Source: Hyaloscypha bicolor E
Lineage: Eukaryota > Ascomycota > Leotiomycetes > Helotiales > Hyaloscyphaceae
Length of the DNA: 64,000 nt
NCBI RefSeq assembly: GCF_002865645.1
Contig: NW_020194555.1
Coordinates: 3,312,288 to 3,376,287, forward strand
Reading direction: 5' to 3'
The notes below the pieces were generated by a model, which was not told the DNA's origin, made no database searches, and worked only from the letters and a program-made list of their open reading frames with translations. This document shows positions 1-64,000 of this stretch, piece after piece. A program made the translations under genes and the position numbers. How positions within the stretch are numbered: the first letter of the stretch is position 1; every line of letters begins with the position of its first letter.

Positions 1-1562
1 CTGAGGAGTACAACAAGATCCTCGATGTTGTGGGTAGGTACGCTGTTCATTGTGACGGCGTAGCTTTTAGCTGCAAGAAATCAGGCGAAAGCTCAACCAC
101 GATTGCAACCCAATCAAAATCTTCGACCGTGGATCGAATCCGTCAGATTTATTCAAGTGCAGTAGCAAACGAACTGATTGAGTTCACATCTTCTGATGAA
201 AAATACGGATACAGAGCCCGAGGATGGACTACCAATGCCAACTACCACGTCAAGAAAACCACTCTCCTCCTATTCATCAATCATCGATCAGTCGATTCTA
301 CGAACATTCGAAAAGCCATCGAGCAGATATATTCGACTTTTCTACCAAAAGGGGGCCATCCTTTCATCTACCTCAGCCTCGAGATTGAACCTAGCCGTGT
401 AGATGTTAACGTTCATCCCACGAAAAGAGAGGTCAATTTCCTCAACGAGGATGAAATCATCGAGAAGATTTGCGGCGATATCAGAACGAAGCTCGCCCAT
501 GTGGATACAAGCCGGACTTTCATGACACAGACTCTTCTTCCAGGAGCACGAGCACCAGACGAAGCCTCTGTTGGAGATGCGCACAATTCTGTACCAGCTG
601 GTACGCAGAAGCCAAAGCCTTACGAGAATAATCTCGTCCGTACCGATGCCAAACTGCGCAAAATCACAAGCATGTTACCCAGTGCTGAAGGAGGGTTCTC
701 AGAATCACCAGCACCGAATGAGTCCCGTACCGATGGAATGGAATACGAATACTCCGACCGTGAGCCAGTCACCTGCCGACTTATGACCGTGAAAGAGCTC
801 CGCCAAGAAGTTCGCGACGACATGCATAACGAATTGACCGAGATCTTCGCCACTCACACTTTCATCGGTATCGTTGATGAGCGGCGCCGCCTTGCAGCCA
901 TCCAAGGAGGCGTAAAGCTCTTTCTCGTAGACTACGGCATGGTCTGCAATGAATACTTCTATCAACTTGGCCTTACCGACTTCGGGAACTTCGGCTCCAT
1001 CCGCTTTGATCCTCCCTTGGATCTCAAAGAACTCCTCCGCGTGGCTGCCGAGCACGAGAAATCAACCGATCCTCCAACATGCGAGGAAGATGATTTTGCA
1101 ATCGAAGAAGTCATAGAGCTGGTCTCAGCCCAGCTCATTGAACGTCGAGAAATGCTCCTCGAATACTTCTCCTTCGAAGTCTCAGAAGAAGGGGAGCTGC
1201 TTAGCATTCCTCTCCTCTTGAAAGGCTACACACCAAGTCTCGCCAGACTCCCTCGTTTCCTGCTCCGTCTAGGGCCTCATGTGAACTGGATGGACGAAAA
1301 AGAGTGTTTTGCCACTTTTCTGCGAGAATTAGCATCCTACTACGTCCCTGAACAACTTCCGCCCACGTCGGGGCCAGAAGATCCCGAAGAGGGACTTAGT
1401 GAGGATCTCAAAGTTAGACGACAGCAAATTAATAAAGCTGTTGAAGATGTTTTGTTCCCGGCCTTTCGAGCGAGGCTCATTGCTACGAAACCTTTGATGA
1501 AAGGCGCCATTGTGGAAATCGCGAATCTGAAAGGCTTGTACCGGGTGTTTGAGCGGTGCTAG
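1..1562 (+). CDS. MLH1: DNA mismatch repair protein MLH1, C-terminal part (5' end outside window)
   Basis: The frame is open from base 3 to the TAG at 1560-1562, so the gene enters from the left and no start is visible. The protein is the MutL homologue that pairs with PMS1 or MLH3 and acts after MutS recognition of mismatches in the nucleus. Visible family marks are the end of the GHKL ATPase/transducer part with VDVNVHPTKREV (near bases 388-435), a poorly conserved acidic linker, and the C-terminal dimerisation domain that ends in the MLH1-type tail FERC directly before the stop. No intron is seen in this part. Identity is firm; only completeness is unknown. Confidence 0.95.
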   Translation, partial: EEYNKILDVVGRYAVHCDGVAFSCKKSGESSTTIATQSKSSTVDRIRQIYSSAVANELIEFTSSDEKYGYRARGWTTNANYHVKKTTLLLFINHRSVDSTNIRKAIEQIYSTFLPKGGHPFIYLSLEIEPSRVDVNVHPTKREVNFLNEDEIIEKICGDIRTKLAHVDTSRTFMTQTLLPGARAPDEASVGDAHNSVPAGTQKPKPYENNLVRTDAKLRKITSMLPSAEGGFSESPAPNESRTDGMEYEYSDREPVTCRLMTVKELRQEVRDDMHNELTEIFATHTFIGIVDERRRLAAIQGGVKLFLVDYGMVCNEYFYQLGLTDFGNFGSIRFDPPLDLKELLRVAAEHEKSTDPPTCEEDDFAIEEVIELVSAQLIERREMLLEYFSFEVSEEGELLSIPLLLKGYTPSLARLPRFLLRLGPHVNWMDEKECFATFLRELASYYVPEQLPPTSGPEDPEEGLSEDLKVRRQQINKAVEDVLFPAFRARLIATKPLMKGAIVEIANLKGLYRVFERC

Positions 1563-2711
1563 GTTATGGCTCTGTATATTTGCTGGGATGGTTGTATTGC
1601 ACGGGCAGTATCTGTGAAATACGGGCAGGAGGGTTGAATTAGCTTTGCATTGCTGGGACGCTGGCCATATCCGGCGTCAATGGGTTGCATCTACAACTGG
1701 CAATTTGCTCACTATATAAGATAATATCAAGGAAAGCTTTATCAAAAGTAGGAATTTCATCCATATTTCATGCTGAAATTGATGAGGTCCTCGTAGACTT
1801 GGTATGTTTGATGCTGCAGATTCGTGACTGTTTAAGCGTTGACTCCAAGTGAACCTCCACCTCCAGCTCGCCGGCGGGGTAACTTTTCTGCAATCCCGCC
1901 TCATTCACATTTGGCCCCACTTTAATACATCAAAACAAAACTTTCACGTTCAATTAAGATATCGATCTACGCTTAGTTGCGGCATAAGTTGACTAAATCG
2001 AGGTGCCTAATCGGTGAACCAGCTCATATCTTTCCAATTGAAACAAAGGTTCCGCGCGATTGACTGTCAAGCCACCCCTGGCAGTCATGAGTTTGTTATT
2101 TTGCATCAAGTTCAAGTTGTAGCTTGGCTTCTTCCACTTCAAACAATTTGGTGGATGTTTATTTAAAAAAAACCCCCCCGCAAATTTTTGAGGACTGATT
2201 TTAGGAAGCGATGCGAAGTCCATCGCTCCTGTCTTCCAACTCGGATTTCAACCTCCTATTAAGAGTTAGCAACACCCTTTGCAGTATTTTCCACACCTCC
2301 GGCCGGATTTTTGTCTGCTGATGACTCAGCATAATTCAGAAATTGTCTACCTAATTTTCAAAACTTCAAAGGCAGATTGGGGTCACGTGTAATCCGAATA
2401 TGCCGTCTTTTCAGCTTTTCAGCTTTCAGCACATTGCTTTTTTGACGAGGCTAAATGAGCTTGGCTGAGACACCGCAACCGCACACTCCCATCTCTGCAC
2501 CTGATATGCAGCGAAGTATCGCATGTCCGTCAATGATCGCAGCGTGCCTTGAGACAAGCGTCAAATCATGAATCTATTTATTCATCTCCAAGCATAAGCA
2601 AAGCATTCCAGTTATAACAGCCCATCGAATCCTCTGTCGTCGGGGTCGAGGAATCAAGCTGGCGTGCTCCAATCCGCGAAGGACTTTGGCAAAGACGGGA
2701 GTTCAACAAAG
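1563..2711. other. Intergenic region, MLH1 3' flank and Ras-HET promoter
   Basis: About 1.1 kb without a recognisable gene. It holds the MLH1 3' flank and the upstream region of the Ras-HET gene. A run of A then C (2164-2179) and a degenerate repeat copy (2232-2310) that also occurs behind the Ras-HET gene lie in it. Short ORFs here have no family features. Confidence 0.6.
2232..2310. repeat. Left copy of a degenerate direct repeat flanking the Ras-HET gene
   Basis: This stretch and 5935-6018 align in the same orientation, with shared blocks such as ACCCTTTGCAGT, CCAACT and GCCGG in the same order and spacing. Identity by eye is roughly 65-70% over about 75 bp. The two copies bracket the Ras-HET gene. 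The origin (old transposon end, duplicated 3' flank) is unknown. Confidence 0.55.
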
Positions 2712-5513
2712 ATGGCCTCGAAAGTGAGTGAGCTAGCGCTTGCCGTGCTGTGGCAGGGAGCATAAGGCTCAGCTGCTAATTGACTGGTGCTATAGTTCTT
2801 GAGAGAGTATAAGCTTGTTGTTGTTGGTGGAGGAGGAGTCGGGAAATCGTGCTTGACGATCCAGTTGATACAGAGCCACTTCGTGGATGAGTATGATCCC
2901 ACAATCGAAGACACGTACCGTAAGCAATGTGTGATTGACGAAGAAGTCGCGTTACTGGATGTCCTCGACACGGCAGGCCAGGAAGAGTATGCAGCCATGC
3001 GAGAGCAATATATGCGAACTGGGGAAGGCTTTCTGCTAGTTTACAGCATTACGGATCGACAGAGTTTCGAGGAGATCTTAACGTTCGAACAGCAGATTTT
3101 GTCAGTCAAAGATAAGGATTACTTCCCGATTATTGTAGTTGGTAATAAGTGTGATTTGGAAGGCGAGAGAGTAGTGTCGAGGCAAGAGGGCGAAGCACGG
3201 GCTCATTCCTTTGGCTGCAAATTCATCGAGACATCCGCAAAGTGCCGCATCAACGTCGACAACGCCTTCTACGACATGGTTCGCGAGATCAGACGCTTCA
3301 ATAAGGAGTTATCAGTTAGACAATCGCTTGTTCCTGTTTGGAAGCCTCCTCCGGCTAGAAAACCGGAAGCTTCTGATTTTAAGTTCGACTTCAATCTCGC
3401 GCCGAAATCTCTCACAACTCTCCCACCTCTCATACAAAAAGCGAAGACTTATGCTCCTAAGCAGGTGAAAGGGAGTCTCTACCGAACTCTAGATTCCGAC
3501 AATTACGAGGTACGATTACTGAAGTTGCACCCTGATTATCTTGATGGTGGGGGTCCGCTCGGGTTTTCGCTGGAATATGCGTCCCTGATCAATCCTCCCG
3601 AGTACATTGGACTTTCATATTGCTGGGGCGATGCAAAAAAGTCGTCGGAGGCAATGATCGACGTTGGTGAACGGTCTTTCTTCAACGTGAAAGTCACTGG
3701 TAATCTTGGGCAAGCTCTCAGGGGCCTCCGGCCTAAGATTGGAAAGACGAGGCTCTGGGTTGATGCCCTGTGCATTAATCAAGAAGATTTGACTGAGAGA
3801 AGTCAGCAGGTTCGGTTGATGCGGCAGATTTATTCAAGGGCGAAAGAGGTGATTTCTTGGGTTCCGTGTGATACCTGGAATCCTTACGGCTTTGGGGGCT
3901 ATTCCCGTTCAAAGGGAGATGCGATTGAGTCTCTGATCAAGAATAAATTTGACGGAAAGGGGGCTAAAACTCGACTATTACCGTTCGAGAAGCAAGGAGA
4001 AAAGACTGGAAATGGACGGGTGAGAGATGGATGGGAAGTAATTCACGATTTCTTCAGCGAATCATACTGGACACGCGTTTGGGTTATCCAAGAAATAGCA
4101 GTGAACGCAAACGCCAAAGTTCTCTGCGGAGAGTTCGAGATTCCTTGGGATGATGTGGTTGCTGCTCTCATGGTGTGGAAGAAAAATCCGGACATGGCAC
4201 CTCTCCACCAACGAGCGTTTCTCAAAGCTGTACACCTTGCAGAATTTCGAGATAGATTTTCATCTAAGATGGAGCCGATCTGCTTACTTGATGCGATGCG
4301 CTGGAGTTACCAAACCATGGCGACTGATCCGAGAGACAAGATCTTTGGCTTGCTAGGACTGTGTCACGACAGTGATACCTTTGTACCTATTCCGAACTAC
4401 AAGCAACCGCTTGAGGATATTATCACGGACGTGAGTAAAAGAATGATGAGTCTCACTCGCTCGTTGGATCTCATGTGCTTTAAAGGGACTTCTTTGTCCG
4501 AAGTAAGCAACAATAATTTACCGTCATGGACACCGAATTGGATGAATCTTTGGACCGGCTCCTTCCACTCCATGACAATGCACGAAACGAGATTCTCAGA
4601 CTGGCACCGCACCTACCCATTCAACCCCGTTCTCAATGACTCCACAAACAAGATTCTGAAAGTTAAGGGCATGCAGAGTGGCACGATATACCAACTTAGT
4701 TCTGTGATGGCTCAGCCGAGCTCCGAGGGACGAATCAGCCTAAATCTATCAATTGAGCCTCGAGTACCTTGGATCACATCTACGGCTTCACTAGCCGGTG
4801 AAAATTCCCCGCTAAGCAGAGCCAAGGATAAGGACCTCGCAGTGCGAGATTGCATCTTGCAAACCTTGACAATGGGTCTCCTTCCCCCCGGGATGACTGT
4901 GGAGTCCGCAGCTTTATGTTTCTCGAAGCTTTGGACACCCGAGGGAAGGGGGGCGATGCACAACCTTGCGCTAATAGAATGGATTGACAAGAATGCATGG
5001 CTTCCATATATGGACTGGACACTGCGGGAATGGTCGCAGATGAAAGCCCGTTCTACCTCTCGTCCTCAATCCCCTGGGGGAAGTTGGAAATTTCTCAAGC
5101 CCAGTCAAAGCCGAAGCCAAAGTCAAATAAATGTAGAAAAGCAGAAAACAGAAAACACTATTGAGCAACTTAATGCTTTTATCGACACCCTCGAGCGTGT
5201 CTTGAAAAGCGGGATGCGATTATCTGTCCTCCGTCGATTGGATCCGTCAGGCGAGGAGTACATCGGAATGGTGCCTCCTCGTGCGAGGCCGTTAGATCAG
5301 GTGTGGCATATTCAAGGGTGCAGTGTGCCGATTGTGATGAGGGAGTTCGGCGGGAATAGTGGTGAGTTGTTGCACGAGGTCATTGGGGCCGTACATTTGC
5401 ATGATGGAAAGAAGATGTTTGGTACTGAGGAAAGGTGGATAAGGGGCGAGCCGAAAGATAGTCTTTTGATGAACACACCGAAAAATGTGGTACAAGTCTT
5501 GCATCTCTGCTGA
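2712..5513 (+). CDS. Ras GTPase-HET domain fusion protein, 908 aa
   Basis: CDS is join(2712..2723, 2796..5513): ATG GCC TCG AAA, a 72-bp intron (GTGAGT...CTATAG), then one open frame. Residues 1-175 are a complete Ras domain close to fungal Ras1: P-loop GGGGVGKS (15-22), switch I YDPTIED (37-43), DTAGQEEY (62-69, catalytic Gln66 present), NKCD (121-124), ETSAK (149-153). The start MASK is that of fungal Ras. No hypervariable tail or CAAX box follows. After a linker rich in Pro and Lys, a HET domain starts near residue 240, with [10 protein letters not shown] (about 274), [12 protein letters not shown] (about 324) and a W-x-R-x-W-V-I-Q-E block. HET domains trigger cell death in heterokaryon incompatibility. 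The rest to the C-terminus is the usual variable HET-protein tail. No stop or frameshift separates the two parts. The function as a GTP-controlled HET switch is inference. Confidence 0.9.
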
Positions 5514-6023
5514 GGGAATGCATTCTCCAGAACTCGCCAATCGGGACTTTTGCAAGCTGGTCGTGGACTAGCATTTTTTTGTGATAAGCCGTCTCTCCTG
5601 TAAGATATTTGAAATATTAGCTAAGAGTGAGCAAATCAGATGTCGACCGCAGCCCGTACTGTGAAGGCCGAGGCTATGGATAGAGGTGAAGGTAGAATCC
5701 GAAATGAGGGTGACGTAGAAGCTAGATTCGGTGGGAAAGGCTGGACGTAGAGGTGGATAGTTCAATGCATTTTGATTGTTTGAATAATTACCCAGTAGAG
5801 CAACGGCGGGAATTGGTCTTGGGTCACAATTTTTTAATCCCTTTTTTTGGGGGGGTTTTTTTGGGGGTTTTTTTTGGAAGATTTGAATGTGATCGTCGGG
5901 TCCAAAGAAATCGAGTAAGCGCAATCCCGCTATCGTTTTCCCAACTGCGATGCCAGCCCCCTATCAAGATCTGGCAATACCCTTTGCAGTCCCATTCTCC
6001 AAATCTCCTGCCGGCCTTTTCTT
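5514..6023. other. Short intergenic region between Ras-HET and CorA-like gene
   Basis: Convergent gene ends. It contains a low-complexity T/G tract (about 5832-5878) of runs of T and runs of G, and most of the right copy of the flanking repeat. No TTAGGG units are present, so it is not telomeric. No gene seen. Confidence 0.6.
5935..6018. repeat. Right copy of the degenerate direct repeat flanking Ras-HET
   Basis: Partner of 2232-2310, same orientation. It ends a few bases before the stop of the CorA-like reading frame on the minus strand. Shared blocks include ACCCTTTGCAGT and TCTCC-GCCGG. Confidence 0.55.
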
Positions 6024-8217
6024 TCACCTCAATGTTGCTGAGAGAGACTTGACTCCCTCTGGATGGAACTCTTCCACTTCATCGACATGATCTGGCGAGT
6101 ATAGTGACGTTTCCATCTTTTTCAATTCCTCATTCGTCCTGACTTGCAATATCGGCGCGCTTAGAGCTAATTGTGACAGACCGAGGCCAGACCATGCTAA
6201 GTACTTGATTGGAGAGAAAGGAGGTTGGATCCACATCCAGGCATCTGCAAACCATGCTCTTAAACGGGCCAGGTTCAAAGCAAGAAGGATGGAGGGGAGG
6301 GACACTGCCATCGAGATACCAACTATGAAGATTCGAAATTAGCACAATGATTTCGTGTCTGCGAAAGTGGATAGATACGTATAGAGGTATTTGGAAACCC
6401 AGGCTAGAGTCAGGTGTGATGATCCATCGCTGTTCTTTGGGAATTCTTCGAAGTTTATGGCGAAGAAGGCAGCCATGAATGACAACGGGAGCTGGAACTG
6501 CGTTAGCAATATCTGTCATATGAGACGGTTCAAGAACTTGCAAATATAATTGTGGCGATTGTGAAGGTCATAAGAGTTTGTCCTTGTCTTGAAGTTTCCT
6601 CGGCTTGACGAGCAGTGTTTTTTTGTTGTTGTCTTGAAAGAGAAGCTTCGAATGCATTAACCTTCTTTAATTTCAAGTCGACGAGATATATTAACTTTGA
6701 ATGTCAGCTCACTATCGAAGGTTCTGGTTAATCAAAGACTTACAGCGTCACGGTTGCGGTTTGCCTGTTGTCGCAGCTTTTCAACTTCGCGATGATGCTT
6801 TGAATATGCGCGACGAACTATTTGATGCCATTCGTCATCTCGCAGGTCCCTACGTACTGGGAAGCCCTGGATCACACGATACTGAGCATCCTTAACCAGG
6901 ATCATCGTATTTAGCTCTTCGCCAATCCTTTCGATCTCTGTGAGTAATTTGGTTTCTTGTGAAATATCAAGAGAACTTAGTTGATCACCATTCGGAGAAA
7001 TATTTGTAACCTTGAATTCCTTGAGAAGCCGTCTCTGCTCTGTTGCCTAGTACAGCTAAAGCCCTGTTCTTAGTCAAAGAGACACTCGAGTTGGCTAGTT
7101 ACTATAATATCAATAGATCTCTCGAAGAAGTCCATGAATTTCATGCCCCTTTCCCAAATCCTTTGCCGTGATCCACTGCATAGAGGCAGTGAGACATAAC
7201 GAACAGCGCAAACTGCCAGCTATTCAATATTGGCAATCTCTGAGAAGAATTAAGATCGGCGAGGATAGTATCGAAAATCATGAATTCTTGATCTTCGTCC
7301 TGTCTCCACCGGTTGGGGAAACAGGTTATGATGGTTTCTGTAGGGGATGTGTCAGATCAAGAATCTTCTCTTAGTTATGTTCTAGAGGACACACTTGCAT
7401 CGAGTATCCAGAGCAAGAGCTCTTCAACCATAAAAAGTCGCTCGTGGTTCAGGCCGGTGTTGCGATACACTAATTGATCTTTATCTCGCGCGTCAGTTCC
7501 TCTAAAGGTGTAGTTGTATTGGTCCAATGTACGCCGAACATGAAAGTTGGAGGTTTGTTTTGTGTGAGAAGGACGAAGATATGCTCGTAACAAATTCACG
7601 TCGACAAGGGGCGACTGTTTGGTCGAAACAGATTGGCGCGATCTTGTGACCTCTTGTATCACGGTATCCATGCAAGATTGATATTTGTAGGCCTCATAAT
7701 TGAGGTAAGGTAGCTGAGCAACACAGTGTTAGCTTCGAAGACGTTCAAGGTAAAGAAGCATTATACATATATGGCCGCAGCACCACTCCCACTCGCATTA
7801 ATTCTGGTCTCATGAAGACTGAATGGGGAAGATAGCCTCTATGTTGTTGTTCAGACCAGTCGATTCGAACTGGGGAGACGGGACCCCACGAGTTATCTTC
7901 CATAGTCCTCCGCTCTATGTTGATCCTTTTCATGAGATCCTAAATTGAATGTTAGCAATATATCTCGGCTATGAATGGATGCCTACCATGGCCCATATCA
8001 CCTGCCCAAAGTTAGCCATATCAGGAAGAAGAAACGGTAGACAACACAATACGTACATTATTGGCAGGAAGATGTAACCATCGAAACACACGCGTAGCTT
8101 CTTCAATTTCTTTCATACTGTCTGTAACGTCCTGAATTAAAACTTCCGGACCCCTTCCCATACAGTAGGTCAAACACGGAAGGCCTTCCGACGACGTGGT
8201 ATTCTCGATGCCCTAAG
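6024..8217 (-). pseudogene. CorA-like membrane protein portion, downstream half of an NLR-like ankyrin gene
   Basis: Read on the minus strand this is the CorA-like domain that often follows ankyrin repeats in Pezizomycotina. Spliced blocks in order: FRWLHLPANN (near 8070-8100), LPYLNYEAYKYQ (near 7690), RRTLDQY and RDKDQLVYR (near 7480-7530), TIITCFPNRWRQDEDQEF (near 7300), a basic coiled-coil helix with QAEETSRQGQTLMTFTI (near 6560-6600), then PLSFMAAFFAINFEEFP (near 6450-6500, the membrane/GMN-like region) and a second hydrophobic helix (near 6260-6310). Several short introns are needed; one at 6498-6541 has a GC donor (GCAAGT). Phase 0 splicing from the ankyrin part (donor GTAGGC near 8310, acceptor TTCTTAG at 8218) joins the two parts into one protein. 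Frames near 7190-7220 and 6310-6400 do not join cleanly, so it is called broken, although most of it looks well kept. Confidence 0.7.
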
Positions 8218-8267
8218 AAGAAGTCCCCAACTGTTGCTCGGGTTTCGCCACATACTGTCCGACCTAT

Positions 8268-10870
8268 TTATAGCAGTGGTTGCTTGGGGGGCTGCAAATC
8301 AGCTGGCATGCCTACTTCATCAATAACCGGTCCGTCAATAGGAGGTCTCTTTTGAAAGAGCTCGCGGATGCGTTCGTGCCGAGGGCTCTTTGCCAAGTCA
8401 AGGGGAGTCTTCCCATTCTTATCTTTTATCGTGATGTCTGCCCCTCTTCTAAGGAGGAACTCGGTAAGAGCGTATTGCGCATTTTCGACTGCTATATGGA
8501 GCAGCGTAATACCTTCTTCATTCACCAGGTTGATGTCGGCCCCCTGATCTAAGAGTAGTTTCGCAATATGTTGCGTTCCACTTTTAGCAGCCGCGTGTAG
8601 CACATCCACACCGGCCCCTTCCTCGATCAGGAGTTTTACGATCTCACCGTAGCCTCCTTCTGCAGCCAACCTAAGGGGTGATTTACCCCAGCGGCCGTAG
8701 TTGCTCGTGTTGAGTTTTGCTCCTTTTTCCAGCAGGATGAAGACCGCAGCCTAGTTCCCTCTTTCAATAGCAACGAGTAATGGAGTCCAGCCTCCCGCCG
8801 TGGCCGCCTCAATATCTGCTCCCTGCTTAGGCAGAAATGAAATCCCATCTTCTTGGTTGTGTTCGGCAGCTTTGTGGAGGGCCATTGATACCTGAGCACC
8901 CTTTGCCTCGACGTGGGCCCCCTTTTCAAGCAGCAATTTCAGTGTCGCCGTCTGCCCGCATGCCGCTGCAACCTGTAAACCTGTGTCTCCGTTCTTATTT
9001 TGTTGATTCCAGTCGAAGAAGCATTTTTGTCAATCCCAGGCTCTGGGGCGGTTTCGGTCAAGGTAGTCCAAGATCGATGTCAAGCCAAAAGCGCTTGCCA
9101 GAAAGAAGGGTGTTGTCGATGTACTGAACATGGCTCCAAGCTGGCGTCTTAGGATGGGAGGGCAACGTGAGATCTTGGCTTCCGATGAGTCCATCGCCGA
9201 TATCCACTTTGAGAATGAAAGACCGTTATTCAAGGTGGACTCCTGAAAAAGGAATTGTTGCAATTTCGTCGGAAGGTTGGCCTCGTCCAGATTATCCTGT
9301 ACAATTCTGCAATGCAAAGGCCAGTAAATATCTGCATAGTTCCGAAATATCTCATTTCGTTCGGCTATAGACCGATAATTCCCATTCGCTTGTTCGATAG
9401 TAGAGTCTGTTGAAGTTACTGACTCGAACAGGTATACATCAAGACATCTTTCTAAAGCAAGTGTATGGATTTTGGTGAAGCTGTAGTCGTCCCGAAGTTC
9501 AAGATACTCTCGGACGGAAAGATGAGTGAATCGAAATTCGTCTAGCACGCTGTCCCAGACCACGATGCCGTTGCATATCGACGTAATATGATTTCTGGTC
9601 AAAGATGTATGATGCCCATCAGAGTCCACGGAAATGGCCGCGATGAGTTCTCGGCTTTTCAGCGGTCTCTGTGCACACAGCATCCAATTCAGCGCTTTCT
9701 TTGCTGATCTACCAACAATGGGTCCTGAAGCTGGTGTCTTTAACATTTGATCGTGCATGTCCCCCAACCCGGGTTTTCTTCCCAGTATATTGTTGACATC
9801 ACTCTCCACTATCGCCATCAGCACTGCAATGAACTTGGTCTCGAATGTTCTATGGCAACTTCAGTGTGTTAAGGGCCAGTTAGCTTACGATTTTGGCCCG
9901 CGGGCGGGCTAGATGTTGCAATTGCCGACCAGTGCGTGAGTCCCTCTAACGAATGCAATATATCCTTTAGCCTCCTCACTTCTTCAACACTGTGATACAC
10001 TGCGAAATACTTATTAGCTATTTGGAGATTGGAATGGAACAAGAGGGAAAGGAAACATATTTTTCACCCTTTTCACTCGAGTAAGAATGTAGTGGCGAGG
10101 GTCTGGCGCTTTGGGCACCTGGCTGATTGTATAAGTGGACTGAAAATCCTGCCGGGGAAAATGACACTCACTTTCGATCCTGCCAGCAATTTCATCTACA
10201 TCAAACTTCTCCTCTGCCATCTTGAGGAAGTAGGTATCCGTATTCAAATCGGTCGTCTCGTGGGTGTTCATTCTCAGCCGTTGTATAGCATGCGAAAGGA
10301 ACATCAGCACAACAGTATACAACTTGACCATAGCTTGCATCAGTTCTTTCTGCGCTCTTTCATTTTCCCACCCTTCAAGAGTCTGTAGATACAGTTTGTC
10401 GAATAGAGCGCATTGCATAACCAGATGTGACGTGAACTCGAGCTCTTCAACAAAAGTCCCATATGTTTGCACATCTTTGATAGGAAGCTAAATAGCAGCG
10501 ATCATATGCTCGCATTACAGTAGTGGGCTCGAAAATACGCACTTGGAGCAGGACATAAATGTCGGTCCATGGCAGCACTGCACTCCCAAGAACTGCATCA
10601 CCACTCCCGACTTCTTTGAATCTGTTCACCCATCCTATTACCTTGTCCAAAAGGTCACGTATGACAATTTCCGTCTCTTTTTCTTGAATTTAAGTCGTCT
10701 TTCGATACAGATTTGCTTCTTCTTTTCAGCAACATCGAGCATATCTTTTAAAGAAGCAGGCCTGTCTTCTTGATCGAAGACGCTATAACTCTTGTACTCG
10801 TCACTCAAGGCGCCTTTTGCCCTCCCCCAGAGGTTTTCTGCCAGCCTGAGATTCCGAAGACATCAGCTCG
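8268..10870 (-). pseudogene. Decayed NLR-like gene: NACHT_N-like domain, no NACHT, ankyrin repeats
   Basis: Minus-strand blocks in order. (1) About 10870-10020: NWD/NACHT N-terminal-like domain, with LWGRAKGALSDEYK, KVIGWVNRFKEVG, LPWTDIYVLLQ and LVMQCALFDKLYL. (2) Expected next is a NACHT NTPase of some 300 residues, but under 200 bp remain before the following block and no P-loop is seen. (3) 9824-9030: the region behind NACHT, with KKALNWMLCAQRPLKSRELI and FRFTHLSVREYLE. (4) 9029-8268: about six ankyrin repeats, e.g. LLLDQGADINLVNEEGITLL. The ankyrin frame is constant but carries a TGA at 9030-9032 and a TAG at 8751-8753, the latter flanked by perfect repeat sequence. With the NACHT loss this marks a dead gene. 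Such proteins work in fungal non-self recognition. It continues into the CorA-like part at 6024-8217. Confidence 0.8.
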
Positions 10871-11442
10871 AACTGCATACACATGACATATGCCAAAAGA
10901 GAGCGGAGAGCGGGCTTTTACTGGAAAGTCATAGCTTTTCACTACCATGAACTGCGTAGGTACGACTGTCAGTTATCGGATCAGTATCTCTCGTCACCAA
11001 GAAATCTTCTCTGCCAGCCTCACTGCCGACAGTCTGCGCAAATGGTGGCCAAGATGAGCGACCTCCGGAAACGGGCGCCTTTGTGAACCTCGAATAACGT
11101 ACTTCGCTATACGCTGCGCTAACAGACTTCAAAACTGTCTTTGCAAGGTCTGCAATAATGACAAGAACAACTCCCAAGGCTGGAGGGCTGAAAAGGCAGC
11201 GCTAGCTGCATTGGTAGCACTGGACAGCAAGCGAAGTTACGGCTGACAAGCGTCAAGGGGCAATGTCTACGAATCACATTTTGCTCCCAACCAGGGATAG
11301 ATTATACCCGCATATCGAAGAACAATTCTTTGAAAAGCCTGTTTTTCATCTATCGTCCGTTTTGGTAGCTGATGGCGCTTCCCGAGATCAGGTCTACAGC
11401 TATTATACAGTTTATTTCGTCTCATGCCAATGCTGCTCCCGC
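10871..11442. other. Spacer between RPN1 3' end and NLR-like pseudogene
   Basis: RPN1 and the pseudogene read in the same direction, so this is the RPN1 3' flank plus the former promoter. A short stretch GAGGCTGGCAGA / CAGGCTGGCAGA occurs twice on the minus strand (about 11018 and 10855), hinting at an old local duplication. No gene was recognised. Confidence 0.5.
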
Positions 11443-14323
11443 TTAGCTCTTCCCATCTTCCCAGTCTGGATTCTGTTCATATGTTAGTATCTTACGCTAC
11501 AAAATAACCGAGATGGGGTTATGCATACCTTTCTCAAAATGACCAACCCCTCAAGATTACTAGTCAAGCTAATGTACTGCTCGTCCTCCAACTCTGCTCG
11601 TTCGCCATACGCCAACAGAACAGGAGTACTCTGTGTCTGCCACCCAGTGATTGTCTTCGGCCGACCTGCCTGTCCCACGACGTCGACAGCTTGTCCAACA
11701 CGAACGTTGACTGTGAGAGGCTTGAGGTCTTCGTCAAGAGTGACGAGGAATCTGGGGTGCATGGCAGTAACAAGCCAGTAGAGGAGGTAGTGTGACTTGT
11801 CGGCGATGAATTGCTTGGCGTCAATCATGGCAACTAGGACGGAGAGGAGACCACCAGCTGCGACTCTCGAGAGGACTTGTCGATCCGTGTGGAAGGGGTT
11901 GATGGAGAGGGTGCCCTTGCCCATGTGGAGTAGACCTTGGGCAATTCGCACCATGAAGAGACATTCTGGTTCTCGGTGGTAATAGCTTGCGAGCTGTCTG
12001 AGGAGTTGCGCCAGTCTTGCGTTGTTAGTCCCAGCACCGAGGAGACCCATTGCAAAGATGGCGTTGATGGCGACATCGTTATCGTTGTCATGACTGTACC
12101 GCGACAAGGTATCGTAGACCTTCATTTGGGGATTGCTGGGGCTGAGCAGACCCATTGCTAAAGGTACTGCTCTCCGAATATTGGCCTCGCCGTAGTGCAT
12201 CAGATGGCCGAATTGGCGAAGAACCATCTCTTGTCCAACATCTTCGCCCATGGCTACAAGGCCCAGACCAATAACGGCGTAAGCTTGGAGCAACTCATCG
12301 CCTTTCTTTTCATCGGTATCTTCGATATGGTCATTGCAAATATGGAGAAGTTCCTGCAGCTTCAAAACGGTTCCAGTACCAGCCCAAGCGCAGATCTCGG
12401 CAAGAACTGCAGTGGGTTTCGACATCGGATGGTCAATCGCCTTGAGAGTTTCAAGGATAACATCGACTTCTTCTTGTCGTCCGAAGAACAACAAGCCAAG
12501 ACCGAGAGCCATGAATCGAGTCCATTTGTCTTTCAGTTGCGATTTCCGGTCATCGTCGAGTAAGGTCTGGACAATTGCCTCGCTGACATCGCTGTTTGAA
12601 GAACCAACGAAGATCATGCCAAGAGATAGTGCAGCCATAGCCGATATCTGCATATCCTGGGAGGTATCGCCAACAATGGGCAGGAGGAGATCCAAAAGGG
12701 CTTCCCGATTCGAGCCAGCGTATGTCAAACCAAGACCCATGATCGCTGCCACACGGACCATAGGACTCTTATGATTGAGCCTCTCTTCATCACCGAGTAA
12801 AGCCAAGATAGGGTCCGAATCAATCCGGACTCCGGAGCTCATGATACCCATAGCCAGTAAAGAACCAGCTTGAATCTGATCTTCGGGAGCGTAGGTGTAC
12901 TTATCGATCTTGTCCAAACCACCCTCAACGTCCCAAAGGAGCAGTGTGCCTATCGAGGCAACGGTAGACATCATGCCCTCGTCCTTGGTCTTCCATACCC
13001 AACTAGATTTCTCCTCCTCAACCATCATCATCTTGTCGTTGCCAAATCCAGCGTTCACGAATGCATTAACGAATGCAGCAGACAAGTTGTGGCGAGCAGA
13101 ATCAAGGTTTGTTAAGCCCGCAACGCGGTTGCTTTCCAGATGGCTCTTGTAGATATCTTCGGTTGTCTTTGGGTCGAGGATATTCAACTCCTTAGCCAGG
13201 GCCTTGAAGTGGTCAGGCAACTTGGTATTGTTTAAGCATTCCAAGATATCCTCTGGAATATCTGGAATGTCCAATACGATTTGCTGCCTAGCAATAAGGA
13301 AAGCCATCTGCTTCTTGATCGACACGTCTTCAGTCGAGAGGAAATCCGACTTGATGAGCTCAATATCGTTCAGACGTATAGCAAGTACGATGGCTTGGGT
13401 GAGTTGACCATACTGTTTGTAGATTTTATGTGCGGTTCGGAGAAATGACTGATCTTCGGGATATGTCAAAAGGCTGACCATGCTAACCATGTAGAGGCAG
13501 ACTCGAGGGTATGTATCCTTGTCGAGAAATTTTGGGATATCTTCGATGATCTCCATCTCGCTCATCAAATCAACAGCGTCGGCTTCCGCATTACTCTTAA
13601 GGAAGAGAGGTACCAGAACTAAAGCAAGATCAATAAGGTCTTGGTAGGGCTCATCGTTTGTTAATCTCTTGGTGTATACCTCTCCGAGCTCCAAAGCGAG
13701 ATGCCGGGTATATTCGTGTCCCCAGGAGCCAATATCTGTGGTTGGTGAAAGCAATCGGTACTTGAGGGTATCTTGTCGGTCTTCATCCGAGTATGTCATT
13801 CCAATCACCGAAAGCACATCCGCCAGGGAGTTCTTGTCATCTCCCGCTGGCCATTCTTCGTACAGCTTTGTCATCGGCTCGTAATGTGGTCGTAGGAATT
13901 TGAGGGGCTTCGGGACGGCGGTCATCGATGAGGTAGAGGTCTTGATGGAATCTTTGATGGCTTCGAGAGCAGATTTATAAAGTGTGGTATCGGACTCCTA
14001 GATCAAAAGCAGGTCAGTAACTGCTGGAGGGAGTCAAGGACTAAGAGTTCCATACCGTCAAGCGCTCAACAAGCATATCCAGTTCACTCTTGAGCTGCTG
14101 GTCCTCCTCACTGAGCTCTTCGGGCGCTGGATAAGTCCATTAGCAGAATCCCGCAAATCAAGGCGGTCACCATACCTCCGATTTTCACCTCCTCCGCCTT
14201 CCCATTCACAAGGGGCTTTCCATCCTTATCCTTCTTGACCTCCTCAGCCTTGCCCGGCTCTCCATCTACGGCCTTCCCTTTGCCCTTGTCAACAGACTTT
14301 GGCGGCTCGCCATCCTGCGCCAT
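11443..14323 (-). CDS. RPN1: 26S proteasome regulatory particle subunit RPN1 (PSMD2), 905 aa
   Basis: CDS is complement(join(11443..11472, 11529..13997, 14056..14126, 14176..14323)); all phases agree and all introns are GT-AG of 49-58 bp. RPN1 is the base subunit that docks ubiquitin-like shuttle factors (Rad23, Dsk2) and Ubp6 in the proteasome cap. Visible: a Lys/Glu-rich N-terminus, the helical N-terminal part with KFLRPHYEPMTKLYEEW and DVLSVIGMTYSDEDRQDTLKYRL, the proteasome/cyclosome repeats (GLGLTYAGSNREALLDLLLP, AMGLLSPSNPQMKVYDTL, ALGLGLLFFGRQEEVD), and the C-terminal cap ending in LRKNPDWEDGKS after a last intron. Length fits the family. It faces RIO2 head to head across about 330 bp. 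Confidence 0.96.
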
Positions 14324-14651
14324 CGTGATTTCTCAACTGGAGTTTCGGCGTTGATGGAGGAAGGGTGAACACTGGCAGATACGTAGGAAGAACACGGGGT
14401 ATCGAGGGATCGTGAGAGCGTTGTTCGTGCAATTTGTGATCAAGATTTGGATTTGATGTTGTGATTCTTTCAGGCACTCCAAGCTTCCGCGTACAAACAC
14501 AGACCAGAGCTTCAGGACCGCGAAACTAACGGCTTGCTAACTAAGCGAGGCCCGACAGGGATCATTCTCCGAGCGGCATCATTTTCTGGACCGCAGAAAA
14601 ATAATTTGTTGCAGCCTCAAGAACTTCGAAACTTCGAAGAACGCCGCCAAC
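14324..14651. promoter_or_regulatory. Bidirectional promoter RPN1 / RIO2
   Basis: The 328 bp between the two ATGs must hold both 5' leaders and promoters. No TATA box is obvious. A proteasome PACE-like element was not found by eye. Confidence 0.6.
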
Positions 14652-15890
14652 ATGAGGCTTGATACAAAAGCTATGCGGTATCTGACGGGCGAGGACTGGA
14701 GAACACTTACAGCTGTCGAAACGGGCTCGAGAAATCATGAGGTGGTCCCTACACCATTAATCGGACAAATATCTGGGCTGCGAGGAGGGGTACACAAGAG
14801 CATATCAGCACTGGCAAAAATTGGACTGATCGCGCGACTGAAAAATGCCAAATACGATGGCTATCGACTGACTTATGGAGGACTGGACTATCTGGCCTTG
14901 AACACATACCGAAAGCGCAAAGATGTCTACAGCGTTGGAAACCAGATTGGAGTTGGCAAAGAAAGCGATATCTTCGTGGTAGCAGACGAGCAAGGTGTGC
15001 AGAGGGTACTGAAGATCCACAGACTTGGCCGAATATCTTTCCGAACAGTCAAAGCAAATCGAGACTACCTCCGAAATCGATCGTCCGGTTCTTGGATGTA
15101 CATGTCCCGACTCGCAGCACTGAAAGAATATACCTTCATGACTGCTCTCCGAGAAAATGGATTCGCAGTCCCAGAACCATTGGCCCAGTCCAGACACACG
15201 ATTGTTATGTCCCTCATCGATGCCTTTCCCATGCGTCAGATCTCTTCCGTCCCAGATCCAGCTTCTCTTTACGCCGAACTTATTTCCATGATCCTCCGCC
15301 TTGCACAATACGGCCTCATACACGGAGACTTCAACGAATTCAACATCTTGATCAAGGAGGAGGTGAAGAAAGAACTCCAAGAAAACAAGGAGACGGAGTC
15401 AATAATTCTAACACCAATTCTCATCGATTTCCCCCAAATGGTCTCTGTAGACCACGCCAACGCAGAGTACTATTTCGACCGGGACGTCAACTGCATCAAG
15501 AGATTCTTTGAACGGCGGTTCCACTTTACCAGTGATGAGAAAGGTCCCCATTTCGCAGATGCCCGGAAGTTAATTGGCAAAGATGGTGTCACAAGATTGG
15601 ATGTATCTGTTGAAGCATCTGGTTTCTCGAGAAAGATGGCAAAGGAACTCGAGGCTTACATGAAAGCGGTTGGAGTAGACGGGGATGGTGATCCGGAAGC
15701 TGCAAGGGGGGACGAAGAATCTGGGGACGAGGATGAAGACGAGGAAGAGGAAGAAGGCGAGGAGGACGGGGAGCCGGAAAACGAAACCGGGAGACAAGTG
15801 GAGACTATGGAAGGCGATGCATCTGATCCATTTCAGGCTAAGGGTAAGGACATTTCGCTGGAAAAACTCCAGATCGGTGATCAAACATGA
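14652..15890 (+). CDS. RIO2: RIO2 atypical protein kinase, 412 aa
   Basis: A single open exon. RIO2 is the ATPase/kinase that rides on pre-40S ribosomes and is needed for late 20S pre-rRNA maturation in the cytoplasm. Visible: the RIO2-specific N-terminal winged helix (residues 1-90, MRLDTKAMRYLTGEDWR), the nucleotide loop GVGKESDIF (about 98-106), catalytic HGDFNEFN (His224, Asp226, Asn231), the metal-binding DFPQ (Asp259), and the YYFDRDVNCIKRFFERRF helix. The tail is strongly acidic (runs of Glu/Asp near 350-375), common in fungal RIO2. The ATG follows GCCGCCAAC, a good context, and matches the family start. Confidence 0.96.
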   Translation: MRLDTKAMRYLTGEDWRTLTAVETGSRNHEVVPTPLIGQISGLRGGVHKSISALAKIGLIARLKNAKYDGYRLTYGGLDYLALNTYRKRKDVYSVGNQIGVGKESDIFVVADEQGVQRVLKIHRLGRISFRTVKANRDYLRNRSSGSWMYMSRLAALKEYTFMTALRENGFAVPEPLAQSRHTIVMSLIDAFPMRQISSVPDPASLYAELISMILRLAQYGLIHGDFNEFNILIKEEVKKELQENKETESIILTPILIDFPQMVSVDHANAEYYFDRDVNCIKRFFERRFHFTSDEKGPHFADARKLIGKDGVTRLDVSVEASGFSRKMAKELEAYMKAVGVDGDGDPEAARGDEESGDEDEDEEEEEGEEDGEPENETGRQVETMEGDASDPFQAKGKDISLEKLQIGDQT

Positions 15891-16948
15891 TTGCAATCAA
15901 GAGATTACTTGAACTCTTTGCCCAGTCTGCCTAATGAACAGTGCCCAGATAATTGCAGATCCGTCTGCAAAGGAGCTGAGGCAGCTCTTTGAAGCCCCTT
16001 TGGATGATTTGGTTCGTCGCAACCACAAGAGTCAAAGATGCAACTACAAGGGCCCAGTTACCTCATGGGACCTGGGGAGGTTGTGGAGAACTTGAGGCGA
16101 CAAGGATGTTACCCCAAACACAATTTGAGCGAATTCCTCTGTAAGAATACAGCAGAGTAGCATAGCAATTCAATGAAGGATGTGACACTGGATCACAATT
16201 CGGTCAAACCGCTTTGTCAGCATACCTTTCTGGAGCTGCAAGGCAAATGTTGTGAGACAAGACATCACATTAACGTCTGGGGACGTAAATCCCTCTTGAA
16301 TACCGTGTGAAAGCCGTAAGCTGGTCCGTGAGGCCATCGCCGTGATGACGAAGTCAGCTAATCAGGGCCCACGAAATCATCGTGATCGTGGAACGACTCA
16401 AGACTCGGGCTGATCACGGAGCGACTCAAGACTTCGGCTGATCACGGTGGAACGATAATTTTTTTTTACAATGTTTTCATTTATGCTACAGAAGTCCGCC
16501 ACCAGTTGGGTAATAGCCACATCAGCAAAGAGAAATTGTTTACAGGGAAGAAGTGCATTTGCTTTTAATTTCCGTGTCCTTCAACGCCGGACATAAAGGA
16601 ATGTTCCATGCCAGTAATGTCAAAATGCCACAACCATGCTTTAAAATACCGTTCTTGCGATGTACCGCTAGGTCGTAAGACTCGAAAGATATTGTCGGTA
16701 CGAGTGTGCGAAGCAACATAGAATATGTTGTCCGAATATGTATGTCTGCTTGGCGGATACGCATGTATGGCTGATGAAATGTGCTATCAATCAATCGTAA
16801 GTCAATAGTAAAGGGCATTGCTGCAAACGACTCTGTGACTGTGTCAAACTACGAAAGAGTGGGCGATGCGATACGAAAATGCAAAGAAAGAATCGAAAGC
16901 CCAAATGAAACGTGCATGAAGTCGTCGAGTATGCCGCCGAGGGAAGCG
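15891..16948. other. Intergenic region between RIO2 and RRM gene (convergent)
   Basis: About 1.06 kb of 3' flanks of two convergent genes. It holds a short 28-bp tandem repeat (16384-16455) followed by a T run. No coding features. Confidence 0.6.
16384..16455. repeat. 28-bp tandem repeat, about 2.6 copies
   Basis: Units start with GATCRYGG and read GATCACGGAGCGACTCAAGA plus a CTTCGGCT end; copies at 16384-16411, 16412-16439 and a partial one at 16440-16455. Each unit contains the short inverted stem AGCCG/GATCACGG-like bases, so a transcript could fold. The role is unknown. Confidence 0.75.
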
Positions 16949-19028
16949 TTAAGCCTTTCGGGCAGATGGAGAGGAAGCAGAGCCGCCATGAGCGACAGCT
17001 GGGGAGTCATTGTGAATGGTAACGCCGTCGTCAGCAGTGCCGTCCTCGGAAACTGTTGGGGTGGAGCCCGCGAGCCTGCGAAGAGTTGTTAGATAGGCTT
17101 TAGCTATTGAGTATCAGCTCGACTTACTTCTCCTTGGACTTGTTAGCAGCAGCATCGGCCAGAGAAACCTTTCGATCAATGTCCTTGAAGCCGGGAACCG
17201 AGCCGGCAGAACTGGTTGACTTGTCAGTACTCGCATCATCCGCAAACGAGGAAGGAACTCACCTGGTGCCAGAATGCTCACGCTTCCAAGAACCACTAGA
17301 TCTGGACGAAGGGATGTGGCGACCTAGTTGAGTGCTGCGAGTACCAAGTGGTATCAAGGCCGGTGGTGAAAGAGCGGCAATATCAGCGGCAGTGCCATAC
17401 GCGCCAACATTGTACTCGTTGGTTCTGAATTGACGGCGTTCAGTGGTGATGCGCTTCAGGTCCTTCTGAGCAGAGGTATCGGCATAGCGAACTTGCAGAA
17501 GAAGGCCCTCCTCGCCAATGGGCTGACCGTGGAACTTCTTGATGATCTCTTCGCAGACGTCGCGAGTCTCAAAGCTGTGAACAGGTCAGTTTCGTCCGCA
17601 TTTGGAGGATGAGACTACTATTTACCGTGCAAAACCAACGCCGCGGCTCATGTGAGTTTGGGGATCACGAAGGATTCTGCTGGAGCTGACAGTGTAATCC
17701 ATGAAGATTGCACCGAGTTCCTATGGGTTGCATTAGTCTCTGGTCAACCAGGTAGAGTCGAGGGAAGCCTACAGATTCAGTCATGTTCTTTGGAAGGTTG
17801 GAGATGTACAGGTTGGTTGAGCTTTCATCACCTTCGGCCTTGAGACGAGAATTGAACGACTCCTATATTTAATTAGCCAAAATCATCTCGAGAAGAGGAG
17901 AAAGAACGCAAACCCTAGCAAAGCCAACTTCGTAGCCAAGCTTGTAGAAACCCCGAATGCAAAGCTCAGAGTCACGAATATGGAAGTACTTGGCAAAGCC
18001 AAAACTAGAGACGGATGAGCGAGGAAGAGCGGACGAGAATTTCTAGAGACTACTTACCCCTTGCAAGCTCCAGTAGAAGTATCAATGATAGCCTTGGATG
18101 TCTCGACCTTTCCGAAGCGTGAAGCGTAGGCAGCAAGGGTCTCATCGTCAGTGTTGGGGTGGAGGCCGCGGATGTAGACGTTGCGATTGCCCGAAATGGG
18201 GTTTGACAAGCTCTGATCCAGAGTTCTCATGCTCTCACGAGGAGTGAAGACGGCAGGAACGGCTCGGGGGATAGCTGGGTGTTGAACCAGCAAGGCATCA
18301 AGATCAATATTGACAGGAATGGTCTTGTAAGGCAGAGGCTTCACAGGCTGTTGATCAGCGTGCTGGATAGGAAGCTGCTGAGGCGATGGCGTAGATCCAA
18401 AGGGAGAACGATCAACTACAGCGATCTGGGTTCCTTGCTCACGCTGGGAAACTGATCCGTAGTAAGGGGTGCCTGGGGCAGACTCGTTGGTAGAGTAAGA
18501 GCCGCGACGGTTCTCGAGACCCGGAACCTCCTTGTGGACTTGATCAGAGCGATCGGTGTAGTAGCTGGCAGCCCGATTGGGGGTGTACGGCATGAGAGGG
18601 AAGCCGGGGATGTAGCTAGGATAGGCTGCTCCCTGAGCGAAATAAGGCAATGTTGCTCCAGCATAAGAACCGTAGGCATTTTCAGCATGCTGAGTGGCGC
18701 CCAAATGTTGAGGAGGATACATGGCAGGAGCTACCAGATACGTATTGTCTGCCGGGTTGTAGAAGTACTGGCTAGTACCCATTGGAAGCTGGGCACTTGC
18801 CATTGCCGCCGAAGCCATGTTGCCACCAGGAAGAGCCATGCCAGCGAACTGGTTCATCAATGAGGCCATCGAGGCGCTGTCGTTCTGGGAGCCGGACATG
18901 TTGACAGGCGTGAACGAAGCCGATTGACCTTGGGAGTCACGATGCGTACGAGTTTGGGGCTGGGTGTACATGTTGGAGGACGAGCGATTGTGGAAGGCGG
19001 GCTCACTCGCGGTCCGCTGGTAAGACAT
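16949..19028 (-). CDS. Two-RRM RNA-binding protein (Msa1/RBMS-like), 589 aa
   Basis: CDS is complement(join(16949..17075, 17128..17211, 17263..17574, 17626..17720, 17773..17862, 17914..18004, 18058..19028)). All six introns are GT-AG of 50-53 bp and all phases agree. The N-terminal 270 residues are low-complexity (Ser, Gln, Pro, Ala, Tyr). RRM1 (from about residue 283) has NVYIRGLHPNTDDETL (RNP2 YIRGL) and KGFGFAKY (RNP1). RRM2 has TNLYISNLPKNMTESEL and RGVGFARF. A conserved block QKDLKRITTERRQFRTNEYN follows. The arrangement is like S. pombe Msa1, a repressor of sexual differentiation, and human RBMS proteins; binding to A/U-rich mRNA is the family expectation, not shown here. The leader on the minus strand is long and pyrimidine/CAA-rich, typical of a regulated mRNA. 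Confidence 0.9.
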
Positions 19029-22000
19029 GGTGATCTAGATTGATGGTGTCAGTTGGAGTTGCGATGGGAGGAAGGAATGTTGGAGACAGATCGGGTGGTT
19101 GACGAGGTTGAAGAGGTGGAAAGGAAAATTTGCAAAATGGTTGTGGCAGGCAAGTAAATATCAAGAGTGAATGGAAAGGAAGACGCGGGGGTAGTATCCG
19201 GAAAACAAAGCATCATCGGGCGGCCACAACTAGTGAATTATCCCCATAATTCTTCAGGTGAATGCAAAGGAAAGGTCGAGAACACAATCAACTTACAGTC
19301 ACAGCTTTATAGCAAGAGCTTGAAGTACTTGTTGGCTTCGAAACTGGTGGCTGATCGAGGTCAACGAGTTATTTGTCAAAGGGATGGATCATGGCAGTCT
19401 CACAAACCTAGGAAGAACCTCTAACGATTGAGCTCCTTTGTTCCCTTGGCGACGAGCTCAGCTGCGAGGTACAAGTTTTGCTGGTTCGAGGAGTGACAAG
19501 GCTGCGAGGGTTGTGACGGGTAGCGAGTGGAGTTCTAGATGATAGGAAGCTATCTATCGAGCCAGAATGGGTGGTAGAAAAGAGATTGTGATGGATTGTT
19601 GTTGGTGTTGTTGTTGATTGTTGAGGAGGAGGAAGAAGGAAGGAAGTAGATGGGACGGAAGATGCGGGTTTGTGCTTGGCCAGAATTTCTGTTTTCGGCA
19701 GGAAGTGCTTGTGGTTGTTGAAGATGCTAAGCGGAAAGAGCGAGGTCGAGTCGAATCCCAGAAGTCCCCCAAGTAAACAATGATTGGAGGCAGCGAACAA
19801 CGCAACGAACATCGGCCAAACGCAACACGCACTCAAGAAGGATATAATATACTATGGCACCTCTCGCCGCCTACAACCAGACCAAGTTGGGGATGGGGAT
19901 ATTGATGTTGCAAGCCATGCGTAGGTTTGCTGGTGGGGACAAAGGCGTCTTTATGGCTTCCACTTCCGCTGCGATTCTATGCGCCAGATGACCACACAGG
20001 CAGACAATTCCAGCCCCAGCACTGCAAAACATGCAGGACCCTGCACCGTAGGGTTCTTCTGCCACAGAATGATCGCTGCTGCACGCAACTTACCTGCGGT
20101 GCAAGGAACAATGAGCAGGTTTGGCGAACCCGCCATGTTCGGATCTGGCTGTACGCCTCCAACTGGAGATGGAATTGCTTCTGCGGGTAACAGTAGGAAA
20201 CAGAAGACTGACTAACGGGTCTGGGTACGTACGATCCCTCGCCTGCAGGGTCCAAATGACAGATTTGATTGCCTGCCAGGCCAATGAGGTGGGTGAACGA
20301 AATTCCCCAAGTGAGATCTGACAGAGAGCACGCACTGGAGGACCAAGAACTGATGGATTTGCGCCCCCAGGTGCGTCTTCAGTTGCGATCTCTCAAACGA
20401 CAAGCACTCCCGGTACGAACACAGCCACGGCCCGCAACCACTGTCACTGTTCGTTTGATGTCCCTGGGCGTTCGACCCAACACCTCGGAAGGCGTATTTC
20501 CCCCGACGTATGGAGGTCAAAGAAAAAACGGGGCAGACGCCTTTGCCACAGAGTGGTCGGCTCGGGCGGGTATCCCATTCGGGGAATCATTGGCCTTCGA
20601 CTAGGACATTCCACGAATTTAGACGTTGGGTGGCAGGTCCACTCGATGCTCCTGATTGTACCATGTTTTTCCCAGGCTGCTACAATCGATCAGCCTTGGC
20701 ATCTGGATACCTGGCCATATTGTCTTCGGTATAGCAGGCCATTTGAAGGCACGATTCGAAGCCACACTTCTCCTGCGCACGTCGAAGCTGTATCTCCGTT
20801 CTACGGACCCAGCTGTTTCTCAGGGTTCGGAAAGGCATAAGACAAGCATACGACATGGTACCTCCTTGCTTGCGGCAGTGATCGTTTTGGGGCAAACCGA
20901 GAAAAAGCAAAGCGGAGTTTCCTTTCCATGACTGTGAGTGGACTCGCAGTCTGGCAAACCAACTAGCCAGTTTCCGACCAATGCAGCAAGCTGACCGCTT
21001 CTCGGCTGGTTCGATGAAATGTCATATTCTGGGAATCTCCTTGGCGCTGGAATTGAGCTGAGTGATGCCAAATGTTCTTTACTTCGTGAGGTTATTCCTT
21101 TTCGCAGACGTCTGTCGTTGAGTCTAGAAATGTGGAAGAGGATCGTGCGGATGACCAGGGGCCACAAAGCGCACCCTGCCCTCGCTAAATCAGACGCTTC
21201 CGCTCACCCTCGAGAAGTCAACTTTGTTTGCCTCAACTAGATTCAAGCCTCTGGATTCGAGGCTTCTCTGTTTGCATCCTGTAAGAGGCGTCCAATGTCT
21301 TTGCGCACCTCTCTCCCAGATCTCACTTCCCCGGATGCGAGAAGCCCTACTAGTCTGATACGATGTTTGACGCATTGTCTTGGTTGGGCTGGTCATTGGT
21401 CAACATTGACGAACCAGGCAAAGGGAGAAATTCCCGATTACCAGGACAAAAAGCACTTCGGTTCGGCGATTCAGGAGACCCCCGGAGAGTTCGTCAAACA
21501 GATGGTGTTCAACGTAGCCGTGGCGCATTCCCGGCACAATGCGAGGTTTGTTTTCCCCAGATCACCACACCACCTACCAATCCATGACCACTCAGACAGA
21601 AGTTTGGCCACAAAAGATACTGAACCGCAACTCCGTTATCCATGATTCTCGTCTGAGGAGCCCGTGCCCACATCCGAGGCCGCTCTCGAATGTCCCGGAC
21701 TGGTCTCGTAAAACGCCGGCGTCCCAAAAAACAAATCCACGGAGCTCACATCCTCCAACCTAACTCCCGCCTCTCGAGCGCCATGACCCCTCATCTGGCA
21801 TCTGTCAGTCTGTGCATTCGATTTCAATCTGCCTTTCATGCACGATTCCCCTCCTGCATCATCGACTTTCTCTTCTCGAAGCCGCCCTTTCGACCACCCG
21901 AATCTGCAGCATGTCCGCTCCGTACATGCGAACAGACTCATACATGAAGGTATTCGCAAGCCTTACTCTTCAAGACGTGGTTGACTACAGTCTTCCGTTC

Positions 22001-23315
22001 ACATCCGCTCCCGCCCGCGTGATCAAAGCCCATCGGTTCAACCTGCTAGATCATCAAACGGCTTGCGTGTAAACGCTCTTATGTGAAGATGAACGTGCGA
22101 AGCGTTGCGAACTCGCAGACAGGCCCGCCCGGGTCGAATGTACCTCCGTCGTAGTTGCCATCTACAAAACTGACATCTCACGCCACTTTATAATGATGAA
22201 GGTAATTCAAACGGGCTGGGCTGGTTGGGAAATTTGCAACCAAGTCTTTGCTAGGTTTGGATCCGAATTAAGTCTCGCAATGCCCGGTCTCCGTCCCCCG
22301 CGTTATTCCTGTTTTCCATACTAATTGTACTCATGTTACCCTTTCACATTGACCGCCTATCTATTAAAGCTCTCGCTGAAAGGAACACAACCTAATCCTC
22401 ATCAAGTAACCCGTCCTCTCATCCCAGCGTAAATCGTATCACTCTCCCTTCCTCATACCCCATAATCATCACGTCTGATCACGCAAAAGGCCGCCCACAA
22501 CTTACCTTGCGAATCACTCCCGTTCCGGTGGCCATGTCTCCATCCCAGCGCAAATCTGACATCTCATCTTAGATGCTACCCTTCCATCCACCCCACCGCC
22601 ACCCCTGGCTAGGTCAGGATCTCGAGACTAGACTGGCCCCACCCTAACAACCCCCCTCCCTTTTCCGCTTCTCCACACAGCAGAAACCTCTCTCGCAGTA
22701 GACAAAAAATACCAAACTAAATCCTCAACGTCATCTCGCCTTGTTGTACATTCAAAGGCCTACCACCGTTAAACATCATATCCATCAAGGCAGGATTCAA
22801 AATCCTATTCCCTTCTCTCTGATTTCAAATACATTGCCAATTGTGTCCTCGGAAGGTTGAAATAATAAATACTGCTTGTTTATTTTGGCCACCACGAGCT
22901 TCCCGTATCGCATGCTTCGAACTTGGCGTCACAGACTCAGTACTGGGAGAGGCTTCATATGATTTTTAGTTTATTGAATTGATCATATAGACACCAACGA
23001 GTATGCAATTCTATATAAAACCAACTTCCATCACCTTCGCTTTATCACCATCTCTCCCACCTCCCACCAGCCATGATTCATCGTCCCAGCATGCCCCGCC
23101 ATTCATCGAAAAGCCAACGGATGCCAAAAAGACGCGTCCACCCACGCACGTGCCATTAATGACTATGCCTTGATCTGATCTGAATGCGCCAACCGAATGA
23201 CAAAAAGGAAAATCGTAACATGATTGAGCGAGAAAGGGGAGAGCATTAGAGGCGGTTGGGACTCAAACAGTGATACATCTGAAAATAGAGAGGCGTATTT
23301 GCAAGATTGATGAGT
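19029..23315. other. 4.3-kb region without a recognised gene
   Basis: The first 0.8 kb (to about 19.85 kb) is rich in CT and CAA on the minus strand and looks like the 5' leader and promoter of the RRM gene. The rest, to the P450 reductase 3' end, has balanced composition with many short ORFs on both strands (longest about 115 codons), none with a domain, a run of introns or family likeness. 22.3-23.1 kb is rich in pyrimidines on the plus strand. Non-coding transcripts are possible but cannot be judged from sequence. Confidence 0.5.
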
Positions 23316-25578
23316 CTATGACCAGACGTCTTCCTGTTAAAGAAAGATATATCAGCATTTGTTTGCAAATAACGATACCTCACGTGCCACCCTCGGAAGC
23401 CGGGAACAGGGATAGGGGTGAGGGTAAATTGACGTGAAGATCGTCAGGGGGGTAATTTATAGACAGACGTACTTGATACTGATTCGCACTCCTCATACTC
23501 TTGACAATTTCCTCTGCCTTCGCCTCAGGGATTCCCCTCTGCTCAGCCATAATCTTTGCAAGAACCGTATTCACCTCCCTCGCCATGTTCGCCGCATCAC
23601 CACAGACATAGAAATAGGCTTTTTGCAGGAGCAGCTCGTTGACTTCTTTGGCGTGCTCTTGAAGCCGGTGTTGGACGTAGACTTTCTTGGCGCCTTCGCG
23701 GGAGAAGGCGGTGATGAGGGAGAATTTGTCGCCGAGGGCTTCTTTGTAGGTCTGTTGTGATTGTGAGCAAGATTGAAGAAATGCGGGCTGGGGGATACGT
23801 ACATTCCATTCGTCGGAATAGAGGAAATCTTCTTTCTGCTTTCTGCAACCAAAGAACAGGAGTGTTCGTCCAACTTCCTCTCCAGCCTTTGCTTGAGCGG
23901 CTCGCTCTTGAACGAAGCCACGGAATGGTGCAACACCGGTGCCGGGGCCAACCATTATGATTGGCTTTGAGGGGTCTGATGGGAGCTTGAAATTTGAGTG
24001 ACGAACATGTACCGGGACGTGGACCCCATCGTATTTGTTTCTTGGTCCGGTGATCTCGTAGGTCAGACCATGGGGATCAGGGTGCTCATCGCCATGCTGC
24101 TTTTGCTTCAAGGCAAGTAGGTAATTTGTTGTGACGCCCTTCAGTGCATCTCGCCCTGGCAGCTCCAATGATTCAACTACAGCTGTGATAGAGATCTTCT
24201 GCTTCTGGACGAGCGATGACGACGAGATGGAGTAGTATCTTGGCTGGACCTTATTGACACCTTCAATGAAGGCCGAGAAAGGAATGGCGGTCCACTTCTC
24301 CTTGCTGATTGTTTCTAAAGCTTGCGCAATATTCAAGTATCTGTTGCTGATCCTTTCGTGGAAATAATCCTTGTCACTGCCGAGCTTGGCCATTTCGGCC
24401 TTCGCGTCTTCGGTTGGAGCAAATGGTGCCAGAGTTGCAATGAATTGACGAGAGACTGGGGCACATATCTCCATGTGGTACCGGATGATGGCGTCGTAGG
24501 TTGTCGGTGTTGGGAATGGAACCTTTGCCGTTGGATCTAAAGCCTTGACACTGATGACAGAGTCTCGCTTTGAAAGAAGACCAGTAATATTGAGGAATCT
24601 ATCCACCTCCTTTCCAGCATTTGTTGGCCAAACCGCAATGTGATCGCCTGTTTGGTAGCTGAGGTTGGAACCACTGATATCGATTTCCATGTGCAGACAG
24701 TTCCGGCCCTTGACAGTGAAAATCTCTCGGGACTCTGCAATCGGAGCAATGTATGGGTTGTGGGCATTGAAGGGACCCTTGGCACTGCCTTCCAGGTGCA
24801 TCTTGTTGGGCTCTCCAAGATAAACCTCTGGGGACTCCTTTGTCAGACCTTCTCTTTCTGTAATGGCAAAGACTGGCTCATAGACTGCCTCTCGTTCCTC
24901 GAGGCTCATCTTTTCTGCCAAAGCAGTCCACATGGGGTCCTTCCATGCCAAGAAGTCTTCTTCCATCGTGCCGGCTCCATCGTCACCCTCTCCTGCCTCA
25001 CCAATTCTTGTAGCACCGAGCTTCTCCAAAGCTTTGGTAACATTTCGGACCATGGAATTGTAGTGTTCGTAAGTGTTGTTTCCCAGGCCGAAAGCCACAA
25101 ACTTAAGCTTCTCCAGTGGCGGGTCTACGGCTTCGGAGAAAGCCACATCCTCGCCAGTGATAAACTCGTAGAAGTCAACAGCGTTATCGGTAGGCTCTCC
25201 CTCGCCATAAGTCGCCAGAACGAACATGGCAATCTTGTCTTCGGGGAGGGTGTCCAGATTTTCGTAGTCGTAATCTTCCAAGTCTGCCACCATCGTCTCC
25301 AAGCCGAATCTACTCTTGCCCTCCTTTGCTAACCTCGAGGCGTAATCCTCAGCCGTCCCGGTCTGTGAACCGTAGAAGACTACACAGTTTTTGTTCGACT
25401 CCTCCATCTTCTCCACAATATTCCGCGTCTTCGCTGGCTTGTTGCCATTTGCAGCGGCATATGATGTTGCATATGGATCTTTTGTTATGCCCCAGTATTT
25501 GCCCTTTGTGAACCAGGCAACAGTGGCCAAAAAGATCACAGAGAGGACCACGATGTCCAGAGTATCGAATTGCGCCAT
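23316..25578 (-). CDS. cpr1: NADPH-cytochrome P450 reductase, 690 aa
   Basis: CDS is complement(join(23316..23333, 23473..23751, 23803..25578)). The enzyme passes electrons from NADPH through FAD and FMN to P450s (sterol 14-demethylase, others) and squalene epoxidase at the ER membrane. Visible: N-terminal anchor (LDIVVLSVIFLATVAWF, about 6-22), flavodoxin domain with GSQTGTAEDYASRLAKEG, ATYGEGEPTDNA and FGLGNNTYEHYN, FAD domain with PRYYSISSSS, NADPH domain with GPGTGVAPFRGF, FFGCRKQKEDFLY and VCGDAANM, and the last exon of only 18 bp giving the hallmark end EDVWS. The start MAQFD at 25578 is preferred over an in-frame ATG five codons upstream. The intron at 23752-23802 is 51 bp and stop-free, so it could be missed by an annotator. 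Confidence 0.96.
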
Positions 25579-26975
25579 GGCGAATAGGCGCACCCCCTAG
25601 CGAGAGGAGAACAACGAAGCAAATGAATTCGAAGTGAAGGGAGCGGTTGTACTCGCAGACGTCGACCGATCGCAGGTGGTTTATAAGGTGATGTTTGTGT
25701 TGAATGGATCTATGGTCAGCTCAGGAATTTCGGCTGCGTGGTCTCAGCACACGATAACCTTAATAAAAGGCGGATTCACAAGCTTACAGGCTGAACCAGG
25801 CTTTCGGTATCCCCGCCAAGAAGAGGGTACCGCGCGACAAGATCTTGCAAAGACTTGAAAGAAATCCAAGTGTTCACCAACGCCGAGTGTGAATGTGCCG
25901 GAGGATTAGAATCTTCTTGAACAACTTCGCTCGATCCCGGAATCCGCTATCTCCTTTTGTTGATTCGGTTAGATCAAGCCGTTCCCCGTGCCCCCACTGA
26001 AAAACTGTCCTGTTGTTCTCGGCATCGAGAAGCGGCCGATTTCCGCAGCACCAAAAGGTGGGCTTGCGAAGTGATCATCCCTAGACTTTTGCCTTGTGAA
26101 GCATCTTCTCTGTTTCCGCGTTTCTCTCAAAATTATTTTCAACTTCCTTCTATGTCATGCCGACAATACTTCGCCTTTCTACTTTGTTCTTAGTCTTTCG
26201 TCACCGGGGGCAGGGAAATTTCTTAATTCGGCGCTTCCGTCTTACACATCAGCTCATTGGGCCTTTCGTAAACCCGAGACAGATATTGCATGGATCCAGA
26301 GGCTGACCATGGCCCAGCATTAAGGAGCATAGTCGTGATTCTACTACAAATAATTTGAAAGTCCTAATCGTTCTCCTCATTCTTATAAGTGAACATGAGA
26401 TGATGTCACGTGCTGTGTGCACGAAAAAGGGACGGGACCATCGCATCGGGGGAAGGTTCCTGGACAGCGGAAGGGCTGCTGATCACGGCCCGAGATCCAA
26501 GACCGGCAAATCCGATGCCGTCGGAATTGACCCCATTGCTTCTGCTGGGCCGGTACCTGACAGAGGACTCGCTGCCCCGCTCAATTGTTCTTGTCGACCT
26601 TAGTCATTGGTCGTGGCTTGCAGTTCTGACGGCATCGAGGAAAGGGGTCTTGTGAAATGTGATGGTTCGTCGAAGACCGTTTGTTGGGCAGTAGAAGTTT
26701 ATGGGTTGTTGTTGGAGCGCCCTGGTACACGTCAAGTGGCATGGTGGCATAATTCTCTGCCTGAGCCTATTCGAGCTTCTGTTCAGGGGTTCTGCGCCGG
26801 GGCTGCTATTGGGCCCTGCTGACTTTCACGATGATTTATGGTCAATCCGGTGAAGATCAAAAGTGCCGCAGACTCTTCTCTCCTCAGCGTCTCCATCATC
26901 TAAATACAGCACCCGTTTCTCGGCTTAGATATGGGCGTATATAAGTGAGGTGTGGCCAGACACGTGACGCGTACC
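25579..26975. promoter_or_regulatory. Divergent promoter region of P450 reductase and TAO3
   Basis: About 1.4 kb between two divergent starts, with no gene recognised. CACGTG E-box cores occur at about 26407 and 26961, the second only some 15 bp before the TAO3 ATG. Their use is not shown. Confidence 0.5.
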
Positions 26976-29900
26976 ATGAGCGGAGGTGAGTTTGGCGTCG
27001 GTGTTTTACTCGGAGAGCACAGCTTACCAGCACTTTGCGCCTCCCTTCTCTGTTGCATACCTTGCTAAAATTGACTCGAAGGTCAGTCACAGGACAGCTT
27101 GGAGGAGAGACTAAAAATTAGGCTCTCTCCGCTCGATATTGATGTTTGGAATGCAGCGCTGAAACCTTCCACGACGGCCACGACCATTCCGAGAGCGGGA
27201 ACAGACGCGCGGGACCCCTCCTCAACCTCCATCCACGCCTCACCCTCGAGCCTCACGACCAGAAGTGTGTCCTCAGACCAACAGGCGCAGAATTCTGCAC
27301 TCTCTCCCCGTCTGCTGAGCGGTGGCAGATTGGCCACCGATTCGAAAGCACACCACCGACAAACCAGCATCGTCCATGGCATACAGCATTCTAGGAATGG
27401 GAGCTTTGCTTCTTCGACAAGCCCGCTGAGCCCGCAGATAATCGCCGCGGCCGGAGGAGAGAGGCCTGATGCATCCAATATGGGCGATTCTTCCTTTGGG
27501 TCCATGAGTGGCTCGTCCTTCAGTTCGAATGCGACCTTAATACCGGATCGCCCGTCAACTTCCACGGACAACGGCAACCATAATTTGACAGCCAGGAAGG
27601 TGGAAAGGATGCATAGTGGTAGTAGGACTAGCAGAGATCATCGACACCGCCCTTCCCATTCTTCGAGGCACCACAAAGAAGAACTCAAAACTGTTGGCGA
27701 ATATGCTTTGCATGTGCTGTTTACATCAGTCAGTATTCTCGTTTGTACCCACCGCCGCCCACTCTGATAAATTTTATGTAGTTCATTGCCCAAGCCGAAG
27801 AAAAAGTCAGCCAATGCATCACCGTACCCCTTGATCCTGAACCCCAAATACAACAAATATGTGGACCCGGCGTAGACCCAACCTTCGATCAATTGATCTC
27901 GGCACTCGGTCATATTGCGAGTCAAAAGCCCAGGCCTTTGATTGATTCAATGATGTTATGGAGGAAGAACAAAAGTGATGCCGCAAATGAAGCTCGAAGT
28001 CAACTTCAACAGGTATGCACGTTATCAAATTTCAATGTTTGCCGCTGGCTTACAAAAGTATCAGTCCCGGAGCAATATTGTGCCAGGTCAAATGCTTCGA
28101 CGAAATACCGAACCTCTCCATATGCATACCGATGATATTGCAACTGCCAATAGTCCATCTACACTTGCAACCCGCCAGGAGTTTGTTGCCCAAGCCGAGC
28201 GTCGTTCCACAGCTTCGATATACATACTTTGCCGAGTATTGATGGAAGTTATTGGACAAAGTACTTTGCAATGTATTACACCGGAAATGGAGGAGAAGCT
28301 GGAGGTCATCATCTTCGGGCAATTAAAGATATTCGACGGAGACCAACTGAACAACTCCCCTTTAAAGATCGCCAATTGGTTTTTATTCAGCCAGTTGCTA
28401 GGTGTTATGAGCGAAATCAATTTCGAGAGCGTCACGGATAGGTTTATTGCAGACCTTGAGAATTCTCAGAAAGAACTTGTGTCGAAGGGTCCTGCGAATC
28501 GCGATATTGAAGGGAAAATGGAGCTCGTGCTTGGGGGAATGAAACATCTACGGCTCAAGATATATCCTGAGGATGCGTGGGACCAATCTTGCGATTTTAT
28601 GATCTCTCTTGGCCGTTTCTTCGCTCAATCACACGGTCACCGCCTTAAGTATGCTTACTGCCAGGCCTTGGAGATCCTGCTGCTTCCTGTCGCTGCCAAG
28701 GCAAATACAGAGCTTAACATGCCAAAATGGACCGAAGTTCTCGGGACAATCGGACCTCGACTTGCTTTAATGTTTGTCAAACCTCGCCATTGGCCCGTAG
28801 CCTTCCCGTTAACCGCCACTTTACTTTGTGCTTCTCCGGTCGAAACCTTCTCTACCCAATGGCTTCAACTTGTACTCCCTCTTCAACCGAAGTTCAAGGA
28901 CCGCTTAGCAAGACCAATATGTTTGCAGGTAATCTCAAGACTACTATGGACATATTTATATCGGACCACCGATACTCTGAACTCCACTATCAAGAAACTC
29001 GAAGAAGTCATCAAACTTGTTCTGCCACCAGGGAGGAGAACATATCTCTCCACAGATCCATCCATTGCTGAACCTTTGATACAAATAATACGTATCATTG
29101 GCTTCAAGCATCAAGACTTTTGTTTCCGGACCATTGTCTTTCCACTAATAAATGCTGATCTGTTTGCATCTCCCAGGGACCTGAAAGTGGAGCAACTGGA
29201 ACCTGAGAAGATGGTCATCGGGATCAGAGCTTTTTTGGCTATAATGTCGGATCTTGAGAAGGGAGACCAGGGACGGCCACCGTTCCCGCAGCACTACCAA
29301 TCATTGCCATTTTATGACAGACTGCCAACATCTCCTATAATGACTGCTCCTCGCAGCCCAATACTTCCGCCACCTGTCGCACGAAGCCAAGAGGATCGAT
29401 TGTCTCGTCCAGTCCTCACGAATGCCCTAGGAGATGTAGCCAAAGAATACTATTCGAAGTTCTGTGAAATATTGGGAAAGATCACTATCATTTGTGACAA
29501 CACTTTTGGGGGTCAGGCGGTGCTGGATGAGAAGTTCAACAGTCCCACGCCCAAGACACCTTTATCTGAGAGCTTCAATTTCGCCCGTCGAGACGATCAC
29601 CAGAGTCCATCGGATCAAAAACAAGGATTTTACGAGCTTCTGCATGTTGCAGTACAGGCTCTGCCTCGCTGTTTGTCGGCTGACATTCCTTTCAATTCGT
29701 TGGTAAATCTGCTCTGCACAGGCACAGCTCACGTACAGTACAATATTGCTGAATCTTCTGCACAATCACTGAAATCTATTGCGAGACAATCTCATGCTCA
29801 GCAAGTCACGATTGGGTTTGCTCGATTTATCTTCAATTTTGACGACAGATATTCCACGATGTCGGATGGCGGTATGCTTGGCCCTGGGCACATTGAGAGC

Positions 29901-32900
29901 ACGCTCAAGTTATACGTCGAGCTGCTACAGATCTGGATTGAGGAAATTAAACACAAGACGAAAGAAGCTGCCGCCGATGTGTCAGAAGATGGAAGTGCTG
30001 ATAAACGTGGTGTGCAACTGGATCTCTCTGGAATTTGGGCTCACGTCGATGAAGTCGAGTCTCATGGTCTATTCTTCCTATGTTCGCAATCAAGGAGGGT
30101 TCGAGCCTTTGCTGTAACGGTTCTTCGACTCATCACGGAATTCGACACGGCCCTAGGCAAAGACAATAGCCGGCTCATCCACATTCTTGAGGGCGACTCG
30201 ATGCGAGTGATGGACTTCAACGATGAGCACTTATCCGTTGCAGAACGCAGCAGGTTGCAAAGAGGAATGAAAAAGAGCAACTCACAGAGTGCACTAATCG
30301 AATTGTGTAGCAGTGAAGTGTCTTACGATGCAACACTGTGGTTCAAGATCTTCCCCAACTTGATTCGAATCAGCTACGACCGATGCCCATTTGCAGTCAC
30401 ACTTGGAAGAGAGTTGATATGTAATCGTATTCTGCAGATGTACAAAGGCATCGTCGCGTTATCGGAAGCAACCAGAGGGCCGGCGTATGGTTCGTTTGAC
30501 CGTTTTGAGACTGGCAGTGGCCGGATGCTATCCAGGTCTTCCACCACTCCCCCAGAAGTGTTGATTGAGCAGTGGAAATTATATCTAATTGTGGCATGCA
30601 CAACTCTATCCGACAAAGGAGGCCAGCAACAGACCTCACCACAAGTAGCTCAGCATCTTCGAAAAGGATCCAAGCCAAGTCAACCTCAAGAAAAGATCAC
30701 CTCTGCACGTTCGCTATTCAAATACATCATCCCTCTTCTTTCCGTTGGGCCTGCCTCGATACGGGATGCAGTCGTTACGGCACTCGGATCAATCAATGTC
30801 AATATATACAAGACTCTACTAGAAGAGCTCCAGGGGGCCGTTAGCCGCTGCAATGATGACGCCAGGGCTCGCATCCATCAGAGAACCGCAAGCAGCCCCA
30901 GACGGAACCGTAGGACCGACTTGCTGCGAACGGAGATCACCCATGTCTACAGACTAACCTCGCCTTTCCTGAAAGATGAAAACATCAACCAGGACGATTG
31001 GATCTTGAACAACCTAGTGGTCTACACAAAAGACCTGAAACTATTCCTCATGGATGGAGAAGTTCAGATGGACTGGGAATTTCAAAAGCTCCGCAAGCAC
31101 TATTGTGGATTAATGGAAGAGCTGTTTGAGGGGATTAACAGAACGAAAGATCCTTCGCGATGGATGACTTTCGAATCCAGGAAGTCGTCATTTGCTCTCA
31201 TGGAAGACTGGTGTGGGTACTCACCCAATCAGACACAAATACGCCAACGAGAGGACAGTATGCGGCAATCGATGATTGACCAGCAGACACTTGGTGAGAG
31301 AGGAACTGTGACTGCGGCTATGGAAATTGAGAAGAGGAATCTCCGGACTGCTGCTCTTAGTGCAATGGCGGCCCTCTGTGGTGGCCCAATCAGCATTACC
31401 ACGGAAAGCAGAGCAAATCTTCAATTCGACATTAGACGAATGCTCTCTTGGATAGACACAATCTTCAATTCTGGAAGCGACCGCATGCACGTCATTGGTA
31501 GAAGAGCACTCAAGAATCTCATTGTGCACAACAAAGATTTCCCATATCTTCTTGAGCATTCGATCACAAGATGCTACCTTGCCGAGGTGCCAAAAGTCAT
31601 GGAAAGTTATTTTGAAGTGGTCACCCAAGTCCTTCTCGAACATCCAGATTACCCCATGCCTTTCTGGAGATTGCTGGGCATTGGCCTCTACACCCTTGGC
31701 AGCGAGTTGAGCGGGATCCGTTCGAAGTCAGCCCATGTATTGCGAGCACTCGAAGAACGACAGCAGAGAAGCTCCAAGATTCAAGATTATGACATTAGTA
31801 TCTCCGATAAGACGAAGGCTGTATACAAGCTTGCACAATTCGAGATTTCGAAGCGCCTCTCGCAAACACATTCGGAATTGGCTTTTCTCATCTTTTCTGA
31901 GTTTACAGCCTATTTCAAGGACCTTCAGTCAAATTCCCAACGGAACATGGTTGCTGCTATATTGCCTTGGATTCAGATCATCGAGCTGCAACTTGATCCG
32001 AATGGTGGACCAACAGCTCAGTCCTATGTACTACTCGCCAATCTTTTCGAGATCACGATCAAGTCTAGCAGTGCTTTGCATAACGAAGTTCAGGCTTTAT
32101 GGCAAGCTCTTGCGACTGGCCCACACGCTGGAAATGTTCAACTTGTCCTAGACTTCATCATGTCGCTGTGCCTTGATCGCCGCGAACAAAACTTTGTCGA
32201 ATACGCAAAGCAGATTGTCGTCTTCCTTTCCAGCACTCCTGCAGGTGTCAAAGTCGTCGAGTTCCTGCTGATGCAGATCACACCTAAAGCCATGATACCG
32301 AATGAGAAACGCGAACTTATCCCACCACCTCCGGATACTGTCAAAATGCCCTATCTTGCTGATCTGTCAGAAGCATTGCCTATTGGAGCCAAGCAGGCCG
32401 GGTTCTCCCTCGGGCAATTGTCTCTGATCCTGTTGGTGGATTTGATGGTATCTCCTGTCCAGCTCGTGGCCGAAAATGTGCCGCTGTTACTTCAAGTGGT
32501 TACTGTTCTATGGGATCATTACATTCCACTCGTCCAGGAGCAAGCCCGTGAAATGCTTATTCATATGATTCATGAGTTGGTCATATCCAAGATTGATGAT
32601 AAAGAGCCATTGCCAATGAAGAAGTCTATTGAAGATTTCATTGAGTCTGTCCGCCGACATGATACAAATGTCGTCTGGGCATACGAAGACTACAATGGAA
32701 AAGTTGACGATCAGGATAACAAAGTGCCACCAGGAATGGAAATTCTCACCACCGAGGTCGTCAAGAATTTTGAGATCACATACCCTGGAATTCAGGAGCA
32801 GTGGGCTAAGCTTTCCTTGACTTGGGCAACTTCTTGCCCGGTGAGGCATCTTGCTTGTCGATCGTTCCAGATCTTCCGATGCATCCTGACTTCACTGGAT

Positions 32901-34829
32901 CAGCCTATGCTTGCCGATATGTTGGCAAGATTATCCAACACAATCGCTGATGAGGATTCGGACGTGCAGACGTTCTCTATGGAGATTTTGACAACTCTCA
33001 AGACCTTGATATGCAAACTGGAGCCTGCGGATCTCATCACATTTCCACAACTGTTTTGGACAACATGTGCTTGCTTGGATACCATCAACGAGCGGGAGTT
33101 CCTAGAAGCACTTGGGATGCTGGAAGAACTTTTGCTAAAGCTCGACTTGAGTGATCCCAAAGTGAGAATGCTTCTAGCTGACGGCCGACCGCCAAGATGG
33201 GAAGGCCTTTTTGAAGGACTTCAACCCTTAATCCACAAAGGAGTACGCTCTTCTGTGTGCCTAGAGTTGACTTTGAAGATCATGGACCGACTTGTTCAGC
33301 TCCCAAATGATGATTTAATTGGAGATGACAGCCGACTACTGTTTGCCGTTCTCGCCAACTTTCCAAGGTTCCTCCATGCCATGGACCAAAACAAAATTGA
33401 CCCAGAGAGCATAAAGAGCGCAGAAATTCTTGCTCAAATTGCTGAACTGCAAGGCTGTAGCACGATTTCTCGAGCACTGATTGGATTTGCGGCCGGACGG
33501 TACCGTGCAAGCAAAGATTTCCTTGCCCAGCTGGTATCTGCCATTCGCGAGAACTTCTTCCCTGAATGGGACTTTGGAAGTCTGACGTTTCTTATGGGTC
33601 TTCTGACGAATAGCGTGCCATGGTTCAAGGTGAAAACCATGCGCATACTTTGTGCTGTCATTCCAGATATTGACATGCGGAAGCCTGAGATTGCTTCACA
33701 TGGTCCTGACTTGATTTCGCCGCTGCTGAGGTTGCTGCAGACAGAGTTTTGCATGCAAGCGTTAGAAGTGCTGGATCACATCATGACCATGACTGGCACT
33801 TCGATGGACAAGCACCATTTGCGTATGAGCATGACCAGATCATCATCAAAGACAATCCGTAAGGAATATGAGCGAACCCAGAGCTTGTTCGGTATTCCAG
33901 AGGAGTCAGGATGGTCCATTCCCGTTCCTGCCAAGCACGCAGAGACAACTCGCTCGAATGTCCATGCAGCTTTCTACATGTGCCAAAGCGCCGAGAATAT
34001 GGATCCCGAGACCGCCCCAACACCCGAAGTCGAATTCCACATCGACGATTTCCAATACGGCTACTTCCCTGCTCCAGAAAGAACCGAAACGATGATGTCC
34101 GACGAAGCCCGCGGGGACGGCAACATTGGCGACCTAGTTATGAAGCTCGATAGCCTTGATGACTTCTTCGAGGACAGCTTGCAGAGCCCAACTTCGGATG
34201 GACGATCCTCTCGCACTATCACCGAAGCAGGGTTCTCAGGCGAAGGCTTCGAGTCCGGTGCACAGCTGTACGACGAGCAGACTCTACCTATCCTCCATCA
34301 ATCGCTTGCGCGAACGGCAAGCACTGCCTCATTCCAGAATGGCTTCGCGGATATGAGACCTGCGAACAGTAGAGCGAATAGCAGAGATGGACCGGCTCTT
34401 AATGCCATGAATCCAGGCGCATTCCAACTTCCTCCTACCTCAAACCCAAGGCCGTCGCTGCATTCCCGCTCCGTAACTTCCCCGTCTGCACCTGCTTCCT
34501 TCCAGAGTAATGTCACGACGTACATGTCCGATGAAGATTACATCGAGGAAGTCTTCTCTGATGCAGATGAAGAGCGAGCTGCTGGCAATGGGCCGGGCGA
34601 AGGCAGTTTCTTCCTGGAGAATATGATTAAACCTCTAGCTCAAGGTACTCGATCAGGGATGCGACGGTTGACTGGTGGGAGAAGTAGAGATGGCGAGAGA
34701 TTCAGGGATGGACTGAGAGGTGAGAGGAGGGGTCTCAGCCAGCCGCCTAAGAGCCCGAGGGTGCCGAAGGTGCCAAGTGCGTATTTGACGATGAAGAGTA
34801 GTGGGATGAGCCCAGGGGAGGGGGTGTAG
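26976..34829 (+). CDS. TAO3: Furry/Tao3/Mor2 cell morphogenesis protein, about 2552 aa
   Basis: CDS is join(26976..26985, 27082..27728, 27782..28012, 28059..34829). The last three exons are firm; the 10-bp first exon is inferred from ATGAGCGGAG|GTGAGT and acceptor CTCGAAG, which gives the right phase. The protein is the giant HEAT/armadillo scaffold of the RAM/MOR pathway, which holds NDR kinase (Cbk1/Orb6) with Mob2 at sites of polar growth and septation. Visible: a Ser-rich N-terminus, then the Furry N-terminal domain (FDQLISALGHIASQKPRPLID, MKHLRLKIYPEDAW, LLLPVAAKANTELNMPKW, VKPRHWPVAFPL), long helical repeats, the C-terminal FRY domain, and an acidic/Arg-Ser tail ending near SRDGERFRDG. 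Length fits fungal members. Confidence 0.95.
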
Positions 34830-36080
34830 GATATAATATGACGAGATGAAGTAGTTGACTTTTATGTGGGAGGTGGAGATAATCTAATGGACTTGAGCGA
34901 GTTTCTTAAGATTTAGTTTGTTGGGATGAGATAGAGATTGATTGGGTTGGGTTGGATGGCGTCGAAAAGATGGAATGAATATATAAATATATTGCAAATG
35001 CCTTAGCGTTATCCGAGTTATTGAACTGGGATCGATTTATCGGTGGAAAATCGATATATTGGAGATTGACAATCTGTAGAATGACTAGTTTTGACTAGAT
35101 ACAGGAGAGTGATTCCATAAAAAACAGAGGGAATGGGTTCCCTAGCTATATTCCTGATTTCCACCCCACCATGTGATTTACCCCGCACTTACTTGGTGGT
35201 GGGAACGATTTACCAATCTGATTCCTGAACGCACGTTTAAGGAACGTAATCGAATGGCGATACTAATAAACGATTGGTGTGTTCGTACGTAAGTAATACC
35301 CAATAATCGGACGAACTGAATTAGTGGTTGAACCTGGAGTGGAAGGAAAGGATGCTAGCCAAGCTAGCTAGTTTTTCTTTCTACGGAATCAGGGTCATTC
35401 CTTTGTCATAAATTTTGCAAATGATGTTTTTCTTGTACAAAGTATTTAATGGTGCGATAAGGCAAGCTCCCACTGAAAACGAGGAAATATTTATATTGGA
35501 AATCCGGCCTTCAACTGCTCAATATCGTCCTCCCTGGTGCTTCGCATTGGTCTCACCACAATGAGACTACCAGATTCTCAATACCACGAGCAAATAGAGG
35601 CTTTTATACCGCATAGCGATTTCGTTTTATCGTGCCCAACCTTGTATCCCTCCTTTTTTTTTAAGTCCTTTTAGCTGCCCAAGGCATTACGCAATGTGGC
35701 ACGCGCCTCCTGGTACACGCCCGCCAAATTTGTTAGCGAATCGAACCTGAAAATCAACCAGCCGATTAATTTCTTAAACAACTATCACAAGTGGCTTCCT
35801 TTTAAAATTTATATCAAACGATAGGTAGTCTATAAAGCTATACTCCACAAGATGGATTTTTTTTAAATTGGAATTATTATAGGAGTTATTGTAGAAAACG
35901 TTGATTTTCAGGCCAGATTTGTGTTGCGTGCACAAAATCAGATATATGAATCCGGTCATCACGGTAGCGGACTCACTTGCTATTCTCCGATGCTTCGCAA
36001 GTCTTCTTGACTCTTAGAGACTTCTCTGAATAGCTCTTTCGCCGGGCTTACCAGCAAGAACTACCTGCTTGAGGTGATCG
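34830..36080. other. AT-rich intergenic region with a MITE-like inverted repeat
   Basis: About 1.25 kb between TAO3 and the Clr5-ankyrin pseudogene. It holds a small inverted-repeat element (35746-35912) and poly-T. No gene recognised. Confidence 0.55.
35746..35912. repeat. Small inverted-repeat (MITE-like) element
   Basis: A perfect 13-bp inverted repeat, CCTGAAAATCAAC at 35746-35758 and its complement at 35900-35912, encloses a very AT-rich 140 bp. Outside, the flanks show weaker matching (GCACGC..CAAAT on both sides). No clear target duplication, so a mobile origin is a guess. Confidence 0.45.
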
Positions 36081-39000
36081 ATGCCGGCCATGGACTATCC
36101 GTTGCCAGACAGTGAGTTTCTCCCTCAGGAGTATTCCAGTTGGCTCCCACCTCCACTCCCAGACTACGGAGGAGCAGCGATTGAGTACTCCTCCGCAAGC
36201 CGCACACAATTGTTACCGCCACCCTCATACAACGACGAAAGTTATCTTTTTTGGCCGGTTGGGCACGCTTATGGCACCGCTGATACCTACCACGACCCCT
36301 TTGTGTTCGGCCAAACGTCGCTGTTACTTGATGCCAACGTAAACAATGCGATCACACAAGCGCAGCAGCTCCCGCTCCCGATGTCCGATGGTGCCAGCGA
36401 CGTGGATATGCAACCAATAGCTCCACAGCCTAATCCACGAAAGCGAAAAGCCCCGACGTTGCGAAACGATGATTGGGAGCCTGTCAAGGCCCGCGTTATC
36501 GAGCTGCACATAACCAAAAAGCTTGCGCTTCCCGAGGTGAAGGAGAGGGTGGAACGGGAGTACAAGGCGATCGGTTTTACCGCAACGTGAGTCTTCCACA
36601 GTGATGTACCATGCCCTTGGCTAAGCCTTGAAGAATTCGACAGTACAGGAGGCGTGTGAGCGAATGGGGCCTGGACAAGAATGTCAAGCCGAACGAGATG
36701 AAAGTCATAGTGAGAAAACGACAGCAGAGGAAGCTTGTTGAGACAAACAAAAGAGAGTTGGTCTTCAAAATGCGAGGGAACTTGTTGGAGCCCGAGAAGA
36801 TTGATCGGTGGATGAAGAGAAATGGGATTCCAGAAGACATGATATATGCTCCGAGCCCTGCTGCAAGTAAGTGAACCTCACACTTTGCTTCCCTCATATC
36901 TTTAGTATTGTTCTTCGCTGACACAGACAGCTACCCCCGCAGCGCTGAGTGCACGGACGGTTTCTGAGCAAGGCTCTCCAGCTTCCGTCATAATGAGCTG
37001 GGTGTCGCACCCCGTCCATTTTCCTGGTGTTCAGGCTCCACAAATTTTCGAGAACCTACCGATTCTTCAGCTTCAAGTATCCACGAAGGATCTCACGAGT
37101 GAGAGGCATTACTCATTTAGGGACTGTGGTCAGATGGCCTTAGTTTACTAATTCCTTTTAGAATCTCTTGTGGCCATCAGTGGAGCCTCACTCAGTTCAG
37201 AAACTCTTCTTAGAATGGTCCCAGAAACGAAAAATGGAAACTCCAATCATCTCTTGATCGACTCATTTTTACCACATTCGGCTTTCAAGGACGGCAATCT
37301 AGAAAACGCGGTTCCAACTCAACAAGTCGGCCAAATGGGCATTTTGCTGTTCCTTTACCTGATCTCGAACAGCTTTCCAGCGGAATTACACAGAGACAAA
37401 ATCTACCAATTGGTCAAGAGGAATTTCAGTCCAGGTATCTTTCGGACCCTTAAAGGCCACTCAGCCGACTCCCTTCTTGAGAATCTACTTCCACTCGCGG
37501 TTGAGGCTGAGATCTAGCAATGGTCAAGAATCTCATAAAGGCAGGAGCGAATGTTGATGCAAACAAGTGCAAGCTTGATCATTGCCCTATCCCTTTGACA
37601 CCATTGCAATTTGCATGCTTCAAAGCCAATGTACCATTGGCGCAAGAGTTGATCACAGCTGGGTCGACAATCGATGCACCCGAACCTGGATGGAAATGCA
37701 GCGCAATACTTCTTGCTATATATGGTCATGATCAATCCCGTTGGCGTGGTGTCCAATGGCCGAAACCGGTGGACAATGAGGGGCTTCTTGACTTAGTGCA
37801 GAAACTCATCGCTGGAGGCGCGAGTGTTAATGGCAGCGAAACTGACATGAACGCCACAACGGAATCCATACGTCAATGGAGAGTCAAACTCGAACCTGGA
37901 TACCTTTTCTACGAAATCATTGTCGAGCAGCACTCCCCATTGACCTTGGCATCTAAATACAAGTACAAAGAGCTTGTAGACTTTCTTGTTCTGGAAGGGG
38001 CTGATATTCAATTTCACACAGACGGTACATCATCCGCTCTGAGGCAATGCCTCCACGATTTACCGGACTGGTTCGAGGGCAAACCATACGCATTAGCCGA
38101 CCGTCTCAATGAATGGGACGACGAATCTGCGGCACGATCTACAATCGTAAATATGGCTCACAGTCTTATGCAAGCCGGTGCGGATCTTAACGACCATATT
38201 CCTTGCGAATTCATTGACTATTGTGAGCACTTTTGCTTGGAATGCTATTCAGTCCTTAATTTAGCGGTACTCATTGAAAGTCCCGAGCTCGTGGATGTCA
38301 TGCTCCACGCGGGTGCCAAAACAACATATCACTCTTTGGATCTCGCTATTGAAGTTAAAAGTTTCAATATCTTCAGCAAGCTCCTAGCCAAAGGCGCAAC
38401 TATTCCCGAGTGGGCAACCACCGAAAAGGGAAATGCATCCTCCCTCTGTATTCTAGAGGCAGATCCTAGAGATGTGAACCACTTTGATCTCCAGAGCAAG
38501 AGAGCGCTGGTTCTGGCCGCCCTCCGTCTCGGAGCTACTTCAGAGCTGGATAGTCTGATCAAATCCATGAATGGCTCCAGAAATCTCTTGGATGGCTGCA
38601 CTGGACTCACTAGTGCGATCGAAGATTGCTGTAGAAGTGGACATTATGAACCACTGAGGCACATGCTTGAAGCTGGCATCATACCTAAATCGCACCCGGC
38701 ACTGTTTGGGCGTTCTGTTCCTCTGATTATTCAGCATAATCGAGAAAAGATGCTGGATTTGGTCCTGGAAAATGGAGCGGATGTCAACGCGCGATATTAA
38801 AATCCGGGGGGGCCTGGAAAGCCCCCAATACTTCTCGCCATAGAGAAGGGTAACTTGGAACTCGTTCGGAAGCTACTAAGGGCGGGAGCAAACGTCGACA
38901 ATACAAAGGTTTGCAAACAGACCGGATGTTCCACACAAGGACCTGAGAATATGCTGGTCGCGGCGATTGCAACCAACAATTTGCCAGTGATTGAGGAGGT

Positions 39001-40296
39001 CCTCCAAATATGTGCCCAGGTCAACGGCTTCGGTAAAATGGATAAATATTATTTTGTCTCTCCAAATTGCCTGTGCTGCACTCCAATTACCATGGCTATC
39101 AAGGAGCGAAACTGGAAGTTGGTTGATCGACTTTACCGCGATGGCGCAAATGTTAACGATGCCGGCCGAGATCCAGGAGTTGTCCGCTATTTCACACCAC
39201 TTTGGGCCGCTATTTACGAGAAGAATTATCCACTTGTCAAATCCCTCATCAACGCCGGCGCCATAGTGAATGACCGACTGGCCTTGGAAGCGGCAGTAGA
39301 TAATGATGATCTACTTGAGCTTTTCATTCAAAAACTTGGTGCCAGCACATCCCTAAGCAAGAAACGCAATGCATTGCATTTTGCTCTACAAAAGTCACTA
39401 CATCAAAACAGCATTCCCAGGGTCAAGCTGATTTTGGACAGCCAATTGGTGGACTTGAGCGGCGTTCAGGGCGGCGAGGCGCTCAAAGAAGTGCTGACCT
39501 CAAAACAGGGAGTCAACCACACACTTCTGAATCTACTACCTGTCGCACATGCAAACCCCAATTCTTTTGTGCTTGGAGGCCGAACCGCGCTCCTTAATGC
39601 AATAGCCACAAAAGATGCGAAGAGCGTAGAGATGTTACTCAAGGCCGGCGCCATGACAAACACTCCATTTCCTTCATGGATGTACTATTCTCCAGTACAA
39701 TTGGCAGCTGAAGAAAGCAGTCTAGAAGTTCTGCAAATGCTCCTGGCTCACGGTTGCGATCCAAACGTCGTTGCGCCTGGTGGACAAAGCCAAGATCGCA
39801 AATCAATGGGATCAGCAATTCAATGTGCAACGGAAAGGCAGGATTACGAAATAGTCCAACTACTTTTGATGCATAACGCCGACCCTAATAGTGTCACAAA
39901 TACGTGTCCACATACCGCTTTGCAAATTGCGGCCGGGATGGAAGTAAAAGTATAGCCGAGCTTTTGATTATGCATGGTGCGGATGTGAATGCACCACCTG
40001 CAGAAAAATTTGGAGCAACTGCGCTCCAGTTCGCGGCTTTAGGCGGTTATCTAGGAGTAGCTAATCTTCTGATAGATAAAGGGGCCTATGTTAATGCTCC
40101 TCCCGCCAAGGTTGATGGGAGAACTGCGCTTGAAGCCGCAGCGGAATATGGCCGGATTGATATGGTTCAGTTACTAAAAAATGCTGGTGCAGATCTCTTT
40201 GAAGCAGGGGACGGGCAGTATGAGCGTGCTTTAACACGGGCGTTTAATAATGGCCATTACGCAACACGTCGCCTGCTTTTGTCTTACCTTACTTAA
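36081..40296 (+). pseudogene. Broken Clr5-domain ankyrin-repeat gene
   Basis: Exons 36081..36586, 36634..36866, 36931..37098 and from 37162. The protein starts MPAMDYPLPD and has a Clr5 domain: DWEPVKARVIELHITKKLALPEVKERV (split here as DWEPVKARVIELH and LPEVKERVEREYKAIGF) followed after an intron by RQYRRRVSEWGLDKN. Then come a linker and some 20 ankyrin repeats (for example NLIKAGANVDANKC, LLRAGANVDNTK, LLIMHGADVNAPP). Three breaks: a frameshift at about 37505-37515 (one base seems missing before GATCTAGCAATG), an in-frame TAA at 38798-38800 in the middle of a repeat, and a frameshift at about 39930-39945. Clr5 is named for a fission-yeast heterochromatin factor; Clr5-ankyrin proteins are a large, poorly known family in filamentous fungi. 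The stop could be a C-to-T change (CAA to TAA). Confidence 0.85.
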
Positions 40297-41678
40297 TAAT
40301 AGAGGAATAATTGTCGCCATTTCAAGTGACCACGAGATATTCTACTAGTTGCTCGGGTGACATGGATGTATCTCTTCACACGGATGGCGTTGGATATGCG
40401 AGGGCTGATGGCCGCGAGACCCCATGCGAGGAGCATTTCGATCCTCTAGGCCGCCGAAATACATAGCGAAGGCTTTGTCGGGAAATTAGGACAGAAAGTT
40501 GGCGAACAGAGATCCAGGAGGCGTATGAGAGCGGCTGCATTCGGGGCATGAGCAGAGGTCATCTGCCTGTCTCTGACGTCTTTAGCGACCTCTTGGACAT
40601 CTTGATGTGACAGAGCCCTTGAATGGTGATAGATTCGGGCTGCCTTGAGGTGCAGAATGAGCCTGACCTCCACTGCTTGTGCCTCACTGTATGCGTATAC
40701 ACGTGCAAGCTTCAGAGTAGTTGCTGTGCCCCCCCATTCCCACTCCCTTGAGAAGCTGGCGTAGTCTTAGATCAGCCCATGTCACAGGCGTTCACCGTAC
40801 CACACTAATAGAGGTACTGCAGTGGTCCCCCTCATGATGATGTTGCCCCACGGGATCCTGATCAGATCAAAGAAGGAGAAACACAAGCGCTGACGTGCAT
40901 TTAATGTGTGGTGGCCGATGGGGCTTACCGCGGACTGCAATCCATCTAGTACTGTCAGACATTGTAGACAGTGCTAGAGAGAAATACATCCAGCACTGAA
41001 CTGATCCAATGGCGGTCAACGACACAGCGCTATAATCAACCCAGTACCGACTTTTGACCGCATTGTAACCAACTTCAAGCAGAGTTCGTACTTAACTGAT
41101 ACGAATGCTTGGTAGAGAGGAGCCTGGATCATCTGTTCAGTTTGGTCACCTTGGCAGCTCCCAGGCTACCAAATCACTCCCAGCCCGTCACTTGCAGGCG
41201 CTCTAGCTGACTCGCCAAACATCCCTCCCACAGTACTGTTGTGAGGACCAACTCTGTAGCTCGGCCGGTGGTCCTTTAATCATATCTTTGTACTCCCCAC
41301 CCGAACGGACTGTTGCCTCGAAGGCCTTGAGAAGGAGCACGAACTCGTTGCACAAACCGAGTCTTTGTGGGCGTCAGCAATCCCTACACAAGTACTTGAA
41401 GCGAAACCCATGCGCGATCTCCTCCAAATACAAAACTACCGCTATATCTATAGTAGTACGCTGTGGGTGTACTGAGATTCTCGAAATTTTTCTGCGGGTA
41501 TTCTCTGTTATCCAAAGTCAAGTTTATTTCCTCCCATTTGACTCCATAGAAGATTTATTATATAGCGGAAACGACTGGTCTTAGGGGCATAGTTGGGGAT
41601 ACGGTATATATACATCCACAGTATTGGAATGCTTGTCTATGACCTCGTCAGCGGTCTCGATCAGTGTGCCAAAAAATA

Positions 41679-41802
41679 ATCAAAGCTAGTTAATTAGAAT
41701 TGATTAGAATAGATTATAATTAAGTATAATTTGATTAACTTGATTTTGACTTGATTTGATTTGAGTAGGGGGATCTAATCAAATTTAATCTAATGATTTG
41801 AT
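41679..41802. mobile_element. AT-rich MITE-like element, 124 bp
   Basis: Nearly pure A/T sequence within normal DNA. The ends are imperfect inverted repeats of about 30 bp: ATCAAAG...AATTGATTAGA at the left and, read in complement, ATCAAATCATTAGATTAAAT... at the right. Internal repetition of TTGATTTGAT. A TA flank exists at the left but a clean target duplication is not seen. Confidence 0.45.
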
Positions 41803-41814
41803 ACACTGGTCTCG

Positions 41815-42210
41815 ATGGTGACGGATATCTTCATCCTTGTTCTGCCCTTCAAATATCTGCTTGGTACGTCTCGCCCAATTCTAGTGCGGGAGGCATTTAG
41901 CCTGATTCATGTTATGGCTTTGAGAATCTCTATGAGGGAGAAAATCACAGTGATTCTCTTGATGAGCTTGGGTGGGCTGTATGTATCTACCTGTTCTGTC
42001 AGAAGACACCAGCTAACTTGAGTAAGCACATGCATTGCATCTGTTATGAGATTTAAAGCTATCCGCAAAGTGTACAATAGCAAAGATGCGATTTGTGAGT
42101 ACTGTATATTATTCAGTTTCCTTACCCATCTCCTACCATACGAGATATCTCTCATCTTCATTGGTCCCAATCCTATCAAGAAAACGGTTTACAAGCCCAT
42201 TCACTAACGT
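41815..42210 (+). pseudogene. Possible relic of a fungal rhodopsin-like membrane protein
   Basis: A reading frame from 41815 begins VTDIFILVLPF and continues with MREKITVILLMSLGGLYVS, which resembles helices 4-5 of the fungal rhodopsin-like (PTH11-related) integral membrane family, where TDI-x-ILxLP and a K-x-G-V-x-L-x-F-S-L-G motif are usual. It breaks off after about 65 codons and nothing upstream completes it. Weak call. Confidence 0.3.
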
Positions 42211-42917
42211 TCACCAGGGGTCGGTTATGACCTCTCATTCTGGTCCTCCTTCGAATATCACCTCGCAATCATAACCGCCTGCACCCAATCATCAAACCCC
42301 TCTATGTGCAAGGAGTGCGGAAACTCCTCGCCCTAACAAGAGGCACAAATCCGTCACGAGTCAGGAAACAGACGATACCTTTGGAGCATACCGCTCGAAA
42401 TTCGTGCAGCCGGAGCAGAAGCTGCCTATGTAAGAAAATAAAGTATGAGTTGGGACATTATACCACGGGTAGGGTTGGGTCAGGACAGCACAGGACAACA
42501 GGTGCTCGCATTTGAACTAGGGAGCGGCTTTGGAAAAGGAGTTTGCATGTGTCTTCTAGGGCACCGGATTCATTGGGGACACAGGACCATTAGCGGGGCG
42601 TCGATTTTCGGTCGTTTTTGATAGCGACTTCTTTATGAGGTCGAGAGAAGTGTATGATTAAAGTGCTAATCTCAGACGAGAATTCTTTAAATTCGCGTTG
42701 GATCTGGCTCGTTCGCGTCGAAAATCTTCAAATCCAAAGCACTTCTGTCTCAAATCCTAGAAAATCTTTAAGATGAAGACAGAACAGCTGGTAGTGAACC
42801 AACATTGGTCCTCACATTCTGGGTACTTTCATGGCTTCTCCACAAACCTTCCACTTCTCTCTTAACACACTCTTTTTTTCTCTACACACTCCACCTGGCA
42901 AAGCGATATCTGGTATT

Positions 42918-44272
42918 CTATCCAGAACCAGTTGAGATCGGATGCCGCCATTGCTGATATCCGACCCATGCCTGATATGCTCCAACACCCAGGCTTGCAA
43001 CACCCAGAAAAATGGCGACCGCAACTCCAATGACAGTTGTCATCATCACATGTCTAGCTCGACTCTTCCGTTCTAGAAACTTCTCTACCCAGCTTCGCGG
43101 CCTTGGATTCTCTAGTTCCTCAAATAGATCTGCGAGACGTGAGCCGAAGTAGAGATATTGGATGTCCTTCTCGTGAGGATTGCGGACTGATGTTGATTCG
43201 AAGCGCAGGCAGTCGGGGTCGAAGGATGCGGTTGAGGTGAGCGAGCGGAGGAGAGAATACGATTTGGTATCCGAGAGGGGAAAGAGAATCTTCTGAATTG
43301 AATCGAGCGCTTCGAGTGCAAGTTGACGCGGAAGCGCTCCCCTATATTACAAGAGCTGCTGTTAGTTGATTCCTCTTCAGTGAATATCTAAGATCTCACA
43401 ACTAGGAGAAAACTCTTGATCAAGGACCGGATTGAATCGAAACAGGATTGAATCGAAACGGGATTGAATCGAAGATGTTGAAAGAAATCAAAGAATCACC
43501 TTCTCAAGCATTCTGTTATTGAGATATCAGCTGGTGCATTTTTGGTCAGTCTCAAATGCTCCTTCAGGAAAGCCGTGTGGTGGAACACGTCCACCATGCC
43601 AGTTTTCTCGTCCAATTTGAGATGGTTTCGTAGATCATCCGTGGGTCTAAATTTCAGACCTGCAACTTTCTTCAACTTTCGTGCCATCAAAGAAGTTCTC
43701 ATGGTCTGTGAGATTACTGTATCGGTATCATTAATGCTTGGATGATCCGTCATCTGGAAGATGTCCCCAATGAATTGAGCTAGTGTGAAGTCGTCCCGCC
43801 ATTCCACCTTCTGCATTCCATGCTCAAGGAGTCCAAATCTCTGTCGTTGAGCAGTGCAGTTGACCATGAACATGATATGAACAGCAAAGTTGATTGCGAG
43901 TTGCTGCTCAGAAGGTGGTGGAGGTTTGGAGAATCGTGTGCTTGCGAAAATCTGGGTCACCAATTCTCCACGTGGGATATCTGGCTGTGACTTCAACTGT
44001 CTAATGACCCAAACGACATCATCGTGTGATTTGAAAGCGCCATGCTCGCCGGCTATGACTTGTGGCTCGTATGATGAAGTAATTTGTTTATAGTGCCCAA
44101 AGAAGCAAGAGAGTCGTTTAAGTCGTCGAGGAATGCATCCTTCCTCCTCGCAGCCACTGCAATTGAGTGTGTTGCAGTCCTTTTCAGGCGACCAACACCA
44201 AAGACCTTCTCCCAGAAGCTGCAACTGACCCTCCGTAACCTTTGCAAGTGGGAATGGTGTTGCAGTAAACAT
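42918..44272 (-). CDS. Uncharacterised fungal protein with C-terminal membrane anchor, 398 aa
   Basis: CDS is complement(join(42918..43341, 43500..44272)), a 158-bp GT-AG intron with agreeing phases. I recognise the type (widespread in Pezizomycotina, no known function) but no named domain. Visible: a Cys-rich stretch NTLNCSGCEEEGC (about 35-47) that could bind metal, FHHTAFLKEHLRL in the middle, a conserved ESTSVRNPHEKDIQYLYFGSRLADLFEEL block, and a single hydrophobic helix near the end (TTVIGVAVAIFLGVASLGVG) followed by AYQAWVGYQQWRHP. That end suggests a tail-anchored membrane protein. It is divergent to the protease-like gene at 44562 with 289 bp between. An upstream exon cannot be excluded. 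Confidence 0.8.
43429..43476. repeat. Three 16-bp tandem repeats inside an intron
   Basis: GGATTGAATCGAAACR at 43429, 43445 and 43461, the last copy diverging at its end. They lie within the intron of the 42918-44272 gene, next to the donor, and make that intron about three times longer than the usual 50 bp. Confidence 0.8.
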
Positions 44273-44561
44273 AAGTAGTATGTTGGAGATATTGCCCAGA
44301 AAAGCTGCGGAACAATTGTTAAGAATTCATCTGCCTGATAGACTCCGGTCGCATTTTCTCCACGAGGCTGGGGAAAGAAAAGCATGGGTTGAAGTTGGGA
44401 AGGTGGCTATGCATGCAAGGCGTTCTTGTACGGCGGCGAACTCCTCTCGACAGCCTCACTTTTATGCCCAAGGCAAGCAAAAATCCCTCACCTAGAAAAA
44501 GTTGAAGATCTATCTCGCAGCCCTTCAATACTTTTCCTAACGAACTACTGAAGGAGACAGT
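44273..44561. promoter_or_regulatory. Divergent promoter of the anchored protein and protease-like genes
   Basis: 289 bp between two divergent ATGs. Shared regulation of the pair is plausible. No specific site recognised. Confidence 0.5.
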
Positions 44562-46584
44562 ATGCCCGGATTTTCAAGCTCTTCAACTGGCGTAATGGCG
44601 ATTGACGCAACCACGGACAAGGATGTGGCCGACTCGTTGTCAGCACTCCCCCAAGCTGTCGCAGCGCTCCATCTCAAGCAGGCTGGCTCTATAGACACCA
44701 CGAAAGACAACAAGAAGCCGCCCAGTTTGTCTTCAGGAACAGATTCTGGCTATTCTTCTGGTCCAAATTCTGGACTGCCAACACCCGAAAAATCTCCAGA
44801 AGGCTCGTTTCCAAACGAGTTCCTTCGCACTAGCACGGCTCGCAGACTGTTCCCTGGACTAGCCAAATCCCAGACGTCCAAAGTCTTTAACAGACCAGTT
44901 ATTCATTCGGTCCAAACCAGGTTCGATGACTTGAGCGAACTTTTCGGTCCATCACTTGAAGATCACCTATTGAAGGCGAGGGTGGACTCCAATGCAAAGC
45001 GGAATATTTCGATCAAATTGAAACTCGTTGGTCTTTCGGAGGATAGTGCAAGCCCATGTATCATTATCCTCTGTGATAAAGCAACCTCACGAAGTGTCAA
45101 ACAGTTTTTCGGCAAAGACCAGGTCAAGTCCCAATACCAGCCTCAAGAGCCAAGCCTCGACACTCCGCATTTCGATATCAAAGTCTGCCATCGACCACCG
45201 AGACAAATTGCAATCTTTGCAGACGTCAACATTGAACGCTATACAAAACTGAGTGGTCTTCCTGCTGCTGTGGTCGGGGCATCGTTGACAGTCCCTGTCC
45301 ATCCTGATGGGAATCGACTCGGGACCCTTGGAGGGTTAGTTCTCGGAGAATCGACTTCGGGAGAGAAAACCCTCTATGGAATGTCTGTAGACCATATCTT
45401 TCCTTCCGACAAAGAATATGATAGTCGGATATTTTCTTTTTGGAACGAGGTAGATGGGGCAACAGAGAATGCAATGGAGGAAGGGTCCAACGACGATGAA
45501 CTGTTCCCCGAATTCGATGGATTTGATATTGACTTTGAGTTTGATGACGACACTGATGAAGCTTCCGCTCCGGTGATTAATGTTCAGTCAACAGAAAACG
45601 AGGTGTCAGTGAGACACAATCTCCGGCACGTACCACAGGTCCAAATGAGATATGCGCTTGTCAGGTCCGGGGATACATCCACGTACCATGTGGGGGATCT
45701 CGACTGGTCGCTCCTCGAAATCGACAATATCGAAAGATTTTTTCCATTCTCTCAAAACAGCTTCTTGATGGGGATGAAGTTACCAAGAGAGGCTATTTGT
45801 GCGGTGCAAAGAAACTTGAAAGTCGAAAAGCGAGTGACCGCATTTTGTGGTGTCAGTGGGCGTCAGCCCGGAGTGTTGTCTCCTACCATGTCCCGGCTTA
45901 TGTTAGGGTCAAGTGCTCACTTTGTCCATACTTACAATCTTACCCTCTCCAGTGGATCAGGTGCGTTTTACTCCATTTAACTGCGTGATCTCTAGCTAAT
46001 GCCCTCTGGCAGTCCTCCAGCCAGGCGACTGTGGCTCTTGGGTGATGGACGAAGTTACATCTGAGGTTTATGGGCATGTTGTAGCATCAGATGCGTTCGG
46101 CGAAGCTTACGTCGTTCCTCTTCGTGATACCATTCTGGATATACAAGCTCGACTGAACAGCAAAACCGTACGGCTACCCACGGCAGCAGAAATCTTGAAG
46201 TGGTGCGCTGGCCGTGAGTTGCCCCAACCGGCCGACTCGGGATATTCGTCCATGACGACAACACCTTTACACTCGACGCCTTCCTCCTCGACGCCTTCCT
46301 CCCCACATCACGCTGTACAAATATACGAACCTCCCACTAATGTAGTCCCACGGCACAAGGGGAGAGAACAAGCAACAGGGAGCAGACTCACTTCGATATT
46401 CCAAAGGAATCAACAGAGAGAGCGAACAGGCGCGAACATCAATCGACCTAGCATGGTTACTGACGGGGATGCAAATGTCGAAGAGGAGGAAGAAGAAGAA
46501 TCTCTCAATGTCTTTCGATCAATTTTCAAGAAGGTTATGAAGCTGCCTCGACGCAAGGGCGGTCAATTACCTCCCCGGTTATGA
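44562..46584 (+). CDS. Trypsin-fold protease-like protein with His-Asp-Cys pattern, 656 aa
   Basis: CDS is join(44562..45960, 46013..46584), a 52-bp GT-AG intron in phase 1. Residues 1-140 are Ser/Pro-rich and probably disordered. The central part looks like the chymotrypsin-fold domain found in many uncharacterised fungal proteins: a His in GMSVDHIFP (His278), an Asp in GDLDWSLLEI (Asp381), and PGDCGSWVMD (Cys473), followed by YGHVVASDAFGEAYVVPL. Position 473 is Cys where serine proteases have Ser. An acidic insert (about 305-335: DDELFPEFDGFDIDFEFDDD) separates the His and Asp. The C-terminus is Thr/Ser-rich, then acidic, then basic (KKVMKLPRRKGGQL). No signal peptide, so cytosolic or nuclear. 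Activity is not shown by sequence alone. Confidence 0.75.
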
Positions 46585-47752
46585 AGAGGGGATAACTTCG
46601 AGCAGATATGTGGCTGTTAAGCTAGCCGCGATAGCATTTAACTATGATTTCTTTGCATGGCTGGCTCACAGGCAGTGTGACGGATGGCGCCCACCGTGTG
46701 ATCCGCCGGGAATAGGAACTAGGAAATAGGACTGAAACAAGGAAATAAGCTAGAGGTCTGGGCAATATACTACTAAAGGTCGAGGTATTCCTCTTTCCTG
46801 TACTCTCCAGCTTAGTATTTTCAATATATGAGATTCTCTGAACTTTGAGCATTCGACTATTGCACTGATCTCGCTGTCACAGGATTTATACAAATGCAAA
46901 CTGCATCAAGATTCAAGTCGTTCCAGGTAAATTCTGTCAATTCGGGGTTGTTACACAGAGCGAAGCCCTGATTCGCTCGTTCACCCCTGATCTGCACACT
47001 GTTGTTCCCGGTGGTTGGGATCTCCAAACAAAGCTTCATTTTAGGTTAGAGCCTGGCAGACCCTTGTCCTTTCACAACGTTTCTTCGCATCCCGTCTGCT
47101 TTCTGGCAATCCGTGACAAGTTCCTCCACTTTTCGAGTTTGCAATTGTTTCAAGCAGTTTTGCAAAATTATTCTACATCCTCTTTCCCACAGATTTCTTT
47201 TAGGATAGTTTAGCCGAGCACATGCGGTCATGTGATTAGGCCCACTTCCTGCCGAAAAGTGTCGCCAAATTAATTGGATCGTATGTAGTGAGATAAGAGA
47301 TTTTTCCGATAACGTTTGCGCCCGTTTGGCTTGTGGGTGGAATCTGTCATATACCCCTTCTCATACACTAACCATCTATATAGAGTGGTACAGCGTCTCA
47401 CTCGTACACGATTCACTTCGTATTTTCGTCCGATCTATGAGAAGATCCTCGGTTCGGTATATGCCTCTTTCTGTTCCTACTATTTGTTCAAAACTAACAT
47501 TAAACTTGCAGATTCCGAGAATGGGCATGCATAACTCTCTTTACTTTTCATCATTTTTGTCATTTTTTTGGGGGGATTTTTGGAAGTGATTTGAGCGTGA
47601 ACGTCTCAAGTAGCTAACATGTGATTATGATGTCTGCCCATAGTATTCTATTGCGAGTTGAGCAGATAGTTAATTATCACCTCCTTTTCTTGTAACACTT
47701 GATTAGCGAAGTAGTCTTCGTTGTTCAAGACCTCTTTGTTCAACCTCACAAC
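46585..47752. other. Intergenic region, no gene seen
   Basis: About 1.17 kb. It ends with a T/G low-complexity tract at 47565-47583 similar to the one at 5832-5878. ORFs are short and without features. Confidence 0.5.
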
Positions 47753-48299
47753 ATGGCTCTTTGACCAATCTCCGTCACCACTTCCATCACAATTATGCCT
47801 TTAACCACGCCCATCTCCACGCACCCCACGCTCCAATATCTCTCCCTCGTCCTCCTCTCAGCGCTTATCTTTCCCTCCTCACAACCCTCACCCTCCTCAG
47901 CACCTTCATCTCCCCCTGGCTCGCTTCCACAAAACATATCAACCACACCTGGACTTGGCGCTCCCTCTCATCCTCCACCTTCCGGCCGCGCACAGTCCTA
48001 GCCACCTATCTCCACACCCCAGAAGCTCTCTCCCTAGCACGAACGTTCAACAGAGCTAGCCATCGAGTCATTGGTGCCGATCATGAAGAGTATTATTTCC
48101 CAATTCCGGGGCATTTCTCGAGAGCTGTGGAGGTGTTTTATAAGTTAGCGAGCAGGGATGGGAAGAGAGGGGGAGAGAGGTATGTGAGAGATTTGGTGGA
48201 TGCCGTTAAGAAAGAGAGGATTGATATTTGGGTTAATTGCCATGGTGGGGATGTGGATTTGGAGGTGAAGGAGGTATTGGAGCGGGAGATGAGATGTAA

Positions 48300-48307
48300 G
48301 GTGCTGC
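48300..48307. repeat. Target site duplication, left (GGTGCTGC)
   Basis: Identical to 50584-50591. Eight bases is the duplication length of hAT transposons. Confidence 0.9.
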
Positions 48308-50583
48308 TAGGGATGTAAAAATTATATAATTTGGACCCCCATTATATAAAAATGTAATATAATAGTCAAAATGCATTTTTACGTTTTTTTTATAGCACGT
48401 GACGCACTAGCTCTAGTAGGTTTAGCTTATGTGACCATTTCTCGCAGAGCTTTGGAACTCTCCAGAAACACCATTAATACCATTCTTGATTTAGCACCCA
48501 CAACAGCTTCAATTACTTAATCCCCCTTACAAAATGCCTGCTAGCGCTACCCAATCTGATTTTGATAATAATTTTGTTATTGCCCAATTTAAAAGGGTCC
48601 CTAAAATCAACGGGTATGACAGAGCAGTCTGCATCCACTGCGGCGATAATAAAGCTTGGAATATTACCCAATATTGCAAGAAATACCTACGCAATTGCAA
48701 TCAGTTTAAGAGGTAGAAGGCCGAGCAGGAGAAGCAAGGAGTGGTACTTGGAAGAAAGCGCCCAGCTGAGTCTATTGACGATTTTTTCAAGCCCTCTAAT
48801 GCAACCGATACGGAACTTTTTGCTATGGCAGTTTATACTTCTATAGCTAACTTCTCTATGTTCGAAACACCAGAATGGAGAGCCTTCTTCAAGAAGGTCC
48901 AATTCAAGCCTCCTATACGTCATTAACTCTCGAGCGATCTCCTCCAAACCACGTACGAAAATGTCCAAAAGCAAGTCCTTCAAGTCGTATCAAAAGCTAG
49001 CCATATTCAAATCGTTACCGATGGATCTACGAATATATCAAAATAACGGGTTGAGAATATCTCTTTTCTCGTTAATGGGAAGTCATATTATTGGAAAAGC
49101 ACGGAGATTAGCGCAGAGAAAGCAGGAGCTGACTAGTCAATCAAAAACGTTAAAGAAGCTATAATGGAAATCACACAAGGGGACTTGACTAAGTTCCACG
49201 CCTTCTCGTCCGATACCGATAATATATAGCGTAGCCTATGGAGGTTAATTAATAAAGATCCCGAGCTTCGATACGTTTATTTAATTCCTTGTAACTCTCA
49301 TAGCGTATCTCTTATGTTAAAGGATATTTTATGGCCGGGAAAGGACGAGCATAAGGAGCAAATTCAGATAAATATTAGACAGTTTTTCAAGAATGGCCTA
49401 AACGAGCTCGTAAGCTACTTTTGAAAATCAACTAAATAACTAGTATTTCTATGCGGTTATATGTTAATTTGCTACCAGAAAGTCAAGGCTCTTATTACTA
49501 CGGTACCAATATGCTGGGGCATATAAGTAGCTTAACTTGATTTGATCCTTAATAATCAGGTTATATTAGAAAGTTATACCAACCTTCCAGATACGTCAGA
49601 TAAATAGAGAGAGACTCTTTACGATACGGTATAGTGGCAATGATTAAAGGGCATTCAGACGATTATTTAACCAATTTACGAAAAGATCAAGATATCAGAG
49701 TCCAATCGAACGTCTCTTAATAAGGTATACCTGCAGTAGATAGAGCTCAATTCGCACGTCATAAAACACTCTTAGCCTGGTTTTGGTCCTTGGTATACAG
49801 ATATTCAAGCGTATACAAATCGACATGGAATTGGTGGATGGGAGGATCGAATGCGAAAGCAATTATTACCTGTTTACTTGGCAGCTTATATACTGACGCC
49901 TGAGAATCGAGAGATGGAATTAATATCTGTTTTTATGCAATAATTGGAGGACTATATTATTGAACGAATTAGGGAAAAGGAATACGAGCAATGGACGCAA
50001 TATTATACGATGGCGGGCGAATTTAATTCCCATAAGGTCTATTGGACGCAGTTTGCTTATAAGCCAAAGCTATTTTGGATATCTTTAGTAAGTACCTTAA
50101 TTATTATATCTCAAGGCAATACTAATTATATACTAGCGTATCCACTCTCCTGAACTCTCGAAATTAGCTCTTGAGCTCCTTAATACCACTGCGAATTCGG
50201 TTCCTTGCAAGCGAGCCTTTTCTATAATAAACTTCATACATAATAAGCTCCGTAATCGTATGGGTATAAGGACAATGGATATGCTCTGTTTTATATATAT
50301 AAATATACGTATATTGAGGCAGATTCGTGGGGAAAAGGACTGGGAAACAGAGCAATGGGAGAAGCTTAGGGAGGATATATTATTAAATATGGAAGACGAT
50401 ATTACTGTTCTGGAGGCATAGAATGGAATACCATAGTTTATGCGTTCACGTGCTTTTTATGCATGAATTATGTTCGTTTTATGCGTGTTTTTATGCTATA
50501 TAATATTACCCGAAGCGTTTTTATATAATTACGCCGATTGGCATTTTTATATAAATTATATATTACAAATCTGACCATCCCTA
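48308..50583 (+). mobile_element. Decayed hAT transposon, 2276 bp
   Basis: The ends are TAGGGATG...CATCCCTA, a perfect 8-bp terminal inverted repeat followed by looser AT-rich matching, flanked by the 8-bp duplication GGTGCTGC. Inside on the plus strand is a hAT transposase in pieces: BED-type zinc-finger start (MPASATQSDF at 48534; VCIHCGDNKAWN), IQIVTDGSTNIS (about 49010), FHAFSSDTDN (about 49200), CNSHSVSLMLKDILWPG (about 49290), and the C-terminal dimerisation block with NSVPCKRAFSIINFIHNKLRNRM cut by no stop (about 50190-50270; Glu of the usual CERAFS is Lys). Many TAG/TAA codons stand where Gln or Trp is expected, and the element is very AT-rich, as RIP leaves it. It cannot encode an active transposase. 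Confidence 0.9.
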
Positions 50584-50591
50584 GGTGCTGC
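50584..50591. repeat. Target site duplication, right (GGTGCTGC)
   Basis: Identical to 48300-48307; the host reading frame resumes here. Confidence 0.9.
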
Positions 50592-51277
50592 AGTTTCCAA
50601 CTGCGGGCATGAGATTACTTGGGGATGAAGTTGCTTTTGGGGAGCATGTTAAGAAACTTGGCTTGAATGTTGCGGAAAGGCATCTCGTTACTTCGGAGGA
50701 AGAAATACTTGCCATTCTCTACCCAGAGATATTGGAACCCAGCAAAGAAAAGCAGTACACGGCCAAGAGCGCCTCCACGAACGACACCACAAGCTCAGAA
50801 ATGACTCTCCTTCTCCTCTCGTCCCCGAATGACATTGAAGGCTGCCTCAAAACTCTGCAGCCATCGCCCTCCCACCCTCTCATCCTCCAAGAATCCTTCC
50901 CCAATCACTAACAATATACCGTGCAAGCCCTCATAGCTCACGGAAATCCAGCAGCCTTCACCGCCTATGCAACATCAACAACCCTTCTCACCCCGCTCCC
51001 ATCCAGCTCTCTGCTCACCCAATCCCTCTTGTAATACACTACGCTTCTCACCACCTGCTTTCTATCCAACCCCGCACCAAGAACAGGCCACCTAACCCTA
51101 CTCTTTAATCTTCCCACTCCCCTCGCTCTCTCCTCACGTCAATTCGGCGCCTCTTCCGAAACCATCGCCTCTTTCCTATCCAATCTCTCTCTAATTTCTT
51201 GCACTCCCTCTCTAATCCTCGGCACCCTGGCATTCCGAGATGTAAGCGAAGACCCCTCAGCGGCATATCTTTCTATC

Positions 51278-52498
51278 CTATCTGATCATAAACCAAAAGG
51301 AGTGTCGAACGGGCATTGGGAGGAACTGATTATTGTACCGAGACCTGGGGTTAGGGGATATTACTTTCTTGGGAGGGAGGTGGTGAGATTGGTTTTGCGG
51401 CCGATTTTGGGAGTATTGAGGAGGGAGATGGGGCTTAGGGAGGTGTTGGGTGGGTGGATTGAGCTTGTGGAATTTGTGCTGGGTTGGAGGGAGGGCTGGT
51501 GGGAGGTTTGGGATCCGTTGGTTGCGTGGGTTGCGTAGTGGGTGTATGGACCTTTCACGGTCGGGAAGGGAGTGATTGGAGGTTTGGGATCCGTTGGTTG
51601 CGTGGGTTGCGTAGTGGGTGTATGGACCTTTCACGGTCGGGAAGGGAGTGATTGGAGTTTGGGAGGGGAGAGGTTGGGATAGAGAGGGATGGTGTTGATG
51701 AGTTGCATTGAAATGAGAGAACTGTAGAGGTTGATCCTCAGCTACCGGTATTGTGATACATTTGCTTTGAAGTTCCCCCCGCAATTTCTGTTTCGAGACA
51801 CACTCCTCAAAATACCAGACCTCCAGCAACTGCAATATCTCCTCACGATGGCCCTTGCGAGAATTATGTCCTCACATTATACTGCACGAAATTCTGATCA
51901 ACGTGTACTCCTTCACCTGTGGTTTAGATGGGGCAGCACGGAGCATCTCGTTCTCCACACACACCTTCAGGTAGTTCCCCATCAAATTGTCGTAGTCGCG
52001 GCGTGTAACAATTTGCTGGCTCGGTGTCACCAAACCGGCCTCGAGATGGCGCTCGTCATGGAACTTGAGATCCTTTGCTCGAACTACCACACAGTCTTCC
52101 ACCATGTCCGTAGTCCGGTTCTCAAACTCCTCCTCTTCAGGCCTGACTCTAACTCTGTCACCCGCATCCAAGCCATCATGCTCTTGTTCGGCCCCCTCGA
52201 TAATCTCGCCGATTTCATCATCGGTGCCAATCATTCCATCTGCTAACACCTCCACATCTTGCTGGATGTCCTTGCCCTCGGGCTCCATCTCATCGCCATG
52301 GATGAATTCTGGGTTTAATTCATCCAAATAATCATCATCAAAAGCAACATACGAGGGTTGCTGACGACGAGGGCGAAAGGCGAAGACCCTGTGTTGAGAG
52401 GCGATTGGTTTTGACTTGGCGATTCTCGACAAGGCAGCCCGTGTTGGTCCTGCAGGTCTACCACGTCCAGCCGTTGTCGAGCGTAACTGGGGCGCCAT
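51278..52498 (-). CDS. Acidic protein of unknown function, overlapping the ATP-grasp pseudogene end
   Basis: Exon 1 is 51917..52498 (194 codons). A 63-bp intron (GTGAAG...GCAAG) leads in phase 0 to an exon from 51853. The frame there stays open to 51278, which would give 385 aa, but the last 120 residues are antisense to the ATP-grasp pseudogene, including its tandem duplication, so the true end may lie earlier (a GTAGCT donor near 51750 is one option). No domain recognised. The N-terminus is basic with an AT-hook-like GRGRPAGP; the middle is very acidic (EIGEIIEGAEQEHDG); exon 2 begins with a helix GHREEILQLLEVWYFEE that looks like a coiled coil. Nuclear role possible, unproven. Confidence 0.55.
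51502..51653. repeat. 76-bp tandem duplication at the end of the ATP-grasp pseudogene
   Basis: 51502-51577 and 51578-51653 are identical as far as I can read. The unit covers the last codons and the stop of the ATP-grasp frame plus 3' flank. Identity implies that it is recent. Confidence 0.9.
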
Positions 52499-53848
52499 TT
52501 AGGTGACGATGCAACCGATCTTGGAGAGGCGGTGTCGCGCTGAGACTTGAAGACAAGGGGTGAGGTGAAGAGTGAGGTCGTTGCAAGTTGGTGGAGAGAA
52601 AGAGGGAGTGATGTCTCCATCGCGAACTAAGTTCATGCATGTTCAACGAGTGCAACTTCTCAGATGTAGGAAGAGAAAGCTCATTTACCAGAATAGGAAG
52701 CCCTCACTCTTGCTTTTAGACATCTTTGACTTCCAGATTTGGAAGGTGGCCTCCGGACTCATCGGCAGTCAGAGCTCAGCGAGCAAGCCTCTGGGCACAA
52801 CGTTCCTTCGGATGGAATCGAAGGTGAAAAGGCTCGATAATTTCAAACTAAAGCCCTACCCGTCTGCTCGTCGTCTAGGCAGAGAAGTTCGCGGGGCGAG
52901 GTGAGTTGTGAGCAGCGACCAGCTTCGGTGATGAGAGGAACGTCACGTTCGCGGTGAGTTCTGCTTCGCAGTTCAATGCTGACCCTTCTCAGTCGAATAT
53001 CTCGACGCAGCGAAGAGGATGAGGACAGCAGAACAGGTGGGCATCCAGATCTCGCTGAGCATGCCATGAGTGCCGAAAGTCAAACTCGGTACCATCAAGA
53101 ATGAGTATCTCTTCTCTTTCATTGCACATCGCAGCTTAAGCGAGCCCCTTGTACCTGTGGTGTCCTTCTCAGGGAGGCTAACTCCAAGTCTCGCTTCTGG
53201 GCGCTAAGTGCCTAAGCAGGGTGAATCAAAGTCCGCGTGAGTTTGTGGTAGCGGGCCATCGCTTAAAGTGAATGTGCAACAGAAGAGAACTAGAGAAATG
53301 GAGATAGATTCGAACACCTATTTGAACTCGCAGTGCTGTCCCCGGTTTAGTGAGTCTGAGCTGTGGAAAGTTGACACGGGAAGCACTTAAAGATGTATAT
53401 GTATCGAGCAAGATGAGGATAAAAAGAAAAGTGAGAACGAGTAAGGAGATAGAATGAGATGATCTTCGTTCTGTATGTAATGGAAAGAGCTCATGAGCAT
53501 ATTTAGGAGGAAAATACAATGGACGGCCTCCAATTTGCCGACTACGAAGCTCGACCGAGGGACTGAAATTACTCATAGGTGAGCCTGAGGGAGAAAAAAT
53601 AGTAACAACGTTCCTGGAAGGCAAAGATTATTTGCACTTGCTGTCTTCAGTGTTAGTTCGGTCGGGATGCTTCCTTTCGATGCCTGGACTCTACATACCC
53701 AGAAACTTAAGCATCCCTTTTAATGGAGACGCGTTCTCGACCATTTTTGGTAACTCTCCAGTCGATGCTTTTTTCTATCTTATCAGCGTGCTGAAACGTC
53801 CATTGGCCATCCAGGACGATAATCGGCCAGAAATGGCCCTTGGATCCC
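52499..53848. other. Intergenic region between unknown gene and PPX1
   Basis: About 1.35 kb. Promoter of the 52498 gene and 3' flank of PPX1. No gene seen. Confidence 0.5.
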
Positions 53849-55110
53849 TCATCCTCGCGACGTCAACGAAGTCCTCAACAGCGGAGCAACTTGCTTCCGA
53901 CTATTCTCGACCTTCTTCTGCCACCAACAACGTCGCCACTCACTGTCCCTTTCAACATCAAGGGCCCCATTCTGCCACTCAGCGAGCCCCAATTTCTTCT
54001 CAGCATCCGCAGAAAAAGTCTTCGCAGCCTCCACCCCCTTCCCATCCAACCCCCAAACCATCAACTCTCGTTTGAAAACGCTGTCAGGATTCGACGTCGT
54101 CATAATCGAGAACAGCGACAAGTTCCGCTGCTTTGCAAACTCCTTCACGGCCTCGAAGAACTTCTCCTCACTCCCCGCCTTCTCAATCAAGAACCCAACA
54201 TCCTTAACCACAGAGCTGACTCCCAGATTTGCAATACTTTCATTCCACTGCTTATAATCCTTTCTCAGAATATCCGGTAGACTCAAGCTCCCAATATCTT
54301 CCTTCGCCCTAGATATCTCGTTGAAATAGTCTTCTGTTTTATAGCTCTCTCCATCCTCAGCAGCCATGATCCAACCCTCCAAATACCTCACTGCCTTCGT
54401 ATCCGTCGGCGTAGTCTTGTTCTCATCCCTCAAGTTCTGCGTATCAATCAGCACAGGTGCAATCGCCAGCCTCGCTAGCTCCGCATTCCACGCCCGTTCT
54501 TCTTCGCCAAACTGCTTGCCTAGCTCATTCCAATCCTTTTTACAGTATTCAAGGACGAGAGAAGAACAAGACCCGCTCTTACGAACGATACGTGGTTCGG
54601 TGTCGCAGTCCCAAGGCACTTTATACTCTTCGTCGTGGTGGTCGATACACCCAACTACTCGTGAGTGGTATATCTTCCCCAGCTCGCCCTGAAGCGCGTT
54701 GTGGTCTACTAATATCCATTTCATCTGCTCGACTGGGATGTGGTGGGGAAATTTTGTTAGGTCCGAGAGCGTGATGAGGTCGCTTAGTTTGAGGTTTGCG
54801 TGCGAGAGGACTGGCAATAATTCAGGTCGTAACGACAAGTCGGCGCGTGGGAGGTTGGCGAGAGGAACGTAGACGGTGTTGGATTTTGAAAAGGGGGAGT
54901 ACGTGCGAAGATAGGCCAGGACGACGGCACTGCAGAGAGAGTCGAGGTCTGAAAGGGTTAGAAAAATGAGTTAGGTGTGTGGATAGGTAATGGACCTGCG
55001 GATTCGTTGCCAATCACAAATGTGACTGGTGAGTGCTGTTTCACGTCATTGTTGAGAGTGGACTTCGCGGAGTGGAGAAAGGACCGCAGAGACGCGCGTG
55101 CCAATGGCAT
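53849..55110 (-). CDS. PPX1: Exopolyphosphatase (PPX1-type, DHH family), 404 aa
   Basis: CDS is complement(join(53849..54948, 54996..55110)), a 47-bp GT-AG intron in phase 1. The enzyme removes terminal phosphates from inorganic polyphosphate in the cytosol/mitochondria using a divalent metal. DHH motifs are all present: GNESADLDSLCS (Asp39, Asp41), WILVDHN (Asp120), CIDHHDEE (Asp141, His142, His143), and APVLIDTQNL with its Asp further on. The C-terminal DHHA2 domain follows (WQNGALDVERDSEWRRCWW region). The start MPLARASLRSFLH fits the family and its Arg/Ser-rich beginning could act as a weak mitochondrial signal. Confidence 0.94.
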
Positions 55111-56742
55111 CCTGATGTGCTAGAAAGGTTGAAAGCTCACGTTGGGCGAGCGCCAGCACCCAATGGCCTCCGCAAATCGTTTGTTGGAGATCCGTGGGCG
55201 AACTGAAGATTTCACGATGCGAGCACAAACGCGCTTGGCGAGTTGACGTCACAGGGGTTCGAGCTCGCTAAGAGGCGAGTCCACCCCTTTTCTTGGGGGT
55301 GTGTTTTAAGCTTTCCCACATTTCCTGTCCTATCTGCAACAGCAATGCCAATACTCTATTGCGAAAGGCAGTGCAATGGCACTATAGCCAAGCTGCACGT
55401 TAATACAAGCAGCAGCAGTTCCAGCAAGCCAGTTAAGGGATGATTTGTTCAAATCGAGCACCCAGTTTTTGTGCTGTCTGATGTGGTGGAAGCTAGAGAG
55501 AGAAGTGGCCTGTATGGTTGAATTAGCTTTTCCTCTCCAGAATATCTGCATCTCGTTGATCGCCGATTCAATGATCTTCTTCTTGCATTTTAAATAATGC
55601 GAACCATAATTCATGATGGCTTCCAATACAACTAGCGTCATAACGGCCATCAATAACTTCACGGGCAATCGTTCCGTTTATATCGACTGGCTCAATATGC
55701 AAGGCCCCCTCTGGCCTCCTTCTAACGCAGCTCTCAACGCCAGCGAGCTGGTTAACACAGCACTTTCTTCTGGCTATACTGCCTGCATAATTTAGCACAC
55801 TTAGCGACGCTACTCTTTCCGACTTCTATGATTTGCTTGCACTGCTGCAACCCGTCATCTGGCTCAGACCCGCGTCGGAAGGCCTCCAAAAAGACCGATT
55901 TATTAGTCGTACATGTCGAGATTAAGATGGGCAGATCGATTGACTAGTCTAAGTACAAGAAGAGGTTTATGCCCTCTAAGGAGGCCCAGGCGCTGTCAAG
56001 TGCATAGCTGCTCTTCTAGACCTATCCCGCCAAGCCACTCGTCTCTAAGTAATACTTCTAATCTGATCTTCCTAACGAAGAGGTGTTGGTCTAAATACAT
56101 CCGAACTAATATACCCTATTAAGCCCAGCTGAGAGTGAGAGCCGCTCATGACAGTGTCACGTGTGTCATAAACAGTCGAATGAAGCTCAATTTTATCATG
56201 AATGAAATCATATCTCCTATGGGCAAGCGCCTCCCAAACTAGTCAACTGCGTCATCCGAATTCCGTGTCATATCCTCACTACTTTTAAGCTCCAAAATAG
56301 CCTAGAATATTGCCGATATTCGTGCAGAACAAATAGAATAATGGGACCCAGAAGACCCATATTGCTATCTATGCACTCTACCGCATTCAGGGTCATAACA
56401 AAGGACGCGATCGAGAAGGTAAATTGCGGTCAAAGTCACGAATAATTGAGGAATGGGTTTATACGTTCATGATCGCATTGATTGCTCGGCGCCCGACGCT
56501 GGCAGAAACAAAGTGCACCCAGAAAAGCCAGCGAAAACGCCGCCCCATAACCATTTGTGAAAATTCAGACCCACGCCATTATTGTATCCTCAAATCCAGC
56601 CAGCCAACTATCACCAAGCACTTTTCCAGAAGCCAATGGGCCGAGTCGAAATATGCGATGTCCAAAAGTATGATGTAGCGGTGGTCGACTTCTGCTGACC
56701 AAGACGGATGGATATGAAGAGGTGTACTCGAGGCGACAATGC
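55111..56742. other. Gene-poor region with possible element debris
   Basis: A 60-codon ORF at 55613-55795 (MASNTTSVITAINNF) and a plus-strand frame at about 55850-56110 with several TAG/TAA codons could be remains of a RIP-treated element or gene, but no family is recognised. A GGTTCGAGCTC stretch at 55256 resembles a tRNA B box, without a cloverleaf. Confidence 0.4.
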
Positions 56743-57533
56743 TTAGCACCTTTCCATGTTGACGATGATATTGTAGCCTTCTTGGTCCTCAAACTACTGA
56801 CCACCGGTTCTGCAGTAACGACGCCCATCAAAGCTGCATCCCTTCGTGCAATACTTCCGGAGGTCCTGAGCGAAGGTGGCGAGGTAGCCGGAGGGGACGC
56901 TAATCGAGTGGTCGTTCTGCAGCGCGAACATGTCAGCCCCATCCCTCAGATGCAAGCAGGAAATTGTGGAATGATCAGAGAGCGAGAAAGAGGCTTACGT
57001 CGTTACACCAGTGAATAGCGGAGCTCCAGCTGCAGGAGATGCGACTACAAATGTGGCCATCAATGCTCATGGTTGTTTTGAGTCCGACCAGGTACTTGAT
57101 ACCGTCGTCGATGAATTCAGAATGGGCCCCCAACCACGGATGACCACGGACCGGGATGCAGAGAGGTGGGATGGCCTTGTGAATTTAGTAGAGTTACAGA
57201 GCAGGGAAAGCTAGGAATGCAAACCTTGTCGCGCTTCTCGTTCTTGTGCTCGTCAATAGCGGTAGTATTGAGCTCAATCTCCGGGTGGCGAGCCTTGAGC
57301 GTAGCCCAAACTTCTTCAACTGTGCCAGTCTCCTCAAAAGCATGGCCATTGATCTCACCACGGAAAGTGACACCGTTGTTGGTAAAGACGCGCTTCTCCG
57401 GGACGGTAGCAGCAAGGACCTGCCACCAACTATTGTCAACAAAGACCTAAGGTAATCTGGTTTGGGACGGGGTGGAAGGGTGACGCGCCAATGAAAAACA
57501 AGCCAAGAAGGCGATGACCTTGGAGAAGTGCAT
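56743..57533 (-). pseudogene. Broken small secreted protein gene
   Basis: Read on the minus strand: ATG at 57533 gives a signal-like MHFSKVIAFLACFSLA, then after a break WWQVLAATVPEKRVF, NNGVTFRGEINGHAFEETG, an intron at 57176-57224, HICSRISCSWSSAIHWCND, a second intron, SGYLATFAQDLRKYC, and a last Cys in NIIVNMERC before the stop at 56743. This is the layout of a common family of small Cys-containing secreted fungal proteins of unknown function. A TAG at 56794-56796 interrupts GGQ-FEDQEG (probably CAG to TAG), and a stop or frameshift lies between signal and mature part (about 57450). Also possible: the first defect is an unrecognised intron. Confidence 0.7.
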
Positions 57534-60500
57534 GATTGCTGTCCTATCGAGGTAGGGTATTGTAGGTTGAAGGTATGATCTAAGGAAAGTATTGACTTGT
57601 CAAAAGACTTGTTGAAGAGCAAGGTGAGGTAGGCTACTAGAGATTGAAGGTATTGTCTTGTCAAAAGACTTGTTGAAGGGTAAAGGTAATCTAGCGGGAA
57701 TACAATGCAAACTGGCTGTATTCGTATGGGAATTTCATAACAGAATGAACGCTTTGTTGTTAGGTATCAGGTTCAGCGTGCCAAATCGGGAAATCGGGCT
57801 GTTGAAGGTGAATCGGATAGACAGGTCACTTCAAAGTTTCTCCAAAAACCCGTTAACGTAATGGGAAGATATGAAGCAGGATCGTAGAACAGAAGTATGA
57901 GTTGCTTCTCCTGGTAAAATTATCCGAAGGGAACAATGGCTGTTGAGAAAGGAGCGGGTAATCGCTCAGGTGTGGGTGGAGGAAGCTAAGCGCGTAGCAG
58001 AACTCCGGAACGTTGATTTTGGCTGTTGAAAGGCATGAACTGTTTGGCTTACCACGGGGCCTTAGGGTTATTAGAGACGTAGAAGTTTCTGATACCAGGG
58101 TTAAATATCTCTACGGTAGAGCAGAAGACAAAGGCCCGTCAAGGGTCGTAGTCGGTAGATGCCCTTTAGGTTTGCCCAAGCATTGTCACGTGTACAGCCG
58201 CCTTTCTCATCCAAGACGGATGCCTTGCTCCAGATCTAGCCCAAGCTCAAGTCGTTCCCTTCGAGGGTCTGGATCTCAGTCGTGATTGCGTTGCTACTGC
58301 GGCATACTATGGCAATACATTATATGTTATCAATGGGCTGCAGTCCACCAATAGCACTTTGGCGACACACTGGACGGTCGAGAGTCCCGGAGACTATCAA
58401 CGGCTGCATGGAATTCCTTCGACCCAGAACTCGGGACATGGGCAAAAGTGACAGCCATGAAGACCAGCAATTATCAAGAGGCCAAAATATGCAAGTCGTG
58501 CATGGAGGAGTTCTGTGCAGCCGCAACATTGACTGAAAATCCTCATATTGAAGGGATAGGCGTAAGATTTGAACCGCCCGTCCTGGTGACAGAACTTCCT
58601 TCTAATCTCGAACTGAGTAGGCCCTAATATCGTACCCGACGGGTGCAGCGTTGGTGACACCGAGCCTTTTATACTGGCTCACTACAAGGATGCCCTCTAT
58701 TGAGTGTCGGTTTTGGGAGCCAGTTCGCTCCTCGATATGTGGAACTCGTAGTGAACATTTTTGGCGGTGCCGTCGCATCGTCAGATGAAGATGCAGAAAC
58801 ATTTCAAGATGTAAAATGGAGGCAAGAACGAGTCGTGCGTACGCTCCGTACCTCTAACAATTTATCGACCATGACTTCCTATGGGGTAAAGTGGTCGATC
58901 GATTCGAATTCCATTGGTCAATTGAGTTCAATTACGTGTGGAGCATTTGGCGAAGGTCAACGTTAAGTTCCTTTGATGATTCTTTCCTCGACCCACTTCC
59001 CCCTTTCTTGGCCCGCTTAGAGAATTCTCAACGGAACAGATACACAATTCGGATTCATCAACAGAAGGGAGACTGCTCGTTCGAAGTCAAAAGAAGCAAC
59101 TACTGCTAATAGGGTTGTACCTATCAAATGCAGGTACCCGCTCTTTTGAGGTTGGAAAGGCTTTGGTTTCGATGCAAGTTGATTATACAGCATCTCGCAT
59201 CGTCTCGCAACACCTCGGTATGGTTTGACTCAGAAAGTTCAAGAAAGAGCTCCATATTTGGAACAGCCTCCTTCAATAGCAGCACAAAAGATTAACAAGT
59301 GAGAGGCGATGTGTCCCATTTAGCAGGAATCGACTTTGGGCTTTTTGGAGACGCCATTGAGAACAAAAGCATTAGTTCATTGCAGCTCAACGCCCAAAAC
59401 TCTCAGTATTTCAAAGTTTTCAAATACTCTTCTCGTAACTTCAGATAATCAGCTCATGCAAAACTTCAGTCCCTTCAAACCAATCCCAAAATGTATTGCA
59501 AGACTACCGCCATGGCTACAGCTAGAGGCGCAAACCGAAGAACGAGACAACGCATCAAAAATAATTTGCAAGCGATATCCCTCCCTGCCAAGGGATGGCC
59601 GTTGACGACTGATGGAGCCCTTGTTTTAGCTCAATATCGATCAATCAAACAGGAACGAGTCAATGCCTCAAAACGGCTGATCCATGACGATCCAACTCGT
59701 TAACGCGTTTGGAACCAATACTTGATTGGACAGCCGGGTTACACAGAGATCCAAACACCCACTTGAGCGGTTTGTCATCCATCCCCCGGTGATGGATGCG
59801 CGGTCCCAGGAATTGCCCAAAACATGGCCCTCCACATTCAAGAGCGTGTTGCAACCACTGAATTTGAAAATTTCTCCTCCCCGATCTTGTTATCAACGGA
59901 CATCGCCTATCGTGTGCCCAAAAGCAAACATGCTCGCGTGGCGGGGGCTGAATCTTCCCGTCGCCCGAGGCATGCGAGTGATTTCCGGACTCGGTGAAGA
60001 GTTTTGCAGCATCCCACGCGAGAGGCTTGCAGATGTGCGTGGGACAAGAGAAGTCGACTTCGTACCTCGATAGAAGACCCACAATGCCCAGAGGCCAAGA
60101 ATAAAGCTTATTCTTGTCCCCGTGTCAAGTTTTACAGTACCTCGTATGTGAACCTGTGCTATTGTTGGAAGTCGAGTACCCCACCAGTCAAAAGTGAGGT
60201 CGTAAACGACGTCCAAGCACTGGCCCTGGCTGTGCCAGTCTCGTGGGATTTTGCATGGCGCTCTCAAGACAGAGCCATGATGTGACCTGTGCCATCCTCG
60301 TCCGCCCGCCTGCACGGGAGCTTTTGGGGTAGCGACGCCAATGGCAGCCTTGGAGACACCACCTTGTTCGGGGCTTTTTGCAGGAGCCCGTCATCGAGGT
60401 CATCGCATGCACAGGAGCCGAGCAAGATCAGGGTTTTGCACTGCAGCTGATTTGGTGTCGTGGGGCAAGTATTGTACTGTGCTGATGTGAATGGCTGCAC

Positions 60501-61218
60501 TCGTGGCAGCAGCCTTCGAATCCAGGGGCCGGGGCCGGGGCCGAGACACTCTTCAGAGCATGCCACGGTGCTCCAAGCGTCACTTGCGCTCTCCGTGGAG
60601 TTTGTTGGTGGAGTCGAGACGACTTCCGATTGTGAGCATTTGGTGTGATCGGCTGCGCCAAGCGCTGGGAGTGAACTATTGCTGGCCTCGGGTCCATACA
60701 ATCTCACTACGTCGACCATTTCTCACGTCCTGATTCCTTTTCCCTCTTCGTCCTTTCTTCTCCTGTGCTTTCTTTCTCCCAAACCCTCCAATCCTCACTC
60801 CGAATTGTCGTGACGACACGAAGCTATTGGATTCTTCGGCACGAGTCCTCCCGTCACTTCACTCGACTGGCTCCCCACATCTCCACAAGGCTACCGGGTC
60901 CAGCTCTCCACCGCCAGTCTTAATCGCGCAGACACCCGCATTCTCTGCCAGCACGCACAATCCGAGAAGCCTCAAATTTGCAAGAATTGAACTTAAGCCC
61001 TGCGCGCGGCTCCCCGACTTCGCTTCGTCAGAATTCGACTTTCCATGCGACAATTCTCTCCTCGACGATCCCTTCTTGACCCCAGCGGTTCGAACGCGAA
61101 TTCAGCCCCCAAAACATGTCGTTGTTACGAGATAGAACAATATTGAATTCATAATACACAATCCCACCTTCTTTGAACAGACTTCAGGTGGAGGGAGCAG
61201 GAGCCAGTTCGACTTGCA
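57534..61218. other. 3.7-kb region without an intact gene
   Basis: A fragment at about 58485-58570 (plus) reads CMEEFCAAATLTENPHIEG and IGVRFE, which recalls the start of a multi-pass fungal membrane protein (C..NPxIxGIGVR motif), but no helices follow. The frame at 58700-58966 is open for 88 codons without a known domain. 60.7-61.2 kb is pyrimidine-rich and is likely the long leader of the GPCR gene. Short GC repeat (GGGGCC)n at about 60528-60541. Confidence 0.4.
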
Positions 61219-63325
61219 ATGGCTCCTCTCTCGTCGGGCATTGCTGCTGCAATGTTGGAGATGACGATAGAGTCGAGAGGGCTAGGCGGCAACAAGACGA
61301 GCACATCTTCAGACATATCACCTGCAGACGAAAATATTTTGCAGATACTGGCCTTGGTGTTCTCAATAATAAGCGTTGCCTCGTCAGTTCTTGCATTCTA
61401 CTGGTTCATCAAAATGCGGAGGAGTTTTAGGCACGAGTAAGCGCAATTTACCCATTGCTGGGGGAAGAGAACACTGACACCTTACAGCCTCATCATGTTA
61501 CTGATCCAGAGCGACATGTTCAAGGCGCTTTGGTTCATGTTGTATCCGATCGTTACTTTTTCAAGCGGTCCCATTCTGCGCGGTTCACGCTTCTGCCAAG
61601 TCAATGGCTTCTTCATCTCTCTTGGAATCGAAGCATCAGGTAGGAATATGAAACTATACATTGGAATGAGTCTAACGTTATACAGATTTTGCTGTTCTTA
61701 TGATTGCTGTCCACACTGCTTTATACATATTCAGGCCGAGGTCCTCCAATGGCGAAGGCGGACTCTATCCATATCGCCACTACGCGTACACACTTTGGGT
61801 GGTACTCCCCCTCCTGATGGCATCTTTAGCCTTCATCAATGATTCCAGTTCCTACGTGCCAGAGGGCACATACTGCTATCTGCCTGTGCGGCCGTTCTGG
61901 TACCGACTTGCCCTGGCTTGGATTCCTCGCTACATTATCTTCATATTTATTCTTGGTATATATGCCTCGATATACTACTACGTCCGGTATAAGTTCGATG
62001 ATTTCAACAGGGAAGGCGGAAGCCGGGAGAGTAGTTTCAACGACACCACTGGCACTGTCATACAACCCCCGAAGAGAGTCAAAAGGCACACATTACCTCC
62101 AACACCGAGTCTAGCGACTCATGGTTTAATATCGGAGTCAAGACAATCATCAATGCCTGTAGCTCCAACGAGAAGGGAGTCAATATCTAACTTAGGTGCT
62201 TCAGATTTGGGACGAAGGAAGTCAAAACCCGGAGCCCATCGTTTTATGTTGGCTAGCTTCACAGCGGGAGATCAGTCTTGTCCAACTCCTCCCTCGGAAC
62301 CATCAATCGTGGATGCAGATTCATTCATCGGCCCGTCCACACCTCGTCCTGTCGCTCCGATCATGTCTCCAATCTCTCATTCTCCTCCACATGAAGCTTC
62401 ACTGATATCCGAGACGCCTTCTCGTTCTCGGGCGAGTTCTTGGCGAGACAGCTTCGTCAAGAGATTCTCGCCTCCACGAAGTGGCGCTACAACCGAAAAG
62501 CCTTCAATAATCGACATGTTCACGATCCTCCGTCAACATCCAGATTCTCCCGATGTCCCTACGCCTCTATCTCAGCTACAGCTGGTCAATTCCCATGGCC
62601 AAACCTACGCTGATGCTGAAATGCTTCGCACGAGAGACAAGATCCGGAGACAACTGCGATTTCTTTTCATCTACCCTCTGGTATATATCGGGATGTGGAT
62701 CCTCCCCTTCGTTTCACATGCCCTCCAATACGACGATAGATACGCCCTCAACCCTCCCTTTGCACTGACATGTGTTACCACCATATCTATCTGCATCCAA
62801 GCAGCCGTAGATTGCTGGCTCTTCTCTACCCGCGAGAAACCATGGCGCCATATCCCAGGAAGCAACGGTAGTTTCTGGGCAAGCTTGAAGTTCTGGTCTG
62901 GCTGGAAGGGGATGGGGAAGCGGAGAGTGGTCAATGGACCAGGCAAGACGAGAGAGGAGATGGTGCGAGAGGCAAGAGCAGCGTACAGGAGACGAGATGA
63001 AGAGTTGGCGCAGAGAAAGGAGCAGGTTGAGAAGGGCCATGCTCATACGCCCACAGATACTACGAAGAGGGGAGAGAGGAGCTGGTGGGAAGCGGCTGGT
63101 ATCGATGGCGTTGTGGATACGTCGATGAGTCCTGTGGCGGAGGAGGTAGCGAATCCGATGGAAGACATTGCTTTTCCTTCCCCAGACGAGGAGAAGGGAA
63201 TGAAGATGGCCAGTGGAGAGCACGAGGGAGATATTGCTGTTGGGAGGAATCAGCAGATAAAGTGGGATCTGAGCGAGCCTGTGTCGCCTGTCAGCGGCGA
63301 AGGCTCCGGGAGCTCGAGTACATAG
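61219..63325 (+). CDS. Git3/Gpr1-type G protein-coupled receptor, 669 aa
   Basis: CDS is join(61219..61436, 61488..61639, 61686..63325); both introns are GT-AG (51 and 46 bp) with agreeing phases. It belongs to the fungal receptors that sense carbon or amino-acid nutrients and signal through a Gpa2-type G-alpha to cAMP/PKA. Visible: N-terminal glycosylation site NKTS, TM1 ILALVFSIISVASSVLAF, TM2 starting RHDLIMLLIQSDMFKALWF (the family signature), TM3 around EASDFAVLMIAVHTALYIF, TM4 LWVVLPLLMASLAFI, TM5 RYIIFIFILGIYASIYYYV, a very long third inner loop of about 290 residues rich in Ser/Pro, then the Git3 C-terminal part with TM6 FLFIYPLVYIGMWILPF and TM7 LTCVTTISICIQAAVDCWLF. The tail is acidic and Ser-rich. 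The ligand cannot be told. Confidence 0.92.
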
Positions 63326-64000
63326 GGTCAGGAGACACATATGGGTGGGATGGGAGTGAAATTTAGCGGCATTTGCTGGCGTTTTGGGAATTACTTTGCA
63401 TGGAAGGACTGGGGGATTGGCTTTGGGTTACTGGGTTACTTCCGGAGAGTCTACGGACCCGGACTGAGGCATTGCATTGCATTTGGGTGGTGTTTGCTTT
63501 TAGCACAGAACCATGTCTCTGCATGCAGAGATACATTGTGGAGGGGTATCTCGGGCTTTGTAGATATGAAGAGCAATCACTGGTTGATACTTGCTCCCTG
63601 CTATGTGATTTGAAGAAGCTCAACTTGTGATGACACAAGAAGAGAACACGCAACGGAGATGCGATTTCTGCTTACGGATCTCCGTAGAAATGCGAAGGCA
63701 AAACTGCGAGCACATTTCCCCTTGCCCGGCCCTGTTGAAGAACCTCTTCTGTCCCACGAGAAGAAAAGGGGTGATGCTTAAGCGAATTCGGGAGGCATAA
63801 GCGAGCATTCTTACTCTATTCCTGGTCATGATGTGAGGGAGCGCGTGACGCTTCGATGCATGCAATTAATGTGTCCTTGTCTCTCTCTCACTGCTTTGAG
63901 AGTGGCTAAGTGAGGTATGATTAACGATTCATAGTTCTTCTTCTCTTCTTTCATTCGGAGTTCACGGTAGTAGAGACTCTGCAACACAACTTGCCACCTG
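63326..64000. other. 3' flank of the GPCR gene, no gene seen
   Basis: No ORF here has family features. The window ends in CT-rich sequence. Confidence 0.5.

Follow-up and report, generated by a model that had tools for sequence, protein, structure and literature searches.

A Ras1-like GTPase and a HET domain share one open reading frame in Hyaloscypha bicolor: a possible integrated decoy

A gene at positions 2712-5513 (+ strand) of a 64,000-nt stretch of Hyaloscypha bicolor E DNA (NW_020194555.1, positions 3,312,288-3,376,287, forward strand; hereafter, the window) codes for a single 909-residue protein made up of a Ras domain, a linker, a HET domain and a long C-terminal region. Together with another HET gene of the same genome that follows a different small GTPase, it suggests two acquisitions of small GTPases, each without its lipid anchor, by one HET lineage. 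We tentatively read the product as a single cytosolic protein whose Ras1 copy is an integrated decoy, or bait, joined to a HET death domain, and would give this reading slightly less than an even chance. The features of the gene are as follows.

2712-2723, + strand: exon 1 (MASK), beginning with the ATG at 2712; from the sequence, the first exon being identical in canonical ras1
2724-2795, + strand: predicted intron 1, 72 bp, GT-AG (GTGAGT...TATAG, branch-like GCTAAT); from the sequence and ras1
2796-5510, + strand: exon 2, 905 codons, stop-free; from the sequence
2796-3311, + strand: Ras domain, residues 5-176; Pfam PF00071, E 1.3e-57, and ras1 alignment
3312-3473, + strand: linker, residues 177-230, free of Met codons, in place of the Ras1 hypervariable tail and CAAX
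3474-4094, + strand: HET domain with N-terminal lead SLYRTLD; Pfam PF06985, E 4.8e-27, core 3603-4094, and alignment
4095-5513 including the stop, + strand: C-terminal region of the HET subfamily, ~470 residues; from alignment
5511-5513, + strand: stop codon; from the sequence

The occurrence of Ras and HET in one open frame, as stated in a preliminary description of this DNA, was borne out by the 905 stop-free codons and by two Pfam domains far above their cut-offs. In the Pfam analysis, run on the 905 residues of exon 2 (4 must be added to obtain the 909-residue numbering), Ras matched at 6-166 (E 1.3e-57, 194.4 bits against a cut-off of 21.6) and HET at 270-433 (E 4.8e-27, 95.5 bits against 22.5, over the full profile, 1-146), with the conserved HET blocks aligned; the remaining matches were weaker and corresponded to other GTPase families over the same stretch as Ras. 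The C-terminal ~470 residues gave no Pfam match and an NCBIfam scan of the protein yielded GTPase models only. Neither NACHT, NB-ARC nor repeats were matched by Pfam up to E 0.1, and by this measure the protein does not class with fungal NLR/STAND proteins. The clean Ras-type first intron described after MASK also stood, since canonical ras1 has its intron 1 (111 bp there) at the same position, and its splicing in the window gene is predicted from the sequence and from ras1. All the Ras motifs lie within residues 1-175 as described, whereas HET homology starts at about residue 231 (SLYRTLD, nt 3474) and not at about 240.

A stop or frameshift between the two domains was looked for in the sequence and is absent, nor is a join visible in the linker. 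Misassembly of a ras1 copy was also discarded, given that the Ras part is only 82% identical to ras1 in its bases. No in-frame Met codon occurs from residue 166 to 290, and the next one after 165, at 291, is already past the first HET block (276); hence a complete HET domain cannot start alone from this frame. We infer a single joint Ras-HET transcript and protein. The lack of an in-frame Met between residues 165 and 291, together with the second GTPase-HET gene in the genome, argues against a fusion by chance.

The Ras part has the nucleotide-binding motifs GGGGVGKS, T40 (human T35), DTAGQE with Q66 (human Q61), NKCD and ETSAK (909 numbering). It aligned over its length with R-Ras2, K-Ras and H-Ras, its best relatives of solved structure. 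An intact canonical ras1, with four exons and the CAAX end CAIM, is present on the same contig (C22:1388443-1389352, the end coordinate being reckoned from exon lengths). The two share 160 of 176 residues (91% identity), among them the P-loop, T40, Q66, NKCD and ETSAK, and their base differences at codon positions 1, 2 and 3 number 13, 9 and 71. The corresponding dN/dS is 0.052/1.52 (NG86) or 0.056/0.904 (YN00), a ratio of about 0.03-0.06 in which both lineages are summed and the absolute values are rough, with synonymous sites near saturation; so low a ratio is difficult to reconcile with neutral drift in the fused copy. Switch I and switch II contain one conservative change each (S39T and S65A, human numbering). 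Homology to ras1 ends at residue 176, directly before the hypervariable tail, and the CAAX anchor is thereby lost: the protein has no CAAX prenylation site, as the linker replaces the tail after residue 176 and the C-terminus is HLC. Judged by sequence, the Ras part arose by duplication of the resident ras1. It lacks introns 2 and 3, yet retention of intron 1 led us to reject a retrocopy of a complete ras1 mRNA; partial intron loss is possible.

The conserved HET blocks in the window protein are GLSYCWG at residue 276 (nt 3609), a ten-residue block at 324 (nt 3753) and VWVIQE at 432 (nt 4077). The HET domain conserves a functionally relevant Glu (PMC9815663, in the part available), and the Glu of VWVIQE (codon 4092-4094) is a candidate for the TIR-type glutamate. 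HET domains are described in excerpts of PMC12881547, PMC10197012 and PMC10890737 as TIR-like and sufficient to induce death, and in those of the latter two both the functions of most HET genes and how HET kills are described as open. A search of solved structures with the HET part produced one match, at E 0.89, which we take as chance.

A protein search of the whole genome (82.0 Mb, 76 contigs), with the best 50 of 487 candidates scored, revealed close HET relatives on contigs C70 (53%), C51 (44%) and C71 (40%), whose identities on alignment are 51%, 43% and 36%, respectively. With the C-terminal half of the C70 protein as query, nearly full-length matches were found only in the window, C70, C51 and C71 among the 87 matches listed (best 86 of 255 candidates scored), and the subfamily thus has at least four members. 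These four grouped together (support 100/99) in a tree built from 23 rows, of which 21 differ, the window protein pairing with C70 (99/93) and C51 with C71 (95/86). The two GTPase bearers are therefore not nearest kin, and at least two changes are needed to account for them. Homology common to the four members begins at an LY(R/K)-x-LD motif, immediately before which C71 has a Met, which makes the GTPase an N-side addition. Pfam detected HET alone in C70, and we found no Ras-family match before C70 or C71 in the genome match lists or in nearby reading frames. As control, 30 other loci were examined. Of these, 20 gave a HET reading frame that passed the motif filter, and a scan of the 18 distinct frames showed HET in all 18 and a second Pfam domain over the cut-off in none, with one sub-threshold match to DUF4070. 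The HET repertoire of this genome is very large, with at least 150 matches scored, all over the cut-off, from 785 candidates.

In C51 (locus L069, G000:C51:117500-125500, minus-strand numbering), a small GTPase immediately precedes the HET gene in the same orientation. Its best relatives of solved structure are Sec4, Rab8 and Rab1, it is identical to the genome's SEC4 (C54, ending GGGKCC) at 96 of 184 aligned residues, and it shares both SEC4 intron positions (placed by eye); on this evidence it is a diverged duplicate of SEC4. It keeps the P-loop and NKSD, has DTSGVE for DTAGQE and Ser for the switch I Thr, and lacks the Cys-Cys end. Between GTPase and HET lies an inserted element.

L069 3625-4047, minus strand: 423-bp element in C51, with ends TGTTGAA/TTCAACA (7-bp inverted) and CTCTA on both flanks

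Subtracting 423 + 5 bases brings the GTPase and HET codons into one phase. There is no stop in the last GTPase exon up to the insertion site, nor in the HET frame from that site until a TAA at 5036, and the present stop of the GTPase (TAG) is inside the element. C51 was thus a single SEC4-HET frame before the insertion, and we rejected the view that these are mere neighbouring genes, since the stop between them belongs to the element. The HET part (G000:C51:119503-121422, -) has a single in-frame stop and is otherwise open over ~700 codons. The C51 copy is broken today, by the element and by the in-frame TAA.

The element is flanked by a target duplication of 5 bp (CTCTA) and contains a minisatellite of ~10 units of 18 bp. 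Its left part occurs in at least 39 other places at 96-100% identity (best 40 of 175 candidates) and its right part in at least 39 others at 99-100% (best 40 of 148 candidates), nearly all matches ending at its borders or within a few bases; for a 29-base piece of the 18-bp repeat array, the genome has 162 occurrences, versus none for the reversed control. Copies that end at the borders and the repeat counts indicate a dispersed mobile element that inserted in C51, probably recently active given that most copies are 98-100% identical.

If the Ras-like part is indeed a bait, a foreign protein (a microbial effector or toxin, or a partner mismatched on hyphal fusion) would bind or modify it, and the HET domain would then be released or brought together to kill the cell and shield the colony. 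The bait would mimic Ras1 and Sec4, which serve polarised growth and secretion and would be profitable targets for invaders. One mark of an integrated decoy, a housekeeping duplicate fused to an immune protein, is found here: ras1, and SEC4 in the case of C51, are kept elsewhere in the genome, and from its family we take the HET protein to belong to immunity. Favouring a bait are the N-side GTPases in two of the four subfamily members, the extra ras1 copy and its constrained sequence, and the presence of two different GTPases in one HET lineage would fit an exchange of baits. Points against it are that catalytic residues needless for a pure bait are kept in the Ras part; that the closest HET relative, C70 (51%), has a GTPase neither within its frame nor immediately ahead of it; that this strain has not preserved the C51 branch intact; and that the tree requires the GTPase to have been gained twice, or gained once with losses and a swap besides. 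Slightly less likely again is the broader proposal that copies of the housekeeping small GTPases Ras1 and Sec4 are captured repeatedly by one lineage of HET death proteins as exchangeable sensors, making them integrated decoys of a non-NLR immune protein.

An alternative is a GTP-gated death switch in which the Ras domain takes the place of the NACHT/STAND module, NACHT being a nucleotide switch, and the cell's own Ras GEFs and GAPs gate HET; loading or hydrolysis would open or close HET, and death would read out Ras signalling, for example in hyphal fusion. Intact and constrained nucleotide-binding and catalytic motifs in the window copy agree with this idea, as does the occurrence of HET in HET-NACHT-WD40 proteins (PMC12881547, in excerpt). 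Strict conservation of the Ras part would suit a Ras1-like bait and a working switch equally well. In C51, however, Val stands in place of the catalytic Gln and Ser is aligned with the switch I Thr, so that GTP cycling is probably not shared, though the C51 copy may have decayed; moreover, the membrane anchor for meeting membrane-bound GEFs is missing. We consider such a switch rather unlikely. The preliminary description had proposed both a decoy and a GTP-gated effector, and these two stay in the lead, the decoy strengthened by the SEC4 case in C51 and by anchor loss. As the second member has a SEC4-like GTPase with a diverged switch and both GTPases are without the lipid-anchor end, the sequence evidence leans to a bait over a GTP switch.

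An improbable account is that ras1 and SEC4 duplicates landed by chance before HET genes and are tolerated relics with little or no function, as the breakage of C51 by the element and the in-frame TAA might suggest. With at least 150 HET matches (from 785 candidates), odd neighbours are to be expected somewhere: if placed at random, Ras and HET genes should form 0.03-0.29 co-oriented pairs within 1 kb, depending on the HET and Ras gene counts, and the chance of two or more such pairs is 0.0005-0.035. We surveyed 61 Ras-family and 25 Arf-family matches versus 225 listed HET places, a HET list that is incomplete (150 of 785 candidates scored), and 2 of the 61 Ras-family matches, those in the window and at C51:122 kb, were within 1 kb of HET; no other GTPase-HET pair within 1 kb was found among the listed matches. 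That both pairs fall in one subfamily makes chance less likely, bearing in mind that the second was found by following that subfamily. Also against a functionless chimera are the 909 open codons kept despite near-saturated synonymous sites, the Ras dN/dS of about 0.03-0.06 and the two in-frame captures in a subfamily of four. Two looser associations, within 10 kb, were observed in this survey: a weak, interrupted Ras match (G000:C51:1589418-1589774, -) 3.1 kb downstream of a HET gene (1592850-1593917, -), and an Arf-family gene (G000:C5:1501963-1502432, -) 5 kb from a HET gene (1496490-1496948, +).

Very improbable, finally, are two separate products, a Ras-like protein ended in the linker by alternative splicing or polyadenylation and a HET protein from an unseen upstream exon. 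The C71 Met directly before the homologous HET start might speak for them; against them, the frame is uninterrupted and has no in-frame Met at residues 166-290, a stretch reaching past the first HET block, and the GTPase-HET junction in C51 is likewise in frame.

The decoy reading can be set beside known systems. Like the HET proteins TOL, PIN-C, HET-6 and BH of het-B, as described in excerpts of PMC10197012 and PMC10890737, the window protein has HET blocks and a long C-terminal region and is not an NLR, but differs from them in the complete small GTPase before HET. It shares with fungal Ras1/RasA, represented by the genome's ras1, 91% identity over 176 residues, the first exon and the intron 1 position, and departs from it in lacking the hypervariable tail, CAAX and introns 2 and 3 and in the HET attached. 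Small GTPase state triggers death or immunity in animal Pyrin/RhoA and plant Rac-NLR systems, which involve separate proteins, belong to other kingdoms and have no HET domain. Sec4, a Rab, functions in the secretory pathway to which SEC-9 also belongs. In fungal NLRs, duplicated kinase domains of CHK-2 are putative integrated decoys (PMC12258605, in the part available), and there too a duplicated housekeeping signalling domain is fused to an immune protein, whereas the window protein has no NACHT/NB-ARC and has a small GTPase, N-terminal to HET, as its candidate decoy. PLP-1 possibly surveils the t-SNARE SEC-9 (PMC12881547, in excerpt); in this pair and in HET-E/HET-C, discussed as guard-type, an immune protein likewise watches conserved trafficking or lipid-transfer machinery, with the guardee, in the text available, a separate protein, unlike the window copy, which is covalently built in. 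We found no published Ras-HET or GTPase-HET protein in the main text of the openly licensed papers listed (domain databases may well list such proteins unremarked), and no openly licensed paper contains both PF00071 and PF06985 accessions, in agreement with the earlier remark that no system of this form had been described.

Were the decoy reading correct, a HET protein with its own recognisable sensor would offer a direct way in to HET function, the bait naming the guarded pathway, and Ras biochemistry supplies ready-made locked mutants for HET questions. It would also carry the integrated-decoy idea over from NLRs to HET proteins, place the Ras/exocytosis machinery of polarised growth among fungal guardees and predict enemies that attack Ras and Sec4.

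In the window, the Ras-HET gene is preceded by the 3' part of MLH1 (Pfam Mlh1_C) and followed on the minus strand by pieces of an ankyrin NLR-like gene (8268-9860, upstream to about 11200) with a winged-helix match, ankyrin repeats and in-frame stops between open stretches; the pieces within 8268-9860, when scanned, gave no Pfam match to NACHT. This relic could be a former partner of the Ras-HET gene. Beyond it lie RPN1 (opposite strand) and then RIO2 (+). Three frames at 6027-7728 (-; 6027-6338, 6735-7046 and 7378-7728) contain one membrane-like stretch and have no Pfam match, and farther along, at 37511-39955 (+), are two large adjacent reading frames full of ankyrin repeats.
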